From Hydrogenimonas cancrithermarum (GTDB taxonomy: Bacteria > Campylobacterota > Campylobacteria > Campylobacterales > Hydrogenimonadaceae): 64,000 nt of DNA. Shown in pieces: positions 1 through 64,000 of the stretch (the first letter of the stretch is position 1; each line of letters starts with the position of its first letter). The stretch lies in the NCBI RefSeq assembly GCF_030296055.1, contig NZ_AP027370.1:1786501-1850500 (forward strand), in the 5' to 3' direction. Below the pieces are notes generated by a model. It was not told the DNA's origin. It was given only the letters and a program-made list of their open reading frames with translations, and made no database searches. Made by a program: the position numbers and the translations under genes.

Positions 1-3000
1 GGACCGCGAGGTCGATATCGATCACTTCGGTTCTGGCGGTATAGGTGTTGTTGGCAAGATTCGATTCGGAGGTATCGGTTTCTGTCGTGACGGTATTGTA
101 GACCCAGTCGTGTGCGGGACCGGCTTTGACTCTGAAAGTGACGATGTTTTCGTCGTATCCGTTTGGAATTTCAAAATTGGGATCGTTGGTTTGGCAATGG
201 ATGTCCGATCCGCTGATACTGCATGTCCAGGCACTGCTCAAAGTACTCAAAGAGCCCGTGACGTAAGTGACGTTTGCAGGAACCGTATCGTTGATTTCAG
301 CTCCAAATGCGGAAGAGCGTCCCTGGTTTCTAAGAGAAATAGTGTATTGATACTCGGAATTTCCGGCGACTCTTAGAGGTGCCGCTTTGTATATGACGAG
401 GTCGGCTCCCTCGACATGCAGCAGGGCGTCGTCGCTGTTGTTGGTCGTATCGGCCTCCGGAGTCGATGTGGAGACGGTGGCGGTATTGGTATAGTCGCCG
501 TTCGTATTGGGTGCATTCGCTGTAATGGTGAAAGTTTTCGATCCATTGGTATTTGCGATGGTTCCGAGCTGGCACGTGACGGTTCGGCCCGAAACGGCGA
601 AGCCGTCGTTGTCGCATCCGCTTGTGGATATGGTGGTGAACCCATCGGGTAGTGTATCGGTCACGTTGGTATCTTCCGCATCCGCCAGGCCGCTGTTGCC
701 GACGTCGATCGTGAAGGTTACCCGCTCTCCGAGTCCCACGGTGCCCGGAGAGACGCTTTTCGAGATGGTCAGTTCCGCGCCGCGGATCGTGACGGGTGCG
801 ACTTTGGAATTGGTCGTAGCCGTATCGGACTCGGCCGTATCGTTGCTTACGTCGACGCGGTTGCTGCGTTGTTGATCGAGGACGCTCGTGGTGTTCGGTG
901 CCGTGGCGTCCACCGTTACGTTGGATGTACTCTGGCCGCTGGCAAGATCGTGTTTATAGGTACAGTCGAATCCTGCCGGGAAGTTGGTTGTACAGCTCCA
1001 GTCGACAAAGTTGTAGCTTAGGTTTGAAAGAGAGAGTCCGTCCGTATTTTCCACGACGCTGTCACTGAGTGTGATATTCGTCGCTACGGCGTCTCCCTGG
1101 TTTTTCAGCGAAATCGTGTAGGTTACCGTTTTCCCCACGGCCACTTCATTCACATTCGGCACCTTGTCGACGATGAGATCCGCTCCTTTGATTTCGATCC
1201 ACCAATTTTTTTCATCGTTCGACGTTGTGCTTTGTGTCGTAGATGTTACAGCGGTCGCCGTATTCTTTATTTTTTTATGCCCCGGGAAATTGCTGTCGTA
1301 ATTGGGCGCCGTGGCACGAATGGCGACAGTGGCTGACCCATTTTTCGCAAGATCGCCCAATTGGCACGTGAAGGGCTCCGTGACCGATGTGAAAGAGCCG
1401 GTTCCACAATCGGTTTCGATGTCGGTGAAATTGGCGATATTGTTGGCGTTCAGGTCGATGGTGACATTGACATCTTTCGCGATGGCACTGCCGTTGTTGG
1501 TGACGACGACGTTGACGTTCACCCGTTCGTTCGCGATACCTACCCTATCTCCGCTTTTCGTTACGACGATATCGGCCCCTTCGATTTCAGTGGAGGCCGT
1601 GGTGGATGTTTTGTCGTAAGCATCGGGTGAGTCGACATGGACGGTTGCGTAATTATGGACCGTTCCCAGTGGGGCGTTGACGGGAACGGCGACGCTGAAT
1701 TTAATCGTCGTTGTCGCTCCTTCGGACGCCAGTGTGCCGAGGCTGCAAGAGAGGGTATCCGTTCCGATGGAGCCGCTACAGTTCCAGCCGTCGCTTTGTG
1801 AGATCGAGCTTATCGTATAGCCGCTTCCGAGCCGTGCTCCCATGTCGTCCGTCAGTGTCAATGTCTTGGCATCGGTAAGCGACGTATTCTTGATGGTGAT
1901 TTCATAGTCGATCGTGCCTCCGGCAACTGCCGTGGCAGAGGCGATTTTGGTCACTTCGAGTTCGACACCGGTGACGGTGATATCTGCCGTATCCTCTCCG
2001 TCGTTATTGTCGAGTGAATGGCCGATACGTGCCCGGTTTTGGTAGGTTCCCGTCGAATTCGGCGCTGTGGCGTCGAAGGTGATGGTGCTCGTTCCATTGG
2101 CTGGGAAGGAGGCAAGCGTACAGTTGAACGATGCCGAGCCATCTCCCGTCATCGGAAAAGTGCCGGAGCCGCAATCCCAATGATCCGGATTGCTGTCGAT
2201 GCCTGTGACGGTGATGCCTGAAGGGAGCGTATCGGTTATCTTCGCATTCTGGGCGACGGCGTTTTTGGAGTTGGTGACAGTGATGGTGTAGGTGAAATTT
2301 CCGCCGAGACCCACTTCGGTCGGTGTATTGCTTTTTGCGATATTCAGATCGGGAGTGACGAGTGCCGTCGTTTTGGATGCCGTTTTGTCGTTCTGGTTGT
2401 TTTCGTCGGTATCCGTGTCGACGGAGACGTCATTCGTCGTGGTTCCGGTTTTGTTCGGGGTGGTGACATCGAGTGTGAACGCCACACTGCTTCCGGCATC
2501 TATCGTCCCGATGGTGCATTCATAGACATTGTTGCCCGTATCCTGGCAGTGGTTGGTGAGTGAGTCGTTGAGGTAGACCATGCCGTCATCGAGCGTATCC
2601 CTCACGACGACGTTCTGGGCGGGGGCGATGCCGTCGTTGTAGACGGTGATGGTGTATTGGATGTTTGTTTCGACGGGGGCGGAGTCGGGACCCTCTTTTT
2701 CGATGCGCAGGTCTGCGCCTTCGACCGATATAGCGAGCGTGGCGTCGTTGTTACCTGTATCGGTTTCGGCCGAAGAGGTACCGATATGGACCCTCGTCGT
2801 GACAGTTTGATGGGTAGCAGGTGTTCCCGCCGTGATGGTGAAGCTCCTTGGAGATCCGTTCTGAAGCGGATTTTGAAGCGTACATGTGAAAGTATTGCTC
2901 GTAATCGGATCTGGGCAATTCCATCCACTTCCGCTTGCGGTAGGGTTTTGAAGATCGCCATCCAGTGTTATTTCGACTTCGACATCGTTTGCATCGACTC

Positions 3001-3946
3001 CATTGAGATTTGATGCGGTGACGGTATAGGTGAGCGTATCTGAAATCGGTGCCGGTGAGGGAGAAGCCGAGAGCGAGACGGTGACGTCCGCCGCGGTGAC
3101 GGTGACGTCCGCGGAGTCGCTCGTGGGAAGGTCTTTCACGTTTGTACCACCGACATAGCCCGTTCGATTCAGCGTGGCGGTGTTGGTGACCGGGTTCGTA
3201 GCGGGTATGGAAGATGGCGCTTTGACACCGATGACGAAATTTTGCGATTCACCGACATTCAGCGATGCGATGGTGCATGTGAGATCCTGGCCGGACTTCG
3301 AACATCCCGGATTCGAAGTGATCGTGAAGTTCGAAGGGATGGTGTCGGTGACGACGATATCGGTCGCCGAAATTATCGTGGAGCCACTTATTGCCGGGTT
3401 CGTTACCGTGATGGTGTAGGTGAAATCCTCTTCCGCCTCCACTTCCGGTTTCGAAGCGGTTTTCGATATTTGCAGATTCGTCTGGCCCACATCGACCGTG
3501 ACGGAAGCATCGTTGTTGCTGGTGTCGTAGTCACCGTTCGTTGCCGACACAGTGACATTTTGGGTCACGCTGCCTGTCGAAACGGTTTCCCTGGACAGGC
3601 TGAGCGTGTTGGCGGTGGCTCCCGCCCCGAGTACGCCGTCGTAGGTACAGCTCACAGTATCGCCGGTGCGGTCGCACAACCATCCCGAGCCACCGAATGA
3701 GTAGTTGATTGTACTGGGTATGGTGGTTGTGACGGTCGAGTCGATGGCGCCGACGGTCCCGTTGTTCTTGACGACGATGGAGTACTCGATGTCGCTTTTG
3801 ACCAGAACGGGATTTTGCGCTGCGCTTATGGAGATTTCTAGGTCCGGTTCCGTCGAAGATCCGGCGAATACCACCGTCGCGGAGAGCAGGGTCGAAATGA
3901 GAAAAACTCTGAAAAAATGTCTGAAAAGTCTATTGGAAGTTGCCAT
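1..3946 (-). CDS. Giant secreted DUF11-repeat protein (3'-truncated by window edge)
   Basis: One uninterrupted frame of 1315 codons reads from the ATG at 3946 off the left edge of the window. The start is preceded by a GAGGTG ribosome site 5 bases upstream. Residues 1 to about 28 look like a Sec signal peptide (basic start, hydrophobic core, VFA-G cleavage). The rest is about ten tandem repeats of roughly 115-120 residues, and an eleventh starts at the edge. Each repeat opens with a [DE]-L-x-[IV]-x-K strand, then TYTITVTN-like and VTDTLP-like strands, and most carry a Cys pair (W-x-C ... C-x-L). This is the pattern of DUF11 / Ig-like 'conserved repeat' domains found in bacterial surface and adhesin proteins. 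The C-terminal anchor or sorting region is outside the window. An adhesin or surface-layer role is an inference; no enzymatic motif is visible. Confidence 0.85.
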   Translation of the reverse strand, partial: MATSNRLFRHFFRVFLISTLLSATVVFAGSSTEPDLEISISAAQNPVLVKSDIEYSIVVKNNGTVGAIDSTVTTTIPSTINYSFGGSGWLCDRTGDTVSCTYDGVLGAGATANTLSLSRETVSTGSVTQNVTVSATNGDYDTSNNDASVTVDVGQTNLQISKTASKPEVEAEEDFTYTITVTNPAISGSTIISATDIVVTDTIPSNFTITSNPGCSKSGQDLTCTIASLNVGESQNFVIGVKAPSSIPATNPVTNTATLNRTGYVGGTNVKDLPTSDSADVTVTAADVTVSLSASPSPAPISDTLTYTVTASNLNGVDANDVEVEITLDGDLQNPTASGSGWNCPDPITSNTFTCTLQNPLQNGSPRSFTITAGTPATHQTVTTRVHIGTSSAETDTGNNDATLAISVEGADLRIEKEGPDSAPVETNIQYTITVYNDGIAPAQNVVVRDTLDDGMVYLNDSLTNHCQDTGNNVYECTIGTIDAGSSVAFTLDVTTPNKTGTTTNDVSVDTDTDENNQNDKTASKTTALVTPDLNIAKSNTPTEVGLGGNFTYTITVTNSKNAVAQNAKITDTLPSGITVTGIDSNPDHWDCGSGTFPMTGDGSASFNCTLASFPANGTSTITFDATAPNSTGTYQNRARIGHSLDNNDGEDTADITVTGVELEVTKIASATAVAGGTIDYEITIKNTSLTDAKTLTLTDDMGARLGSGYTISSISQSDGWNCSGSIGTDTLSCSLGTLASEGATTTIKFSVAVPVNAPLGTVHNYATVHVDSPDAYDKTSTTASTEIEGADIVVTKSGDRVGIANERVNVNVVVTNNGSAIAKDVNVTIDLNANNIANFTDIETDCGTGSFTSVTEPFTCQLGDLAKNGSATVAIRATAPNYDSNFPGHKKIKNTATAVTSTTQSTTSNDEKNWWIEIKGADLIVDKVPNVNEVAVGKTVTYTISLKNQGDAVATNITLSDSVVENTDGLSLSNLSYNFVDWSCTTNFPAGFDCTYKHDLASGQSTSNVTVDATAPNTTSVLDQQRSNRVDVSNDTAESDTATTNSKVAPVTIRGAELTISKSVSPGTVGLGERVTFTIDVGNSGLADAEDTNVTDTLPDGFTTISTSGCDNDGFAVSGRTVTCQLGTIANTNGSKTFTITANAPNTNGDYTNTATVSTSTPEADTTNNSDDALLHVEGADLVIYKAAPLRVAGNSEYQYTISLRNQGRSSAFGAEINDTVPANVTYVTGSLSTLSSAWTCSISGSDIHCQTNDPNFEIPNGYDENIVTFRVKAGPAHDWVYNTVTTETDTSESNLANNTYTARTEVIDIDLAV

Positions 3947-4054
3947 CTTGCACCTCTATCTTGCCATAGAGTGTGCGGTTGAAAAGAAGCGCATAAAAGT
4001 CGCGATGACGCGAATAAGTTTATGCATCCCAACCACCCACCTGTTAATCTTTTC

Positions 4055-4083
4055 ATTTTATCGCCGTGGCCATAAAATGTCAC
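4055..4083 (-). promoter_or_regulatory. Putative sigma-70 promoter of the DUF11-repeat gene
   Basis: Read on the minus strand, GTGACA (4083-4078) and TAAAAT (4060-4055) are separated by exactly 17 bases. They lie about 110 bases before the ATG at 3946. The 282-base gap between this gene and proC holds no other feature I can support; it is A+T-rich near this site and G+C-rich just after the proC stop. Confidence 0.45.
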
Positions 4084-4228
4084 TTAATGTTAACGACGAT
4101 TGATATTTGGACGAAAATTCAGTCTATCGTCACACTACGGTAAGAGTATCGGCCGAAAACATAAAAGTGTTAAACGAAAATGTTGCCGAAAGGGCCCAGC
4201 CGGGTGCCGGGCGGGAATTTGGAGGGAG

Positions 4229-4987
4229 TCAGGCTTTTGGAAGTGTGCGTCGGTACGCCTTTTCGACCGCTTCGATGAAGGCGGCGCGGGTGCCGTTCTT
4301 TTCCAGCGCCGCGTATCCCGCCGCCGTGGTGCCGCCCGGGCTCATGACGCCGTCTTTGAGCAGGGCGGGGTGGCTGTGGGAGAGCAGGGGTGCGAAGCCG
4401 GCGAAGAGCCCCTCGACCAGTTTCATCGCATCCGCTCTTTTGAGTCCCTCTTTGACGCCACCGTCGGCCAGCGCTTCGGCGACGAGGGCGAGGTAGGCCG
4501 GGCCGCTGCCGGCGACGGCGGTGGCGATGTCGAGCTCCTTTTCGGTTTCGACCCAAAGTGTCTGCCCGATCGATGTGAAGAGCCGTTCGGCTTCCTCTTT
4601 TTTGGCACCGTCACCCGTCAGTGTCGTCATCGAGGAGAAAAATTCGGCTGCGAGGTTGGGCATGGCACGCACGTAGTTTTCGGCTTTGACCGCCTTTTTG
4701 AGCGCCGCGATACCGGTGCCGGCGAGGACGGAGTAGAGTGTTTCGGCTTTGCCCTTCAAGCCGGCCGCCGTCTCTTTGAGCGCATAGGGTTTGACACAGA
4801 GGATGACGCTCTGCCCGTCGATCTCGTATTTGTCGAGGAGTGCCGTTTTGGCATGTTTGCCGAGCTGCTTCGTGAAGCGGAGCAGTTTCTCTCCGTCACG
4901 CCCGACGATCGTCAGTTCGTGCTCTTTTTCAAGCCCTTTCGCCAGCGCCAGCGCCATCTTTCCCGGGCCTACGATCGTCAGCTTCAC
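4229..4987 (-). CDS. proC: Pyrroline-5-carboxylate reductase
   Basis: This enzyme catalyses the last step of proline synthesis, NAD(P)H-dependent reduction of 1-pyrroline-5-carboxylate. The 252-residue protein is near family length. It has an N-terminal Rossmann loop GPGKMA (residues 7-12), a CVKP strand after the nucleotide-binding half, the AMPN segment before the domain boundary, AVAGSGPAYL from residue 157, and the signature LKDGVMSPGGTT around residues 210-221. The ATG overlaps the fliW stop by four bases (ATGA), so the two genes are probably translationally coupled. A fliW-proC pair is a familiar Campylobacterota arrangement. No strong terminator is visible after the stop. Confidence 0.96.
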   Translation of the reverse strand: MKLTIVGPGKMALALAKGLEKEHELTIVGRDGEKLLRFTKQLGKHAKTALLDKYEIDGQSVILCVKPYALKETAAGLKGKAETLYSVLAGTGIAALKKAVKAENYVRAMPNLAAEFFSSMTTLTGDGAKKEEAERLFTSIGQTLWVETEKELDIATAVAGSGPAYLALVAEALADGGVKEGLKRADAMKLVEGLFAGFAPLLSHSHPALLKDGVMSPGGTTAAGYAALEKNGTRAAFIEAVEKAYRRTLPKA

Positions 4988-5388
4988 GATGCGTTCTCCG
5001 CCGCTTTGAAAAACGCTTTCAGTGGATCCGCCAATCCGTAATCGGGATATTTGACGCTGTCGAGCACGACCTGGGCCATCGTACCGTTTTTCGTGTTGAA
5101 AACGAGTGGCGCGATGAAGTTGACATGGGAGTTTTCCAGCGGTGTGTCGATGATGACGATGTTGAGTACCATGGCATCTTCGGCATTTTCGAGCTCAAGC
5201 TTTTCGGCGGCGCTTTTTGGAAGGTCGAAGATGTAGTCCTCGCGCAATGCACCCGGCTGAATCAGCGTGAACGAAGGAGCTTCTCCCTCGCTGTTTGCAA
5301 GACGGTAGAAGATGTCGTCGATCGGTTCGAGAGTCAGGTTGGAAACGGTGTCGAATCCGAGAATCGGCATGACGGCTTTAAAATCCAT
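4984..5388 (-). CDS. fliW: Flagellar assembly factor FliW
   Basis: FliW is a small cytoplasmic protein that binds flagellin and antagonises the translational repressor CsrA, linking flagellin level to its own translation. The 134-residue product has the family size and the conserved beta-rich layout: an N-terminal ILGF strand, a central FTLIQPGALREDYIF stretch, then the VLNIVIIDTPLENSHVNFIA core and a C-terminal LDSVKYPDYGL segment. An AAGGA ribosome site lies about 10 bases before the ATG. It is the first gene of a two-gene unit with proC and is divergent from bamD, with a 75-base shared upstream region. Confidence 0.93.
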   Translation of the reverse strand: MDFKAVMPILGFDTVSNLTLEPIDDIFYRLANSEGEAPSFTLIQPGALREDYIFDLPKSAAEKLELENAEDAMVLNIVIIDTPLENSHVNFIAPLVFNTKNGTMAQVVLDSVKYPDYGLADPLKAFFKAAENAS

Positions 5389-5463
5389 GGAGAGTGGTCC
5401 TTTAATCCATTAGTAATGATATATCGGCTAAAATGAATAACAAGTTTAACCAAAAGGTTCTGA

Positions 5464-6111
5464 ATGTATCGAATCGCTCTACACGCGGCATTGGCCGTTA
5501 TGCTTACGCTGGCCGTCGGAGGCTGTGGCTCCAAGAACAAAGAGGAGTACGAGAAACCGGCCCTCTACTGGTACCAGAAGATGATGAAAAGCGCCGCCGC
5601 AGGCAATCTCGAAAAGGCGGACGACTACTTCACGTCGCTCGAGAGCGAGCATATCGGTTCGCCGCTGATCCCGCAGGCGATGATCATTCTGATGCAGGCG
5701 CATATGGACAACGAAGAGTATCTTCTCGCCAACTTCTATCTCGACGAATATATGAAGCGGTATGGAAGTTTCAAAAACCGTCAATTCGCCGAGTTCATCC
5801 AGATCAAAGCGGCTTTTTACGGCCTCAAGTCTCCGCAGAGGGACCAGAAACTCGTCAGCGATACGCTGAAAAAGGCGCGCGGCTATATCGCGAAGTATAC
5901 GAAGGGCGAGTATACGCCGATGGTGGAGACGATCGAGGTACGGCTGGAGATGACGCAGTACCTGATGAACGAGAGTATCGCGTCGCTTTACGAAAGGCGA
6001 AACAAACCCAAAGCGGCACAAATCTACCGCGCGCGAAACGAACGGAGCTGGCTGAAAAAAGAGGATATCGTGCCGCCGGCGAAAGGGTGGCTTGGCTGGC
6101 TGTTCGACTGA
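5464..6111 (+). CDS. bamD: Outer-membrane assembly lipoprotein BamD
   Basis: BamD is the essential TPR lipoprotein of the BAM complex, which inserts beta-barrel proteins into the outer membrane. The 215-residue protein starts with a short signal peptide ending in a lipobox (LAVGGC, acylated Cys21). TPR-like helices follow: the YWYQKMMKSAAAG start of the first repeat, then DYFTSLESEH, YLLANFYLDEYMKRYG and later repeats. The PLIPQAMIILMQAHMD segment matches the conserved TPR2 of the family. It lies 94 bases upstream of lon, the same order as in other Campylobacterota. The ATG has only a weak upstream AAAAGG. Confidence 0.88.
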   Translation: MYRIALHAALAVMLTLAVGGCGSKNKEEYEKPALYWYQKMMKSAAAGNLEKADDYFTSLESEHIGSPLIPQAMIILMQAHMDNEEYLLANFYLDEYMKRYGSFKNRQFAEFIQIKAAFYGLKSPQRDQKLVSDTLKKARGYIAKYTKGEYTPMVETIEVRLEMTQYLMNESIASLYERRNKPKAAQIYRARNERSWLKKEDIVPPAKGWLGWLFD

Positions 6112-6145
6112 TGTGACGTGCCGAAAAAAATGGAGCGATGGATAC

Positions 6146-6174
6146 TTGACAAATTTCGCAAAAAGCACTATATT
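6146..6174 (+). promoter_or_regulatory. Strong sigma-70 promoter of lon
   Basis: A consensus TTGACA (6146-6151), a 17-base spacer and TATATT (6169-6174) lie 31 bases before the lon ATG, with a strong GGGAGG ribosome site in between. I see no CIRCE or HAIR heat-shock operator overlapping it. Expression may therefore be largely constitutive, or controlled by elements I cannot recognise. Confidence 0.7.
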
Positions 6175-6205
6175 TAAGAAAAATTTAATATAAAAGGGAG
6201 GTTGA

Positions 6206-8629
6206 ATGCAGTTAAGCGATTACAGTGCATTCCCGGCCAAAATACCGGTCATCGTGGAAGATGATCTTTTTCTCTATCCGTTTATGATTTCACCCATCTT
6301 TCTCAACGACGAATTGAACGTACAAGCCGCCGCCCGGGCGGTGGAGACCAATTCACTCGTTCTCGTATGCCCGACCAAACCGGGCCATGAAGGGGAACGC
6401 AGCTTCGACGCCATCTACAACGCAGGCGTCATCGGTTCCATCATGCGCAAGGTGACGCTGCCCGACGGGCGCATCAAGGTACTTTTTCAGGGGCTTGCGC
6501 GCGGACGTATCATCGAAGAGGTGAGCAGCTCGCCGCTGGTGGCGAAAGTCGATGTGATTCACTCCAGACCCTACAACGAACTCAAGATCGAGGCGCTGAT
6601 GGAGGTGCTTCGGGAGAAGCTGCGCACCCTTTCGCAGGTCAGCAACCAGTTCCCGCCCGATCTGATCCGCACGATCGAGGAGAACCATGAGCCCAATCGT
6701 ATCGCCGATCTCATTTCGAGTACGATCAAGATCAAGAAGCCCGAGGCGTACGAACTCTTCATCGAAGAGGACGTCGAGCAGCGTCTTCTGCTGCTGATCG
6801 ACATCATCAGTGCCGAGATCGAGGCGAGCAAGCTTCAAAAAGAGATCCGCTCGAAAGTGCATAGCCGCATCGAACAGGTGAACAAAGAGTACTTCCTCAA
6901 AGAGCAGCTCAAACAGATCCAGCAGGAGCTTGGGACCGATACGCAGCGCGAAGAGGAGATCGAGGAGTACTACAAGAAGCTCGAAGCGAAAAAGCCCTAC
7001 ATGGACGAAGATGCCTACAAAGAGGTCAAAAAGCAGATCGACCGCTTTGCCAGAATGCATCCCGATTCGGCCGACGCCAACATGATTCAGGGTTACCTGG
7101 ACTGGGTACTCGAGATTCCGTTCGGAAAGTATGCGAAGAAGCATCTGAAAGTCGACGATGTGGAGAAACAGCTCGACAAAGACCATTACAGCCTCAAAAA
7201 ACCGAAGGAGCGGATCGTCGAATACTTCTCCGTCCGTGAACTGGCGGAGCTCCGCGGTGTGGCGGACAAGGAGATCAAAGGGGCGATCCTCTGTTTCGCG
7301 GGCCCTCCGGGAGTCGGTAAAACGTCGCTCGCCAACTCCATCTCCAAAGCGCTCAAGCGCAAGCTCGTGCGTATCGCGCTGGGCGGCCTGGAAGATGTCA
7401 ACGAACTCAGAGGCCACCGCCGTACCTACATCGGTGCGATGCCGGGACGTATCGTGCAGGGGCTGATCGACGCAGGCGAGATGAACCCCGTCATGGTACT
7501 CGACGAGATCGACAAAGTGGGGCGAAGCATGCGCGGCGACCCGACGTCGGTACTGCTCGAGATCCTCGACCCGGAGCAAAACAGCGAATTTCGAGACTAC
7601 TACCTGAACTTCAACATCGACCTGAGCCAGGTGATCTTCATCGCCACGGCCAACGATATCGGGTCGATCCCTGGACCGCTGCGCGACCGTATGGAGTTCA
7701 TATTCTTGAGCAGCTACACGCCGCAGGAGAAGTATGAGATTGCCAAGCGCTACCTGATTCCGCAGGAGCTCAAGAAGCATGCGCTCAAAAAGAGCGAATT
7801 TTCGATTACCAAAGCGGCGCTCGAGATGGTCATCGAAAACTATACGCGTGAAGCGGGGGTGCGTAACCTGCGCCGCCGTATCGCCGACATGATCCGCAAA
7901 GCGGCCAAGATGATCCTTACCGACCCGAGTCTGGGCAAAGTGGCGGTCACGGCCAAGAACATTCGGGAATTTCTGGACAAGCCGATCTTCGAGATCGACG
8001 AGACCGACAACATTCCGATGGTGGGCGTCGTCAACGGCCTGGCGTGGACGGCTGTGGGCGGCGACGTGCTCAAGATCGAGACGATCAAGATCAAGGGCAA
8101 AGGCGGCCTGCAGTTGACGGGGAGCCTGGGCGACGTGATGAAGGAGTCTGCGCGTATCGCGCTGAGTGTCGTCAAGACGCTGATCGACCAGGGGAAACTC
8201 AAGATCGACGACCGCATCATCCCGAAAACGGCGAAGGAGCGTGAAGAGAAGATCAAGGTCGAACCGAGCGAAGTCTACAAACGCTACGACCTGCACATTC
8301 ACATTCCCGAAGGCGCTACACCCAAAGACGGACCGAGCGCGGGCATTACGATGGCCACGGCAATCGCATCGATCTTCGGCGAGTTCAAAGTGCGCCCGGA
8401 TGTCGCGATGACCGGGGAGCTGACGCTGACGGGCAAAGTGCTTCCGATCGGAGGGTTGAAAGAGAAACTGATCGCGGCCTACAAAGCGAAGATGAAAAAG
8501 GTGCTCATCCCCGAGAAGAACTTCAAGCGCGATCTCGACGACATTCCCGAAGTGGTCAAAGAGGCACTGCAGATCATCCCTGTAACGAGAATAGAAGAGG
8601 TCTTGAAAGAGGCTTTGATAATGAAGTAG
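6206..8629 (+). CDS. lon: ATP-dependent protease La (Lon)
   Basis: Lon is a cytoplasmic AAA+ serine protease that degrades misfolded and regulatory proteins. All domains of the 807-residue family type are present. The N-terminal LON substrate-binding domain covers residues about 15-205, followed by a coiled-coil segment. The AAA+ module has Walker A GPPGVGKT near residue 366 and Walker B VMVLDEID about 60 residues later. The C-terminal peptidase domain carries the Ser-Lys dyad, Ser711 in KDGPSAG and Lys754 in [10 protein letters not shown]. It has its own promoter and strong ribosome site. It is followed by convergent genes starting on the other strand at 8674, with only 44 bases between the stop codons. 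Confidence 0.98.
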
Positions 8630-8673
8630 GGGAAAATGGGTGAAGATTCACCCATTTTGGAAATTCGGCGGGA

Positions 8674-9048
8674 TCAAAGAGAGGTCAGACGCTCGATCTT
8701 GCTCATGATGTCCTGCTCTCTGACAGGCTTGGCGATGAAGTCGTTGGCGCCGCTGTTGAGCGCTTCTGTCTTTTTCGTTTCGTCCGTCGTCAGGACGATG
8801 ACCGGAATGTTCTGGAGTTTGGGGTCCGAGTTCATGATTTGAAGAACGGCGATCCCGTCCATGATCGGCATGATGATGTCGAGAAGAACGAGGTCTATAT
8901 CGTCGAGGTCCCTCAGAAGCGTAATGGCCTCCTGGCCGTCGGACGCCTCGATAAGCTCTCCGATATTGGGGTGTTTCTTCAGCATGGCTGCCATCAGCTT
9001 TCTGTTGATCATATCGTCGTCGACAACCAAAACTTTGAGTCGGCTCAT
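8674..9048 (-). CDS. Single-domain response regulator (CheY-like)
   Basis: The 124-residue protein is a receiver domain with no output domain. It has the acidic pocket VVDDD (residues 8-12), the phospho-acceptor Asp in LLDIIMPIMDG, the switch Thr in IVLTTDE and the conserved Lys in FIAKPV. It starts four bases after the stop of the hybrid kinase gene, so it belongs to the same operon. The likely role is terminal phosphate acceptor or sink of the phosphorelay encoded upstream. Its output could be protein-protein contact, as with CheY. The exact partner cannot be read from sequence. Confidence 0.93.
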   Translation of the reverse strand: MSRLKVLVVDDDMINRKLMAAMLKKHPNIGELIEASDGQEAITLLRDLDDIDLVLLDIIMPIMDGIAVLQIMNSDPKLQNIPVIVLTTDETKKTEALNSGANDFIAKPVREQDIMSKIERLTSL

Positions 9049-9052
9049 TCAA

Positions 9053-12000
9053 TCATCCTTCTTTTTTCATAAATTTTTCTATTATCAGTCGTATCAGGTC
9101 ACGGTTGACCAGGTTGATGATCACTTCATCACAATGTTTTCTCTCCTCTTCCGTCACGGATGTGGAGGGATCGGTCATCAGGATGAGTGCAGCGTGGGGC
9201 GCACTCATCTTTATCTCTTTTTGCAGAGGCTCGAGCGCCATACCGTCGATCTCTTTGTCGACGAAGACCAGAGCGGTTTGCGCATCGAGCTTTTCCGTCA
9301 GCTCTTTCGGAGAGTCGGCGATGTCGACGTTGTATCCGAGCTGGTGGAGCATGTTGGCGAAAATTTTCCCCTCGAGCGGACTCTTCTTGAGAACGAGTAT
9401 TCTGTCCGGTTCGGGGGCTTTCGAGGTTTCCGGCGTTTCGGCGGAAACCGTTTCCGTGGGTTGCCCCTGAGGAACCGCTTCGGTTTCACTCTTTTCGGAA
9501 ACGGCCTCTTCTGTAAATGTATCGAACGAAATCTCCTTCTCCTCCTCTTTCTCTGAAGCGTGCTGTACACCCCTCGAAGTGGCGGGTTTCTCTTTTTCGT
9601 CTTTCGTATACATCTTGTCGCCAAGGAATTTTTTCAGGATCGAGATGATTTCTTCTCTTATCAGCGGTTTGGTCGTATACTCGTCGAGCCCTTCGGCGAG
9701 GAACCTTTCCCTGTCCCCTTTGAGCGCGTTCGCCGTCAAGGCGACGATAGGCACGTGCGGAACGTTTTCGTCCTCTTCGTAGTCGAGAATTTCGTGGGTC
9801 GCTTCCACACCGTCCATGACCGGCATCGAGATATCCATGAAAATGATGTCGAAGTCGCCGTTTCTACGCTTTTCGAACGCTTCGAGGCCGTTGTCCGCCA
9901 GTTCGACCGTCAGGCCGAGATCTTCGAGTGTTCGCTTGATGAGCTTCTGGTTGATCGTATTGTCCTCGGCGACGAGCGCTTTGGCCTGAAAACCGATGTG
10001 ATCGATATCGAGAAGCGGACGGCGGACCTCTTTGACCACTTCGGAGGTTGCCGCTTTGAGAATGGCCACCATCTTCGTCGCATTGACCGGCTCGTAGACG
10101 ATCTTTTCGCAGTGCAGGCGCAGAGACTCGATCCGCTTCTGGTGCGTCGATTTGATGATGACGTTACAGTGCAGCGGCGTCTTGCCCATCTTGCGAAGGT
10201 CGTTGTCGGAGGCGTAATCGGCGTCGATCATTGCCGACTGCGCTTTCTTTTCGGACGCGAGTTTTATGAGTTCTTCCGGTGCGCTGAAAGGAATCAGCTT
10301 CGCACCGTAATAGTCGAGGTACTCCTTGATATACTCGTCCTGCTTCTTCGATGCGCCGGGCGCGGAATAGAACGCGACGGTGACATTGGCGAACCTGTCT
10401 CGCATATCCTCGTTCATCTGGGGTAGCTCTTCGAATTCGAGCGTAAAATAGAAACGGGTACCTTTGCCGAGCTCGCTTTCGAGATCGAGGTGGCCGCCCA
10501 TCAGTTCGGCATAGCGTGCGGAGATGGTCAGGCCCAGCCCGGTTCCGCCGAACTTCCTGGTGACACTGGTGTCGGCTTGCGAGAATGCTTCGAAAATATG
10601 CGCCTTTTTGTCCGGAGAGATACCGATACCCGTATCTTCGACACTGAAACTGATGGCACATTTGTCTGGATCGCTCGCATGGACTTTGCGGATTTCGACA
10701 TTGATCGCGCCACCTTGGTTGGTGAACTTGACCGCATTGCTCATCAGGTTGATCAGAATCTCTTTGATCTTGGTCGGATCGCCTTTGATGGGCTGGTTCA
10801 ATCTCGGATCGATGAAGCAGGCGAGGTTGACATTCTTTTCGGCCGCTTTGACGGCATAGATTTCGACGGCGCTCTCGAACTCCTCGATCGGGTTGAAGAC
10901 GATGTTTTCGATCTCCACTTTGTTGCTCTCGATCTTGGAGAGGTCAAGGATGTTGTTGATGATCTCGAGCAGGTTTTCGGAACTCTTTTCGATGATACTT
11001 ACGAACTCTTTCTGTTCGCCTTTGAGTTCGGTGTTTTTAAGCAGTTCGGTAAAACCGACGATTCCGTTCAGCGGCGTTCGGATTTCGTGGCTCATGTTTG
11101 CAAGGAAGAGCGACTTCGCTTCGCTCGCCTCTTCGGCACGCTTCTGTTCGAGCCGCGTCTCTTCGATGATCGCCTGCAGCAGGGCATACGCTTTCGCCGT
11201 ACCTTCAGGTGTATCGAGGTTGATCTCCATTTTCTGGTTGGTCGATTCCGCGACATTCTGGAGGATCGTCTCGAGGTTTTTGATGTTTTGCGTAATCTCG
11301 CGGCTCACGATCATGCCGATAATGGCGAGGATGATGGAGATGATCCAAAGCGCGCCGGAGGCGACGGCGATATACATCTGTTCCTGGATCGTCGAGGCGA
11401 TCTTGCCTTTCATCGCGGTGAAGATCGTCTTCTGTGCATTGTCGAGGATGCTGATCTTCTCGGTATTGAGGTTGAACCAGAGCGTAGGGTCGATCGTGTA
11501 GTAGCCGTCGTTGATCGAGTGGAGTATTTCGGCACGTGCCTGGGCGAGTTCTTCGAAAATCTCCTGGGAGTCTTCGTTTTCGAGAAGTCTGCGAATACGC
11601 TGTTTAAGCCCCGGGTCCGAAATGAAACCATATTCGTATGTGTCGGCCTGCCCGATATAGTGGATCCATTTTTGAAGCTCTTCGTCGCTCATTTTCGTAT
11701 AGCGGGTGAGGATGAAAGACATGAAACCGCGTTCGATACCGCTCGCCTCTTTCGCCTTGGCGAAATTGATGTAGGCTTTCGCCTCGTTGCTGATCTCGTT
11801 GTTCAGCCCGACCGAAGTCACTTTGTCGATCTCTTCGAGCAGCGATCCGATCAGGGCCGTGTAGTAGTTGAAGAATGCCTTGTCGAAACCGAGCTGAAGG
11901 GTGTCGATCTGGTGACGTTTCTGGTTCAGGAGACTCAGCATGACCGGAACGCTCTTTTTGGGTTTGGTCTCCGGGTGGTCCGAAAGGTAACGTTTGAATG

Positions 12001-12277
12001 CCGCGACCTTCTTGTCGACCACGGCACGCTGGGCCTTGAGGGACTCTTTGACCTTTCGTCCGTGGGAAGCGATGTATATCGCCGTCATGCCGCGCTCTTT
12101 TGCCAGCTGGGTCGAGAGGTCGTTGATGATGGAGCTGTATTCGATATGTTGGTCGAAGGCCTGAACTTTCAGATAATTGGTGGTGGACTGGTAGAGAAAA
12201 TAGCTCGCGAACCCCAGGAGCAGAAGAATGGGGAGGAGCGAGATCAGTTTGAGTTTACTTCGGATACCTATTTGCAT
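9053..12277 (-). CDS. NIT-domain hybrid sensor histidine kinase
   Basis: This 1074-residue inner-membrane hybrid kinase has TM1 at about residues 9-29 and TM2 at about 301-325. The periplasmic region between them contains LAKERGMTAIYIASHGRK, typical of nitrate/nitrite-sensing (NIT) domains. A linker, HisKA with NMSHEIRTPLNG (phospho-His 397) and a HATPase domain (DTGIGIS, GGTGLGLTI) follow. A degenerate receiver-like segment comes next, then a canonical receiver with acceptor Asp815 in FMDISMPVMDG. An acidic low-complexity linker leads to a second degenerate receiver (about 955-1074) with KK where the acidic pair should be. It has no HPt domain of its own; the HPt protein two genes upstream can supply that step. 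Sensing of nitrate or nitrite is an inference from the domain family only. Confidence 0.92.
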   Translation of the reverse strand: MQIGIRSKLKLISLLPILLLLGFASYFLYQSTTNYLKVQAFDQHIEYSSIINDLSTQLAKERGMTAIYIASHGRKVKESLKAQRAVVDKKVAAFKRYLSDHPETKPKKSVPVMLSLLNQKRHQIDTLQLGFDKAFFNYYTALIGSLLEEIDKVTSVGLNNEISNEAKAYINFAKAKEASGIERGFMSFILTRYTKMSDEELQKWIHYIGQADTYEYGFISDPGLKQRIRRLLENEDSQEIFEELAQARAEILHSINDGYYTIDPTLWFNLNTEKISILDNAQKTIFTAMKGKIASTIQEQMYIAVASGALWIISIILAIIGMIVSREITQNIKNLETILQNVAESTNQKMEINLDTPEGTAKAYALLQAIIEETRLEQKRAEEASEAKSLFLANMSHEIRTPLNGIVGFTELLKNTELKGEQKEFVSIIEKSSENLLEIINNILDLSKIESNKVEIENIVFNPIEEFESAVEIYAVKAAEKNVNLACFIDPRLNQPIKGDPTKIKEILINLMSNAVKFTNQGGAINVEIRKVHASDPDKCAISFSVEDTGIGISPDKKAHIFEAFSQADTSVTRKFGGTGLGLTISARYAELMGGHLDLESELGKGTRFYFTLEFEELPQMNEDMRDRFANVTVAFYSAPGASKKQDEYIKEYLDYYGAKLIPFSAPEELIKLASEKKAQSAMIDADYASDNDLRKMGKTPLHCNVIIKSTHQKRIESLRLHCEKIVYEPVNATKMVAILKAATSEVVKEVRRPLLDIDHIGFQAKALVAEDNTINQKLIKRTLEDLGLTVELADNGLEAFEKRRNGDFDIIFMDISMPVMDGVEATHEILDYEEDENVPHVPIVALTANALKGDRERFLAEGLDEYTTKPLIREEIISILKKFLGDKMYTKDEKEKPATSRGVQHASEKEEEKEISFDTFTEEAVSEKSETEAVPQGQPTETVSAETPETSKAPEPDRILVLKKSPLEGKIFANMLHQLGYNVDIADSPKELTEKLDAQTALVFVDKEIDGMALEPLQKEIKMSAPHAALILMTDPSTSVTEEERKHCDEVIINLVNRDLIRLIIEKFMKKEG

Positions 12278-12290
12278 ACATCACCTCTGT

Positions 12291-12692
12291 TCATAATGGT
12301 AGTTTGTGTGTGGCGGCTATATCGACGCATTCGAGTGCACCGGCCTTTTTGCCCTCTTTGAGCAGTTTAAGTGCCGTCTGCCTCTCTTTTTTCTTCTGCA
12401 GAAGATAGACTTCGGCCAGATAGCATTTCGCCCGGGCATTTCCCAGCTCGGCGGCTTTGCCCAGCAGCTGTTTCGCTTTTGGCAGATTGCGGTCGACGCC
12501 GAGGCCTTTGAGATAGAGAAGGCCCAGCAGAAACTGTGCCTGCTCGGCTCCATCTTCCTCTATCGCCATTTCGAACAGCTCTTTGGCCACTTTGTAGTTT
12601 CCCGATTTATAGGCGCGCATCCCGTCGGAAAAGTAGCTGGCGAATCCAAAAGCCGGTAGCAGCAACAGTATAAAGAGCAGTCGTGTTTTCAC
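12291..12692 (-). CDS. Small periplasmic Sel1/TPR-repeat protein
   Basis: The 133-residue protein begins with a clear signal peptide (residues 1-18, cleavage after AFGFA). A TPR-like unit (GMRAYKSGNYKVAKELFEMA) is followed by Sel1-type repeats with the diagnostic AQFLLGLLYLKGLGVDRN and AKQLLGKAAELGNARAKCYLA segments. Its ATG overlaps the stop of the HPt gene by four bases and it ends 13 bases before the hybrid kinase start. A periplasmic partner or modulator of the kinase sensor is plausible from position. Sel1 proteins act as scaffolds, but no function is proven by sequence. Confidence 0.85.
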   Translation of the reverse strand: MKTRLLFILLLLPAFGFASYFSDGMRAYKSGNYKVAKELFEMAIEEDGAEQAQFLLGLLYLKGLGVDRNLPKAKQLLGKAAELGNARAKCYLAEVYLLQKKKERQTALKLLKEGKKAGALECVDIAATHKLPL

Positions 12693-14374
12693 GCGTATTC
12701 CTTTGCCATTGTTTTTTCCAGTGCCGCGAGTTTGCGGTAAAAGGCGACGAGTCTCTCTTCGACCTCTTCGAGCGATTGGGCATGCTGCACTTTTTCCATA
12801 AGCTCACGCATATCTTCGATTCTCAGGTTCGCGGCGACCCCTTTGAGCTTGTGTGCCACTTCGTTGATCGTCTTGATATCGTTCGTTTCGTACGCTTCGA
12901 TGAAATGGGCCTTCTCTTCGCGTGCCTGGGTGATGAAGTCGTTGACGAATTCCACGATGAGCGATTCCGGAAGCCCCAGCGCGTCGGCCGCTTCGTTGGG
13001 ATCGAAAAGGAGTGTTTCGCCCCTGTCGATCTCTTCGAGCTCGAGCCTCTTTTTGGATGGCGTGGTTTCGGGTTTTGCCGGTTCCTCGAAGGAGGGGTGG
13101 AGATGTTCGGCCGGACTCTTTTCGGGCGTCGTCATCCGCTCTTCGGAGGTAGCGGTTTCCGGGATGCCCTGCCCGCTCAACCCCTGTATATAACGCTCGA
13201 CGTTTTGCCACGCTTTGCGGATCTGCGTTTCATCATCGAGTGAAAGAATCTCTTCGAGTGTCTGCGTCAAAGGGTCCATCATCAGGTTCGAAGCGATCCC
13301 TTTGAGCTTCATCGCCTCTTTTTTGACGAGATGGATATGGCCGGCATCCATGGCGGCTTTGACTTCCGGCGCATCGTGATAGTAGGTCTCTATGAACTCT
13401 TTCACGAAGGCTTTGACCATCGTTTCGGGCAGTCCGAGCGTGGCGGCGATTTTTCCGGTCTCTGGCTGGAGATTCGCCGCCGGTGCCTCTGTCGGACTCT
13501 CTCTATTTTCCTCCGATGGCATGGTTTCAGGCTCGGGAACTTCCGTTTTCAAGCCGATCTCCGGCACTTCGAGGGGTTCGAATGGGGAGGTTGCCTCTTT
13601 TTCCGCGAAAGATCCGCTCTCCTGCTTCATGCCGATCCCGGTTTCACTCTCTTCCACCGCTGCCGGGGATTCGAAAAGCGCTTCGGCATTTTCGGGCTGT
13701 TCGACGTTTTCCTCTTCGGAAGCGATCGCTTCGACACGATCGCTTTCAAATGAAAAATCGACCAGCTCGAGGGGTGCGTCCGCCGGTTTTTCGGATGGGG
13801 CCGTTTCCGGTGTCTCCTCGAAAAGCGAAAAATCGACGGAGGGGGTTTCCCCTTCGTGCTTGGCCGAAGCGGCCGGCTCCTCGAAACGCACTGCCGGAGC
13901 TTCGTATGTTTCCGCGGCTTTCGCGGCCGTTTCATCCGTCGTCGATATTTCGGGAGCCTCCGCAGCGAGAGGTTCGGAAGGAATGTCGATGGAAGTGAAC
14001 GCACTCTCCTCTATCGGCACATGGTATTCTGTCCCGTTGGAGAGTTTGAGGTTTTTGAACTCTATTTGGTAATAGAACTCCGGCGTCTCTTCGCCATACT
14101 CGATCGGATAGAGAATTTCAAGGGCCAGGTCACATTCGTATGTCGCCTTGTCTTTCGTCGAGATGAGGACCTTCTTCTGCTCCGTGTTGGCATTGCGAAG
14201 AAAACTGATCCATGAAAAATTTTCGAAGTTGTAGATGTATCCAGGACGCTTTACGAAGAGTTCGCTATAATCTTCGTGTTCGGCCAAAAATTCCGAGATA
14301 TCGTGATATCCCGCGAGTTTCAGGGCATTTTTCGATATACAGTAGAGTTTTCCGTCATTTCTGTAGATTAACAC
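12689..14374 (-). CDS. Phosphotransfer protein with one active and one degenerate HPt domain
   Basis: The 561-residue protein has an N-terminal globular domain (about residues 1-120) that I do not recognise. A long Glu/Ala/Pro-rich linker follows, then two C-terminal four-helix HPt domains. The second has the canonical AHKLKGVAANL with phospho-acceptor His508. The first has EAMKLKGIASNL, with Met355 replacing His, so it cannot be phosphorylated in the usual way. It lies in one operon with the hybrid kinase and the lone receiver, and probably carries phosphate from the kinase receiver to the output receiver. The degenerate domain may serve for docking. HPt-domain proteins of this sort are common in Campylobacterota, but the sensory meaning is unknown. 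Confidence 0.85.
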   Translation of the reverse strand: MLIYRNDGKLYCISKNALKLAGYHDISEFLAEHEDYSELFVKRPGYIYNFENFSWISFLRNANTEQKKVLISTKDKATYECDLALEILYPIEYGEETPEFYYQIEFKNLKLSNGTEYHVPIEESAFTSIDIPSEPLAAEAPEISTTDETAAKAAETYEAPAVRFEEPAASAKHEGETPSVDFSLFEETPETAPSEKPADAPLELVDFSFESDRVEAIASEEENVEQPENAEALFESPAAVEESETGIGMKQESGSFAEKEATSPFEPLEVPEIGLKTEVPEPETMPSEENRESPTEAPAANLQPETGKIAATLGLPETMVKAFVKEFIETYYHDAPEVKAAMDAGHIHLVKKEAMKLKGIASNLMMDPLTQTLEEILSLDDETQIRKAWQNVERYIQGLSGQGIPETATSEERMTTPEKSPAEHLHPSFEEPAKPETTPSKKRLELEEIDRGETLLFDPNEAADALGLPESLIVEFVNDFITQAREEKAHFIEAYETNDIKTINEVAHKLKGVAANLRIEDMRELMEKVQHAQSLEEVEERLVAFYRKLAALEKTMAKEYA

Positions 14375-14385
14375 GGTTATCCTTT

Positions 14386-14799
14386 TTACGACTTCTCATC
14401 TTCAAGCATCCGGGCATAGGTGTTTATGATCGAGAGGACATCCATCCGTTTCGCAGGATGGCGAGCCGCGATGTATCCTGTTTTGACACCCTCTTTGAAA
14501 ATCGGTTTGATGTAGGTGTCTACCCAATAATATCGGCCGTCTTTGCGAAGATTTTTAACGAGTCCCTGCCACTCTTTGTCGGCTTGAATGGTATCCCACA
14601 ACTCTTTAAAAGCCGCTTTTGGCATATCGGGATGGCGGATGATGCTGTGCGGCTTTCCGATAAGCTCCTCTTTGCTGTATCCCGATATTTCGATGAATTT
14701 CCGGTTGGCATAGGTGATGATGCCGTTGAGATCGGTTTCACTGATGATGACGCCGTCGGCAAACGTGTACTCTTCGTCGATGGGGGTGGGCCGTTGCAT
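14386..14799 (-). CDS. PAS-domain redox/energy-taxis type sensor
   Basis: The 137-residue cytoplasmic protein is essentially one PAS domain. It has ADGVIISETDLNGIITYANR, FIEISGYSKEELIGKPHSII, RHPDMPKAAF and the core GYYWVDTYIKPIF-like strands. This matches Aer/CetB-type FAD-binding PAS proteins that sense redox state for energy taxis. No HAMP or signalling domain is attached, so it would have to work through a partner, as CetB does with CetA. No cetA lies next to it. It is the first gene of the five-gene signalling operon and ends 11 bases before the HPt gene. FAD binding is an inference from family resemblance. Confidence 0.82.
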   Translation of the reverse strand: MQRPTPIDEEYTFADGVIISETDLNGIITYANRKFIEISGYSKEELIGKPHSIIRHPDMPKAAFKELWDTIQADKEWQGLVKNLRKDGRYYWVDTYIKPIFKEGVKTGYIAARHPAKRMDVLSIINTYARMLEDEKS

Positions 14800-14884
14800 T
14801 GAAACTCCATAAAAACTATATTGTTCGGATTATCATAGCATAAAGCGCCATGAGTATGCTTCTTTTTGCCGCGAAAAACAGGAC

Positions 14885-16699
14885 CTATTCGTCTGTGGAT
14901 GGCGGATGAAGATACAGATATATCGACTGGGCATCTTTTTTGTTTAGAACTCTCCCCAGTGTTTCGAGGTCGGCCTCTTTGATGGCGTCGAACGTTCCGA
15001 AATAGTCGATGAGCCGTTTCACTTTGGCGGGCCCGATCCCCTTGGCTTCGAGAAGAGAGATCTTTTTGTCCTCTTTCAGGCGCTGTTTTTTATGGAAAGC
15101 GATGGCGAACCGATGCGCTTCGTCTCTGAGCCTTTGAAACCACTGCAAACGTGCATCGCTCGGCATCAGCCGCATCTCCCCCTCATCGGTGTAGAGAATA
15201 TCTTTCGCCGCCCCTTTCGCCCGGTGTGCCTTCGCATCGATTTTCTCTTTCGCGATCCCGACGACGGGCAGGTCGACCCCTTTTCTTTTCAGCAGCGTCA
15301 GCGCAAGCTGCCGGAGTGTCTCGCCGCCGTCGATGACCCACAGGTCCGGAGGCGGGGATTTTTCGAACGAACCGATACGCTGGGAGAGCATCTGCTCCAT
15401 CTGGTGGTACTCGTCCCTTGCCGTAAGATTGTAGTGGCGGTAGGAGCTTTTGTCCCACTTCTCTTTTTCCCTGACGACCATCGCTCCCACAGGCGCTTCG
15501 CCCGCAAGGTGGGAGTTGTCGAAAATTTCGATGCGCTCCGGTGCCTGCCGGAGTCCGAGCAGATCGCGGATCTTCTCCGGAAGTTCGGGTTTGGGACGAA
15601 GGCTTTTTTGTCTGAGCAGTTCCTTCGCATTCTGCACTCCCAGCTCTGTCAGCCGCCGTTTGTCACCCCGTTTCGGTGTCGTGATGGCGATATGTTTTCC
15701 GATGCGCTCGCTCAACAGTGCGGAGAGCTCCTCCTGCTCGTCGAAGGGGTGTGCCGTCAAGATAGCCGTCGCCGTAAAGGGCGTTTCGCTGCCGTAAAAC
15801 TCGAGGATACTTCTGCGGTAGACTTCGCTCAGATCGGTCTCGTCGTGCAGGTGCAGATAGGTGTGGCTGGAGGCGACGATTTTCCCTTCCCGCATGAAAA
15901 GGCGTACCAGTACACCTCCCTCGTCGTCGAACGCCGCGGCAAAGATATCGAGGTCTTCGAGCCTGGCGAGATCGGCACTCGAGAACTCTTCGATTTTCCC
16001 GATCGCCTCGATGCGGTCACGGATCTGTGCCGCCTCTTCGAATCGGAGCGATTCGGCGTAGAAGTGCATTCTCTTTTCGAGTGCACGCTGCAGGCGTTTT
16101 TTGTGATGGATATAGCTGAAAGCCTCTTCGACGAGTTCGGCATACTCCTTTTCGTCGATCTTCCCTTCGCACGGAGCCATGCAGCGTCCGATCTGGTGGA
16201 ACAGACACGCCTTTTTCCCTTTGAGGCACCCTTTTTTCTGTACCAGCGGCACCAGCTCGTAGAGCGAATCTAGAATCGCCCTCGCACCGTGAGGAAAAGG
16301 GCCGAAATATTTCACTCTTTTCCCTTTGACCACTTTTCGCGTCAGTTCGAACCTTGGGAACGGTTCGCTCAGGTCGATGTAGATGTAGGGGTAAGTCTTG
16401 TCGTCGCGAAGAAGGATGTTGTATTTGGGTTTGAGCTGTTTGATCAGCGAGTTTTCCAGCAGCAGTGCATCGCTTTCGCTCGGTGTCACGATCGTTTCGA
16501 TCCTGACGGCCTGTGCGACCATCTGATAGATTCGGGGGCCGAGAGTGGGGGCGGGGGCGAGTGTAGGTGTGAAACGGAAATAGCTTTTGACCCGTTTTTT
16601 GAGGCTTTTGGCCTTTCCGACATAAAGAAGCTTCCCGTCTTTGTCGAAATATTGGTAGATCCCCGGTTTGTCGGGGAGGTTTTTAACGCTCTCGATCAT
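14885..16699 (-). CDS. uvrC: Excinuclease ABC subunit C
   Basis: UvrC makes both incisions in nucleotide excision repair. The 604-residue protein has the N-terminal GIY-YIG nuclease (DKPGIYQYF...LLYVGKAKSLKKR, residues about 9-35) and a Cys cluster around residues 158-176 (KKGCLKGKKACLFHQIGRC). It also has the UVR motif (RFEEAAQIRDRIEAI), the C-terminal RNase H-like nuclease with FDNSHLAGEAPVGAMV and LWVIDGGE, and a helix-hairpin-helix tail (KGIGPAKVKRLIDYFGTFDAI). The start overlaps the end of the DciA-like gene by four bases, suggesting coupling. Length and all motifs are normal. Confidence 0.97.
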   Translation of the reverse strand: MIESVKNLPDKPGIYQYFDKDGKLLYVGKAKSLKKRVKSYFRFTPTLAPAPTLGPRIYQMVAQAVRIETIVTPSESDALLLENSLIKQLKPKYNILLRDDKTYPYIYIDLSEPFPRFELTRKVVKGKRVKYFGPFPHGARAILDSLYELVPLVQKKGCLKGKKACLFHQIGRCMAPCEGKIDEKEYAELVEEAFSYIHHKKRLQRALEKRMHFYAESLRFEEAAQIRDRIEAIGKIEEFSSADLARLEDLDIFAAAFDDEGGVLVRLFMREGKIVASSHTYLHLHDETDLSEVYRRSILEFYGSETPFTATAILTAHPFDEQEELSALLSERIGKHIAITTPKRGDKRRLTELGVQNAKELLRQKSLRPKPELPEKIRDLLGLRQAPERIEIFDNSHLAGEAPVGAMVVREKEKWDKSSYRHYNLTARDEYHQMEQMLSQRIGSFEKSPPPDLWVIDGGETLRQLALTLLKRKGVDLPVVGIAKEKIDAKAHRAKGAAKDILYTDEGEMRLMPSDARLQWFQRLRDEAHRFAIAFHKKQRLKEDKKISLLEAKGIGPAKVKRLIDYFGTFDAIKEADLETLGRVLNKKDAQSIYLYLHPPSTDE

Positions 16700-17142
16700 G
16701 GGTGAAGATTTTGTTCGATGGTCTCTTTGATCTCTTCGAAAGCGGCTTTGATCTCGTCGCTTTCGGCGTGCACTTCGAACGTGCCGTGAGCACGCTCCGT
16801 ATAGCGTGGTTCGGTGGAGCCGGGCGCCTTCGGAGCCGGAGCGAATTTCGAAACGAATGCCTTGACATCTTTGATTTCATGGGCTTTACATGCCTCTTTC
16901 AGAGGCGGAAGGGTGCTTAATAGGTTCTTAATTAAAGAGAGCTTATAATCGAATTCCATTTTGAAGGCCGGATGTTTTACCGCAAAAAAGAGTGTCCGGT
17001 TTTTGACATAAATAAAGAGGATGCCGCGCTGCAGCGAGGCGGGAAGCGCTTTTTTGAGAAGGCGGAAACAGGTTTGCTGCTGCAGTTTCGCATAGATAGG
17101 CTGAGAGACGAAATGGGTAAGCACCGAGTCAATTTTTTTCAT
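16696..17142 (-). CDS. DUF721/DciA-like protein
   Basis: The 148-residue protein has an N-terminal half resembling DUF721/DciA proteins, which help load the replicative helicase DnaB. It shows helices, then a strand pair around GILFIYVKNRTLFFAVKHPAFKMEF, then a helix ending LLSTLPPL. The C-terminal half is charged and Pro-rich (FAPAPKAPGSTEPRY), probably flexible. Its stop overlaps the uvrC start by four bases. The 5' end overlaps, on the opposite strand, the start of the small lipoprotein gene at 17113. Helicase-loader function is inferred from a weak family resemblance; a profile search would be needed to confirm the family. Confidence 0.55.
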   Translation of the reverse strand: MKKIDSVLTHFVSQPIYAKLQQQTCFRLLKKALPASLQRGILFIYVKNRTLFFAVKHPAFKMEFDYKLSLIKNLLSTLPPLKEACKAHEIKDVKAFVSKFAPAPKAPGSTEPRYTERAHGTFEVHAESDEIKAAFEEIKETIEQNLHP

Positions 17143-17241
17143 ATTTTAATTATAGCATCACTTCTGGCGGGTGTGGGGGGATGCGGTTACAAAAAACCTC
17201 CCTACTACCCCACCGAAAGTGAGACGGGATCGCAACAATGA
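17113..17241 (+). CDS. Small LptM (YifL)-like lipoprotein
   Basis: This 42-residue product is a minimal lipoprotein with a hydrophobic signal (FFHILIIASLLAGVGG), lipobox VGGC (Cys24) and then GYKKPPYYPTE. That tail closely resembles the CGxKGPLYxP signature of LptM/YifL lipoproteins, which assist oxidation and maturation of the LptD barrel of the LPS translocon. No later in-frame start codon precedes the signal peptide, so the ATG at 17113 is the best start. It lies within the 5' end of the divergent DciA-like gene. Its TGA overlaps the nadB ATG by four bases. An lptD gene lies about 7.5 kb downstream on the same strand. Confidence 0.65.
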   Translation: MGKHRVNFFHILIIASLLAGVGGCGYKKPPYYPTESETGSQQ

Positions 17242-18695
17242 AAACCGACAGCAAATACGACGTCATCATCGTTGGTGCCGGGATCGCCGGCCTCTATGCC
17301 GCACTCCATATACCGAAAGAGAAGAACGTTCTCATTCTCTGCAAAGACATTCCCTGGGAGTGCAATACCTTCTATGCCCAGGGTGGCGTGGCGGCTGCCG
17401 TCGACGAGGGGGATGTGGCGTCGCATATCGAGGATACGCTGAATGCCGGGGCAGGACTTTGCAACGAGGAAGCGGTCGAGCTGATGGTCGAAGAGAGTCT
17501 CGAAGTGATACCGGACCTGATCCGGCGCGGATTCGAGTTCGATAGAGACGAAGCGGGGAACCTGCTCTACACGAAAGAGGCCGCACACAGCAGACCGCGC
17601 ATTCTTCATGCTGGCGGCGACGCGACAGGCCGTTATCTTCACCAGTTTCTGATGCAGGCGAACCCCCACCCGCTCGTCTATAATGTCAGGGTTTTCGATC
17701 TGCTCCGTTCGGGCGACACCTGTTATGGGCTCAGAGCCCTCATCAACGAGGAGATCAAAGAGCTCTACGCCGACAACATCATCATCGCGAGCGGTGGTGT
17801 CGGAAGCCTCTACGCTTTCCACACCAACTCCAGAACGATCAGCTCCGACCTGCATGGCATCTGCCTGGAAAGAGGCATCCGGCTGGAGATGATGGAGATG
17901 ATGCAGTTTCACCCCACTGTCTATGTCGACAATCCGTGGGCGAGAAAACAGCTACTGACGGAAGCGTTGCGGGGCGAAGGGGCACAGATCGTCGATGAAG
18001 AGGAACGGCGCTTTCTTTTCGATTATGACGAAAGGGGCGAACTCGCTCCGCGCGATATCGTCAGCCGTGCCATTTTCGACTATCAGAAGCGTCACGGTGG
18101 GAAGGTCTACTTGAAGATGGACATGTTCGACGAAGAGTTTTTCGCCCACCGTTTCCCCAATATCAAAAAGGCGCTCGCCTCGGTCGGTTTCGACCTTCCC
18201 AAAGATCTCGTACCCATTTCACCGGCGTTTCATTATGCCATCGGCGGAATCGTCTGCGATCTCAACGGCGTCGTGCCAGGGCTCGAAAACCTCTATGTCA
18301 TCGGTGAAGCGGCCTGCACGGGTGTGCACGGGGCCAACCGGCTCGCAAGCAACTCTTTGCTCGAAGGGCTTGTCTTTGGCCGTCGCGCCGCGCGTCATCT
18401 GAACGAAAAGGGGTTCGTCTGGAGCCACAAACCGCCCTTTGCCGAATTTAAGGGGAACCTGGTCGAAAAAGATGATACAATTTTAAAACAGCGCCTGCGC
18501 CGTACGATGTGGCAGGAAGTGGGGATCGTCAGGACGCGTTCGGGGCTCGAGCGTGCACTCGATTTCGTCGACGACGTTCAGCATCTGACGATCGGCCGGC
18601 TGCTCGCTCTGCGTCTCAAGACGGCACGAAAAATCATCGAATCGGCACTTGCCCGGAGAGAGTCTGTCGGTGCCCACTACATCATCAACGAATAA
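17238..18695 (+). CDS. nadB: L-aspartate oxidase
   Basis: NadB oxidises L-aspartate to iminoaspartate, the first step of de novo NAD synthesis. The 485-residue flavoprotein has the FAD loop VGAGIAGLYAAL (residues about 12-23), the conserved NTFYAQGGVAAA, the active-site region SRPRILHAGGDATGR and the fold core IIASGGVGSLY. The succinate-dehydrogenase-like signatures EMMQFHPTVY and CTGVHGANRLASNSLLEG are also present, and a helical C-terminus follows. Overlap with the lipoprotein gene (ATGA) suggests coupled translation. Slightly shorter than the Escherichia coli enzyme (540), as is usual in this phylum. Confidence 0.96.
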   Translation: MKTDSKYDVIIVGAGIAGLYAALHIPKEKNVLILCKDIPWECNTFYAQGGVAAAVDEGDVASHIEDTLNAGAGLCNEEAVELMVEESLEVIPDLIRRGFEFDRDEAGNLLYTKEAAHSRPRILHAGGDATGRYLHQFLMQANPHPLVYNVRVFDLLRSGDTCYGLRALINEEIKELYADNIIIASGGVGSLYAFHTNSRTISSDLHGICLERGIRLEMMEMMQFHPTVYVDNPWARKQLLTEALRGEGAQIVDEEERRFLFDYDERGELAPRDIVSRAIFDYQKRHGGKVYLKMDMFDEEFFAHRFPNIKKALASVGFDLPKDLVPISPAFHYAIGGIVCDLNGVVPGLENLYVIGEAACTGVHGANRLASNSLLEGLVFGRRAARHLNEKGFVWSHKPPFAEFKGNLVEKDDTILKQRLRRTMWQEVGIVRTRSGLERALDFVDDVQHLTIGRLLALRLKTARKIIESALARRESVGAHYIINE

Positions 18696-18788
18696 CGAAG
18701 GGCATGTTGAAAATCCCGAATACCAAAATGTAACGAAAAACAAAATTGTGTCGATATTCAAACAACGATCTAATCACAAAGGAAAACA

Positions 18789-20096
18789 ATGCACGAAGCG
18801 ACGTTTCATCTGACGACCACATGGGTCGGCATTATCGATCTGGCGATTTTCGTCATCGCCTACTACTTCATCGCAACCGAAGAGAAGTATGAAATCAACA
18901 AGGCGAAGCCCGCACTGTTTGCGGGAACTTTCATGTTCATGCTCGTCGGTGTCTATTTTGCAACCAATGGAATGGATCCGGAACCGCTCCATGAAGAGAT
19001 GCAGAAACTGATTCTGGAGATTGCGGAGATTTTCTTCTTCCTCTTCGTCGCGATGACTTTTATCGAAACACTGATCGAACGGCGGGTCTTCGATGTTCTG
19101 AAGTACAAGCTGGTTTCGAAAGGGTACAGCTACAAGAAGCTTTTCTGGCTTACCGGCCTGCTGGCTTTTTTCATCTCGCCGGTCGCCGACAACCTGACGA
19201 CGGCATTGATTCTCTCGACGGTTCTCTTTACGATCGACAAGAGCAACAAAGATTTTCTGGTGCCGGGCGCCATCAACATCGTCGTGGCGGCCAATGCCGG
19301 CGGTGCCTGGAGCCCGTTCGGCGATATTACGACGCTGATGGCATGGACAGCGGGCAAAGGGGAGTTCGTCGACTTTCTCTATCTTTTCGTTCCTTCCGTC
19401 TCAAGCTGGGCTCTGACAGGCTGGCTTCTTTCACTCTACGTCCCAAAGGGCGAGCCGCATTTCAATGTCGAAACCGAAGAGATTCCTCAGATGAAAGAGG
19501 GCGGGAGTACCGTCATCTGGCTCGGCGCTTCGACGATCGCCATCGCGGTACTCGGACACCAGTTTTTCCATTTTCCCGCGATGTGGGGCATGATGTTCGG
19601 GCTTTCGTTGCTGAAACTCCACTCTTTCAGGCTTTCGAAAGGGGGGCATGACGGGTATGATATCTATGTCAATATGAAAAAGATCGAGAACGATACGCTT
19701 CTCTTCTTCTTCGGTATTCTCTCCGCCGTCGGTGCGCTGCACTTTCTTGGCTATCTCGATTATGTCCACGATCTCTACAGTATCGTCGGCGCGACGGCTG
19801 CGAACATCGGTGTCGGATTCATCTCCGCCATCGTCGACAACGTGCCTGTCATGAGTGCGATTTTGAAGGCGAGCCCGGAGATGGGGATCGACCAGTGGCT
19901 TCTCGTCACGCTGACCGCGGGTATCGGCGGGAGCCTCATCAGTTTCGGCTCCGCAGCGGGTGTCGGCGTGATGGGACGTCTTCGCGGTATCTATACGTTC
20001 GGTTCCCATATCAAACTGGCGTGGACGGTACTGGCAGGGTATATCCTGGCGATGGTCCTGTGGTACATCCAGTTCGAGATGATGGGCTTGTATTGA
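18789..20096 (+). CDS. nhaD: Na+/H+ antiporter, NhaD family
   Basis: This inner-membrane transporter of 435 residues has about twelve hydrophobic segments. NhaD family signatures are clear: FFISPVADNLTTALILSTVL (residues about 129-148) and AANAGGAWSPFGDITTLMAW (about 165-184). They have a counterpart in the second half, ISAIVDNVPVMSAIL and GGSLISFGSAAGVGVMG. NhaD proteins export Na+ or Li+ for protons, which suits a marine organism. An AAAGGAA ribosome site precedes the ATG. It stands alone, followed by a hairpin that may end transcription before guaA. Confidence 0.93.
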   Translation: MHEATFHLTTTWVGIIDLAIFVIAYYFIATEEKYEINKAKPALFAGTFMFMLVGVYFATNGMDPEPLHEEMQKLILEIAEIFFFLFVAMTFIETLIERRVFDVLKYKLVSKGYSYKKLFWLTGLLAFFISPVADNLTTALILSTVLFTIDKSNKDFLVPGAINIVVAANAGGAWSPFGDITTLMAWTAGKGEFVDFLYLFVPSVSSWALTGWLLSLYVPKGEPHFNVETEEIPQMKEGGSTVIWLGASTIAIAVLGHQFFHFPAMWGMMFGLSLLKLHSFRLSKGGHDGYDIYVNMKKIENDTLLFFFGILSAVGALHFLGYLDYVHDLYSIVGATAANIGVGFISAIVDNVPVMSAILKASPEMGIDQWLLVTLTAGIGGSLISFGSAAGVGVMGRLRGIYTFGSHIKLAWTVLAGYILAMVLWYIQFEMMGLY

Positions 20097-20120
20097 AATA
20101 ACACTCTACAACACGCTCTC

Positions 20121-20163
20121 CCGGCACCCTCGAGATTTTTCGAAGAGGGTGTCCCGGATTTTC
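20121..20163 (+). terminator. Likely intrinsic terminator after nhaD
   Basis: A hairpin with arms CACCCTC (20125-20131) and GAGGGTG (20145-20151) has additional CCGG/CCGG pairing outside. A short T-rich stretch follows, beginning at 20159. It lies 25 bases after the nhaD stop. The T tract is short, so termination may be partial. Confidence 0.5.
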
Positions 20164-20233
20164 TATCCATCCCAACGACTCTTCAACTATCTTTCGCTAA
20201 AATATCCAAAACCATCACTCCAAGGAACAGAAT

Positions 20234-21784
20234 TTGAAAGATGTAAGTATCATCGTACTCGATTTCGGATCGCAGTACACGCAGTTGATTGCACGAAGGC
20301 TCCGTGAAGAGAAGATCTATTGTGAAATCGTTCCCTATTTCACGAAAGTCGAAGAGATCAAGGCGAAAAACCCCAAAGGTATCATTTTCAGCGGCGGGCC
20401 GGCGTCGGTCTACGACAAGGAGGCTTACGCGGTCGAAAAAGGCATCTATGAACTGGGGCTTCCGATCCTCGGTATCTGCTACGGTATGCAGCGTATCGCC
20501 GTCGATTTCGGTGGCAAGGTGGTCCGCTCCAATCATCACGAGTATGGGAAAGCGGAACTCCATTTCTATGAAGAGGGTGGTTACCGTTCTTCGCTTTTCG
20601 AAGGGTGTCACGACGGTACGGTTGTCTGGATGAGCCACTCCGACCGTGTCGAAGAGCTGCCCGCGGGTTTCAAACCGATCGCTTACAGCGACAACTCTCC
20701 CTATGCGGCAATCGCCGATGAAGAGCGAAAAGTGTATGCATTGCAATTCCATCCGGAAGTCCACCACTCTGAAGAGGGGCATATCATGCTTCGCAACTTT
20801 GCGCGCAATATTTGCGGCGTGACCGAAAAGTGGGATATGGGCCATTTCCTCAAAGAGCAGATCAAAAAGATCCGCGAGCGGGTGGGTGAGGGAAAAGTGC
20901 TCTGCGCTCTCAGCGGCGGTGTCGACTCTTCGGTTGTCGCGGCGCTTCTGTACGAAGCGATCGGCGATCAGCTCATTCCTGTCTTCGTCGACAACGGACT
21001 GCTTCGTAAAGGCGAGCGGGAGCAGGTCGAGAGTGTCTTCAAGGTCCACCTCAAAGTACCGCTCATCACCGTCGATGCGAGCGAGCACTTTCTGGTCAAA
21101 CTCGCCGGTGTGACAGACCCGGAGAAAAAACGGAAGATCATCGGCCACACTTTCATCGAGGTGTTCGAGCAGGAGGCGAAGAGACATGAGGGCATCAAGT
21201 TCCTGGCACAGGGGACCCTCTACCCGGATGTCATCGAATCGGTTTCGGTTAAGGGGCCGAGCGAGACGATCAAATCGCATCACAACGTCGGCGGCCTGCC
21301 GGAGTGGATGGATTTCGAGTTGATCGAACCGCTGCGCGAACTCTTCAAAGACGAAGTGCGCAAGCTGGGGTTGGAACTTGGACTTCCCGAATCGCTTGTC
21401 TACCGCCATCCGTTCCCGGGGCCCGGCCTCGCGATCCGCATCATGGGGGAGGTGAACATCTACGATCTCGACATGCTGCGGGAGGCTGACGCCATTTTGC
21501 TCGAGGAGCTCAAAGCGAGCGGCTACTACACGAAGACGTGGCAGGCGTTCGCCGTGCTTCTCAATGTCAAGAGCGTCGGCGTCATGGGTGACAACCGAAC
21601 CTACGACAACACCGTCTGCGTCCGTGTCGTCGAATCGGTCGACGGAATGACGGCGACATTCGCCCATCTGCCGCACGACCTCCTCGAGCGCATCAGCCGC
21701 CGCATCATCAACGAAGTCGACGGTATCAACCGTGTCGTCTACGACATCAGTTCGAAACCGCCCGCGACGATCGAGTGGGAGTAA
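20234..21784 (+). CDS. guaA: GMP synthase (glutamine-hydrolysing)
   Basis: GuaA converts XMP to GMP using glutamine and ATP. The 516-residue protein contains the class-I glutamine amidotransferase domain with nucleophile Cys82 in GICYGMQ and the His/Glu of [13 protein letters not shown] near residue 172. The ATP-pyrophosphatase domain has [11 protein letters not shown] near residue 225. The C-terminal dimerisation domain has [12 protein letters not shown] and ends PPATIEWE as in the family. The start is a TTG, chosen because it gives the canonical N-terminus just before [16 protein letters not shown] and has AAGGAA upstream. Two heptad repeat arrays lie directly after the stop. Confidence 0.96.
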
Positions 21785-21798
21785 CGCGCGGTGCGCGA

Positions 21799-21833
21799 AT
21801 GGAGAATGGAGAATTAAGAATGGAGAATGAGGA
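21799..21833 (+). repeat. 7-bp tandem array, unit ATGGAGA (5 units)
   Basis: Five consecutive 7-base units lie 14 bases after the guaA stop: three exact ATGGAGA copies and two variants (ATTAAGA, ATGAGGA). The unit contains both a GGAG Shine-Dalgarno-like core and an ATG. The fourth copy (ATG at 21820) has a GGAG 11 bases upstream supplied by the second copy. The array is in frame with hemD. Confidence 0.85.
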
Positions 21834-22554
21834 AAGGCCGCAGAGCGACCGACCATTCGAGAAAGCGTGTAACACTTCAACACTCAACACTCAACACTCA
21901 ACACTCAACTCTGTTTATCTGCTTTCCCCGACCCCGAAACCCGGGGTTCGGCATCTACCTATGATCCAGTTTGAAACCATTCCACAGCCACTCGATTTTT
22001 CGGGATTCGACGGCCTGATTCTCACCTCCAAGCAGGGTGTCGTAGCACTCGACGAGGTGAGTGGAGGCAGATGGCGTTCGACGCCTGCGGCGGCCATCGG
22101 CGAGATGACGGCGAAAGAGATCGAAGCGCGGGGCGGGAAGGTGATTTACATCGCTTCCAAAGCCTACGGGGATGTTTTGGCAAAAGAGCTTTCGGAATGG
22201 TTCGAGGGGTTCAGATGGCTCTATCCCCGTCCGAAAGTGGTCGTTTCCAAAATAGCCGCCGACCTTCGCCATGCAGGTATCGAAGTCGATGAAAAGGTGA
22301 TCTACGAGACGAGATGCATGGCGTACGATCGGCCGCGAAGGCCGGAGAAAGATGCCGTGCTCATCTTCACATCTCCTTCGATCGTCCGCTGTTTCTTCGA
22401 GAATTTCGAGTGGGATGAAAGCTGGCGTGCCGTCGCGATCGGAAATAAAACGGCGCAGGCGTTTCCCGCCTGTGTCGTGGCTGAAATCGCTCCTTCAACT
22501 TCTATCGATTCCGCCATCGAATTCAGTTGTGCATTAAGTAACAATAGAGTATAA
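21820..22554 (+). CDS. hemD: Uroporphyrinogen-III synthase (start uncertain)
   Basis: HemD closes the tetrapyrrole ring with inversion of ring D in haem synthesis. The recognisable core begins VYLLSPTPKPGVRHLP and continues FDGLILTSKQGVVAL, AIGEMTAKEI, VIYIASKAYGDVLA and a C-terminal VLIFTSPSIVRCFF / AIGNKTAQAFP half. That is the two-lobed HemD layout. Homologues of the phylum start with Met just before VYLLS, but here that position is AAC TCT GTT, with no start codon. The frame is open upstream through both 7-bp arrays. The ATG at 21820 is my choice because the array supplies a GGAG site; ATG 21799 (longer) and ATG 21961 (cutting off the first conserved strand) are alternatives. The stop codon overlaps the -10 box of the following RNA gene. 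Confidence 0.8.
   Translation: MENEERPQSDRPFEKACNTSTLNTQHSTLNSVYLLSPTPKPGVRHLPMIQFETIPQPLDFSGFDGLILTSKQGVVALDEVSGGRWRSTPAAAIGEMTAKEIEARGGKVIYIASKAYGDVLAKELSEWFEGFRWLYPRPKVVVSKIAADLRHAGIEVDEKVIYETRCMAYDRPRRPEKDAVLIFTSPSIVRCFFENFEWDESWRAVAIGNKTAQAFPACVVAEIAPSTSIDSAIEFSCALSNNRV
21871..21913 (+). repeat. 7-bp tandem array, unit AACACTC (4 exact units plus flanking variants)
   Basis: Four exact AACACTC copies span 21879-21906. An 8-base AACACTTC precedes them and a partial AACTCTG follows. The array ends exactly where conserved HemD coding sequence begins, and encodes STLNTQHSTLN in the hemD frame. On the other strand the unit is GAGTGTT, close to the GAATGTT units inside cysQ. Confidence 0.88.
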
Positions 22555-22555
22555 T
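22527..22555 (+). promoter_or_regulatory. Promoter of the 6S RNA gene, embedded in the hemD 3' end
   Basis: TTGTGC (22527-22532), a 17-base spacer and a perfect TATAAT (22550-22555) place the transcription start at about 22561-22562, exactly where the RNA's closing stem begins. The hemD stop TAA (22552-22554) lies inside the -10 box. Confidence 0.7.
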
Positions 22556-22560
22556 TTAAT

Positions 22561-22753
22561 TGACTGAGCGGTGCGCTACCCGCATATCGGGGGTCCAACA
22601 CTTTGATATGGCGGGATTGTGTAGGTGCGCCGTGTGTCGGTGACTTCGTCCGAGCCGGTGCTCCCGGCGAGAAGTTGCCGCCTAAAGCGCGCCTCCCTCC
22701 TGCACCGTTGGTCTATGATGGACCACACTCAAGCGTGAACGCCCGCTCGGTCA
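22561..22753 (+). ncRNA. ssrS: 6S RNA (candidate)
   Basis: The 432-base gap between hemD and purD starts with a region of about 193 nt that can fold into a long rod. The 5' end TGACTGAGCGGTGCG pairs with the 3' end CGCCCGCTCGGTCA as a closing stem of about 14 bp. The interior has the internal loops and a CGGCGAGAAG segment reminiscent of 6S RNAs. A perfect -10 box sits directly upstream. 6S RNA binds sigma-70 RNA polymerase holoenzyme and represses it in stationary phase. Placement before purD fits what I recall of 6S in Helicobacter and Campylobacter. I see no SRP, RNase P or tmRNA signatures. A covariance-model search would decide. Confidence 0.72.
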
Positions 22754-22760
22754 CATTTAT

Positions 22761-22926
22761 GTCATCGATGTTGTATGTTCTTCTACCGCATCTGCTGCAT
22801 CATCGGCGCACGTCTGCTGCGTTGTGGCTCCATCGACGTAGCTTTGGCTACGCCTCGTCACCACGCCTTGCATCCGCACACCGCTGATTTCGCATATATG
22901 GCAGCTGAACATACAACAGCGATGAC
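22761..22926. repeat. 166-bp palindromic element with 20-bp terminal inverted repeats
   Basis: The left end 22761-22780 and right end 22907-22926 are inverted copies matching at 19 of 20 bases (right end GAACATACAACAGCGATGAC). The centre is a perfect CGTAGC-TTTG-GCTACG hairpin (22837-22852), lying exactly at the middle of the element. The arms between also pair imperfectly, so the whole element can form one long hairpin. There is no open frame. This is the build of a MITE- or ERIC-like non-autonomous element. It lies 7 bases after the 6S RNA 3' end and 60 bases before the purD ATG. Confidence 0.8.
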
Positions 22927-22986
22927 GATGAAAACGAAACATGTATGATTCTATATTTTTAAATTCCCGGAAAAGGTAGCTTTGTT

Positions 22987-24267
22987 ATGAGAGTGATGGT
23001 CGTTGGAAGCGGTGGACGCGAATATGCGATTGGGCGTGCTTTGCACAAGGACAGTGCGGTCGAAAAGATCTATTTCGCACCGGGCAACGGGGCGACGCCG
23101 CAGATGGGCGAGAATGTCGACATCAGCGACTACAGCGAGCTGGCCGACTATGTCGAACAGGAGGGGATCGACCTGACGATCGTCGGGCCCGAAGCGCCTC
23201 TGGTGGGAGGTATCGTCGACATCTTCAAGGCACGCGGCCTGAAAATATTCGGCCCGAGCAAAAAGGCGGCACAGCTCGAGGGGAGCAAAATTTTCATGAA
23301 AAACTTCCTGGCGCGCCATAATATTCCGACGGCAAGGTATATCGAAACCGACAGTATCGAAGCGGCTTTCAAGTTTATCGATTCGCTTCCGACACCGATC
23401 GTCGTCAAAGCCGACGGTCTCTGCGCCGGCAAAGGGGTCATTATCGCTCCGACACACGACGATGCCAAGAAAGCGGCCTCCGAAATGTTGAGCGGCAAAG
23501 CCTTCGGCGAAGCGGGAACGAAGATCGTCGTGGAAGAGTTTCTCGACGGGTACGAACTCTCACTCTTCGCGATTTGCGACGGCAAGGATTTCGTCATGCT
23601 TCCGGCGGCACAGGACCACAAACGTCTGCTGGACAACGACGAAGGGCCGAATACAGGGGGGATGGGTGCCTATGCTCCGACGCCACTGATCGATGACGAA
23701 CTTTACAGAAAGATCGAAACACGCATCATCCGTCCGACAGTCGACGGGATGGCCGAAGAGGGCATGCCTTTCGAGGGCGTGCTTTTCGCGGGATTGATGA
23801 TCGTGAACGGAGAGCCCTATACCCTGGAGTTCAATGTGCGTTTCGGCGACCCCGAATGCGAGGTTTTGATGCCGCTGCTCAAGACACCGGCCGGTGAACT
23901 CTTCGACAAAGCGGCTTCTGGAAGGCTCGATGAACTGAATGTCGAGTTCATCGACAAGTATGCCGTCGGTGTCGTGATGGCGAGCAGAAACTATCCCTAC
24001 AAAAGTAGCGAACCCGCCGAGATCATCGTGGATAAAATCGTCCATACCGAGCTTGTCGACAAAGCGCATATCGATTTCGCCGGTGTCAGCCTCATCGACG
24101 GCAAACTGATGGCGACTGGCGGACGTGTGCTGGTCTGCGTAGGCCTGGGAGAGACGATCAAAGAGGCAAGAGACTATGCCTACATGCTCTGCGGCCAGGT
24201 CCATTTCGCAGGAAAACAGTGCCGCAGCGACATCGCCTACCAGGCTTTGCGCGACGCGGACGGATGA
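22987..24267 (+). CDS. purD: Phosphoribosylamine-glycine ligase
   Basis: PurD joins glycine to phosphoribosylamine in purine synthesis. The 426-residue ATP-grasp enzyme has the N-terminal MVVGSGGREYAIGRAL, the YVEQEGIDLTIVGPEAPLV segment, and the ATP-binding PIVVKADGLCAGKGVIIAP (residues about 137-155). The signature FNVRFGDPE lies near residue 285. A C-terminal GGRVLVCVGLG-type domain ends the protein. The gene follows the palindromic element, with a TATATT-like box about 35 bases before the ATG and AAAAGG as a ribosome site. It continues into the RDD gene with an 10-base gap. Confidence 0.96.
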   Translation: MRVMVVGSGGREYAIGRALHKDSAVEKIYFAPGNGATPQMGENVDISDYSELADYVEQEGIDLTIVGPEAPLVGGIVDIFKARGLKIFGPSKKAAQLEGSKIFMKNFLARHNIPTARYIETDSIEAAFKFIDSLPTPIVVKADGLCAGKGVIIAPTHDDAKKAASEMLSGKAFGEAGTKIVVEEFLDGYELSLFAICDGKDFVMLPAAQDHKRLLDNDEGPNTGGMGAYAPTPLIDDELYRKIETRIIRPTVDGMAEEGMPFEGVLFAGLMIVNGEPYTLEFNVRFGDPECEVLMPLLKTPAGELFDKAASGRLDELNVEFIDKYAVGVVMASRNYPYKSSEPAEIIVDKIVHTELVDKAHIDFAGVSLIDGKLMATGGRVLVCVGLGETIKEARDYAYMLCGQVHFAGKQCRSDIAYQALRDADG

Positions 24268-24277
24268 TGTTCTGGCG

Positions 24278-24727
24278 ATGAACGAAGTGATCGAAGAGCG
24301 GCTGTATAGCTCGGGTATGGAGCTCGCGCCGCTCGGAAAGCGCGCCCTTGCCTATATGATCGACGATATGCTGATCAGCATGCTTTTCGTCATTATGCTC
24401 TGGACACCGATAGAGCAGGCCCAGAGTGTCGAAGAGGTCGCTGCGATCGTCAACAGCGTCTGGCTCTATATGGTGATGACGCAGATCCTTTACCATACAT
24501 GGTTCGTCTGGCAGTATGGCGCATCGTTGGGCAAGATGGCGATGAAAATGCAGGTCGTAGAGATCGAAACGATGACGAAGCCCCGTCTCGCCGTAGCATT
24601 CAACCGGGCGGTTTTCAGAATCGTCAGTGGGATGATCTTCTACCTAGGCTTCGTGTGGGCTTTTTTCGACCCCTATCGGCAGACATGGCATGACAAAACC
24701 GCTTCCACTCTGGTTGTCGATGCTTAG
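24278..24727 (+). CDS. RDD-family membrane protein
   Basis: The 149-residue protein has the RDD-family layout. A Gly-Lys-Arg start of the domain (PLGKRALAYMIDDMLISMLF) gives the Arg and Asp residues in TM1. A second TM follows (SVWLYMVMTQILYHTWFVW), then GASLGKMAMKMQVVE, then a last TM near RIVSGMIFYLGFVWAFF and the end motif RQTWHDKTASTLVV. RDD proteins are small membrane proteins of poorly known function, some linked to ion transport. It starts at the first ATG after the purD stop and its end overlaps the lptD start by eight bases, suggesting an operon from purD to lptD. Confidence 0.85.
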   Translation: MNEVIEERLYSSGMELAPLGKRALAYMIDDMLISMLFVIMLWTPIEQAQSVEEVAAIVNSVWLYMVMTQILYHTWFVWQYGASLGKMAMKMQVVEIETMTKPRLAVAFNRAVFRIVSGMIFYLGFVWAFFDPYRQTWHDKTASTLVVDA

Positions 24728-26852
24728 AACCCATTTCGAAAATCCCTGTGCGCGGCAACGGAGATGGATCTTTGAAATAGGTTATAGATGCTTCTTCGTG
24801 TTTCTGTTGGCATGCCTATCGCTTCATGCTCAGACATTGGAGCAGAAGCGTGTTGAGTTGATGGCGGCAACGGTGGAACGCAACGCTTCGGTAGTGGAAG
24901 CTTCCGGTGACGTCGTCGTCTATTACGGCGATACCATTTTGATGGCGGACCGTGCCGTGTACGATACGAACCGCTCGATTCTCGAACTTTTCGGAAATGT
25001 CGAGATGATCAAAGATATGAAACATGGGGCACTGAGCGACTACATCAGGATCGATCTGAAGCAAGAGCGTGACCTTTTCGAAAAGATTTTTCTCGTCGAT
25101 TTCGCTTCCGAACTCTGGCTTCGTGGAAAACAGGCCGAAAGAGAAGAGGAGATACTGCAGCTGGAAGATGCGCTCGTCTCGAGCTGCGATGTGGCTTGCC
25201 CCGACTGGCATATAGGCTTCACTTCCCTGGAGTACAACAGTACGAGCGAATGGATGGACCTATGGAACCCCGTCCTCTACATGAAAGATAGGCCGATACT
25301 CTATTTTCCCTATCTCGGTTTTTCGACGAACCAGGAGAGGCGGACGGGTCTTCTTCGCCCGGATGTCGGCATCTCGTCCCGCGACGGTTTCTTCTACAAC
25401 CAGCCGATTTTCATCGCCCCCGATCCGCAGTGGGATCTCGAAATCATGCCGCAGGTCCGTTTCAGCAGGGGGGAAGGGGTATTCGCGACCTTCCGTTTCG
25501 TCGACACGCCCCACTCCCGCGGAAAAATCACGACCGGATATTTTCATAGCAGAGAGAGTTTCGTCGACGAATACAATCTGAAGAACAGTTCCCATTACGG
25601 AGCGCAGGTGGACTACGAATCCCCCCAACTGTTTACCGATGGGAAAGGGAACAACCACGACGGGATCTATCTCGATATCACCTATCTCAACGATCCGGAC
25701 TATCTCAACCTGCAGGCGCGGTCGACGGCGGAACTTCTCAACAGTTCCCAGGTACAGTCGCGAGTCAACTACTATTTCAACACCCCCGAAAACTATGTGG
25801 GCGTCTATGGCAAATACTTCATCGACACTTCGCTCCCGTCGAACAAAGATACGATTCAAAGCATCCCGATCGTTCAGCTCCACCACTACCAGAACACACT
25901 TTTGGGATGGAATGCACTGCACTATTCCGCAGACTACCGTATCAGCAACCTCTTTACGGGTGCGGGCAAAAGTATTCAGATGCAGGAGCTCAACGCCCCC
26001 ATCATCTTCTATACCAGTTTTTTCGACGACTATCTGAACCTTTCGATTTCCGAAAATCTCTACTACTCCTATATCGGATACCAAAATCTCGGTGTTTCAA
26101 CGCCGAGCAACTACTATTCGATGTTTCGGAACTATCACAAAATCGATCTCTACAGCGATCTGGCCAGGAGTTTCGGTGATGTGTTTCACACCATGCAGAT
26201 GCGCGCGACCTACAACAAGCCGAGTTTCAGCAACGAAAGCGGCTATATCGATCCGGATGTCTCGGTCCTCAGGTCGCCCAGTGAAAACATGACACTCAGT
26301 GTCATCAACTATTTTTACGATGCCAAGGGGAACGATTTCGTCTATTACCGGATATCCCAGCCGGTGCTCTATGAAAAAAGCGAGCATCGATACGGTGATA
26401 TCGAACAGGAGCTTCGATACAGATTTTGGGAACATTACGAGCTTTATACCGACCTTTTCTTCTCCTACTATCTCGGTGCAGTCTCCTCCGCCACGTCGCA
26501 TGTCAAGTACGAAGACAGCGTCTATGATATAATGTTGACCCATTTCTATAAAGTATTACAAGAAGAGAGAACATCCGATTTTTACAGTATAAACGGCACC
26601 TACAAAAGCGAATCGGGCAATGACTGGTATGGAGAGGTCGCTTTCGACAATCTCGATGAAAGGATCAGCCGCTGGGGTCTCGGTGTCCACCTTTTCAGGC
26701 ACTGCTGGGATCTTAACCTCGGAGTCAAGGATGAGCGAAAGCCCATCCTGACCTCTGCTGGGGCCGAGTCGGTCGACAATCTGGTATTCTATTTTCAGAT
26801 CAATCTGGTGCCGCTTGGTGGATTTGAACAAAAGTACGAGCAGGAGTTTTGA
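24720..26852 (+). CDS. lptD: LPS-assembly protein LptD
   Basis: LptD is the outer-membrane barrel that inserts lipopolysaccharide into the outer leaflet. The 710-residue protein has a late hydrophobic signal (FFVFLLACLSLHA-Q). A LptA-like beta-jellyroll follows (EASGDVVVYYGDTILMADRAVYD, residues about 58-80, with GNVEMIKD). Then comes the long barrel region with the hallmark WHIGFTSLEYNSTSEWMDLWNPVLYMKDRPILYFPY-like junction, of which only parts are quoted here. Two Cys flank it (SSCDVAC), as expected for the disulfide of LptD. ATG 24720 overlaps the RDD stop; ATG 24690 is an alternative giving ten more residues. No strong ribosome site precedes either. Confidence 0.92.
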   Translation: MLRTHFENPCARQRRWIFEIGYRCFFVFLLACLSLHAQTLEQKRVELMAATVERNASVVEASGDVVVYYGDTILMADRAVYDTNRSILELFGNVEMIKDMKHGALSDYIRIDLKQERDLFEKIFLVDFASELWLRGKQAEREEEILQLEDALVSSCDVACPDWHIGFTSLEYNSTSEWMDLWNPVLYMKDRPILYFPYLGFSTNQERRTGLLRPDVGISSRDGFFYNQPIFIAPDPQWDLEIMPQVRFSRGEGVFATFRFVDTPHSRGKITTGYFHSRESFVDEYNLKNSSHYGAQVDYESPQLFTDGKGNNHDGIYLDITYLNDPDYLNLQARSTAELLNSSQVQSRVNYYFNTPENYVGVYGKYFIDTSLPSNKDTIQSIPIVQLHHYQNTLLGWNALHYSADYRISNLFTGAGKSIQMQELNAPIIFYTSFFDDYLNLSISENLYYSYIGYQNLGVSTPSNYYSMFRNYHKIDLYSDLARSFGDVFHTMQMRATYNKPSFSNESGYIDPDVSVLRSPSENMTLSVINYFYDAKGNDFVYYRISQPVLYEKSEHRYGDIEQELRYRFWEHYELYTDLFFSYYLGAVSSATSHVKYEDSVYDIMLTHFYKVLQEERTSDFYSINGTYKSESGNDWYGEVAFDNLDERISRWGLGVHLFRHCWDLNLGVKDERKPILTSAGAESVDNLVFYFQINLVPLGGFEQKYEQEF

Positions 26853-26872
26853 TGAAACGTTTCTGCCGCAAG

Positions 26873-26910
26873 GCGAAGTTTCGACAGTCTCATCATTGTT
26901 GAAGCTTCGC
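26873..26910 (+). other. Hairpin between lptD and mlaD
   Basis: Arms GCGAAGTTTC (26873-26882) and GAAGCTTCGC (26901-26910) pair at 9 of 10 positions around an 18-base loop and are followed by only three T. It could be an attenuator or an mRNA-stability hairpin rather than a full terminator. The next gene's ribosome site begins 10 bases later. Confidence 0.45.
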
Positions 26911-26933
26911 TTTAGAAAAAAGGAGATTTACAG

Positions 26934-28379
26934 GTGAAAACGGAAGCAAAAGTCGGTCTTTTTGTCACGATCGGACTTGTTTTGCTCTTTTTACTCAGTA
27001 CCCAGGTCAACAAATTCCAGGGGTTTGGAAAAAAAGGTTACGATGTCGAAGCGATCGTCAGCGATGCGAGCGGCCTGGAGAGGCATGCCAAGGTAAAGAT
27101 GAAGGGTGTGGAGATCGGCTACGTCAAAGAGATCTCCCTCTCCGGCACCAAAGTCGTTTTGACCCTCTTTGTCTATAAAAATGCGAAAATACCGAGTGAT
27201 TCGCAGGTTCTTTTGACGCAAGAGTCGCTGCTCGGCGGAAAATATATCAATATCATTCCCGGATCGGCACACGTCTATTTGGCTGAAGACGGGAAGCTGA
27301 CCCGCGAGAAGCCGATGGCGACGCTCGACGAGATGGGGACGCGTGTCGCAGAGGCGGCCGAGGAGCTCAGAGGGTTCATCCACGAACTTCGAAAAACGCT
27401 CGATCCCGGAAGCAGGGAGCATCTGAAAAATACGTTCAGCAATCTCGATACGCTGACACAAGACCTCAAAGAGGTCGTTTCGGGCAACAAGAAGGGAATC
27501 GACGATCTCGTAAAGAACATCAACGAAGCGGCGGAAAAGTTCGGGCGTATGTCGGCGAAATTTTCGGAGAGTGCCGATACAATCAACGGCGATCTGCCCG
27601 ATATCATGGCAAAGCTAGAAAAGACGCTCGATTCGTTTCAGGGGGTTGGAGAGACGCTCAATACGAAACTTCCGCGCCTCGCCGACAAGTTCGAGTCACT
27701 CGAAGATCAGCTCGATATCGTGATCAAAGAGAATCGAAAACCGCTCAAGAGCGCACTCACGTCGGTCGATGGCTTCTTCAAAAAAGGGCAGGGGACAATC
27801 GACAAGCTCGACGACTATCTCAATTCGGTCACCCAGAGCCGGCTCGATCTCGGGCTCGACTCCTACTACCTGGCCAACGACGGAAAGCTTAAAGGCGGTA
27901 TGCATATCGACTATATGCCGACCTATACGCGCCACTATATGCTGGATATCGTTTCCGGGCCCGACTATACGGAGCTTGTCAATGGTGAGTATCCGGCGGA
28001 GATGGACCATCAGAAGGGAAAGTTCTTCGTCTCCGCCCAGATCGGAAAACGGTTCGAAGATTTTCTGGTACGGGGCGGGCTTATCGAGAGCACGGCCGGT
28101 GCGGGTATCGACTATTTCGCCTATTACGACAAACTGAAACTTTCGCTGGATGCCTACGACTTCAGTGCCGTCAACGATATTCGTGGAGAGAAAGCCCACT
28201 TGAGAGCGACGATGCGATACCGTTTCTACAAGCACATCGACGCCTACCTCGGCGCAGACAACTTCCTCAATACCGATGCACGCAACCTCTTTTTCGGAAT
28301 GGGTGTATCGTTTGAGGACGACCGCATCAAGTACCTTCTCGGTGCAGGTGCGAGTGCCGGAGCCAGTGCCGCCCAATGA
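26934..28379 (+). CDS. mlaD: MCE/MlaD-family lipid-transport protein with C-terminal beta-rich region
   Basis: MlaD-type MCE proteins form the periplasmic hexamer of lipid ABC transporters. The 481-residue protein starts at GTG with AAGGAG nine bases upstream. It has one N-terminal TM (about residues 7-22) and the MCE domain (YDVEAIVSDASGLERHAKVKMKGVEIGYV ... ESLLGGKYINI, about 36-105; only parts are quoted). A long helical coiled-coil-prone stretch follows (about 130-300). The remaining 180 residues alternate hydrophobic and aromatic residues like outer-membrane barrel strands (HYMLDIVSGPDYTEL, GKFFVSAQIGKRFEDFLVRG, YRFYKHIDAYLGADNF). Such an extension suggests contact with the outer membrane. 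The permease and ATPase genes are not next to it. Confidence 0.85.
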   Translation: MKTEAKVGLFVTIGLVLLFLLSTQVNKFQGFGKKGYDVEAIVSDASGLERHAKVKMKGVEIGYVKEISLSGTKVVLTLFVYKNAKIPSDSQVLLTQESLLGGKYINIIPGSAHVYLAEDGKLTREKPMATLDEMGTRVAEAAEELRGFIHELRKTLDPGSREHLKNTFSNLDTLTQDLKEVVSGNKKGIDDLVKNINEAAEKFGRMSAKFSESADTINGDLPDIMAKLEKTLDSFQGVGETLNTKLPRLADKFESLEDQLDIVIKENRKPLKSALTSVDGFFKKGQGTIDKLDDYLNSVTQSRLDLGLDSYYLANDGKLKGGMHIDYMPTYTRHYMLDIVSGPDYTELVNGEYPAEMDHQKGKFFVSAQIGKRFEDFLVRGGLIESTAGAGIDYFAYYDKLKLSLDAYDFSAVNDIRGEKAHLRATMRYRFYKHIDAYLGADNFLNTDARNLFFGMGVSFEDDRIKYLLGAGASAGASAAQ

Positions 28380-28645
28380 GTTCGGCGTATGAGAAGATTC
28401 ACGATGCGCTCGAAACATTGGGGCTTCCTTCGCATGTGAGCCTCAAAGATATTACGGCGCGTTACCGTTATCTTGCATCGGGGAAACATCCCGATGTGGG
28501 AGGAGAAGGCGAGGAGATGGCCCGCATCAACGAGGCGTACCGATTGCTGAAAAGTTATATCGAGAATTACAGATTTTCGTTCAGCGAAGAGGAGATTCTC
28601 AAACAGTTTCCACAGGATGCCCATGCGAAAAGGTTTAGGTTTTAA
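28376..28645 (+). CDS. J-domain (DnaJ-like) protein
   Basis: The 89-residue protein is almost entirely a J domain. Helix II (LKDITARYRYLASG) is followed by the HPD loop (His38-Pro39-Asp40), then helix III (MARINEAYRLLKSYIE). The HPD triad is needed to stimulate Hsp70 ATPase. No zinc or substrate-binding domains follow, so it is probably a specialised co-chaperone. Its ATG overlaps the mlaD stop (ATGA), so the partner process may concern the envelope, though this is only positional. It ends 49 bases before pnp. Confidence 0.88.
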   Translation: MSSAYEKIHDALETLGLPSHVSLKDITARYRYLASGKHPDVGGEGEEMARINEAYRLLKSYIENYRFSFSEEEILKQFPQDAHAKRFRF

Positions 28646-28694
28646 ACCTTTAGAGTGTAAAATAGGGCGATGACAGATAAAAGGATAATGAAAA

Positions 28695-30896
28695 ATGGCA
28701 TGCAGATTCGAATTTGAAATGAACAACCGTCAAACGGTATACGAGACGGGAAAAATAGCGCGTCAGGCGAATGGTTCGGTTGTGCTGCGCAGCGGAAAGA
28801 CCGTTTTGCTCGCGACCGCCGTGATGGACGACAAGCCGGTAGAGGAGCACTTTCTGCCTCTGACGGTGCAGTACATCGAGAAGAGTTACGCAGCCGGGAA
28901 GATTCCGGGTGGATTCGTCAAGCGAGAAACGAAACCCGGAGACTTCGAGACGCTGACGTCGCGTCTGATCGACCGTTCTCTCAGGCCGCTTTTCCCCAAA
29001 GGGTTCTACAATCCGGTACAGATCACGGTCATGTTGCTCAGTGTCGATGAAAATGCCGATCTGCAGTCGCTTGCACTCGATGCGGCATCGGCGGCCCTGT
29101 TCATGTCGGATATCCCTGTGGAGCGGTGTGTCTCCGGTGTGCGTATCGGGCGTAAAGAGGGGGAGTTCGTTCTGAACCCTTCATTGGAGGAGCTGGAAGA
29201 GGGGACGCTGGACCTCTTTGTTTCCGGAACGAAAGAGGATCTTCTGATGATCGAGATGCGGGCCATCGGGACCGTCGACGTCGAAATCGAACCGACCGTC
29301 GCCATCGATCCGATGATGGACCCGATGCTGGCGGACGAGATTGTCCAGATTCCTCATGTCAACGAGCTCAAAGAGGAGGAGCTGGTCGAAGCGATCGCAC
29401 TGGCCAAACAAGCGATTACGCTAGCGGCGGGCGAGTACGAGCGAGTCTTCGCCGAAGCGGCCAAACCGAAAAAAGCGGTCGAACTCTTCGAAGAGAGAGC
29501 CGATCCTTCCATTGTAACCTATATCAAAGAGTTCTATATGGAAGAGATCAACCGTGCACTCGACGGTATGGCCAAAAGCGAACGCGGCGGTGAGATCAAG
29601 GCACTGGTCGCAAAAGTTTTGGAAGACGAGACGGCCCAGGCCGAAGGGTGGAGCGAAGATCAAATCAAAGCCGCAGTGGGTGAAGTCAAACGCGAGCGTG
29701 TTCGGGCGATGATCCTGGAGGAGGGAAAACGTGCCGACGGCCGCGGCCTGCGGGATGTGCGTCCGATATCCATCGAGACCAACCTGCTTCCGAGCGTTCA
29801 CGGCTCATGCCTCTTTACACGAGGCGAAACACAGGCCCTCGTCACCTGTACCCTCGGAAACCGTCAGGATGCGCAGATGTTCGAGCGCATTACGGGCAAA
29901 AGTGCCAGTTACGAAGAGTTCATGGTTCACTACAATTTTCCCGGTTTCAGTGTAGGCGAAGCCTCCCGTATCGGACCTCCGGGCCGACGCGAGCTCGGCC
30001 ACGGCAACCTGGCCAAACGCGCACTCGAGCCGGCGCTCGACAAGACGCAGCTCGATATGATCATTCGTCTGGTATCGGAGATTCTCGAATCGAACGGATC
30101 GTCTTCGATGGCGACGGTCTGCGGCGGTTCGCTCGCGCTCAAAGCCGCTGACGTTCCGGTGCTGAAACTGATTGCCGGTGTTGCGATGGGTTTGGTGACC
30201 GAAAACGACAAATACGCCATTCTCACCGATATCATGGGGCTTGAAGACCATGACGGCGATATGGATTTCAAAGTGGCGGGAAGCGAAGATGGCATCACAG
30301 CCCTGCAGATGGATATCAAGCTCGGCGGTGTCAGCCTCGATCTTCTGAAAGAGGCGCTCGACCAGGCGAAAGAGGCACGTCTGCATATCCTCGGCATCAT
30401 GGAAGAGGCGGCCAAAAAGATAGAAGTCAATGAAGAGGTGCTTCCGAGTACCGAGATTTTCCATATCGAGCCACACAAAATCGTCGACATCATCGGTCAG
30501 GCGGGCAAGACGATTCGTGAAATAATCGAAAAGTTCGAAGTCAACATCGACCTCGACAAAAAACAGGGCGAAGTGAAGGTGACGGGGCCGAGCAAGGCGA
30601 AAGTGAAGGCCGCGTGCGACCATATACGTTCCATTGCCGAGGGCTCGGCGAAAAAAGAGCTTCCGCAGTTCGAGATCGATAAGCCGATCAAAGGGAAAGT
30701 GAAAAAAATCGTCGACTTCGGTGCTTTCGTCGAACTGCCTGGCGGCGTGGACGGCCTTCTTCACATCTCCAAAATTTCACGCGGACGCATCGGCCATCCA
30801 AGCGATCTGCTGCATGAAGGGCAGGAGATCGAAGTGGTCGTCAAGTCTCAAAAAGGCCATAAAATCGAACTGGCACTGTCGAAACCGATCGATTAA
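28695..30896 (+). CDS. pnp: Polyribonucleotide nucleotidyltransferase
   Basis: PNPase degrades RNA 3' to 5' by phosphorolysis. The 733-residue protein has two RNase PH domains: the first covers about residues 10-150, and the second begins at RADGRGLRDVRPIS and includes the FFLR-type catalytic neighbourhood with HYNFPGFSVGE and PPGRRELGHGNLA. They are separated by an all-helical domain. A KH domain (HKIVDIIGQAGKTIREI) and a C-terminal S1 domain (GKVKKIVDFGAFVELPGGVDGLLHISKIS) follow; quoted strings are fragments of the domain. The ATG has AGGATA 8 bases upstream. All parts are present and the length is normal. Confidence 0.97.
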   Translation: MACRFEFEMNNRQTVYETGKIARQANGSVVLRSGKTVLLATAVMDDKPVEEHFLPLTVQYIEKSYAAGKIPGGFVKRETKPGDFETLTSRLIDRSLRPLFPKGFYNPVQITVMLLSVDENADLQSLALDAASAALFMSDIPVERCVSGVRIGRKEGEFVLNPSLEELEEGTLDLFVSGTKEDLLMIEMRAIGTVDVEIEPTVAIDPMMDPMLADEIVQIPHVNELKEEELVEAIALAKQAITLAAGEYERVFAEAAKPKKAVELFEERADPSIVTYIKEFYMEEINRALDGMAKSERGGEIKALVAKVLEDETAQAEGWSEDQIKAAVGEVKRERVRAMILEEGKRADGRGLRDVRPISIETNLLPSVHGSCLFTRGETQALVTCTLGNRQDAQMFERITGKSASYEEFMVHYNFPGFSVGEASRIGPPGRRELGHGNLAKRALEPALDKTQLDMIIRLVSEILESNGSSSMATVCGGSLALKAADVPVLKLIAGVAMGLVTENDKYAILTDIMGLEDHDGDMDFKVAGSEDGITALQMDIKLGGVSLDLLKEALDQAKEARLHILGIMEEAAKKIEVNEEVLPSTEIFHIEPHKIVDIIGQAGKTIREIIEKFEVNIDLDKKQGEVKVTGPSKAKVKAACDHIRSIAEGSAKKELPQFEIDKPIKGKVKKIVDFGAFVELPGGVDGLLHISKISRGRIGHPSDLLHEGQEIEVVVKSQKGHKIELALSKPID

Positions 30897-30919
30897 ACAT
30901 CGTTTTACGAAAGTAAAGA

Positions 30920-30998
30920 TATAATTCGCCTGCAAAGTGATAAGTAGGGATACGCAAGCCGAACGGACTTTGCAGCGCAGCCGGAGCGTCATCTCCGG
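30920..30998 (+). promoter_or_regulatory. atpE promoter -10 box and structured 5' leader
   Basis: A perfect TATAAT (30920-30925) without a good -35 box lies about 100 bases before the atpE ATG. The leader then holds two hairpins: CTGCAAAGT (30930-30938) with ACTTTGCAG (30967-30975), and CCGGAG-CGTCAT-CTCCGG (30981-30998). The AGGAG ribosome site lies just after them and stays free. The hairpins may stabilise this very abundant mRNA or keep the ribosome site open. Confidence 0.5.
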
Positions 30999-31023
30999 AA
31001 AAAATATTTTACAGGAGCTTTTC

Positions 31024-31329
31024 ATGAAAAAGTTTTTTCTTTTGATGGTAGCATTTGCAGGGTTTGCATTTGCAGGTGAAGGTGAGTCTATGATCCAGGC
31101 GTACAGTGTCGTCGCAGCGGGCGTCGGCCTCGGTCTCGCAGCACTCGGTGGTGCGATCGGTATGGGTAACACGGCAGCTGCGACGATCGCAGGTACAGCT
31201 CGTAACCCGGGCCTTGGCGGTAAACTGATGACAACCATGTTCATCGCGCTCGCGATGATCGAAGCACAGGTTATCTATACCCTGGTTATCGCACTTATCG
31301 CTCTTTACGCAAACCCGTTCCTCGGATAA
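31024..31329 (+). CDS. atpE: F-type ATP synthase subunit c
   Basis: Subunit c forms the rotating proton- or sodium-binding ring of F1Fo ATP synthase. The 101-residue protein begins with a leader-like hydrophobic segment (residues 1-17, cleavage after FAFA), as is usual in this phylum. Two TM helices follow, joined by the polar loop ARNPGLGGK. The ion-binding carboxylate is Glu80 in ALAMIEAQVIY. The first helix carries the Gly-rich GVGLGLAALGGAIGMGN packing motif. As in other Campylobacterota, atpE is separate from the rest of the atp operon. An AGGAG ribosome site precedes the ATG, and a strong terminator follows. Confidence 0.96.
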   Translation: MKKFFLLMVAFAGFAFAGEGESMIQAYSVVAAGVGLGLAALGGAIGMGNTAAATIAGTARNPGLGGKLMTTMFIALAMIEAQVIYTLVIALIALYANPFLG

Positions 31330-31349
31330 TTTGCATATTTTTTGAAAAA

Positions 31350-31383
31350 AGGCCCGGGCCTCTTGACTCGGGCCTTTTTTTTT
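31350..31383 (+). terminator. Strong rho-independent terminator of atpE
   Basis: Perfect arms AGGCCCG (31350-31356) and CGGGCCT (31369-31375) are followed by an unbroken run of T from 31375 to 31383, 20 bases after the atpE stop. Confidence 0.93.
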
Positions 31384-31423
31384 GATAAAATTTCGGCCTC
31401 TTAACAACAACTACCTAACAGAT

Positions 31424-31509
31424 GCGCAGGTGGTGGAATCGGTAGACACGCTGTCTTGAGGGGGCAGTGGGCTTTGCCCGTGCGAGTTCAAGTCTCGCTC
31501 TGCGCACCA
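31424..31509 (+). tRNA. tRNA-Leu (anticodon GAG)
   Basis: The 86-nt sequence folds as a class-II tRNA. The acceptor stem is GCGCAGG with TCTGCGC around a D arm with TGGAATCGGTAGACA. The anticodon stem CTGTC/GGCAG has loop TTGAGGG, giving anticodon GAG. A long variable arm (TGGGCTTTGCCCG) and T arm GCGAGTTCAAGTCTCGC follow, and the terminal CCA is encoded. The long variable arm and GAG anticodon identify leucine. It lies just after the atpE terminator and marks the edge of the polysaccharide locus. Confidence 0.96.
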
Positions 31510-31655
31510 CGTTTTCAACAACACTCTACAAAAATCATTTTTCGATCCATCCTTCTTCACATTCCTACCGGATAAACCGCCCATCATATAGTTTTAATCC
31601 AAATCGTTGTAAAATAAACGCATCAATGCACGCATAATAAAAAACAGGAGTGGAT

Positions 31656-32489
31656 ATGAGAAGTTTATGGATTGTCATGATACCTGTGATGATGCTTCTT
31701 TTTGGCGGGTGTTCGGCCAACAAAGAGTACAAGTATTTCAATCAGAACCTCGATGAAGAGAAAGTCGTGACGGAAGTGTCGGACGAAGAGTATGAAGCGG
31801 AAAAACGGTACGAATGGAAGATTCAGCCGGGTGACCGGCTGGAGATCAGAGTCTTCAACCAGAGTGCTTCCTCCGTCGGAGGGCAGATGACTTCCATTCT
31901 CGACCAGAGTCTTACCTACATGAACCGAAGCGGTGTCGACGGGATGCTCGTTCCGCCGGACGGCAAGATCCATATCCCTCTGATCGGAACGGTAGCGGTC
32001 GAAGGCCTGACCGAGACGAAAGCGGCGCAGCGGCTGACGCAGGAGTACAAGAAGTATCTTAGAAATCCTTTCGTCTCCGTGAAAATTCTCAATCAGCGTC
32101 TGCTGGTGCTTGGCGAAGTCGGTTCTCCGGGTGTCGTTCCTGTCAACAGCGGAACGATGACCCTTTTCGAAGCGCTCGCGATGACCGGAGACCTCACAGA
32201 CGATGCGATGCGTACCAATATTCTGATCATTCGCGGAGACCTGCGTCATCCTCAGGTCAGAAAAGTGGACCTGACCGATATGCGCAAACTGCGCGTCGCG
32301 AGTCTCATTCTGCGTCCGAACGACATCGTCTATGTTCAGCCTCGCAACATGAAGGCGATTATGAAGGAGATGGTCGAAATGGGATCGTACTTCAACTTCC
32401 TCAATACGATCATGTCGCCGTTCCTGACCTATCAGGCGATCGATCAGGGATACAATATCGGCATCGTGCCGGGTAACAGTGGGAACTGA
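31656..32489 (+). CDS. Wza-like outer-membrane polysaccharide export lipoprotein
   Basis: OPX (Wza) proteins form the outer-membrane channel for capsule or exopolysaccharide export. The 277-residue protein has a lipoprotein signal (LLFGGC, Cys19) and a Poly_export domain starting at YEWKIQPGDRLEIRVFNQ. GKIHIPLIGTVAVEGLTETKAAQRL follows (fragments), then an SLBB-type domain from LLVLGEVGSPGVVPVNSGTMTLFEAL. The start at ATG 31656 has CAGGAG upstream; a GTG six bases earlier is less likely. No start of the C-terminal amphipathic helix of E. coli Wza is evident, and the protein is shorter, as in many Wza relatives. It is immediately followed by the Wzc-like kinase. Confidence 0.9.
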   Translation: MRSLWIVMIPVMMLLFGGCSANKEYKYFNQNLDEEKVVTEVSDEEYEAEKRYEWKIQPGDRLEIRVFNQSASSVGGQMTSILDQSLTYMNRSGVDGMLVPPDGKIHIPLIGTVAVEGLTETKAAQRLTQEYKKYLRNPFVSVKILNQRLLVLGEVGSPGVVPVNSGTMTLFEALAMTGDLTDDAMRTNILIIRGDLRHPQVRKVDLTDMRKLRVASLILRPNDIVYVQPRNMKAIMKEMVEMGSYFNFLNTIMSPFLTYQAIDQGYNIGIVPGNSGN

Positions 32490-32490
32490 T

Positions 32491-34839
32491 ATGGAAATAG
32501 CGAAAAAATCGAGTGTGGCACCGGTCGAACCGGAAGAGATCGATATAAAAGAGTTGTTCAGGACAGTCGGGCGCTACAAGTGGTCGATACTCTTCATTAC
32601 CCTGATCTTTTTGGTCGGGGCGAGCGTCTACGCCTATTTCGCCCCCAACGTCTACAAAGCCACCACGACGATGAAGATCTCCACCGAGATGGCGAAAAAT
32701 GCCGGCGGAGATTTCATGAGTGCCGCTCTCGGTGGAGGAAACGTCAACCTCGACGACGAATTCGCCCTGATGAAGTCGCGTTTTCTGGCACAAAAGGCGT
32801 TGGATGACCTGGATATCGGAACACGCTACTTCACGATCGAACATTACAAGAAGAAAGAGCTCTACAAGGACTCTCCTTTCGTCATTTCGGCGGAGTTCAT
32901 CGATCCTGTTTTCTATGGACATGAGATCCAGTTGCTACCGGTCGATCAAAGCCATTTTCGCCTCTATACGAAACCGACATTGAAAGAGAAGATTTATTAT
33001 AAGATTTACAAATATTTCAATCTGCCTGTCCAACCGCTTATCGACTATGATCAGATTCATGAGTATGGAAAAAAAATAAGCACACCGTGGTTCGTCATCA
33101 ATATCCAGAAAGTGTACGACCTCAAAGACCAGGTCTACTCCTTCAGTATCGTTCCCAACAAGAACATGTACGGATTCATCCAGGGCGGAATCGACGCGGC
33201 GCCGATATCGAACTTCGGCAGCATCGTGGAGGTCTCTTTCCAGGATACGGTGCCCATGCGTGCTAAAGATATCGTCGAAGCGATCGTCAACGCCTACAAT
33301 GAAGAGAAGATCCGGCTCAAAACAGAGAGCGCCAACCGGACGCTCAACTTCATCGACAGCCAGCTCAAAGCGATCCACCAGACGTTGAAGAAGTCCGCGA
33401 GCAAACTTCAGAGTTTCAAGGCGACGCATGTCGTCATGGATATCGGAGCGAAGGCGGGGACGACGACGGCGAAACTGAGCGAACTTGAAGCGAAAGTGTA
33501 CGAGATCAATACACAGATCAATATATTGGACAACCTTCTGAACTACATCAAGTCCAACAAGGATATCAAAGGGCTCGACGTCAGTTCCGCCCAGCTGGTC
33601 GGCCCCGTTATCAGCAACCTTATCGTGAAACTTCAGGAGGCGGCCTCCCTTCGCTCGACGCTTCTGGTCGATTTTACGGAGCTTCATCCGGATGTCATCA
33701 AGGTGACCGAACAGATCAACCGCCTGAAGTCGATGCTGATCGAATCGATCAAGAGTACGTTGAACGGCCTGAAGATCAGAAAGTCTTCGTTGATAAAGCT
33801 GATCAACGAGAGCAAAGCGGCGTTGAGGGCCCTTCCGAAAGAGGAGCAGCAGCTCGCGCAGCTGACGCGTGATTTCATGGTCAACGAAAAGATCTATTCG
33901 TTCCTGCTTCAAAAAAGGGCCGAAACGGCCATCGTGGAAGCATCCAAAGTTTCGGAGATCCAGATACTCGATCCCGCGCTCGTCCCTGGCAGCCCAATCA
34001 AACCGAAAAGAAGCCAGATCGTATTGATCGGCCTGTTGATCGGATTGGTTCTGGGGCTGCTTCAAGCCTTTGTGCGCAAACTTCTCGACAATTCGATCAA
34101 ATCTGTGGAGGATATCGAAAAGCTCACATCCTTGCCGGTTTACGGTGTCGTGCCGGATATCAAGTCGAAGAAGATGAAGTCCGCTTACCTCGAATCGTTA
34201 CGCGTCATTCGGACAAACCTGGAGTTTTTGGGCATCGGGAACAAGTCCAAAGTGGTGACGGTCACCTCTTCCATTCCACAGGAGGGAAAGACGACGACCA
34301 CCGTGGAGCTTTCGAAGATCATCGCAAAAAGCGGAAAGAGAGTGATCGTTCTCGATCTCGATATGCGGCGATCCAAGCTGCACGAACTTCTCAAAATGCC
34401 GAACAAAGAGGGGATGAGTACTCTCCTCGCCGGCAAAGTTGGGCTGAAAGAGGCGATACAGCATTCGAGGGAGGAGAATCTGGACGTCATCACGAGCGGC
34501 CCCATGCCGCCGAACCCTTCGGAGCTGCTGATGTCCGATGCGTTCAAACGGGTCATCGCGACCCTCAGGAACGAATACGACTACGTCATGCTCGATTCGC
34601 CGCCGATCGGCCTGGTCGCCGACGCCATGATCGTCATGCGAATGTCCGATATCAATCTGATCGTGCTGAGGGCGAACTACTCCAAAAAAGATTTCCTCAA
34701 GAACATCAACCGTTTCGTCGAAGAGCATGAACTGAAAGCGGGCATCGTTCTCAACGGTGTCAAAACGGAGGCGAGATCCGGCGCCTATGGATTCGGTTAC
34801 GGATACAACTACGGATACAGTAACAATTACTACTCATAA
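32491..34839 (+). CDS. Wzc-like chain-length regulator / tyrosine autokinase
   Basis: This 782-residue bacterial tyrosine (BY) kinase controls polymerisation and export of surface polysaccharide. It has a Wzz-type N-terminus with TM1 around residues 33-52, a long periplasmic coiled-coil region, and a second TM (IVLIGLLIGLVLGLLQAF). The cytoplasmic kinase has Walker A SSIPQEGKTTTT near residue 592, Walker A' VIVLDLDMR and Walker B YVMLDSPP. The extreme C-terminus is a tyrosine cluster with eight Tyr in the last 18 residues, the usual autophosphorylation tail. ATG 32491 begins one base after the wza stop. A hairpin lies between it and the convergent PHP phosphatase, which is expected to reverse its phosphorylation. 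Confidence 0.94.
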   Translation: MEIAKKSSVAPVEPEEIDIKELFRTVGRYKWSILFITLIFLVGASVYAYFAPNVYKATTTMKISTEMAKNAGGDFMSAALGGGNVNLDDEFALMKSRFLAQKALDDLDIGTRYFTIEHYKKKELYKDSPFVISAEFIDPVFYGHEIQLLPVDQSHFRLYTKPTLKEKIYYKIYKYFNLPVQPLIDYDQIHEYGKKISTPWFVINIQKVYDLKDQVYSFSIVPNKNMYGFIQGGIDAAPISNFGSIVEVSFQDTVPMRAKDIVEAIVNAYNEEKIRLKTESANRTLNFIDSQLKAIHQTLKKSASKLQSFKATHVVMDIGAKAGTTTAKLSELEAKVYEINTQINILDNLLNYIKSNKDIKGLDVSSAQLVGPVISNLIVKLQEAASLRSTLLVDFTELHPDVIKVTEQINRLKSMLIESIKSTLNGLKIRKSSLIKLINESKAALRALPKEEQQLAQLTRDFMVNEKIYSFLLQKRAETAIVEASKVSEIQILDPALVPGSPIKPKRSQIVLIGLLIGLVLGLLQAFVRKLLDNSIKSVEDIEKLTSLPVYGVVPDIKSKKMKSAYLESLRVIRTNLEFLGIGNKSKVVTVTSSIPQEGKTTTTVELSKIIAKSGKRVIVLDLDMRRSKLHELLKMPNKEGMSTLLAGKVGLKEAIQHSREENLDVITSGPMPPNPSELLMSDAFKRVIATLRNEYDYVMLDSPPIGLVADAMIVMRMSDINLIVLRANYSKKDFLKNINRFVEEHELKAGIVLNGVKTEARSGAYGFGYGYNYGYSNNYYS

Positions 34840-34843
34840 AATA

Positions 34844-34870
34844 CTATAGGAACTTTATCGGTTCCTATAG
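34844..34870. terminator. Bidirectional hairpin between convergent wzc-like and PHP phosphatase genes
   Basis: A perfect 10-bp stem, CTATAGGAAC (34844-34853) with GTTCCTATAG (34861-34870), encloses a 7-base loop. It lies four bases after the kinase stop and includes the stop codon of the opposite gene. No T run follows on either side, so it is a weak or factor-assisted terminator at best. Confidence 0.5.
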
Positions 34871-35605
34871 CAGGGTATTGTTCAAAATATTGTTTTTTTC
34901 AAAAACTCTCTGGAGCCTGTCGGAGTGAAGCATCTTCGCCAGTGTTTCGGTCTGGCTCAGTTTATGCACATCGCTTCCCAGAAAATCGACCATTCCTTCA
35001 TCGGCCAGTTTGTGGGCCACCTTTTGAACATTTTTCGAATATTGGCCGGCCAACGAGTTGATGTTGAGCTGGAAAAGAACGCCGTGCTCCTTGAGCGCTT
35101 CATACTCTTCAAAATCGTCATGCATAAAGAGATATCTTTCCGGATGGGCCAATACGGGCCGATACCCCGATGTCTCCAGTTCGAAAATGATATCCCATAA
35201 ATTGTTCGGAGCGCGCGTATAGGACATCTCGAAAAGTACACAGTTACCGTTGAACGTCAATATCTCTTTTCTCTTGATCAATGCACTGAAATGTTCGTCC
35301 AGATAATACTCCGACGCGGCTTCCAGTTCGATGTCGATTTCATGGTCGGCAAGTGCATCTTTTAAATACTCGAGTTTTTCAAGAATGATCTCCCTGCTGT
35401 TTTTGTAGCGGTGCCACATGGTATGTGGAGTCGTGATCAGTTTTTTGTATCCCATCGCTTTGAACGCTTTGATCAGTTTGATCGATTCATACATCGTTTT
35501 GGATCCATCATCGATACCGGGAATCAGATGGGAGTGTATGTCGACATAGAGAGTCTCTCTCTTTTTTTGAGGTTTGTGCAACAGTTTTTTGAAAAAATTG
35601 GTCAT
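34865..35605 (-). CDS. PHP-family protein-tyrosine phosphatase (CpsB/YwqE type)
   Basis: CpsB/YwqE enzymes are metal-dependent phosphatases that dephosphorylate BY kinases. The 246-residue protein shows all four PHP motifs: VDIHSHLIPGIDDGS (residues about 21-35), TTPHTMWHRY, the VLAHPERY strand and the final DFLGSDVH. Length is typical for the family. The gene is convergent with the Wzc-like kinase gene, its probable substrate, rather than in the same transcript. It is the last gene of the long minus-strand glycan locus; a gap of 96 bases separates it from the preceding glycosyltransferase. Confidence 0.92.
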   Translation of the reverse strand: MTNFFKKLLHKPQKKRETLYVDIHSHLIPGIDDGSKTMYESIKLIKAFKAMGYKKLITTPHTMWHRYKNSREIILEKLEYLKDALADHEIDIELEAASEYYLDEHFSALIKRKEILTFNGNCVLFEMSYTRAPNNLWDIIFELETSGYRPVLAHPERYLFMHDDFEEYEALKEHGVLFQLNINSLAGQYSKNVQKVAHKLADEGMVDFLGSDVHKLSQTETLAKMLHSDRLQRVFEKNNILNNTLL

Positions 35606-35701
35606 GCTGATCGGCTCTTTGTCTCCGTGGATTTATGAATTTCTGTGTGTAAGTACCGAATAGATCGGCAAAAAATCGTGTTTGTAAACTGAAATCGTGC
35701 G

Positions 35702-36919
35702 CTATGTTACCATATTTTCATCGCCTGCATTCCTGCCGGCAGCACGCCCGACTATCTTGGCGGCCGCCGCCTCGACCGAAAAAGTATCATGTAGCAGTCT
35801 CAATGCATTTTTCCCCATTCTCTCTCTTCTCTCTTCGTCGAGAAGCTTGACCGCATTCTCGAAAAAGCGTTCGTCTTCCCCGTTGATCGTGACATATCCG
35901 GCACCGGCACTCTCTATGATCTCCTTCAGGTCGTTGCCGGCGTTGATGCTTCCGAGTATTGGCATACTCTGGACCATATAGCCGAGCAGCTTGCCGGGAA
36001 AGTTGTGTGTCGTATGGTTTTTATGGAGGGTGAAAAGCCCAATGTCACACTCTGCAAGCAACCGTTTGAACTCCTCCTGCGATACCGGCGGCAGGAGTGT
36101 CATATTGGTGAGGTTTTGCTCGACGATGGCGTTTTGGACCTTCTCGACTTCATCACCCGCTCCGACCAGAAGAAAGTGGGCCTCTGTATACTTCTGCATC
36201 TTTTTTGCAAGCCTGACGATGTTCATCATGTCCTGCGCATGGCCGATATTCCCTCCGTAAAAGTAGATCACTCTCTTTTCGAGGCCCAACCGTTTTCTGT
36301 AAAGGCCCGTGGCGTCGACAGGCGAATTCTCCGCCCAGTTGTACAAAATTTCCGTCGCAGCTTTCGCTTTCATTTCTTTTCGAAACCATTCGAGGTTCTT
36401 TTTCGACATCAGGCCGATCGTGTCCGCGGCGGCGTAGTTTCTCTTCTCGAAGTGGCGGAAATATTTTTCGACCAAAGAGCCTTCGCGTATCAATCCCTGA
36501 TCGACCGCCCATTGAGGGAAAATATCTCTGAGTATCAGATAGCTGGGCGCATGCCATAGCTTTTTGAGCCGCTCGACGAGCGGACTCCAGAAGATGGTCG
36601 GAGAGTAGTAGACGATGAGATCGTGCGGCTCTCTTGTAAATTCCTCTTTGAACGCCTGCCATGCGCGGCGGGAAAGAAGTGTTTCGTTGATCGCACGTTC
36701 GACTTTGTTTACGTTTTTTATTCTGCCGCTTTTGAAGCGGTAGATCGTGATGCCGTCGAGCGTATCGACCGATTTTTTTCGTTTGGAACCAGGGGCGGGT
36801 GTGACAACCGTCACTTCATGCCCCTCTTTTTTCAACCGGCACGCGAGTTCATGCATCATTTTGGCACCGATTTTTATACTGTCCGGCAGGTAGTCGTCGA
36901 TAATGAGGCAGATTTTCAT
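35702..36919 (-). CDS. WbuB-like glycosyltransferase family 4
   Basis: This 405-residue GT-B enzyme has an N-terminal acceptor domain (KICLIIDDYLPDSIKIGAKM) and a C-terminal donor domain with VIYFYGGNIGHAQDMMNI, FLLVGAGDE and the GT4 motif around CDIGLFTLHKNHTTHNFPGK. It closely follows the style of WbuB, the N-acetyl-L-fucosamine transferase of E. coli O-antigen. It sits directly downstream of the three UDP-FucNAc biosynthesis genes, with a one-base gap to capG/fnlC. The likely reaction is transfer of L-FucNAc to a lipid-linked acceptor on the cytoplasmic face. Donor specificity is inferred from neighbours. Confidence 0.82.
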   Translation of the reverse strand: MKICLIIDDYLPDSIKIGAKMMHELACRLKKEGHEVTVVTPAPGSKRKKSVDTLDGITIYRFKSGRIKNVNKVERAINETLLSRRAWQAFKEEFTREPHDLIVYYSPTIFWSPLVERLKKLWHAPSYLILRDIFPQWAVDQGLIREGSLVEKYFRHFEKRNYAAADTIGLMSKKNLEWFRKEMKAKAATEILYNWAENSPVDATGLYRKRLGLEKRVIYFYGGNIGHAQDMMNIVRLAKKMQKYTEAHFLLVGAGDEVEKVQNAIVEQNLTNMTLLPPVSQEEFKRLLAECDIGLFTLHKNHTTHNFPGKLLGYMVQSMPILGSINAGNDLKEIIESAGAGYVTINGEDERFFENAVKLLDEERRERMGKNALRLLHDTFSVEAAAAKIVGRAAGRNAGDENMVT

Positions 36920-36920
36920 C

Positions 36921-38051
36921 TCAAAGCCGCTTTTGCCATACCGTTCGATTCACATAATCGGTGTAGGAGAGGATGATGCGAACGACCTTGTCCGATACAT
37001 TCGGCATCGAGTAGTCGGCGACCTCTCTCAATGTATCCGGTTTTTGTGTTTCGAGAACTTTCAATCCCTGCATGACACGCTCTTTTTTAAGCCCTACCAT
37101 CATCACGCTCGCCTCTTCCATCGCTTCGGGACGCTCGTGTGCTTCGCGAATATTGAGTGCCGGGAATTTCAGAATCGAAGACTCTTCGCTGATCGTTCCA
37201 CTGTCGCTGAGAACCGCTTTCGCATCCATCTGGAGCCGTACATAATCGTTGAAGCCGAGGGGTTTGAGGAGTTCGATCTTCGGATGAAAAACGATCTTTT
37301 TCTCGTCGATCCTCTTTCGGGTCCTCGGATGGGTCGATACGATGACGGGCAGGCCGTAGGTTTCGGCGATGGCATTGAGCGTCTCTACCAGTGCTTCGAA
37401 GTTTCGGTCGCTGGCGATATTCTCTTCCCTGTGTGCCGAAACGACGAAATATTTCCCTTTTTTCAAAGAAAGCCTGTCGAGAATATCCGAGGCTTCGATG
37501 TCTTCGAGTTTGCTTTGAATCACTTCGTACATCGGGCTGCCGGTTTTTATGATTCTATCGGCGGGAAGGCCTTCGCGAAGCAGATACTCCCTCGCGATAT
37601 CGCTGTAGGTCAGATTGACATCGCTGATATGATCGACGATTTTTCGATTCGTCTCTTCCGGAACGCGCTGGTCGAAGCATCGGTTTCCCGCCTCCATATG
37701 AAAAATGGGAATTTTTCTCTTTTTCGCGGGGATGGCGCAAAGGCAGCTGTTGGTATCGCCCAAAACCAAGAAAGCGTCCGGTTTTATCTTCTCCAGCAGC
37801 GGATCGATCCTGATCAGGATGTTACCGATCGTTTCGGCCGGCGTACCGAGAGCGGCATCGAGAAAATAGTCGGGTTTGCGAAGGCCGAAATCTTTGAAAA
37901 AGACTTCGTTCAACTCATAATCGTAATTCTGCCCGGTATGGACGATAACATGGTCGATCGCTTCCGTGGCATCCAGCTTTTTTATGACGGCGGCAAGGCG
38001 GATAATCTCCGGCCGTGTTCCGACGACGGTCATCACTTTCAGTCGTTTCAT
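36921..38051 (-). CDS. fnlC: UDP-N-acetyl-L-fucosamine synthase (C2 epimerase)
   Basis: The 376-residue protein belongs to the WecB-like non-hydrolysing 2-epimerase family. It has TVVGTRPEIIRLAAVIKKL, IVHTGQNYDYELNEVFF, LVLGDTNSC, IFHMEAGNRCFDQRVPEETNR, STHPRTRKRI and LSDSGTISEESSIL. The sequence NEVFF and NRCFDQRVPEE are typical of the FnlC/CapG branch, which makes UDP-L-FucNAc. It lies one base upstream of the WbuB-like gene and one base after capF/fnlB. The order and content (dehydratase, reductase, epimerase) reproduce the full UDP-FucNAc pathway. Confidence 0.93.
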   Translation of the reverse strand: MKRLKVMTVVGTRPEIIRLAAVIKKLDATEAIDHVIVHTGQNYDYELNEVFFKDFGLRKPDYFLDAALGTPAETIGNILIRIDPLLEKIKPDAFLVLGDTNSCLCAIPAKKRKIPIFHMEAGNRCFDQRVPEETNRKIVDHISDVNLTYSDIAREYLLREGLPADRIIKTGSPMYEVIQSKLEDIEASDILDRLSLKKGKYFVVSAHREENIASDRNFEALVETLNAIAETYGLPVIVSTHPRTRKRIDEKKIVFHPKIELLKPLGFNDYVRLQMDAKAVLSDSGTISEESSILKFPALNIREAHERPEAMEEASVMMVGLKKERVMQGLKVLETQKPDTLREVADYSMPNVSDKVVRIILSYTDYVNRTVWQKRL

Positions 38052-38052
38052 T

Positions 38053-39162
38053 TCAAACCTTCAAAAAGTAAGTATCGGGATTTTCGGGGTCGTATGTCTC
38101 GTTGGCCCAAATGAGCAGTATCATCTCTTCGTCGCCGATGTTGGTGATATCGTGGGTATAGCCCGGGATCATTTCGAAAACCTCCATCTTTTCGTCACTC
38201 GCCCGATACTCGATGATTTCGTCACTGTGAATCTGGCGTAGTTTGATGCTGGCTTTTCCTTTGACGACGAGGAACTTTTCGTTTTTCGTGTTGTGATAGT
38301 GGTTTCCGCGGGTGATACCCGGTGCCGTCGTCGAAACGGAGAACTGTCCGCTGTCTATGGTCTTTAGAAACTCGTAGAACGTTCCCCTCTCGTCTTCGTG
38401 TCCCTGAAGTTCATAGGAAAATCTATCTGTCGGCAGAAAGCTGAGATAGGTTGCATAAAGCGCTCTTTCGAAACCTTGGCCGACACGGGGAACGAGAAGC
38501 GTCTCCCTGCTCGCTTTGAATGCCTGCAGAAGGTCACGGATCTCTCCGAGGCTCTTTTTGTAGACGGGAGAGATATCCGGATAGACAACGCCCGATTTTC
38601 CGTTCTCTTCCAGATGCCTGACGAAATGGCCCACGACATCGTCGATATAGACGAGGCTGAGTTCGACGTTTTCGTCACTGATCTGAATCGGTATGTCGCG
38701 TGCGATGTTGTAGCACCATGTCGCGATGACGGTATTGTAGTTCGGCCGCGACCATTTTCCGAATACGTTGGGAAGGCGGTAGATATAGACGGTGGCATCG
38801 TTTTGTTTGGCATAGGCTTTTAAAACTTCTTCGCCTTCGCGTTTGCTTTTGCCGTAATCGTTGTTGCGTTCGGCCTGGATCGACGAGCTCATGAGAATCG
38901 GCGTTTTCTTGCCATTTCGGGCTAGAATATCGACGAGCTGTCTCGTCAGGTCACGATTGCCCTCGTAGAACTCTTCCGGTTTTTCCGGGCGGTTGACGCC
39001 GGCCAGATGAAAGATGAAATCCGCTTCCAGCGCCACTTTTTCCAGCGTTTCCGGAGTGTCGTCTTTCTCGAATGTCAGAGCTTCCACACCCTCCATCCGC
39101 CCGATGCGTTCCATAAGGTTTTTTCCGATAAACCCGCCGCTTCCGGTTACGAGAACTTTCAT
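38053..39162 (-). CDS. fnlB: CapF/FnlB-type bifunctional reductase with cupin domain
   Basis: The 369-residue enzyme has an N-terminal SDR domain (VLVTGSGGFIGKNL, residues 2-15; YGKSKREGEE with the Tyr-Lys pair) and a C-terminal cupin (GITRGNHYHNTKNEKFLVVKG). This two-domain build is specific to CapF (Cap5F), the second enzyme of UDP-L-FucNAc synthesis. The cupin metal ligands His-x-His are present. It overlaps the fnlA stop by one base and is followed one base later by fnlC. Gene symbols fnlB and capF both apply to this family. Confidence 0.93.
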   Translation of the reverse strand: MKVLVTGSGGFIGKNLMERIGRMEGVEALTFEKDDTPETLEKVALEADFIFHLAGVNRPEKPEEFYEGNRDLTRQLVDILARNGKKTPILMSSSIQAERNNDYGKSKREGEEVLKAYAKQNDATVYIYRLPNVFGKWSRPNYNTVIATWCYNIARDIPIQISDENVELSLVYIDDVVGHFVRHLEENGKSGVVYPDISPVYKKSLGEIRDLLQAFKASRETLLVPRVGQGFERALYATYLSFLPTDRFSYELQGHEDERGTFYEFLKTIDSGQFSVSTTAPGITRGNHYHNTKNEKFLVVKGKASIKLRQIHSDEIIEYRASDEKMEVFEMIPGYTHDITNIGDEEMILLIWANETYDPENPDTYFLKV

Positions 39163-40187
39163 CAGATGACTCCGAACTCTTTCAGGTCCTCCTGGATTTC
39201 ACGAAGATTGAAGAGCATTTCGCGAAGCTCCTCCTCGTTGAGGCGGTAGGTGTTGTGGGAGTGGTATTCGTCTGCCTGGGTGATGACGTCCTGCCCCTCT
39301 TCGAAATATTTGTCGTAGTTGAGGTCTCTGTTGTCGGCGGGAATGCGGTAGTAGTCTCCCATGTCGATGGCCCGTACCATCTCCTCTTTCGTCAAAAGCG
39401 ACTCGTAGAGCTTCTCCCCATGGCGCGTTCCGATGATCTTGACGGTATGATCGGGCCGGCCGAGCATGTTTTTCAGCGTATTCGCGAGGAGTTCTATCGT
39501 CGCGGCGGGGGCTTTCTGTACGAAAATATCGCCGTTCCTGCCGTTTTTGAATGCGAAAAGAACCAGTTCGACCGCCTGGTCGAGACTCATCATGAAGCGT
39601 GTCATCGAAGGATCCGTTATCGTGATCTCCTTGCCCTGGCGAATCTGGTCGATGAAAAGAGGAATGACGGAACCGCGTGAAGCCATGACGTTGCCGTAGC
39701 GCGTACATGCGATGGTGATCTGTTCGTCATCCAGGTTGCGGGATTTCGCGACAGCCACTTTTTCCATCATCGCTTTGGAGACACCCATCGCGTTGATGGG
39801 GTAGACCGCTTTGTCCGTGCTGAGTACGATGACCTTTTTAACGCCGGCTTCGATAGCGCAGTTCAAGACGTTTTCTGTACCGACGACATTGGTTTTGACC
39901 GCCTGCATCGGATGAAATTCGCAGGAAGGAACCTGTTTGAGCGCAGCGGCGTGGAAAATATAATCGACGCCGCGCATGACATCGACGACCGAGTTGACGT
40001 CGCGTACATCACCTAGATAAAATTTCAGTTTCGGATTTTTGTAGAACTTGCGCATATCGTCCTGCTTCTTCTCGTCGCGTGAAAAGATGCGGATCTCTTT
40101 GATATCCGAATCCAAAAATCTTCGTAAAACGGCGTTTCCGAACGAACCCGTTCCGCCTGTAATCAAAAGTGTTTTGTCTTTAAACAT
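39162..40187 (-). CDS. fnlA: UDP-GlcNAc 4,6-dehydratase/5-epimerase
   Basis: This enzyme starts the UDP-L-FucNAc pathway from UDP-GlcNAc. The 341-residue SDR has the NAD loop TGGTGSFGNAVL (residues about 9-20) and VDYIFHAAALKQVPSCEFHP. The catalytic-site segment is YPINAMGVSKAMMEK, where Met replaces the usual SDR Tyr, as is characteristic of CapE/FnlA. RYGNVMASRGSVIPLF and the tail GEKLYESLLTKEEM match the same family. It overlaps the upstream glycosyltransferase gene by eight bases and the downstream fnlB by one, so transcription is likely continuous. Alternative: another FlaA1-type dehydratase, but the fnlB/fnlC neighbours make FnlA nearly certain. Confidence 0.94.
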   Translation of the reverse strand: MFKDKTLLITGGTGSFGNAVLRRFLDSDIKEIRIFSRDEKKQDDMRKFYKNPKLKFYLGDVRDVNSVVDVMRGVDYIFHAAALKQVPSCEFHPMQAVKTNVVGTENVLNCAIEAGVKKVIVLSTDKAVYPINAMGVSKAMMEKVAVAKSRNLDDEQITIACTRYGNVMASRGSVIPLFIDQIRQGKEITITDPSMTRFMMSLDQAVELVLFAFKNGRNGDIFVQKAPAATIELLANTLKNMLGRPDHTVKIIGTRHGEKLYESLLTKEEMVRAIDMGDYYRIPADNRDLNYDKYFEEGQDVITQADEYHSHNTYRLNEEELREMLFNLREIQEDLKEFGVI

Positions 40188-41034
40188 TCTTTTCCTTTTC
40201 TTTGTTTTTCATTTCTATATATTTTACATCGATTAAAAAAGTCCACCATAATCCTTGCAGAAAATGATAGATGAATCCCGGTTTTCCATCCAGGAATCCA
40301 AGTTTTAAAAAATAACGATAAAAATAGTAGATAAATGGGCGAACCAGCGGTGGCATCAAGGGATTCCAAATATATTCGCGAATCCAACGTTTTCTTTGTG
40401 CCTGCGTACCGAAAAGGTCGGCAAATTCATCTTTTTTTTCATTCTTTTTACGTTCATCGTATTTGATAAGCTCCAAGGCTTCGTATGTCGCATATTTGTT
40501 GTGTTTCGATATCCATTCCGTTATGCCTTTGTGATCATCGTGAATGAAATCGTTTTTCAGTTCTCCAACGATACCGTTGATAACCACATGTTCATTCATG
40601 TCCCGATCGACGGAAGCTTTTTCTTTCCTGAAAAGGCGCAAAATTTTCGTTCCGTAATATCCACCGTGTTTGATCCATCGACCCATGAAATAGAACCTGA
40701 ATTTGATCATATATCCATCTGCACGTGGATTGTCGAGTTCTTTTTCGATTTCCTGTTTGAGCTCCGGCGGTAGATATTCATCGGCATCGAGGAAGAGCAT
40801 CCATTCCGTCTTTATTGGAAGCTCTTTGATCGCATAATTTCTTTGGGCGGCATAATTATCAAATTTCCTGTAAAAAGTTTTTGCACCGAGGCTTTCCGCG
40901 ATTTCTACGGTTTTGTCCATTGAGCCACTGTCGAGTACAAAAACCTCTTTTGCCCATCCTACTACGTTGCCCACGGAATGTTCAATATTTACTTCTTCAT
41001 TCAATGTCAAAATAACGACAGTTAGATTGATCAA
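40180..41034 (-). CDS. Glycosyltransferase family 2 (WaaE/KdtX-like)
   Basis: The protein of about 284 residues is a GT-A fold enzyme with LTVVILTLNEEVNIEHSVG at the N-terminus. The donor metal site is MLFLDADEYLPPEL, and YGTKILRLFRKEKASVDRDMNEHV follows (fragment), all typical of WaaE-like lipopolysaccharide core beta-glucosyltransferases. The C-terminal part (VRPFIYYFYRYFLKLGFLDG) may associate with the membrane. I chose TTG 41034 because GAAAGG lies six bases upstream; another TTG at 41067 would add eleven residues. It overlaps fnlA by eight bases and lies at the GC-poor border of the cassette. Confidence 0.85.
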   Translation of the reverse strand: MINLTVVILTLNEEVNIEHSVGNVVGWAKEVFVLDSGSMDKTVEIAESLGAKTFYRKFDNYAAQRNYAIKELPIKTEWMLFLDADEYLPPELKQEIEKELDNPRADGYMIKFRFYFMGRWIKHGGYYGTKILRLFRKEKASVDRDMNEHVVINGIVGELKNDFIHDDHKGITEWISKHNKYATYEALELIKYDERKKNEKKDEFADLFGTQAQRKRWIREYIWNPLMPPLVRPFIYYFYRYFLKLGFLDGKPGFIYHFLQGLWWTFLIDVKYIEMKNKEKEKNV

Positions 41035-41123
41035 TTCATGCCTTTCAAAAAAATCTGATTTACACAATTATTTTACTAAAAATAACATCTATCTATTATT
41101 ATAGAAGGACCTTATGCAATGGG

Positions 41124-42254
41124 TTATCGTGATAACACGTCATTCATGCATGCAATTAGTTTTTCAGCATAATTTTCCCAATGCCACTCGAGCAATTCGT
41201 CGTTGAAATTGAATTGGTCGGGCTTTTGAGTGATGATGAATTCGATTTTATCCGCCAAATCTTCAGGATCGTTCCACTGGTAGTAAAGTGCAGCTTCTTT
41301 GGATATTTCGCGGTTGATGGGAATATTCGAGCAAAGAGCGGGAAGATGAAAAACTTTGGCTTCAAGCATGGAAAAACCGAATGATTCACACAGTGTCGTG
41401 TAAAGCATATAGTCGGATGAAGCATAGAGTTGATTGATCTCTTCCTGAGGAACGAAACCGACGAAACGGATGATGTCATCCAAGTCATGTTGTTCAATCG
41501 ACTTGGTCAATTCATCGTAATACTCAGGTTCGTCCGATTTCGCAAAGGTACAAATTACTTCAAATGGAGGCAGCAATCTGTTTTTTTCGAATTTGACTAT
41601 TTTGAGTGCATCGAGAAGAATATGGATACCCTTGTGACGGGCTAGGTGAGATGGATAAAGGAATGTCGTGACTGTACTGTTTTCTTTTTTTGTAATGTTC
41701 GTTGTTTGTCCGATACGACAGAACTCCTTTTCCGATGCGTGGTAAAGAATATCTATTTTATTTTCCGGTATATTTAGTGTATCGATCAGTTGGAGTTTAA
41801 GACTTTTACTCGGGGTGATGATTAAATCCGCCCAAATAGCGGAAAGTTTTATAAGAATGCGCTTGATAGCAAAATCTATATGCTGTCGTCGGCCGTATAG
41901 ATTGCGGATATTTGTGCAAAAATAGAGTGCGTTCATTTCAAAAAGTATATGTTTGCAGGATGCTTTGACCGGTCCGAAATTTGCGAATGAAATTAAAAGG
42001 TCTATTTTTTTTTCTTTTATTATTTTGTTGATGTGCCAATTATCCAAGAGAATTCTCTTCCAACCCGAACTGTATGTTTCCGGGAATCTGATTATCTCTA
42101 CATTACTTTCAAATGCAGAAGTGTCAAATTCATCATTGACAATGACAAGCCATTCGAAATCATGACCAGATTTGGCCAATGCTTTCATCATATTGTTCAA
42201 ATGCCGTTTGGCACCCCCCATTTTCGCAGAAATGGCATGTACCAAAATTTTCAA
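41124..42254 (-). CDS. Glycosyltransferase family 4
   Basis: The 376-residue GT-B protein has an N-terminal ILVHAISAKMGGAKRHLNNM (Gly-rich acceptor-side loop). A linker with AIWADLIITPSKSLKLQL follows, and a donor domain with FLYPSHLARHKGIHILLDAL, VGFVPQEEINQLYASSDYML and CESFGFSMLEAKVFHLP. The E-x7-E motif of GT4 is the Glu pair in the last two segments. Linkage and donor cannot be read from sequence. The gene is A+T-rich. Its ATG overlaps the end of the polysaccharide deacetylase gene by four bases. Confidence 0.88.
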   Translation of the reverse strand: MKILVHAISAKMGGAKRHLNNMMKALAKSGHDFEWLVIVNDEFDTSAFESNVEIIRFPETYSSGWKRILLDNWHINKIIKEKKIDLLISFANFGPVKASCKHILFEMNALYFCTNIRNLYGRRQHIDFAIKRILIKLSAIWADLIITPSKSLKLQLIDTLNIPENKIDILYHASEKEFCRIGQTTNITKKENSTVTTFLYPSHLARHKGIHILLDALKIVKFEKNRLLPPFEVICTFAKSDEPEYYDELTKSIEQHDLDDIIRFVGFVPQEEINQLYASSDYMLYTTLCESFGFSMLEAKVFHLPALCSNIPINREISKEAALYYQWNDPEDLADKIEFIITQKPDQFNFNDELLEWHWENYAEKLIACMNDVLSR

Positions 42255-43000
42255 GCGAGGTCTCCGTTTCGATAATGCATTTTCAGATATCGTTTGAAAT
42301 ATATTTGATCTCCACCGTTCAATATTGCAGAAAAATCGGAGGGCAATGCATGCTGGGCCAATGAACGTGGAATCAGATTTTTACGATAAGGGGAGAAGTA
42401 TGAGCCTGGAAGGCAGCTGTAGAGTTTCGAATAGCCAGTTTTTTCCGACTCTTCGATGACGAGATCGGAAAATCTTCCACGTGGAAAGCATAATGACGAT
42501 ATCTGCCTGTCGAACAGGTCTTCAAGCTTTTTTTTCGAAGCTTCAAGCTCATATATCAATCTTTTTCTATCGTGTAGGTCGAGATTCTGGTGAGAGACGC
42601 TATGCGAGCCGATGCTCAAATATCCAGAACCGAGCATCTCTTCGATTTCCCCTTTGGTTAAATAGTTTTTTTTATCGATAAAATCTGTTACGAGAAAAAG
42701 CTTGACGTGAATCTTTCGATCGATTAGCAATAAAAAATTTTCATACAATCCTCTGAATCCATCGTCGAAGGTTATTTCGATTTCATTTTTTCTATTTGTA
42801 ATTTCCTGGACCACTGTATAGTTCATATTTTGAATGGTTTCCAGATGTTTCAAAAAGAGTTTGATCGGTGTTGACATCGATGTGTAAGCGGTATTATCAT
42901 GAATATCATGATAATAGATCACTTTGCTATCTTGATTTCCGTATAGAAGTGCACCAGTGTGCAGCAAAACAGTTTTAACGGCGTTTTTGACCATTTGCAT
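42251..43000 (-). CDS. Polysaccharide deacetylase (CE4 family)
   Basis: The 249-residue protein carries the NodB-homology core. The metal/catalytic Asp motif is ITFDDGFRGLYEN (residues about 73-85), and the His motif is IGSHSVSHQNLD. A conserved CFPRGRFSDLVIEESEKTGY strand lies near the end. CE4 enzymes remove N-acetyl (or O-acetyl) groups from glycans. No signal peptide is evident, so it may act on a cytoplasmic lipid-linked precursor. It overlaps the downstream GT4 gene by four bases and starts three bases after the ChbG-type deacetylase gene. Confidence 0.9.
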   Translation of the reverse strand: MQMVKNAVKTVLLHTGALLYGNQDSKVIYYHDIHDNTAYTSMSTPIKLFLKHLETIQNMNYTVVQEITNRKNEIEITFDDGFRGLYENFLLLIDRKIHVKLFLVTDFIDKKNYLTKGEIEEMLGSGYLSIGSHSVSHQNLDLHDRKRLIYELEASKKKLEDLFDRQISSLCFPRGRFSDLVIEESEKTGYSKLYSCLPGSYFSPYRKNLIPRSLAQHALPSDFSAILNGGDQIYFKRYLKMHYRNGDLA

Positions 43001-43003
43001 CTT

Positions 43004-43783
43004 TTATCGCCTGTCTATGAAATTATAGTTGACGAGATTCAAGTCCGGACGATTCAGTTTTTTCAAAATTTCATCATGAAAAAACGGTTGGGTCTCGACA
43101 GCACGCCATGCATCGGTCGTACCAGGATGAATACCCAATTCAGTCAAACCATCGGGAATATCGTTCAGAAATTTTTCCAGCCAATCGCTGTCTTCATGAT
43201 GCTCGAGCATGAAAAAATAGTCAGGATGCTTGGTCCCCCCAAAAAAGAGTCTAAAAATATTGTTTATCAATGATTTTTTGAGATTTTTATTCTGAAAAAT
43301 ATTTTGAGGAATTCTGACGGATGTTATTTTATATTTTTTGAGGATGGGCTTTGCCGCGTGAATGATCTGAGGAAATTTATGCAGATGCCCATGCGAATCG
43401 ATATGTGAAACGTTGATACCGGCATCGAACAATTGAGATAATTGACACTCCAACTCATGTTGAATATCTTTTTTATTCAGCTTCCACATGAGAGCATTGA
43501 TGCGTTGCTGGTTGCTATCTTTGAAAACTCTATTTTCCGGTGTTGTCAAAGAGTTTGGTGAAAGAGAATGGGATGCATGGCCATCTACAATATTGAAATG
43601 GAGGCCGAATGAAAACCTATCCTGATTTTTTTTCGCATATTCTATGGCTTTTGGGGTTCCGGGCATGCCTGTCATGATAGTCGCACTGGTCAATACTCCT
43701 TTTTCGAAAAGTTTTATCGTTGCTGCAACCGTCTCTTCATCCCATCCAAAGTCATCGGCATTGATTATCAAATATTTTGTCAT
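43004..43783 (-). CDS. ChbG/YdjC-family carbohydrate deacetylase
   Basis: The 259-residue protein has the YdjC/ChbG signature IINADDFGWDEETVAATIKL at the N-terminus (metal-binding Asp pair), GLHFNIVDGHASHSL and VSHIDSHGHLHKFPQII. These supply the His ligands. The family deacetylates N-acetylated sugars such as diacetylchitobiose; HpnK of hopanoid synthesis is a relative. Two unrelated deacetylase families in adjacent genes suggest the glycan contains deacetylated amino sugars. Its stop lies three bases before the CE4 gene, and its start overlaps the end of the next GT4 gene by four bases. Confidence 0.9.
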   Translation of the reverse strand: MTKYLIINADDFGWDEETVAATIKLFEKGVLTSATIMTGMPGTPKAIEYAKKNQDRFSFGLHFNIVDGHASHSLSPNSLTTPENRVFKDSNQQRINALMWKLNKKDIQHELECQLSQLFDAGINVSHIDSHGHLHKFPQIIHAAKPILKKYKITSVRIPQNIFQNKNLKKSLINNIFRLFFGGTKHPDYFFMLEHHEDSDWLEKFLNDIPDGLTELGIHPGTTDAWRAVETQPFFHDEILKKLNRPDLNLVNYNFIDRR

Positions 43784-44868
43784 CTCTCTTCTCCATGTAA
43801 TTTTTCATGGCAATAGTCGATTGCCGATATAAGATTTGTTTTATACATTTCATAATTCCAACTGTTTCGCATAAGTTCTTCGGCATTACGACTCATTTTT
43901 TTATAAAGTAAGGGATCTTCATATATTTTTTTCATAAGCGATGAAAGTTCGTCTATGTTTGTCGGATCAAAAACGAATCCCGTTTCCTTTCCGAGAATCA
44001 GATCGTAAATTGCACCAACACGATTGGATGCAAGTACCGGCAAACCTGCGGAAAGGGCTTCGTTGACGACAAGTCCCCAGGGTTCGTATAGTGATGGAAT
44101 CACTAGGAGATGAGAAGTATGATAAGCTTCGACGAGATTACGGCCAAACTTGGCTCCTTCGAAGTGGATATTTGGCGCATCGGCATAGCGTGATTTCAGC
44201 GATTCGAGCGATGATCCCCGTCCGACGATACGCAGAAAAACGGTAGTTTCGTCTCCAAAAGCTTTTTGGAAACTTTGGATAAGCATTTCCACATTTTTAT
44301 GCGGAATGATGCGTCCAACGTAAAGAAAGGTGAAAGGGGACTCCGGTTTGGGGCGATTGGCAAAAAAAGTTTCGTTGTTCACCATCATTGGCATCAAAAA
44401 GATTCGCTCTTCGGCCATGCCGTAACGGCGAAAGAGCTCCTTGTGGCCGTAACTTCCCCCGGCGAAGCCGAGAACAAAAGAGCGTTTGAAAATAGTTTGA
44501 AGATAGAGTTTTTTTACGAATCTCTTGATGCCGCCGATCTCTTTGTATTGCGTATCGGAGTCGATGGCGATGTATTTCCTGCCACCCAGTATCCATGAAG
44601 TCAGGAAAAATAGAAGAAACTCCGTAGTGTTATAACCGTTGAAAATGAAAAAATCGTATCGTCGCCAGATATTTCGCAGTTTGGCGATTCTCTGGAAGCA
44701 TCCCATATTTTCAAAAATATCGCCTTCCGGTGTCTTGTCACTTTGAGCAATAAGCGGGCGGTCGTGAAAAAAGATGTGGCCGATTCCAAGCGGTTTGTAA
44801 ATATTTTCGACGATATCGAGCGTATAGGAGCTTGGTTCGACCAGAAAAGCGAAAGTTTTCAGACTCAT
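43780..44868 (-). CDS. Glycosyltransferase family 4
   Basis: The 362-residue GT-B protein has KTFAFLVEPSSYTLDIVENI at the N-terminus and DFFIFNGYNTTEFLLFFL. The donor half includes FTFLYVGRIIPHKNVEMLIQ, RIVGRGSSLESLK and the GT4 E-x7-E region LVIPSLYEPWGLVVNEALSAGLPVLAS (fragment quoted in part). The basic patch around residue 120-135 could contact membranes. Both ends overlap neighbours by ATGA, so it sits inside a translationally coupled operon. Donor and acceptor are unknown. Confidence 0.88.
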   Translation of the reverse strand: MSLKTFAFLVEPSSYTLDIVENIYKPLGIGHIFFHDRPLIAQSDKTPEGDIFENMGCFQRIAKLRNIWRRYDFFIFNGYNTTEFLLFFLTSWILGGRKYIAIDSDTQYKEIGGIKRFVKKLYLQTIFKRSFVLGFAGGSYGHKELFRRYGMAEERIFLMPMMVNNETFFANRPKPESPFTFLYVGRIIPHKNVEMLIQSFQKAFGDETTVFLRIVGRGSSLESLKSRYADAPNIHFEGAKFGRNLVEAYHTSHLLVIPSLYEPWGLVVNEALSAGLPVLASNRVGAIYDLILGKETGFVFDPTNIDELSSLMKKIYEDPLLYKKMSRNAEELMRNSWNYEMYKTNLISAIDYCHEKLHGEER

Positions 44869-45962
44869 CGGTGTAGAATCCTGTTGATGGTTTTTTTATG
44901 TTTTTTGTAAAACGGTTTGATTGACAAAATGATGAATTGCTTCAAAAGATATCGTACATAAGCGATGCCGTTTTTTGAATAATAAAATGTAAATTGAAGA
45001 TTGATTTCGGGCAAAAAATTCACTATTTTATATTCATATAAACCTCTGCCGAAATCAAGAACGAAGCGTGAGCCGATATGCTCCATGGAAAGTTTTTTTA
45101 TCAGTATAAAGTAGGAGAGAATATTTATTTTAGGCCTGTTTCTATATATCGTTATCCACAGCAAAAATCTTTTTTCGCGGTCATCTTTTAGAATGAAGTT
45201 CATGACAAGCGAGGTTTTATCGTCTTTTATCTCCTGAATCATTAAATGGCCCGCTTCGTAGAGTTTCGTGATGATGCCGAGCAGTGTCTCGTCCAGAAAA
45301 TCGTCACCCCTCAGACCGCTCTTTTTCATGTCGGTCAAAATCTCTTTCAAGGTTTCAGCGGGGAAAGGAGAGGTGTCGACCGTGTGATATACCCCATGTA
45401 GATTTTCATTTTTTTTGTAGAGTCTCTTGATCTGATTGCGTTTTTTCGCTTTCAGATAGGAAAAAGCGTCCAGAACGTTTTCGCTTCCGACAAAAGATGT
45501 GTACGAGGATGCATTTGTCTGATAGAGAATCTGTTTGTAGTCGAAGCGCGAACAGAAAATTCCCAGATATTTCGAAGATTGATTCAGGTTTTTCAACTCT
45601 ATGGAGTCGACTTCGTCGCTTTGCTCTATGATGTCGTGTATAGTTTTGCAGATTTCGTAGAGTGTCGTATTGTCCTCTGGACCGATTAGAAAATCGCTAT
45701 AATCCGAATGAGTATCGGCAATGAATCTTAAAGTTTTCTTTTGGTCCAACATCAAAGGGCATATTGCGGCAGGCTCTTCGATGCTTTGTGGGTACAAAAT
45801 CAAAACGAACAGTTTATTGTAAGAGTAGCTGTGTTTCCACCACAGATAATTCCACTCGAAAGTTTGAAAAACAGTTTTATCCTTGAGGGAGGAGTAAAAC
45901 GTTTTCCAAATTTTCTCTATGGAGACAAGGACTTCTTCGGTTTCGATGATTGTATGGTTCAT
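44865..45962 (-). CDS. GNAT-superfamily acyltransferase (FemAB/CelD-like)
   Basis: The 365-residue protein resembles the CelD/BcsL and FemAB acyltransferases. It has VFQTFEWNYLWWKHSYSYNK near residue 35, a split GNAT domain with LKAKKRNQIKRLYKKNENL, and LKEILTDMKKSGLRGDDFLD. FVLDFGRGLYEYKIVNFLPE is the typical late motif ('DFGRG-x2-YK'). Such enzymes add acetyl or aminoacyl groups to surface glycans. The acyl donor is not identifiable. It is overlapped by four bases on both sides and is A+T-rich. Confidence 0.78.
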   Translation of the reverse strand: MNHTIIETEEVLVSIEKIWKTFYSSLKDKTVFQTFEWNYLWWKHSYSYNKLFVLILYPQSIEEPAAICPLMLDQKKTLRFIADTHSDYSDFLIGPEDNTTLYEICKTIHDIIEQSDEVDSIELKNLNQSSKYLGIFCSRFDYKQILYQTNASSYTSFVGSENVLDAFSYLKAKKRNQIKRLYKKNENLHGVYHTVDTSPFPAETLKEILTDMKKSGLRGDDFLDETLLGIITKLYEAGHLMIQEIKDDKTSLVMNFILKDDREKRFLLWITIYRNRPKINILSYFILIKKLSMEHIGSRFVLDFGRGLYEYKIVNFLPEINLQFTFYYSKNGIAYVRYLLKQFIILSIKPFYKKHKKTINRILHR

Positions 45963-47119
45963 GGTTGGGATGATCTCTCTTTTTTATATTTTGTCATATA
46001 AATTTGATAGAAAAGAAGCGCAAACCAAAACGTGGTGCCTTCGTATCCGTTGATGCCGAACAAGTGGGATTCGAAAAGGCCGCTGAGAAACGGATATAGA
46101 AGCATGATGAGAAAAAGATCGTTCCGAGGTTTGAAAAATATGGACTTTCCAATATAATAAACGAGTGTCAACAGCAAAAGCATTCCGAAAGGGACTCCCA
46201 GTTGGATGAAATTGCCCAGAAACGAGTTGTGTGGATTAGCCGCGAAAGCGTTGTCCACGCGTAAAATTCCTGAACGCATGACGATATTGTCCGAAAGGTG
46301 GGCATAGTGATCCAGACCGTGTCCCTCTATGGGTTTTTCTTTTATGGAGAGAAGCCCGAGTTTGAACTCGAGATCCCTTCCTGCAAGAAGGTCATTTTTT
46401 TTGCTAGTGGAGACGAGACGGTCGATGCCTGTCGTGAAACCGTAGGAAGAGGTGATTTTGTTGATGCCAAGCATCATTACCAGCGCCATAAAAATCACCG
46501 CTATCTTTTTGTAGGAAAACCCATCTTTCAGTAGATAGGCGAGGACGAGCCCTCCCAATGCGTTTCGGGAACCGCTCATGAGAACCAATGCAATAAAGAA
46601 AATGAGAAGAGATGTCTTTTTCAAACCTGGCTTGAGATAAAAGAGGGCGATACTGAATGCAAGAACCGCTAAAAAACCCAATGAATTCGTATTGTCGAAG
46701 GGGCCGCTGTAGCGGGTTCCGAAATCATGGTTCGTCAACACGCCCACTACAAGTATAAGAGTACTGATGACGAGCATGATTATAGGATAACGCTTTTCGA
46801 CATAGTCGTAGTTGAAATAGATCGTGGCCATGATCATGCCGAAAATGGCGATTTTCGAAAAAAGGTATTGTATGCCGAAAAAAGAGTGATCAAAAAGTAT
46901 CCAGTAGCAGGCATAGATGGCGATGATGATTAAAACGAGAAGAAAAGATTTGTTGAAAAAGAAACTCCTGTTTTTCAATAGCAGTACGAAAGTGTAGATG
47001 AGAGAGAGGCCGATTATCAAATACAAAATTGAATAGAAATGAAAAGGCAAACTGGTCTGTTCCAAAACCTGAAGTGTCCAGAAAACGATGAAGAGATATT
47101 TTGTATAAAAATTAAGCAT
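45959..47119 (-). CDS. O-antigen polymerase/ligase-type membrane protein (Wzy/WaaL-like)
   Basis: The 386-residue protein has about ten hydrophobic segments and a large polar loop (residues about 235-300) containing GHGLDHYAHLSDN and NPHNSFLGNFIQLGVPFG. The H-N-S-F-L segment in a late periplasmic loop is the hallmark of the Wzy_C / O-antigen ligase family. It would polymerise repeat units in the periplasm, or ligate glycan to lipid A. With a Wzx-like flippase 4 kb upstream, the polymerase role is favoured. It overlaps the next upstream glycosyltransferase gene by eight bases. Confidence 0.87.
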   Translation of the reverse strand: MLNFYTKYLFIVFWTLQVLEQTSLPFHFYSILYLIIGLSLIYTFVLLLKNRSFFFNKSFLLVLIIIAIYACYWILFDHSFFGIQYLFSKIAIFGMIMATIYFNYDYVEKRYPIIMLVISTLILVVGVLTNHDFGTRYSGPFDNTNSLGFLAVLAFSIALFYLKPGLKKTSLLIFFIALVLMSGSRNALGGLVLAYLLKDGFSYKKIAVIFMALVMMLGINKITSSYGFTTGIDRLVSTSKKNDLLAGRDLEFKLGLLSIKEKPIEGHGLDHYAHLSDNIVMRSGILRVDNAFAANPHNSFLGNFIQLGVPFGMLLLLTLVYYIGKSIFFKPRNDLFLIMLLYPFLSGLFESHLFGINGYEGTTFWFALLFYQIYMTKYKKERSSQP

Positions 47120-48287
47120 CGGTAACCTTCGAAAGGAATTCCGATATAAAGTTGTCGATATTTAGATCATATGGTGTTAGGGAATGCTTTTTTTCGAGGT
47201 GCCAGCAAATGAGGTCGGCCAGTCTCTTTTCATCATGCTTGGGGATCAGTGAAAAGGCTTTTTCCTCTTTATGAAGCAATTCTTCGATTCCCTGATTCTC
47301 GACAGCTATAATGGGAACTCCAACTTGCAACGCTTCGGTATAGACGCATCCCAGTGCTTCATAGTAGGATGGTAGCACGAAAAGATCCAAGGAGTTGTAA
47401 AAGGTATTGAGTTGTGTGTGGTCTATCTCTTTTTTGAATTCAACATACTTTCCAAGTCCGTTTTCTTCAACGTACGATAGGCAAGATCCCAGTGTGGGGC
47501 CGCTTCCGACGAAGACGACTTTTATATTGTCGATACATCTTCCTTTTAGCAAAAGATTCAATGCCTTGAGCAGTGTCATTTGGTCTTTTATTTTCCAGAA
47601 ATTACCGATACACCCGATTGTAAAGAAATCGCTCTTTTTTCTATTTTCTATTCTATAAAACTTGGAAGTGTCTACACCATTGTAGAGAACATATGTGTTT
47701 TGGTTGCAAAATCCTTCTATTTTTTTGAGTTCATCGACAACTTTCTGACTGACTCCGATATTCAGGTTTGTGCCGTTTGTCGTTTTCAAAAAACGTCTCT
47801 TTATGAACTTTCCATTCCACTCTTTGAGCTTTCCCCCGAGTATTCTACCGTTGCGTAGCTGCATAACATCCAATCCATGGTGTTGGACGAAATTTTTTAT
47901 GTTGTGTTCTCTGCCCAAGTCGGCAGCCAGTGCTCCGGCGGGGTACGCGACATGCGCGTGAATAAATGCTATCTGTTCAAAATCGATTTTCACTACCTCT
48001 TTTAAAAATTTTTTCAAACGTATTAAATTAATCTTATGAAACAGACCGGGCAGTGTCGAGGAGGGTAGATCGAAAACTTTAAAATTGAAAACTCTGACTC
48101 CCTGGTACACATATTCGGCAGGGGTATTGTCAAATATGGAAACCACTTTTACGACAACTACTTCGAAATCCCCTCTTCGCTCTATCGATTTGACCTGATC
48201 ATAAATATAAGGGCCTACGAAATGTATATCGCTCGGGAAGAAAGGAGTGATTTCGAGATAGATATTTTTCCCCTGTTTTTTCATCAA
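47112..48287 (-). CDS. Glycosyltransferase family 4 (intact paralogue)
   Basis: The 391-residue GT-B enzyme has NIYLEITPFFPSDIHFVGPY at the N-terminus, HAHVAYPAGALAADLG, and VQHHGLDVMQL. The donor half begins FFTIGCIGNFWKIKDQMTLL and includes VFVGSGPTLGSCLSYVEE. The GT4 E-x7-E segment is SYYEALGCVYTEALQVGVP. The decayed gene at 49247-50371 is clearly its paralogue, alignable over almost its entire length. The two copies flank the GT11-like gene, which points to a local duplication. An AAGG ribosome site precedes the ATG pair. Confidence 0.9.
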   Translation of the reverse strand: MMKKQGKNIYLEITPFFPSDIHFVGPYIYDQVKSIERRGDFEVVVVKVVSIFDNTPAEYVYQGVRVFNFKVFDLPSSTLPGLFHKINLIRLKKFLKEVVKIDFEQIAFIHAHVAYPAGALAADLGREHNIKNFVQHHGLDVMQLRNGRILGGKLKEWNGKFIKRRFLKTTNGTNLNIGVSQKVVDELKKIEGFCNQNTYVLYNGVDTSKFYRIENRKKSDFFTIGCIGNFWKIKDQMTLLKALNLLLKGRCIDNIKVVFVGSGPTLGSCLSYVEENGLGKYVEFKKEIDHTQLNTFYNSLDLFVLPSYYEALGCVYTEALQVGVPIIAVENQGIEELLHKEEKAFSLIPKHDEKRLADLICWHLEKKHSLTPYDLNIDNFISEFLSKVTDA

Positions 48288-48299
48288 CCTTATCGACCC

Positions 48300-49220
48300 T
48301 TACAGAAATTTTGTCTTTAATTGAAAGACCAGGCTTTCAGGCAGAATTTCGTCATAATCGAGCGTACCTTCGAAACTCTCCCCTTTATCGTAAAGTTTGA
48401 GACGATGTAAACCTGGATACCATATAACGGGCATGCGCCCAAGATAAGATGCCCACATGCTGAAAGTGGAAGCGGAAGCTACAAGTACCGGGCTTTTACT
48501 CAACGCCAGCAGATCCGCGATTGCCGAACCGTAAAAGCATCGTTTGGTCCCCGGCAGAGACAAAATATCTTTGAGTTCTTCATCCGTACCATCCGAAAAG
48601 ATATTGACCGGGACATCACTCCCGATGGCTTTTCTCAAATTTTCAATTACGTTGATATACCACTTTAGAGGCAGACGATAATTCCAGCGGCCTTCTCTTA
48701 AAAATGCGTCGTTTGGTGCAATGGCGAAGTCTCCCATCCGAATATGAACACTTATCCCATCCGCTTCGAAGCTCTCCACTGCTCGTTTATGATGTGGCAT
48801 GACGATTTTTAGAAGCTCTTTTTTGATGATCGAATGATCTTTTAAAATCGGATGAAAAGATCTTTCCAGGCCTTTGAAGACGATCACTTTCGGTCTTAGG
48901 CTTTTCTCTTTCATGGCTTCGATGGCATGGTTTTCATCCACTTTCTCAGCCAAATGAAGAAGAAGAAACTTTTTCAATCCTCCGATTTCGCGCTCTTCGA
49001 ACAAGTCGTTGTAAAACCGTTTGTCGAACTCTCCCCGAAGAATTGGACCGAGTTTGATGGTTTTCCATGTGCTGTTGATGCGTTTTAGGTTGTGTTTTTT
49101 TGCAAACGCTACGGATCTCGCCCAGGGGAAAAGCAGGTTTCCAAGTCCGGGACCGCCCAGGCGGAAACCGAAACTCTCTCCGCTGCTGAGTGATGCGAAA
49201 GTGTAAACAGATGAATCCAT
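48300..49220 (-). CDS. GT11-like (alpha-1,2-fucosyltransferase family) protein
   Basis: The 306-residue protein shows the GT11 motifs. An N-terminal GGPGLGNLLFPWARSVAFAK replaces the usual GGLGNQMFQYA. ISVHIRMGDFA holds the donor-binding His-x-Arg-x-Gly-Asp. The later motifs are VNIFSDGTDEEL and LVASASTFSMWASYLG. GT11 enzymes typically move L-fucose from GDP-fucose. No GDP-fucose synthesis genes are in the window, so the donor is uncertain. It lies 12 bases before the intact GT4 and 26 bases after the pseudogene. Confidence 0.82.
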   Translation of the reverse strand: MDSSVYTFASLSSGESFGFRLGGPGLGNLLFPWARSVAFAKKHNLKRINSTWKTIKLGPILRGEFDKRFYNDLFEEREIGGLKKFLLLHLAEKVDENHAIEAMKEKSLRPKVIVFKGLERSFHPILKDHSIIKKELLKIVMPHHKRAVESFEADGISVHIRMGDFAIAPNDAFLREGRWNYRLPLKWYINVIENLRKAIGSDVPVNIFSDGTDEELKDILSLPGTKRCFYGSAIADLLALSKSPVLVASASTFSMWASYLGRMPVIWYPGLHRLKLYDKGESFEGTLDYDEILPESLVFQLKTKFL

Positions 49221-49246
49221 TGATTGGCCTTTTTGGAAGAAAAAGT

Positions 49247-50371
49247 TTAAAACTGTTTGATATAAATGATATATTTGACTAATTTAGATCTGTAATTATA
49301 ACGAAACTCGGTTAAATCAGCCATATGGCGATAATCCCCTTTTGAAATGAGCGATAGCTTTTTGTCTTTTTCTTTCAGGACTTCTTCAATTCCTTGATTT
49401 TTGACGGCGACAATCGGCACACCCGTTTGCATGGCTTCGGTGTAGACACATCCAAAGGCCTCATAGTATGAAGGGAGTACGAAAAGATCGAGAGAGTTGT
49501 AAAACTCGTTGAGTTGCCTATGATCCACCTCTTTTTCAAAAACGACCATCTTGTCGAGTCCATGCTCGGCGATATACTTTTTGCATGATGCCATTGTCGG
49601 TCCACTACCTATGAGGCGGACTTCTATATCTTTGATCCCCCGGCATTTCAGTTCGTAAACGGCTTTCATCAATGTCATATGATCTTTAATCTCAAAAAAA
49701 TTTCCAATACAGCCAATCAATCGTAAATTGGCTATTTTCCTTGGTTGGTAATCTGTAAAACTTTTGCGTATCGACACCGTTGTAGAGAACATACCGACTG
49801 GGGTTTGAAAACGCTTTCTCTTCCAACAGCTGGTCGAGAACTTTTTGGCTGACGCCGATGTTGAGGTCGGCTCGATTCGCGATATCAAGAAGTCTCTTTT
49901 TCATATATATGGCATTGAGCTCTTTCAAGAAGCCTTTTAGGATACCGACATTCAAAAGTTGGAAGACATCGAAGCCGTGATGTTGTATCAATGATGGGAT
50001 GCCAAACTTTTCTCCAAGCGTTACGGCCAAAGCGCCTCCCGGATAAAGTGTATGTGCATGGACAAATGCGATATCGTCGAAATCTATACCGACAATGTTC
50101 CGAATGAAACGTTCGAGTCGTAAAGCATTGAGAGAGTGGAATATTCCAGGAAGTGTCGACGAAGAAAGATCGATCACTCTGAAGTTGTAGACTTTGATGC
50201 CCTGGTAAAGATACTCCTGGCAATCGATTTTAAGATAAAAAGGGTGAACCTTTATAATGATGATTTCATACTCACCATTTCTTTCAATTGCTTTGACCTG
50301 ATCGTAAATATCCGGTCTATAGAAACGTGTAGGCGTGGGGGAAGGGGTCAGCTACAAATAAATTTTTTCAT
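49247..50371 (-). pseudogene. Decayed GT4 glycosyltransferase (paralogue of 47112-48287)
   Basis: Alignment by eye with the intact neighbour shows three lesions. First, in the frame reading KIYL, the Glu codon before LTP is a TAG stop (about residue 6), and the nearest ATG (50371) is out of frame. Second, a 4-bp tandem duplication at 49715-49722 (AATC twice on the plus strand) shifts the frame inside the conserved FTIGCIGNF segment. Third, the C-terminus ends about 30 residues early. Between lesions the coding sequence is well preserved (STLPGIFHSLNALRLERFI, VLYNGVDTQKFYR, SYYEAFGCVYTEAMQTGVP), so inactivation looks recent. Two partial reading frames (49247-49888 and 49692-50177) remain open. 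Confidence 0.85.
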
Positions 50372-50382
50372 TCTATTTCTAT

Positions 50383-51087
50383 TCAAAGAACTTTTTTTAA
50401 TTCAGAAATAATGAGTTTGGCATGTGCATCGGCATCATAATGGTGATCTGTGGGAATTTTATTTTTCAATTCCTGTATAACCAGACCATTTTTACCCAAT
50501 GACTGGTTATCAAGATTTATCATATCGATATGATGCTCTTTACAATAGTTTTCAATAGCTTTGTTGAATTTCAATGTCAACTTTGTTCGATCCAGTTGAG
50601 ATGCTTTTACTTCTTTTCTAGCGTGTGCCACTTCTCCTTTCGATTTTTCGTCGATGGTTGGCAGTGGAGTGCTGATGACTATTAACTTGCTCCGTGCTGC
50701 AAGCCGGGAAATAAAAGCGGTATATTTATCAACAGCTTGATGAAACATCTCTTCTACTGTTGTGTTGTATTTTGATGCACGGTACCAAATTACAAACCCG
50801 GTATCAACCTCACCGAGCATAATAATGATTTTATCAAAATCTTTTTTTGCAACGGTATCATTGAAAATATTGTAAGCTTGGGTTTTTGACCGAGGATTCT
50901 CCAAACCAGATGCTGTAGCCCCACCTACCGATACTACTTGGAAATATTTGAATGGAAAATGTAACATAAAGCGAAAATTGTGAAAAACCGTTACATGTGA
51001 ATCTCCGAGAACCAATATCGTTTCTCGTGCCAACTTTTTGTGAAAAAATCTTACGACAGTGGAAAGTTTGGATAACAGTTTTTTCAT
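50383..51087 (-). CDS. SGNH/GDSL-like hydrolase family protein
   Basis: The 234-residue protein has a basic N-terminus and the block-I motif ILVLGDSHVTVF (Ser30 of GDSH). A Gly block (VVSVGGATASGLENP), an Asn-block-like IIIMLGEVDTGF and a late IPTDHHYDADAH near the expected Asp/His block follow. SGNH hydrolases include O-acetyl esterases of surface glycans. GDSH proteins of this sort occur in many capsule loci without known activity. No signal peptide is convincing. It starts 10 bases after the flippase stop and is A+T-rich. Confidence 0.72.
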   Translation of the reverse strand: MKKLLSKLSTVVRFFHKKLARETILVLGDSHVTVFHNFRFMLHFPFKYFQVVSVGGATASGLENPRSKTQAYNIFNDTVAKKDFDKIIIMLGEVDTGFVIWYRASKYNTTVEEMFHQAVDKYTAFISRLAARSKLIVISTPLPTIDEKSKGEVAHARKEVKASQLDRTKLTLKFNKAIENYCKEHHIDMINLDNQSLGKNGLVIQELKNKIPTDHHYDADAHAKLIISELKKVL

Positions 51088-51097
51088 TATACTTCTT

Positions 51098-52561
51098 TCA
51101 TTTGTTCTCTTTTATTGTTTTAATAATAGCCATAATTTTTTTATAAAAAGGCAACCAATAGGCAAGGGGAACCAGTAAACCTACCCATATATAATCAAAT
51201 ATCGAATATTTGTATGGAAAAGTTCGAAAACCGAAATAATAGATTACTCCGATTGTAGCGATGAAAATAAAAAGGGAATATTTTTCCCATGGTGTAAAAC
51301 CGAATCTTTTTTTTATAAAAAAAACATGAAAACTGTTCACCAGGAAAGAGGACACCGTACTTATCCATACTGCGGCGATAAGTCCAAACTCTGAAATGAA
51401 TATAAGCGATGACAATATGAGAAAAATTGTGTTGCCAATTTTGATTTTGATCTCATCATTTTCCCATCCTCCCATTAACAATAGCATTCCCGAATTTCCT
51501 ACAAACAAGTTGTAATAACTACCTAAAATCAGTACGGCAAGAGCTAATGTATAGTCTGATACATGGTGACCGTAAAGGGAAAGGATGTCGTGCGAGAAGA
51601 GTATGAGAAGGACAATGAACGGTGCACTGACAATATTGATGACAAATGTTGTATCTTTGAACAACATTCCCAGTTTTTCTATTTCACCGGCGGCGTGATA
51701 TTTCGAAATAACGGGAGCAAAAACCGAGTTGAGATTGTTTAGCAAAAAAGCCGTCAAACCTCCCAGTGTTCCAAGAATGGCATAGATCCCTATATCGGAA
51801 GCCGGTAAATAAAGACTCATAATTAAACTGATGGTATAACCGCCTGCGATCCCGATAAGCGCATAAAAATACATTTTTTTCCCATAATCGATGATTTGTT
51901 TATCTTGTATAATCTCTTTCATTGGAAATGGTTTAAAAAAAGTAAACTTGGAGGTGTCGAATTTTTTGGTAAGAAGGTATAGAACTATCAATTGTGTAAT
52001 AAGTTCTATAAAAATAAAATAATAAATACTGGTTGCGAATGAATAAATTATAAAAACCGATAATGCTCGCAATGTAATCATTACAAATGTACCATATAAA
52101 ATTATTTCACGTATCTTTAAAAGGGATCTGTATGATGCTGACATTATACTTTGGTATAAGCTCAGCGGGATATAAAAGGCTGAAAACATGATCACTAAAG
52201 AGAGAAGCTTGTCGTGATCGTGAAAAATCAGAGAAATTTGATTATGGAAGAGAAACACAAGCAGTGCGACAATGCTTCCGATACCTAACAAAAATTGCAA
52301 GGAAAACGAAGCGAGATTGGAAGCTTTTTCATATTCTTTTTTTTCAATATATGCAGGGAGAAAGCGTAAAAGCACCTGAGGAATGGATAATGCAATAAAA
52401 GCAGTTATAGTTGAGATAACACCCATAGCTATAATATATTTGCCGTATCCTTCCGTTCCAACGGCATTGATAAGATAAATTTTTAGAAAAAAACCGACAA
52501 CAAAACCATAAATAGAGCCAATCATACTCCAGCTGGCTTGTTTGAGAATCATTGAAAGCAA
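51098..52561 (-). CDS. Wzx-type oligosaccharide flippase
   Basis: This 487-residue integral membrane protein of the MATE/RfbX (PST) family would move lipid-linked repeat units across the inner membrane. About 14 hydrophobic segments alternate with short basic loops. The N-terminal KQASWSMIGSIYGFVVGFFL and YGKYIIAMGVISTITAFIAL are typical of Polysacc_synt proteins. Another conserved stretch, LLNNLNSVFAPVISKYHAAGE, lies in the middle. The gene is strongly A+T-rich. Its stop lies 10 bases before the SGNH gene; its ATG lies 24 bases after the sulfotransferase stop. Confidence 0.92.
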   Translation of the reverse strand: MLSMILKQASWSMIGSIYGFVVGFFLKIYLINAVGTEGYGKYIIAMGVISTITAFIALSIPQVLLRFLPAYIEKKEYEKASNLASFSLQFLLGIGSIVALLVFLFHNQISLIFHDHDKLLSLVIMFSAFYIPLSLYQSIMSASYRSLLKIREIILYGTFVMITLRALSVFIIYSFATSIYYFIFIELITQLIVLYLLTKKFDTSKFTFFKPFPMKEIIQDKQIIDYGKKMYFYALIGIAGGYTISLIMSLYLPASDIGIYAILGTLGGLTAFLLNNLNSVFAPVISKYHAAGEIEKLGMLFKDTTFVINIVSAPFIVLLILFSHDILSLYGHHVSDYTLALAVLILGSYYNLFVGNSGMLLLMGGWENDEIKIKIGNTIFLILSSLIFISEFGLIAAVWISTVSSFLVNSFHVFFIKKRFGFTPWEKYSLFIFIATIGVIYYFGFRTFPYKYSIFDYIWVGLLVPLAYWLPFYKKIMAIIKTIKENK

Positions 52562-52585
52562 GGGTTGCCTTGTATTAGAAAATTT

Positions 52586-53296
52586 TTAAAAACTGTAATC
52601 AAATAATTTCAAATCTTGTTTGTAAACACTGACCACTTTTTCTATCATTTGCGGCGTATAAATGTCTCTATAATTTTCTCCTTTTTTATCTTTGCTTTTA
52701 TTGAGGTGTTTCAGCTTTTCTCCGGTTCCAATTTTATGTCTGATTTTTTCATAATCTTCGTTGAAATTTTCGAAACGTCCAACGAAATTGACCATAAGAT
52801 TTTTGTTTTCGTCATAAAGATATTTGTATTGTGGTATGAAATGAACCCATGAATCGGCATTTTCAGGTGTCAACCATTGCATGACGAATTTCTCGAAAGT
52901 ATCATACGGTTTGAGAGTGGTTTCACCAAACTCTTTGTCCATTGCATTCATTCCGCCTTTCTTTAAAAAGGAATAAGCGGAAAGCAGACGATCGAAAGGA
53001 TTTCTCACAAATGTAAATTTGAAATAATCATTATAGTTCTCTTCGCCAAAAATCCATTTAAAATGTTTATATGTTCTGTGACCGATTCCTTCAGCTTGAT
53101 CACCGTACAAACTCTTGATGATCGAAATCCCTCCTGCTTTGGGAATGTGAATAAATATGCTCCGTGTTTCGTCAAAGCGTTTGTAAGTATTGCCAGGAGT
53201 TTTGCGTAAATTCTGATGGTATTTATATTCTTGCCAATGATGATATTTTTCTTTAATCTCTTCTGGTAAAAGTTTTCGTAATACAGGTATAATCAT
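52586..53296 (-). CDS. Sulfotransferase (PAPS-dependent, Sulfotransfer_2 type)
   Basis: The 236-residue protein has the two PAPS-binding elements of carbohydrate sulfotransferases. The 5'-phosphosulfate loop is SIFIHIPKAGGISI (residues about 46-59) and the 3'-phosphate motif is TFVRNPFDRLLSAY (about 94-107). A conserved HFIPQYKYLYDENKN and VGRFENFNEDYEKI follow. It would move sulfate from PAPS onto a sugar hydroxyl, probably on the lipid-linked glycan in the cytoplasm since no signal peptide is seen. It stands 12 bases after the cysQ stop, beside the complete PAPS supply and PAP removal genes. Confidence 0.9.
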   Translation of the reverse strand: MIIPVLRKLLPEEIKEKYHHWQEYKYHQNLRKTPGNTYKRFDETRSIFIHIPKAGGISIIKSLYGDQAEGIGHRTYKHFKWIFGEENYNDYFKFTFVRNPFDRLLSAYSFLKKGGMNAMDKEFGETTLKPYDTFEKFVMQWLTPENADSWVHFIPQYKYLYDENKNLMVNFVGRFENFNEDYEKIRHKIGTGEKLKHLNKSKDKKGENYRDIYTPQMIEKVVSVYKQDLKLFDYSF

Positions 53297-53308
53297 TTTA
53301 AATTTCCT

Positions 53309-54235
53309 TTATATAACGATGAACCAAGGGTTTAAAAGCTCCTTCTTGTTGTAAACAAGAGGAGCTTTAGATGCTAAATTTTCAATGTTGAATGTCGGAT
53401 CGTATCGATACGTCATTTTCCCTGCTTCGCGGACGATGGCATCCGCAGCCGCCGTATCCCACTCCATCGTCGGAGCGAGACGCGGATAGATATCAGCACT
53501 GCCTTCGGCGACCATCAGCAGTTTCAAAGAGGAACCCTTTGAAATGAATGTTGAATGTTGGATGTTGGATGTTAAATTATCAATAAACTCCTGAGTTTCC
53601 TGATTGAGATGGGATTTTGACGCGACGATTTTTAATGTTGAATTTTTAATGTTTAATGTTGAATTTTCAATAGGTAGTTTTTGTGCATTTTTTAAATTTT
53701 TTTCATTCATCATTAAGCATTCATCATTCATCATTATCTTATACGCTCCTTCCCCTTTTTTGGCATAATAAAGTTCTCGGAGTGCCGGAGCATAGACGAC
53801 GCCGAGCACCGGTGTATCTTTGTGAATCAGGGCGATGTTGATGGTGAATTCGCCGTTTTTTTTGATGAACTCCTTGGTCCCATCAATGGGATCGATGCAC
53901 CAATAGTGCTCCCACTCTTTGCGCTCTTCGTAGGGGATGTCGCGTCCTTCTTCCGAAAGGATCGGCAGAGCCGATATTTGTGTTCCGTGTTCCGTGCTCC
54001 GTGTTCCGATTTTTGATAGGCCTTCGGAAATAATCTCGTGTGCTTTTTTGTCGGCTTCGGTCAGGGGGGATTTGTCCTCTTTGTATCCGACCTCGAAATC
54101 TTTTTCGTAAATTTCCATCACGGCTTCGCCGGCTTCGAGTGCGATGGTTATGACCTCCTCGATGGCGATGGCATCGAGAAGTCTCTCTGGTGTCTGGTGT
54201 TCCGTGTTCCGATTTTGATGCACTATATTCCTCAT
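53309..54235 (-). CDS. cysQ: 3'(2'),5'-bisphosphate nucleotidase CysQ enlarged by six heptad-repeat insertions
   Basis: CysQ hydrolyses PAP, the by-product of sulfotransferases. Catalytic motifs are intact: [20 protein letters not shown], the metal site [13 protein letters not shown] (residues about 112-124), [12 protein letters not shown] and the C-terminal [14 protein letters not shown]. The ATG at 54235 overlaps the cysC stop (ATGA). The protein is 308 residues, against about 246 in E. coli. The excess of about 62 is accounted for by six segments encoded by 7-bp tandem arrays, at residues 8-17, 76-85, 166-178, 190-201, 221-230 and 280-289. All fall between conserved blocks, as if in surface loops. 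The enzyme is probably functional. Confidence 0.92.
53370..53397 (-). repeat. 7-bp array in cysQ (unit AATGTTG family)
   Basis: Four 7-base units on the plus strand, GATGCTA, AATTTTC, AATGTTG and AATGTCG, span 53370-53397 and encode residues 280-289 of CysQ. The copies are more diverged than in the other arrays, so this is the least certain one. It interrupts the usual short link between the GKxTxY strand and [12 protein letters not shown]. Confidence 0.6.
53546..53573 (-). repeat. 7-bp array in cysQ (units GAATGTT and GGATGTT)
   Basis: On the plus strand there are two GAATGTT and two GGATGTT units in tandem. They encode CysQ residues 221-230 ([10 protein letters not shown]), just before the conserved SKGSSLK strand. 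Confidence 0.85.
53634..53668 (-). repeat. 7-bp array in cysQ (unit AATGTTG)
   Basis: Five units of 7 bases on the plus strand: AATGTTG, AATTTTT, AATGTTT, AATGTTG and AATTTTC. They encode CysQ residues 190-201 ([12 protein letters not shown]), before the conserved IVASKSH strand. Confidence 0.85.
53704..53738 (-). repeat. 7-bp array in cysQ (unit CATTCAT)
   Basis: Five units of 7 bases on the plus strand: three exact CATTCAT plus CATTAAG and CATTATC. They encode CysQ residues 166-178 ([12 protein letters not shown]) between GEGAY and the next conserved strand. Confidence 0.88.
53981..54008 (-). repeat. 7-bp array in cysQ (unit GTGTTCC)
   Basis: Four units of 7 bases on the plus strand: GTGTTCC three times and GTGCTCC once. 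They encode CysQ residues 76-85 ([10 protein letters not shown]), directly before the conserved LPILSEEG. Confidence 0.88.
54187..54214 (-). repeat. 7-bp array in cysQ 5' end (units CTGGTGT and TCCGTGT)
   Basis: Four units of 7 bases on the plus strand: CTGGTGT twice, TCCGTGT and TCCGATT. They encode CysQ residues 8-17 ([10 protein letters not shown]), between the start codon and the first conserved helix. Confidence 0.8.
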
Positions 54236-54837
54236 CCGTGATTTAGATAGTCGTTTGTCTGCAGGTAGTCGATGATCCGTTCGACACAAATTTCTAGTGG
54301 AATTTTATCGTTTTTTATATAAATTTCGGGTTTGACCGGAGGTTCATAGGGCGATGAGATACCGGTAAAATGTGGAATCTCTCCGGCTCGGGCTTTTTTA
54401 TAGAGTCCTTTGGGGTCGCGCTGTTCACACACTTTAAGCGGTGTATCGATAAAGATTTCGATAAACTCTCCTTCTTCGACGAGATTTCTGACACTGTCGC
54501 GGTCACTTTGAAATGGAGAGATGAATGCCGTCAGCACGATAAGCCCGCTGTCGACGAAGAGTTTGGCAACTTCTCCGATACGGCGGATGTTTTCCACGCG
54601 GTCGGTGTCGCTGAAGCCGAGATCTTTGTTGAGTCCGTGGCGGATGTTGTCGCCATCGAGCAGATAGGTGTGTTTGCCCATCTCATGGAGTTTCGCTTCC
54701 ACGGCGTTTGCGATGGTGCTTTTGCCGCTGCCGCTTAGACCGGTGAACCAGAGGATGCAGGGCTTTTGGTATTTCAGTTTTGCCCGCTCTTCTTTGGTGA
54801 TGCGATGATCGTGCCAGACCACATGCTTATTTGACAT
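54232..54837 (-). CDS. cysC: Adenylylsulfate (APS) kinase
   Basis: CysC phosphorylates APS to PAPS. The 201-residue protein has Walker [18 protein letters not shown] (residues about 29-45), the APS-binding [44 protein letters not shown] and the family end motifs [19 protein letters not shown] and [12 protein letters not shown] start it at ATG 54837 ([11 protein letters not shown]), giving normal length; the frame stays open upstream but overlaps the neighbour heavily there. It overlaps the membrane-anchored APS kinase gene by 11 bases and cysQ by four. All catalytic motifs are canonical. Confidence 0.95.
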
Positions 54838-55552
54838 AGTTCCTCTTGATGTATTGAAAGATTCGTTCCGCCGCTTCGTCCGGATCGGTTGTTTCCGTAT
54901 CGACGACGATTTCGGCATGTTGCGGCTCTTCGTAGACGTCGCTGATGCCGGTGAAGTTTTTGAGTTCACCCTTCAGGGCTTTTTCGTAGACCCCTTTGTA
55001 GTCGCGCCTTTTGCACGTTTCGATGTCGGCTTTGACATAGACGACGACATTGTTCTTTACCATTTCACGGATGATTTTGCGCGACTCTCTATAGGGCGAG
55101 ACGAACGAAGCCACCGTTGAGATGGAGTTGTTCTGCAGTGTCTGGATGAGATGGCCGATCCGTTTGATGTGATGGTTTCTATCTTCTCTGGTATATCCGA
55201 CATTGGGAATGAGCTCGCGGATATCTTTCGAATCGATACGCTCAAGCGGTATGTCGAGTTTTTGAAGCTTGTCGTAGACCTTGTCGGCAATCGTCGTTTT
55301 TCCGCTGAGCGGGAGTCCCGTGAACCAGAGGTTGAACGGTTCGATGCGCTTTTTGCCGAACCGTATACGCTGCCACACTTTTTCATGCCCCCAGTAGAGT
55401 GCCACTTTGAGCACCGTTTCGATCAGGCCGGCGGCGATGGCCATGTCAAGCCGGCCGAAAAAAACGTAGACGATGACGATGGTCGTGCCCGTCGCCACGA
55501 ATCGCCAGCTGATCCCTTTGACGACCGAGCGGGTGTTGGTCTCTTTATACAT
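54827..55552 (-). CDS. DUF2061-APS kinase fusion (membrane-anchored CysC)
   Basis: This 241-residue protein fuses an N-terminal DUF2061-like membrane region to an APS-kinase domain. Residues 1-60 ([41 protein letters not shown]) hold two hydrophobic segments. The kinase has Walker [49 protein letters not shown] and [18 protein letters not shown]. The APS-site motif reads DSKDIRE instead of DGDNIRH, so substrate handling may differ from the neighbouring CysC. It is the second APS kinase in the cluster. The DUF2061 part may place it at the membrane where the glycan is built. Confidence 0.87.
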
Positions 55553-55574
55553 GGCACTTCCTATGGAAGCGCGT

Positions 55575-55604
55575 GCTACGAATTTTTAAAACACCATTCG
55601 TAGC
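55575..55604 (-). other. Intergenic hairpin between cysN and the DUF2061-cysC gene
   Basis: Perfect 9-bp arms GCTACGAAT (55575-55583) and ATTCGTAGC (55596-55604) enclose a 12-base loop. The right arm shares its CGTAGC with the first unit of the adjacent heptad array. It may stabilise the upstream cysDN message. Confidence 0.6.
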
Positions 55605-55633
55605 ATGTAGCCCGTAATACGTAGTACGTAGCA
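55599..55633 (-). repeat. 7-bp array abutting the cysN stop codon (unit CGTAGCA/CGTAGTA)
   Basis: Five units of 7 bases on the plus strand: CGTAGCA, TGTAGCC, CGTAATA, CGTAGTA, CGTAGCA. The array ends at 55633; the cysN stop codon is 55636-55634, so the repeat begins at the very first base after the stop. Confidence 0.85.
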
Positions 55634-57079
55634 CTAAATGGCCTTGCATCCCCACTCCGGGTAGAATTCGCGGATATAGGCGTTGAGCGCTCTTTCCGCT
55701 TCGGTATAGACGCGCTCTTTTTTCCGCCGGGCCGAAACCCCCGCGATCATGCCGGCGGCGACGGTGTTGTTGGTGATCTTGTCGATCAGAATAAACGCAC
55801 CCGTGCGCTTGCTCTCTTCGTACATATCAAAGGCAACTTTTTCGCTCAGGTCGATCTTCACGCGGGCGATATCGTTGAGATCGAGCGTTTTCGTCGCGAT
55901 CTTCTCCCAGCTGTTGACATCGCGTTTGAACATGATGTCGCTGACGGTGGCGTTGGCCTCTTTGGCGTAGAGTTTGACGGTATATTCTCTGTTCTTCAGT
56001 GGCTCCTCGTCCATCCAGACCATCATCGCCTCGAAGCTGTCGCTGAAGTAGGGCTCCCGCTCGCCTTCTTTGACGATCAGGTCTCCGCGGGAGATATCGA
56101 TCTCGTCGTCGAGTGTGAGCGTGACGGCCAGCGGCGCGAACGCCTTTTGGGCCGTCTCGATGCCGTCTTTGTTGGTTTCGGGATTGAGCGGGGGGACGAT
56201 GGTTTTGACCGTGGTGCTCTTTTTGGAAGGGTAGACGACAATCCTCTCCCCCTCTTCGATCGTGCCGGATGCGATGGTGCCGGCAAACCCGCGGAAGTCG
56301 AGGTTGGGGCGGTTGACATACTGGACGGGGTAGCGAAACGCTTCGAATTCGCTGGTTTTGATTTCGACGGTGTCGAGATATTCGAGCAGCGGTTTGCCCT
56401 CATACCACGCCATCTTTGAAGAGGCATCGACAACATTGTCGCCTTTAAGCGCCGACATCGGGATAAAGTCAATCGTCTGGTTGAAGTTTTTATAGGGCAG
56501 GGAAAATTTGAGCTGATCGTACATCTGTTTGTAGTCGCTTACGATCTTGTCGTAAACTTCCCGGCTGTAGCCGACCAGATCCATTTTGTTGATCGCGACG
56601 ACGATGTTGCGAATGCCCAGCAGGCTGACAAGAAAGGAGTGGCGGCGCGTCTGGGTGAGCACACCTTTTCTGGCATCGATGAGAATGACGGCAAGATCGG
56701 CGGTACTCGCACCCGTGACCATGTTGCGCGTGTACTGCTCGTGGCCGGGTGTGTCGGCGATGATGTATTTGCGTTTATCGGTCGAAAAGAAGCGGTAGGC
56801 CACGTCGATCGTGATGCCCTGTTCGCGTTCGCTCTGCAGGCCGTCGATGAGCAGGGCGAAGTCGATCTCTTCGTTTCCGACGGTTCCGTACTTTTTCGTT
56901 TCGTTTTTGGCCGCGGCGAGCTGGTCTTCGAAGATCATTTTGCTGTCGTAAAGCAGCCGGCCGATCAGCGTCGATTTTCCGTCGTCGACACTGCCGCAGG
57001 TGATGAAACGAAGCATCTGCTTGTTTTCGTGCTCCTTGAGATACTTTTCGATATTGTCTGCAATCTTTTCTCTGCCCAT
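55634..57079 (-). CDS. cysN: Sulfate adenylyltransferase subunit 1 (GTPase)
   Basis: CysN is the GTPase that drives ATP sulfurylase (CysD) to make APS from sulfate. The 481-residue protein has the G1 loop TCGSVDDGKSTLIGRLLYD (residues about 27-45), the switch DTPGHEQYTRNMVTGAS and the NKMDL base-specificity motif. Two beta-barrel domains with RGFAGTIASGTIEEGE and KRTGAFILIDKITNNTVAAG follow (fragments). It lacks the fused APS kinase domain found in some NodQ/CysNC proteins; instead two cysC genes follow. Its start overlaps the cysD stop by one base (TAATG). Confidence 0.96.
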   Translation of the reverse strand: MGREKIADNIEKYLKEHENKQMLRFITCGSVDDGKSTLIGRLLYDSKMIFEDQLAAAKNETKKYGTVGNEEIDFALLIDGLQSEREQGITIDVAYRFFSTDKRKYIIADTPGHEQYTRNMVTGASTADLAVILIDARKGVLTQTRRHSFLVSLLGIRNIVVAINKMDLVGYSREVYDKIVSDYKQMYDQLKFSLPYKNFNQTIDFIPMSALKGDNVVDASSKMAWYEGKPLLEYLDTVEIKTSEFEAFRYPVQYVNRPNLDFRGFAGTIASGTIEEGERIVVYPSKKSTTVKTIVPPLNPETNKDGIETAQKAFAPLAVTLTLDDEIDISRGDLIVKEGEREPYFSDSFEAMMVWMDEEPLKNREYTVKLYAKEANATVSDIMFKRDVNSWEKIATKTLDLNDIARVKIDLSEKVAFDMYEESKRTGAFILIDKITNNTVAAGMIAGVSARRKKERVYTEAERALNAYIREFYPEWGCKAI

Positions 57080-57996
57080 TAAAAGTATCCTTCGATTTTT
57101 TTCTTCTCCATCGACCCTTCCTGATCTTTGTCGATCAGGCGCCCTTCGCGTTCGCTGCTTCGGCTCAGCAGCATCTCCTGGATAATCTCCGGCAGTGTCG
57201 AAGCCGTCGATTCGATGGCTCCGGTCAGCGGGTAGCAGCCGAGCGTTCGGAAACGAACCATCTGCTTTTTCGCTTTTTTTCTCAACTCTTCGGGCATACG
57301 GTCGTCGTCGACCATCACTTTGGCCCCTTCATACTCGACGACCGGCCGCTCTTTGGCGAAATAGAGCGGAACGATGGGAATACCCTCCAGATAGATGTAT
57401 TGCCAGATATCGAGTTCGGTCCAGTTTGAAAGCGGGAATACGCGTACGCTCTCGCCTTTGTGGATTTTTGTATTGAAAAGATTCCAGAGTTCGGGGCGCT
57501 GGTTTTTCGGATCCCAGCGGTGGTTTTTATCGCGGAACGAAAAGATGCGCTCTTTGGCACGGCTCTTTTCCTCGTCGCGCCTGGCACCTCCGATGACGGC
57601 GTCGTAGCCGCCGGCATTGAGTGCTTGCTTGAGCGCTTGTGTCTTCATGATGTCGGTGTGGACTTTGGAGCCGTGGATGAAGGGGTTGATGTTCATTTCG
57701 ATCCCTTCGGGATTGGAGTGGACGACCAGGTCGACGCCCAACTCTTTGACCCGTCTGTCGCGAAATTCGATCATCTCCTTGAATTTCCAGAGGGTATCGA
57801 CATGCAGAAGCGGAAACGGCGGTTTGGCGGGGTAAAAAGCTTTCATGGCCAGGTGCAGCATGACCGAGCTGTCCTTGCCGATGGAGTACATCATGACCGG
57901 GTTGGAAAATGTCGCCGCAACCTCTCGAAGGATGTAGATGCTCTCGGCTTCGAGTTGTTTGAGGTGGGTGAACCGTTGAGTGTCAGTCATATTCAA
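57079..57996 (-). CDS. cysD: Sulfate adenylyltransferase subunit 2
   Basis: CysD is the catalytic ATP sulfurylase subunit. The 305-residue protein has the PP-loop [20 protein letters not shown] (residues about 34-53), [39 protein letters not shown], and the C-terminal [19 protein letters not shown] that contacts the nucleotide. The ATG lies just after a 34-base gap from the GT4 gene. It heads the sulfation unit cysD-cysN-(DUF2061-cysC)-cysC-cysQ-sulfotransferase. No cysH (PAPS reductase) lies here, which argues for PAPS use in sulfation rather than assimilation. Confidence 0.97.
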
Positions 57997-58030
57997 TTCC
58001 TAAAGGTGGTGCATTGTTTTTTGAAACAGA

Positions 58031-59110
58031 TTATATCTGTTTTTCATTGTAAAGTTCCTCAATCACTTTTTCCCACTCTTCGATCACGACTTTCCAGTCG
58101 AAACGTTTGGCGAGTTCTATGGCGTTTTTTGAAGCTTTGGCAAGTTCGTCCGAATGTTTTCGCAGGTGACGGATCGTCTTTTCCATCTCTTCGAAAGTGT
58201 GCACGACGTAACCATCTTTTCCGTGGGTTATCCACTCGTCGGCTCCGTAGTCGTCATAGACCAATGAGGGGACACCGGCGGCCGCGGTCTCGAGTGTTAC
58301 TTTCGGAAAACCTTCGGAACGGGAAGGAAAGATATGCAGATCCATTTTTTTCAAAATTTCGGCGAGCTGTGAATGCGTGAGCGTACCGAGATATTCGACA
58401 TTGGAAAGATTGTTCTCTTCGATATAGTTTCGAATTTCATCGAGATCCTCCCCGTTCCCTGCCATGTAAAAATCGAGTTCCGGAAAACGTTTTGCCAGGT
58501 CGAGAAAATCGAAAACCCCTTTTCTCTTTTTCATTCGACCGATGAAAATGACGTTTTTAAGGCCGGTAATCTCTTTGTTCTCGTTCAAAAAGGTATCGGT
58601 ATCGGTTCCGAGATATAAAATCTTCTCTTCCGTTTTAATGCCGTGACGCTCTTCGTTGTAGTTTTTGAGAAACCTGGTGATAGAATATACTCTATTGTAA
58701 CCCAAGAAAGAGCGTTTGAACGCTTCGTAAGTGGTTCCCGACTCCAGAATTTGGCCCAACATCTCGTCGCCGTAAATACCCTCGACAGTTCTAAAGCTCT
58801 TCTTTCCAAGGAGTTTCAACCAAAACTTGTTCCATCCACATATCTCGCCTTTGGGAAGATAAGCTACGTCGCACTGAATGATTCCCCACAGGTATCCCAA
58901 ATATTTGGAAATTTTATGCGGATAGAAACATCTGAATGTTTTGATGTGGGAAGTTGATTGAATCGGTATTTTTCCCGAGTAGAGCGTTAGTGAAAAAATT
59001 TCGAATCTCTTTTTGTCCAGGTGATTGGCAATCGCAAGACAGTTGAGATTTTGGGCATTGGTAAAATTGATGTATCCACCAAGAAAAACTCTGATTTTTT
59101 TCATTTTCAT
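58031..59110 (-). CDS. Glycosyltransferase family 4
   Basis: The 359-residue GT-B enzyme has KIRVFLGGYINFTNAQNLNC at the N-terminus. The donor half shows NVIFIGRMKKRKGVFDFLDL, FYMAGNGEDLDEIRNYIEE, VEYLGTLTHSQLAEILKKMD and the E-x7-E segment PSRSEGFPKVTLETAAAGVP. Base composition is closer to the flanking genome than that of the AT-rich cassette. It overlaps the next upstream gene by four bases and ends 34 bases before cysD. Specificity unknown. Confidence 0.88.
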   Translation of the reverse strand: MKMKKIRVFLGGYINFTNAQNLNCLAIANHLDKKRFEIFSLTLYSGKIPIQSTSHIKTFRCFYPHKISKYLGYLWGIIQCDVAYLPKGEICGWNKFWLKLLGKKSFRTVEGIYGDEMLGQILESGTTYEAFKRSFLGYNRVYSITRFLKNYNEERHGIKTEEKILYLGTDTDTFLNENKEITGLKNVIFIGRMKKRKGVFDFLDLAKRFPELDFYMAGNGEDLDEIRNYIEENNLSNVEYLGTLTHSQLAEILKKMDLHIFPSRSEGFPKVTLETAAAGVPSLVYDDYGADEWITHGKDGYVVHTFEEMEKTIRHLRKHSDELAKASKNAIELAKRFDWKVVIEEWEKVIEELYNEKQI

Positions 59111-60273
59111 TCTTTCATCAGTTTCAAGAATTTTGTTTCATCGAGCGGTGAATAGAAATGCTGGAACCACATGAACACTTTTTTTGCCTCTTCAAGATAT
59201 TTGCGTTCGCTGGAGAGATACTCTTTTATCTTTTGGATAAGACTCGACTCGTCGAATATACCCAGTGGGTAGCGGTAGTCATCGATAAAGAAACGGGGGT
59301 CAAGCAAGTCGTTTTCCCATAACAGCGTAGGAATGCCTTCCGCCGCCGCTTCGAATGTCGTTGTGGAATGGAATGTGAGATGAAGTGAGCACTGCTGCAA
59401 AGCGTCCGAAAGAGAGCCTTTATATAGATGTGTAAAAGGATATCGAAACAAAGCGCTGTCATCGATATCGTGAGAAAAACGTGGGTGATGTTTTAGAAGC
59501 AGGGTAATACCGCTGTCGATGAAAAAATCTTGGTATGTGTCGAAAAAGTGGACTATTTTCTCGAGAAGCTTGTTGTTCAAGATAGGGTTCGGGTCAGAAA
59601 ATTGAAGGGAGAACAAAATGCTCTTTTGCGCGAAATGATTTCGAAAATTTCCCCTAATGCGCTGTCCAATGACAAAGGCGTGATCGAGATAATACCCTTT
59701 TTTGTCTGCACGACACAAGACATCTTTGAATCCATCTCCGTAGAGAAGTACGTTGGCTTTGTTTCGCTCGATATGTTCAGCCGCCGTTTCGTTTCGAATA
59801 TAGCCTGAATGCGAAGATGTGATGACACCGTGTTGATAATCGTAGAGACAGGCCTCTTTATCGATGCTCCGAAAAAAACCGAGCATACTGTTGGAAAGAA
59901 CGATGTAGTTTTTGAAACGAAACTTTCTGAATAGAAGCGGCTTGAGTTTCTCTGCGATGTACCATTCGCGATGCTGAAACGACTCGAATTTTTCCAAAGA
60001 AACGATTTTACGGAAAATCAATATAAGAAAAAGTGGAAAATCAAACGGGACCGCTTGGTTATTGCGATCCGTTTTTTTCTCAAAATCGGGCTCCTCGAAA
60101 ATGATGTAACGTAGATCGTTTCTTTCACAAATTTCGTAAAATGGCTCGAAAAACTCGTTTTTGCCATTTTCCCCGCGGTTGAAGTGTGTAGGGTAGTAGA
60201 AGACGATATCGTACTCTCTTCTGACAAACATGTTTCCAACGAAGAAAAAAAACGATTGGAGCATATGTATCAT
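59107..60273 (-). CDS. Putative GT-B glycosyltransferase of unknown family
   Basis: I do not recognise the family of this 388-residue protein. The N-terminus is hydrophobic (MLQSFFFFVGNMFV), then DIVFYYPTHFN. Middle segments include CLYDYQHGVITSSHSGYI. The C-terminal half has ITLLLKHHPRFSHDIDD and LHLTFHSTTTFEAAAEGIPT, with a His-Pro motif and a Ser/Thr-Glu nucleotide-sugar site. Those resemble capsule KpsS/KpsC- or sialyltransferase-like GT-B enzymes. Position between a GT4 and the nonulosonate genes suggests it could transfer the nonulosonic acid. That is an inference from neighbours only. Both ends overlap adjacent genes by four bases. Confidence 0.55.
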   Translation of the reverse strand: MIHMLQSFFFFVGNMFVRREYDIVFYYPTHFNRGENGKNEFFEPFYEICERNDLRYIIFEEPDFEKKTDRNNQAVPFDFPLFLILIFRKIVSLEKFESFQHREWYIAEKLKPLLFRKFRFKNYIVLSNSMLGFFRSIDKEACLYDYQHGVITSSHSGYIRNETAAEHIERNKANVLLYGDGFKDVLCRADKKGYYLDHAFVIGQRIRGNFRNHFAQKSILFSLQFSDPNPILNNKLLEKIVHFFDTYQDFFIDSGITLLLKHHPRFSHDIDDSALFRYPFTHLYKGSLSDALQQCSLHLTFHSTTTFEAAAEGIPTLLWENDLLDPRFFIDDYRYPLGIFDESSLIQKIKEYLSSERKYLEEAKKVFMWFQHFYSPLDETKFLKLMKE

Positions 60274-61040
60274 AAACTAAATCCGTCATCCACGACGATG
60301 TTCTGTCCGTTGACGTACCTGCTCATATCGCTCAGCAGATAGATCAGTGTGCCTTTCAGGTCACTCTTTTCCAGCATGCCCTTGGAAAGGCACTGCTCTT
60401 TGTAGGCTTGGAGAAAAGGTTCCGGCTGGTTGTCCAGTATCCCTCCCGGGCTGATGGCGTTGACCCGGATGTTCAGCCCTTTGAAATACTTCGCCATGTA
60501 CTTCGTCAAGTGTATCAGGGCGGATTTGATGGCTGCGTACTCCACCGGCATCGTCATCTTCGTATTTTCGTAAATCTCGAATTTCGGGGGAATGACTCCG
60601 TAGATGGAGGATATGTTGACGATATTTCCATATCCTTGCCGTTTGAAATAGTTGGCGAACTGCTGAGAGGTGAGAAAGTATCCTCCGAGATTGAGCCCCA
60701 CATTTTGTACAAAGTCCTGATACTCTACATCGAAAAAGTGGCGGCCGTAGTTTTTATTCCTCGGGTAGGCGTTGTTGACGAGAGCGTCGATTCTGCCATG
60801 TTTTTTCGAGAGATAGTCCAGACACTTTTGCAGTGATTCTTTGGATGTGATATCCATTTCGACGGCATCGATTCTATCTGTTCCGTACATTTCACAGAGT
60901 TCGGTTTTGACCTCGTTAGCCCTCGCAGGATCGATGTCGGCGATGATGGCCGTTCCTTCGTTTTCGACGACGGCTTTGACGAACTCCTGTCCGATGAGTC
61001 CGGCTCCTCCGGTAATGACGACGACATTATCTTTCAGCAT
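60270..61040 (-). CDS. ptmA: PtmA-like short-chain dehydrogenase
   Basis: The 256-residue SDR has the NAD(P) loop ITGGAGLIGQEF (residues about 9-20), ALVNNAYPRNKNYG, the catalytic Ser in NIVNISSIYG and the Tyr-x3-Lys of PVEYAAIKSAL. The C-terminal NAISPGGILDNQPEPFL and YVNGQNIVVDDGFSL are typical. In C. jejuni PtmA belongs to the flagellin glycan / legionaminic acid locus, and the same neighbours (ptmB, ptmF, ptmE, legG) follow here in the same order. Its precise reaction is not certain; an amino-sugar precursor step has been proposed. It overlaps ptmB by 14 bases. Confidence 0.87.
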   Translation of the reverse strand: MLKDNVVVITGGAGLIGQEFVKAVVENEGTAIIADIDPARANEVKTELCEMYGTDRIDAVEMDITSKESLQKCLDYLSKKHGRIDALVNNAYPRNKNYGRHFFDVEYQDFVQNVGLNLGGYFLTSQQFANYFKRQGYGNIVNISSIYGVIPPKFEIYENTKMTMPVEYAAIKSALIHLTKYMAKYFKGLNIRVNAISPGGILDNQPEPFLQAYKEQCLSKGMLEKSDLKGTLIYLLSDMSRYVNGQNIVVDDGFSL

Positions 61041-61737
61041 CTTTTTTCCTCATCAAAAATTCGACGAATTCGAAGTCGAGTTCCGTATCTACATCGATCG
61101 ACCTCTCCTCCGGCATAACGTACAGCCCCGTCTTTTCCAGGAAAAGCGTCTCGTTGTTGAGCAGAGCCTCTCTCTTCCAGATATAGATGGATGCATTCAT
61201 GTCGTAGGTTTTGGGAGCGTCCTGCCGCCTCAGTACCGCTTTGTCGAGTGTTTTGGAGAGTTTGACTTTTCCGTCGGATGTCCTCTCTACGAGATTGAAA
61301 TAGGGGCTTCTTCGTGAAGGCATGGCGGTTATGAGGTTTTCATAGTCGTTTTCGACGAACATGTTATAGGCATTGACGATATCGGAAGCATCCCGAAGCG
61401 GTGATGTGGCATCGAGATCGACGAGCGCATCGAATCGAATGCCGTAGTGCGCTTCGGAACGCATAAAAGCGTCTTTGATGACATCCAATTTTCCGGCCGT
61501 ATCGCTCGCCAGTTCCGGAGATCTCTTGAAAAAGACTTCGGCACCGTATTTGACGGCGACTTCGGCGATGGCGTCCGAATCGGTACTTATGACGATATGA
61601 TCGAAAATGCCGCTTTCGATTGCCTGCTCGATAGTATGGGCGATCAGGGGTTTGCCTTTCAGTGGACGGATGTTTTTGTCTTTGACACCTTTTGAGCCAC
61701 CCCGAGCGCAGATGGTGCAGAGAGGTTTATTGGTCAT
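61027..61737 (-). CDS. ptmB: CMP-nonulosonate (legionaminate-type) cytidylyltransferase
   Basis: This NeuA-family enzyme activates a nonulosonic acid with CTP. The 236-residue protein has the CTP-binding ICARGGSKGVKDKNIRPLKG (residues 7-26), ISTDSDAIAEVAVKYGAEVF, LVDLDATSPLRDASDI with the metal Asp, and AMPSRRSPYFNLVE. In C. jejuni the equivalent ptmB (legF) product makes CMP-legionaminic acid. Neighbouring ptmE and legG support legionaminate over pseudaminate or sialate, but the sugar cannot be settled from this gene alone. It overlaps both neighbours (14 and 11 bases). Confidence 0.92.
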   Translation of the reverse strand: MTNKPLCTICARGGSKGVKDKNIRPLKGKPLIAHTIEQAIESGIFDHIVISTDSDAIAEVAVKYGAEVFFKRSPELASDTAGKLDVIKDAFMRSEAHYGIRFDALVDLDATSPLRDASDIVNAYNMFVENDYENLITAMPSRRSPYFNLVERTSDGKVKLSKTLDKAVLRRQDAPKTYDMNASIYIWKREALLNNETLFLEKTGLYVMPEERSIDVDTELDFEFVEFLMRKKDAER

Positions 61738-62656
61738 AAGTATCCTTTCGAACGTAATCGCCGGCTTTTTCTATGAGTTCCATCGTTTTTATCCCTTCGT
61801 TGTAGGTGCAGAGGTTTTCGGCATCGCCACGGATAATCGCTTCATGCATTTTTCGATAGGTGTCGTTACGGGCCGTCTCTTTTACAATGGTTTCACTCGT
61901 ACCTCTTTCGTCGTAGATACGCAGCGAGGATTCGACGAGGTTGGCTTCCACCGTCATCTCATCGGTATGAACGACGATCCTGCGCAACGGAGTTTTACTC
62001 AGGTAATCCATGGTTATGTTGAGAATGGTGCCTCTTTCCGTTCTTCCTATGGCGGTAAAGATATCGTCGGAAGAGATTTCCAGATTGGAGATCTTGTCGT
62101 TGATCGAGGAAAACGTGACGATATCGCCGAAGAGAAAGGCGGCATAGTCGAGTTCGTGACTCAGGTCCCGCAGAACCCCTCCACCTTTTTGTAAAGAAGC
62201 GCTGTAGGAGTCTCTGTAATCTGTTCCTGGGCGCCAGGTTGGAAGGTATTGACCGGTGAGAATGTTGACATAGAGGATCTTTTTGTTTTCGAGTATGGTG
62301 CGGAGCGCCTCTATGATGGGATGAAATCTCAGGTTATAGGCGACGAATACACGGTTGTCGTGGATATCGAGAGATCTGTTGCGACAAAAAAGAGGCTTTT
62401 CCACAAGGATTCTCTTTCCGTTCACATGGTTCACGACATGTTCGAGTGTATCGTAGTGTTTCGAAGTTTCGTTTGCGATAACGATATAATCGTAGGGATC
62501 GAACGTTTCGATATCGTGAATGGACGAAAAACGTTTTCCTTCGAGGTCGATGTTCTGTCTCGAAACGAGATCGATACTTTCGATCTCTTCGAAATCTTTC
62601 AGGATTTCGTTGTGACGCCTGCCGATGGAACCGAATCCGACTTGTAGCACCCTCAA
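61727..62656 (-). CDS. ptmF: Gfo/Idh/MocA-family oxidoreductase (PtmF position)
   Basis: The 309-residue protein has an N-terminal NAD loop VLQVGFGSIGRRHNEILKDF (residues 3-22) and the family's VIANETSKHYDTLEHVV and ILVEKPLF with its Lys. A C-terminal beta-sheet domain holds the GGGVLRDLSHELDYAAFLFG active-site His. It lies where ptmF lies in the C. jejuni legionaminate cluster, between ptmE and ptmB. The ptmF symbol therefore rests on order as well as family. Role in the pathway is not certain. It overlaps ptmB by 11 bases and ptmE by four. Confidence 0.8.
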   Translation of the reverse strand: MRVLQVGFGSIGRRHNEILKDFEEIESIDLVSRQNIDLEGKRFSSIHDIETFDPYDYIVIANETSKHYDTLEHVVNHVNGKRILVEKPLFCRNRSLDIHDNRVFVAYNLRFHPIIEALRTILENKKILYVNILTGQYLPTWRPGTDYRDSYSASLQKGGGVLRDLSHELDYAAFLFGDIVTFSSINDKISNLEISSDDIFTAIGRTERGTILNITMDYLSKTPLRRIVVHTDEMTVEANLVESSLRIYDERGTSETIVKETARNDTYRKMHEAIIRGDAENLCTYNEGIKTMELIEKAGDYVRKDTYDQ

Positions 62657-63702
62657 CTGAACACCTCGAAATACTCTCTGTTGGCTCTTTCGTACTCCTC
62701 CATCTGCCCAATGTCGAGCCAGTATTCCCGAAGGGGGAACGAAATGGCATTTTCACCCCGTTCGATGAGCTTTTCGAAGAGGGTAGGCATGTCGTAATAT
62801 TCGTCTTTTGGAATCAAATCGAGATACTCGGGGTTGAGCATGTAGATACCGGCACTGACGAAGAATTTGTGCATCGGCTTCTCCTCGATCGACTTGATGC
62901 GTCCATTTTCGATGTGGACCACGCCGTAGGGGACTTGGAAATGGTATTCGCGTACGCACATACTGGCCGCGGCTTCGTTGTCGAGGTGGTACTGGAGCAT
63001 GTTCTCGAAGTTGACGTTGGTGAGCAGGTCACCGTTCATGATGAAAAAAGGCTCTTTGGGCCGCTCTTTGAGCAGGCTCAGTGCTCCGGCTGTCCCCATA
63101 CGCTTGTTCTCCAGAATATATTCGATTTTGACGCCGAAACGGCTTCCATCTCCGAAGTAGTCACGTATGATATCGGCCTTGTAGTTGACGCACATCACGA
63201 TATCGGTAAAACCATGTGCGGCGAATCGCTCCACGATGGTCTGCAAGATCGGCTTGCCACCGACATGAAGCATCGGTTTGGGGGTCGTTTCGGTCAGTGG
63301 GCGTAGGCGTGTTCCAAGGCCACCGACCATGAGAACGACTTTGTTTGGATACTTTTTGGGCTTGAGCAGTTCGTCGAGCATCGCGATGCCGACGACGCGT
63401 CCTTCATTGTCGAGGATCGGGACCTGATAGATTTTTTTGGTCGTACAGATGTTGATGATGGAGTCTTTGCTCTCGTCTACGGAGACGACGGTCGGCTCCG
63501 TAAAGTAGACCCCTTCGATGGAGTTTTCGATGGATTTTCCGTTGAGGATGGCCCTTCGGATATCTCCATCCGTAATGGTTCCCAGCAGATGGTTGCGCTC
63601 ATCCACGACGAGTGCTATCTTTACGGCACCGCTGTCGATGATGCCGAGCGCCTCTTTGATGGACGCTTTGGGCGAGAGTTTGATGGCATCGATTTTTTTC
63701 AT
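62653..63702 (-). CDS. ptmE: CBS-nucleotidyltransferase, GlcN-1-P guanylyltransferase type
   Basis: The 349-residue protein fuses two CBS domains (residues about 8-115; TDGDIRRAILNGKSIENSI, VPILDNEGRVVGIAMLDELL) to a sugar-1-phosphate nucleotidyltransferase. The transferase has LMVGGLGTRLRPLTETTPKP, PFFIMNGDLLTNVNFE with the catalytic Asp, and EYWLDIGQMEEYERANREYF. The same fusion is PtmE of C. jejuni, which makes GDP-glucosamine as entry to the GDP-linked legionaminic acid route. CBS domains suggest control by adenine nucleotides. It overlaps the legG-like gene by four bases at its start. Confidence 0.9.
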   Translation of the reverse strand: MKKIDAIKLSPKASIKEALGIIDSGAVKIALVVDERNHLLGTITDGDIRRAILNGKSIENSIEGVYFTEPTVVSVDESKDSIINICTTKKIYQVPILDNEGRVVGIAMLDELLKPKKYPNKVVLMVGGLGTRLRPLTETTPKPMLHVGGKPILQTIVERFAAHGFTDIVMCVNYKADIIRDYFGDGSRFGVKIEYILENKRMGTAGALSLLKERPKEPFFIMNGDLLTNVNFENMLQYHLDNEAAASMCVREYHFQVPYGVVHIENGRIKSIEEKPMHKFFVSAGIYMLNPEYLDLIPKDEYYDMPTLFEKLIERGENAISFPLREYWLDIGQMEEYERANREYFEVFS

Positions 63703-64000
63703 ATTTCGCTCTTTATGTCGTAAAATGATTTGACGGTCGAGAATTCCGTATTCTCGAGAATTCGTACGATCTTTTCGGCGCTGTCACCGCTGCCGTAAAC
63801 GTTCGTCACATCTTCACAGTGTCGAATGAACGCTTTCGACAATGCCCGGTCGATGGCTTTTCCCACCTCTTCCACACTGCAGTCGATCGTGTTGGTACTT
63901 CGCAACCGCCCTTTCTGCCGGTCGCCGATGTTGACGACCGGTTTGCGGAAGCTGGCGGCTTCGATGATGCCGCTGGAGGTGTTGCCTATCAGCAGGTCGG
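63699..64000 (-). CDS. legG: Hydrolysing NDP-sugar 2-epimerase LegG/NeuC (5'-truncated by window edge)
   Basis: Only the C-terminal 100 residues or so are in the window. They begin DLLIGNTSSGIIEAASFRKP and continue VVNIGDRQKGRLRS. The GNTSSG-x-IEA and N-I-G-x-R-Q-x-G-R segments are the donor-site end of the NeuC/LegG family, which releases UDP or GDP while epimerising to ManNAc- or diNAcBac-derived sugars. The end shares four bases with the ptmE start. Given ptmE beside it, the GDP-linked legionaminate epimerase is most likely. The start and the rest of the pathway (legI, legB, legC, legH) lie outside. Confidence 0.87.
   Translation of the reverse strand, partial: DLLIGNTSSGIIEAASFRKPVVNIGDRQKGRLRSTNTIDCSVEEVGKAIDRALSKAFIRHCEDVTNVYGSGDSAEKIVRILENTEFSTVKSFYDIKSEI

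Follow-up and report, generated by a model that had tools for sequence, protein, structure and literature searches.

Heptad repeat arrays inserted in frame between guaA and hemD of Hydrogenimonas cancrithermarum probably extend HemD and supply its translation start

Introduction

Where does translation of hemD begin when short tandem repeats lie directly in front of the gene? This question is raised by the guaA-hemD junction of Hydrogenimonas cancrithermarum, a deep-sea-vent bacterium. The window analysed in this study is a stretch of 64,000 nt of NZ_AP027370.1, and the genome to which it belongs is designated G000. Coordinates are those of the window and refer to the plus strand unless stated otherwise.

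Structure of the guaA-hemD junction

The open reading frame of guaA, which encodes GMP synthase, occupies 20234-21784 (Pfam GATase and GMP_synt_C; stop codon TAA at 21782-21784). The core of hemD, which encodes uroporphyrinogen-III synthase, extends from VYLLSPTP at 21913 to 22554 (Pfam HEM4, 1.1e-30). It is a single intact copy and the sole hemD match in this genome. The gap between the end of guaA and the VYLLS codon (21913-21915) is 128 nt.

TRF detected both of the heptad arrays that a first-pass annotation had reported in this gap. Array 1 (21797-21833; called by TRF at 21797-21829 and also found by the lag-7 scan) is purine-rich and reads ATGGAGA, ATGGAGA, ATTAAGA, ATGGAGA and ATGAGGA. 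Array 2 (21871-21912; called by TRF at 21871-21909) is composed of AACACTC heptads, arranged as AACACTT-C-(AACACTC)4-AACTCT, and encodes NTSTLNTQHSTLNS. A pure AACACTC unit on this strand is stop-free in all phases. Contrary to what had been stated, the gap is not filled by arrays alone: it also contains a short lead after guaA, ahead of array 1, and a 37-nt non-repeat spacer (21834-21870) between the two arrays. Translation showed that the hemD reading frame is open through array 1, the spacer and array 2 and is continuous with hemD. The comparison of congeners placed the beginning of conserved HemD at VYLLS, right after array 2. Both points agree with the annotation. On the minus strand, a 566-codon open frame over guaA (20183-21883) crosses array 1 and is probably a by-product of base composition.

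The ancestral start codon

The junction was readable in 14 congeners, G000 counted among them. Arrays were absent from it in seven and present in seven, with differing units. The gap in the array-free congeners is 8 nt (G001, G002, G004, G005), 11 nt (G010, G015) or 14 nt (G009). Six of these seven (G001, G002, G004, G005, G009 and G015) have an ATG overlapping the last codons of guaA (GA-ATG-GGAGTAG) that can start hemD. From this ATG, G002 reads MGVERPVYLLSP, and the overlap is with the final Trp codon of guaA. G010 has GTG at the ancestral start position, plus an ATG nearby.

At the same position, the window reads GA-GTG-GGAGTAA. The codon is GTG in the window and ATG in those six congeners because guaA has GAG, not GAA, before TGG. 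GTG 21775 (21775-21777) overlaps the end of guaA, has no SD-like pairing and lies in the hemD frame (MGV...). The earlier statement that hemD lacks a start codon at the position used by relatives was wrong, and removal of the original hemD start by the insertion is not supported, since this in-frame GTG is the surviving ancestral codon. The comparison with array-free congeners does bear out that the arrays are an insertion. The gap of 128 nt equals 8 + 120 nt, in frame. GTG 21775 is intact and in frame with VYLLS, and therefore the arrays form a 120-nt (40-codon) in-frame insertion that replaced no lost start.

Arrays at the junction in other congeners

Period-7 sequence was also found in the gap in G003, G006, G007, G008, G016 and G013, where the gap is 145, 50, 69, 100, 100 and 80 nt, respectively. 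In G003, G007, G008 and G016, a purine-rich stretch precedes pyrimidine-rich heptads (CCCCCAT, ACCCAGC, TTCCCGA and CCCGACA), which abut [VI]YLLSP. G006 has only the first, purine-rich part, and G013 has a TGAATGG-type array.

The frame of the ancestral start is kept in G000 and G006 and is shifted or blocked by a stop in G003, G007, G008, G013 and G016. In these five congeners, hemD must therefore start in or near the array. As far as their sequences tell, the proposal that the repeat now provides the start holds in these five array-bearing relatives of G000. In the sister G003, the ancestral ATG frame terminates inside the array, yet both in-array ATGs are retained (MDNGKLRMENEEKPQ versus MENGELRMENEERPQ). 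In G008, a stop-ATG lies shortly after AAAGGTGA within the array, with an SD pairing of -8.5 kcal/mol.

Support in the congener tree is 14-60% at several key nodes, so array gains are not countable. The tree places G013 among array-free species with 61% support, which suggests more than one array gain, or some losses.

Choice of the start codon and the N-terminus of HemD

From the end of guaA to VYLLS, the only in-frame ATG, GTG or TTG codons are GTG 21775, ATG 21799 (21799-21801) and ATG 21820 (21820-21822). Both ATGs lie in array 1 and have homologous ATGs in G003. SD pairing, computed against the conserved 16S tail as generally known and not this genome's own, was -0.4, -5.4 and -6.4 kcal/mol, respectively. 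ATG 21799 has no well-spaced SD. A standard SD at the standard distance is present for ATG 21820 alone: GGAGA (21808-21812) lies 8 nt ahead of it, and both the GGAG (21808-21811) and the ATG are array sequence. Thus, the idea that tandem copies of ATGGAGA yield a ribosome site plus a start codon fits ATG 21820, and it does not extend to the array-1 ATGs at 21806 and 21827, which are outside the hemD frame. We believe that initiation in the window is likely to occur inside array 1, with ATG 21820 as the best-supported candidate, so that the repeat would supply the hemD start here as well; GTG 21775 is still in frame, and the claim is weaker for the window than for the five congeners. In the array-1 segment, 5 of the 8 differences between G000 and G003 fall at third codon positions (p about 0.09, not significant).

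The number of residues before the V of VYLLS is 46 from GTG 21775, 38 from ATG 21799 and 31 from ATG 21820, and all three include the array-2 peptide. The predicted N-termini are MGVTR, MENGEL and MENE, respectively, and peptides such as ACNTSTLNTQHSTLNSVYLLSPTPK would be expected from the tail. In the AlphaFold2 model of the 21799 form, pLDDT was below 50 for residues 1-34, and the ordered fold began at about VYLL. The HemD core had pLDDT mostly above 85, with VYLL as the first strand. The extra residues are thus predicted to be disordered. The N-terminus of HemD must be repeat-encoded because all in-frame starts before VYLLS precede array 2 and the internal ATG 21961 (21961-21963; +48) would cut the first beta strand. 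HemD almost certainly carries a floppy, repeat-spelled tail of at least 31 residues, which agrees with the estimate of about 30 made at the outset.

The start inside array 1 has to be weighed against two other positions. GTG 21775 may still start hemD, reached by ribosomes ending guaA, with the arrays as a passive in-frame linker and the 46-residue extension as the product. We regard this as doubtful, while giving it some weight: the codon is in frame at the start position of the array-free congeners, which likewise have no SD there, and MurI (MKKKFSILHSPFSIRKR...) and GspG (MKEKRSQHSTLNTQHSRKR...) resemble heptads set directly behind a kept start. However, its SD pairing is the weakest among the three candidates, and the ancestral frame is kept in two of the seven array-bearing congeners, which is close to the one-in-three expected by chance; the surviving frame in the window is therefore no proof that GTG 21775 is used. 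It is scarcely credible that HemD truly starts at ATG 21961 and that everything upstream is untranslated. SD-like sequence does precede this internal ATG in several congeners, but a start there would delete 16 residues, among them YLLSPT, which is invariant in all 13 aligned congeners. As the fold begins at VYLL, the first strand would also be removed, and the array-free congeners have an upstream ATG closely ahead of the conserved stretch.

Heptad arrays elsewhere in the genome and genus

A lag scan was run on 384 kb of this genome, comprising the window and stretches picked without regard to repeats. Lag 7 yielded 9 arrays; of the remaining lags between 4 and 20, none exceeded 2 apart from lag 14, which is a multiple of 7. 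TRF, the lag-7 excess and a pattern search indicate that tandem 7-nt units exceed chance and are dispersed at many genome sites; for the genome as a whole, this view is based on pattern searches and on the stretches sampled. The units include ATGGAGA, AACACTC, AATGTTG and others.

Of 33 heptad arrays in the sampled parts, which were partly repeat-selected, at least 19 are in frame with a recognisable protein, either within it or at its start; the count was made by reading the ORF list without a gene caller. There are two in hemD, four in a CysQ-like phosphatase, and two each in ZnuA, a mannose-1-phosphate guanylyltransferase (ManC-like) and a GDP-fucose synthase (WcaG-like). GDP-mannose dehydratase (GMD), Mfd, DnaX, MurI, YmdB, GspG and GspH have one each. 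Pfam domains span the arrays in several of these proteins. The cysQ-like gene is on the minus strand of the window (53309-54289), with arrays at 53545-53573, 53628-53671, 53703-53735 and 53980-54008. Its array-encoded residues form low-confidence loops in the CysQ model and are missing or different in several congeners. The arrays of ZnuA (L074 8118-9074, minus strand) include the hydrophobic N-terminus and a His-rich loop. The other positions are L077 3598-6675 (plus) for Mfd, L077 12034-13848 (minus) for DnaX, L078 4711-6354, 12822-14132 and 15564-16718 (all minus) for the ManC-like protein, the WcaG-like protein and GMD, and L079 9669-10271 and 10293-10820 (both minus) for the two type II pseudopilins GspG and GspH.

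Heptad units differ between congeners: TGGTCGA is among those of G002 and TTGGTCA among those of G007, and both genomes have a density of 5 arrays per 100 kb. The lag scan found zero heptad arrays in 100 kb of G016. Among 299 genomes of the order, 7 contain AGTGTTG triplets, and four of these 7 belong to this genus.

Proposed course of events

Taken together, we hold it quite probable that a pair of in-frame heptad arrays behind the ancestral start gives HemD an extension of 31-46 residues, that initiation is most likely in array 1, and that this belongs to a genus-wide process. Two heptad arrays would have been inserted, or have grown, in frame between the ancestral start and the first conserved HemD residue, adding 40 codons. 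The GGAG of one array-1 heptad would act as the Shine-Dalgarno sequence for ATG 21820, with ATG 21799 and the coupled GTG 21775 as alternatives, and we infer that HemD is produced with the extra N-terminal residues, including the array-2 peptide. At a terminus, such a disordered tail would be tolerated. In general, arrays may be seeded and then grow by slippage or recombination, and selection would retain inside genes only frame-preserving arrays at termini or in loops. An array such as array 1, with GGAG and ATG in one unit, could take over initiation.

In silico removal or addition of units in array 1 (-2 to +3) always left an in-frame ATG. A further idea is that the purine-rich array is a frame-independent start module, in which the GGAG and ATG of each 7-nt unit serve the three frames in turn. 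We think this unlikely. With a ribosome site and a start in each frame, the downstream gene could survive repeat gains and losses. If true, such a module would open the starts of essential genes throughout the genus to invasion by arrays whose heptads keep changing.

Two regulatory roles were also weighed. The arrays may form a phase-variation switch, in which loss or gain of array-2 heptads turns hemD on or off. Seven is not a multiple of three, and in silico, with one unit fewer or two more in array 2, no in-frame start is left, while +1 or -2 leaves only ATG 21827 with a badly spaced SD. We nevertheless find a switch very unlikely, as hemD is a single-copy gene that is probably needed for heme and siroheme, whereas contingency genes usually encode surface functions. 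Moreover, the hemD leader is identical in two near-identical G003 MAG contigs, whose differences are confined to another array region near a contig end. Because changes of -1 or +2 units abolish the in-frame starts, array 2 should instead be length-constrained. We give even less credence to an RNA element, either a hairpin or a protein-binding leader, that regulates hemD and has only incidental coding potential. Near start codons of Beggiatoaceae, repeats of the TAACTGA type have been suggested as targets of a regulator of translation (PMC4679880). In contrast, the folding energies of the leaders were not consistently unusual, with z-scores of 1.2 for the window, 0.1 for G003, 1.0 for G007, 0.9 for G016, 0.3 for G013, -1.7 for G006 and -3.4 for G008; heptad sequences vary between species, and heptads also occur inside many unrelated ORFs. 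A hairpin between the two arrays was rejected, showing no consistent stability excess over shuffles. The Rfam search of the hemD leader gave no match, and the nearest Rfam match was the downstream purD RNA motif (RF01069, 78.1 bits; 22621-22752), between hemD and purD.

Comparison with known repeats

Rickettsia palindromic elements are small palindromic repeats of defined sequence, with units longer than heptads, that are inserted in frame into protein genes. By this general description, they share with our arrays the in-frame insertion into conserved genes (hemD, and the Pfam domains spanning arrays), whereas the heptads are non-palindromic and the leader folds are not consistently stable. 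Like phase-variable simple sequence repeats, the arrays lie close to the 5' end of a gene and have a unit that is not a triplet, but the gene here is a housekeeping one.

Direct repeats of the heptamer TAACTGA occur in marine Beggiatoaceae, Cyanobacteria and Bacteroidetes (MacGregor 2015, PMC4679880). They are mostly intergenic, frequently coincide with start codons or lie immediately ahead of them, and have hardly any Shine-Dalgarno character; some lie in ORFs near protein ends in the stop-free orientation (PMC4679880). Our arrays are likewise heptanucleotide arrays spread over a genome, with the hemD ones at or before a start, although only some arrays of this genome are so placed. Unlike this single heptamer, the sequences here are many, none of them TAACTGA, often inside conserved enzymes, and one type has GGAG and ATG. 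GGGNATC heptamers of Xanthomonas and Nostoc are also genome-wide, favouring non-coding regions and G-quadruplex formation, and heptamers have been called over-represented yet little studied (PMC4692102); the present arrays are often in coding DNA. Borg tandem repeats create disordered protein regions, and their in-ORF units are always divisible by three (PMC9879509). The similarity lies in fast-changing in-ORF repeats that form disordered tails or loops in conserved proteins, as in the HemD tail and the CysQ loops. The difference is that a 7-nt unit is not divisible by three and yields a 7-residue period over 21 nt, and that the host is a bacterial chromosome and not an archaeal extrachromosomal element.

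A literature search of titles and abstracts found no paper on these repeats in Hydrogenimonas. Comparing array-free with array-bearing congeners indicates how a housekeeping enzyme can be extended by a simple repeat that also captures its translation start. A genus with in-frame heptads in conserved enzymes is well suited to studies of the spread and tolerance of non-triplet repeats in coding DNA, and gene-start calls and proteome predictions in Hydrogenimonas need caution. The G003 contigs (L083, L084) end in, or have gaps at, heptad arrays such as GACCAAC, and therefore short-read assemblies probably under-count arrays. The matches of one heptad-family pattern cluster at 1.67-1.73 Mb and 1.81-1.84 Mb of the H. 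cancrithermarum genome.
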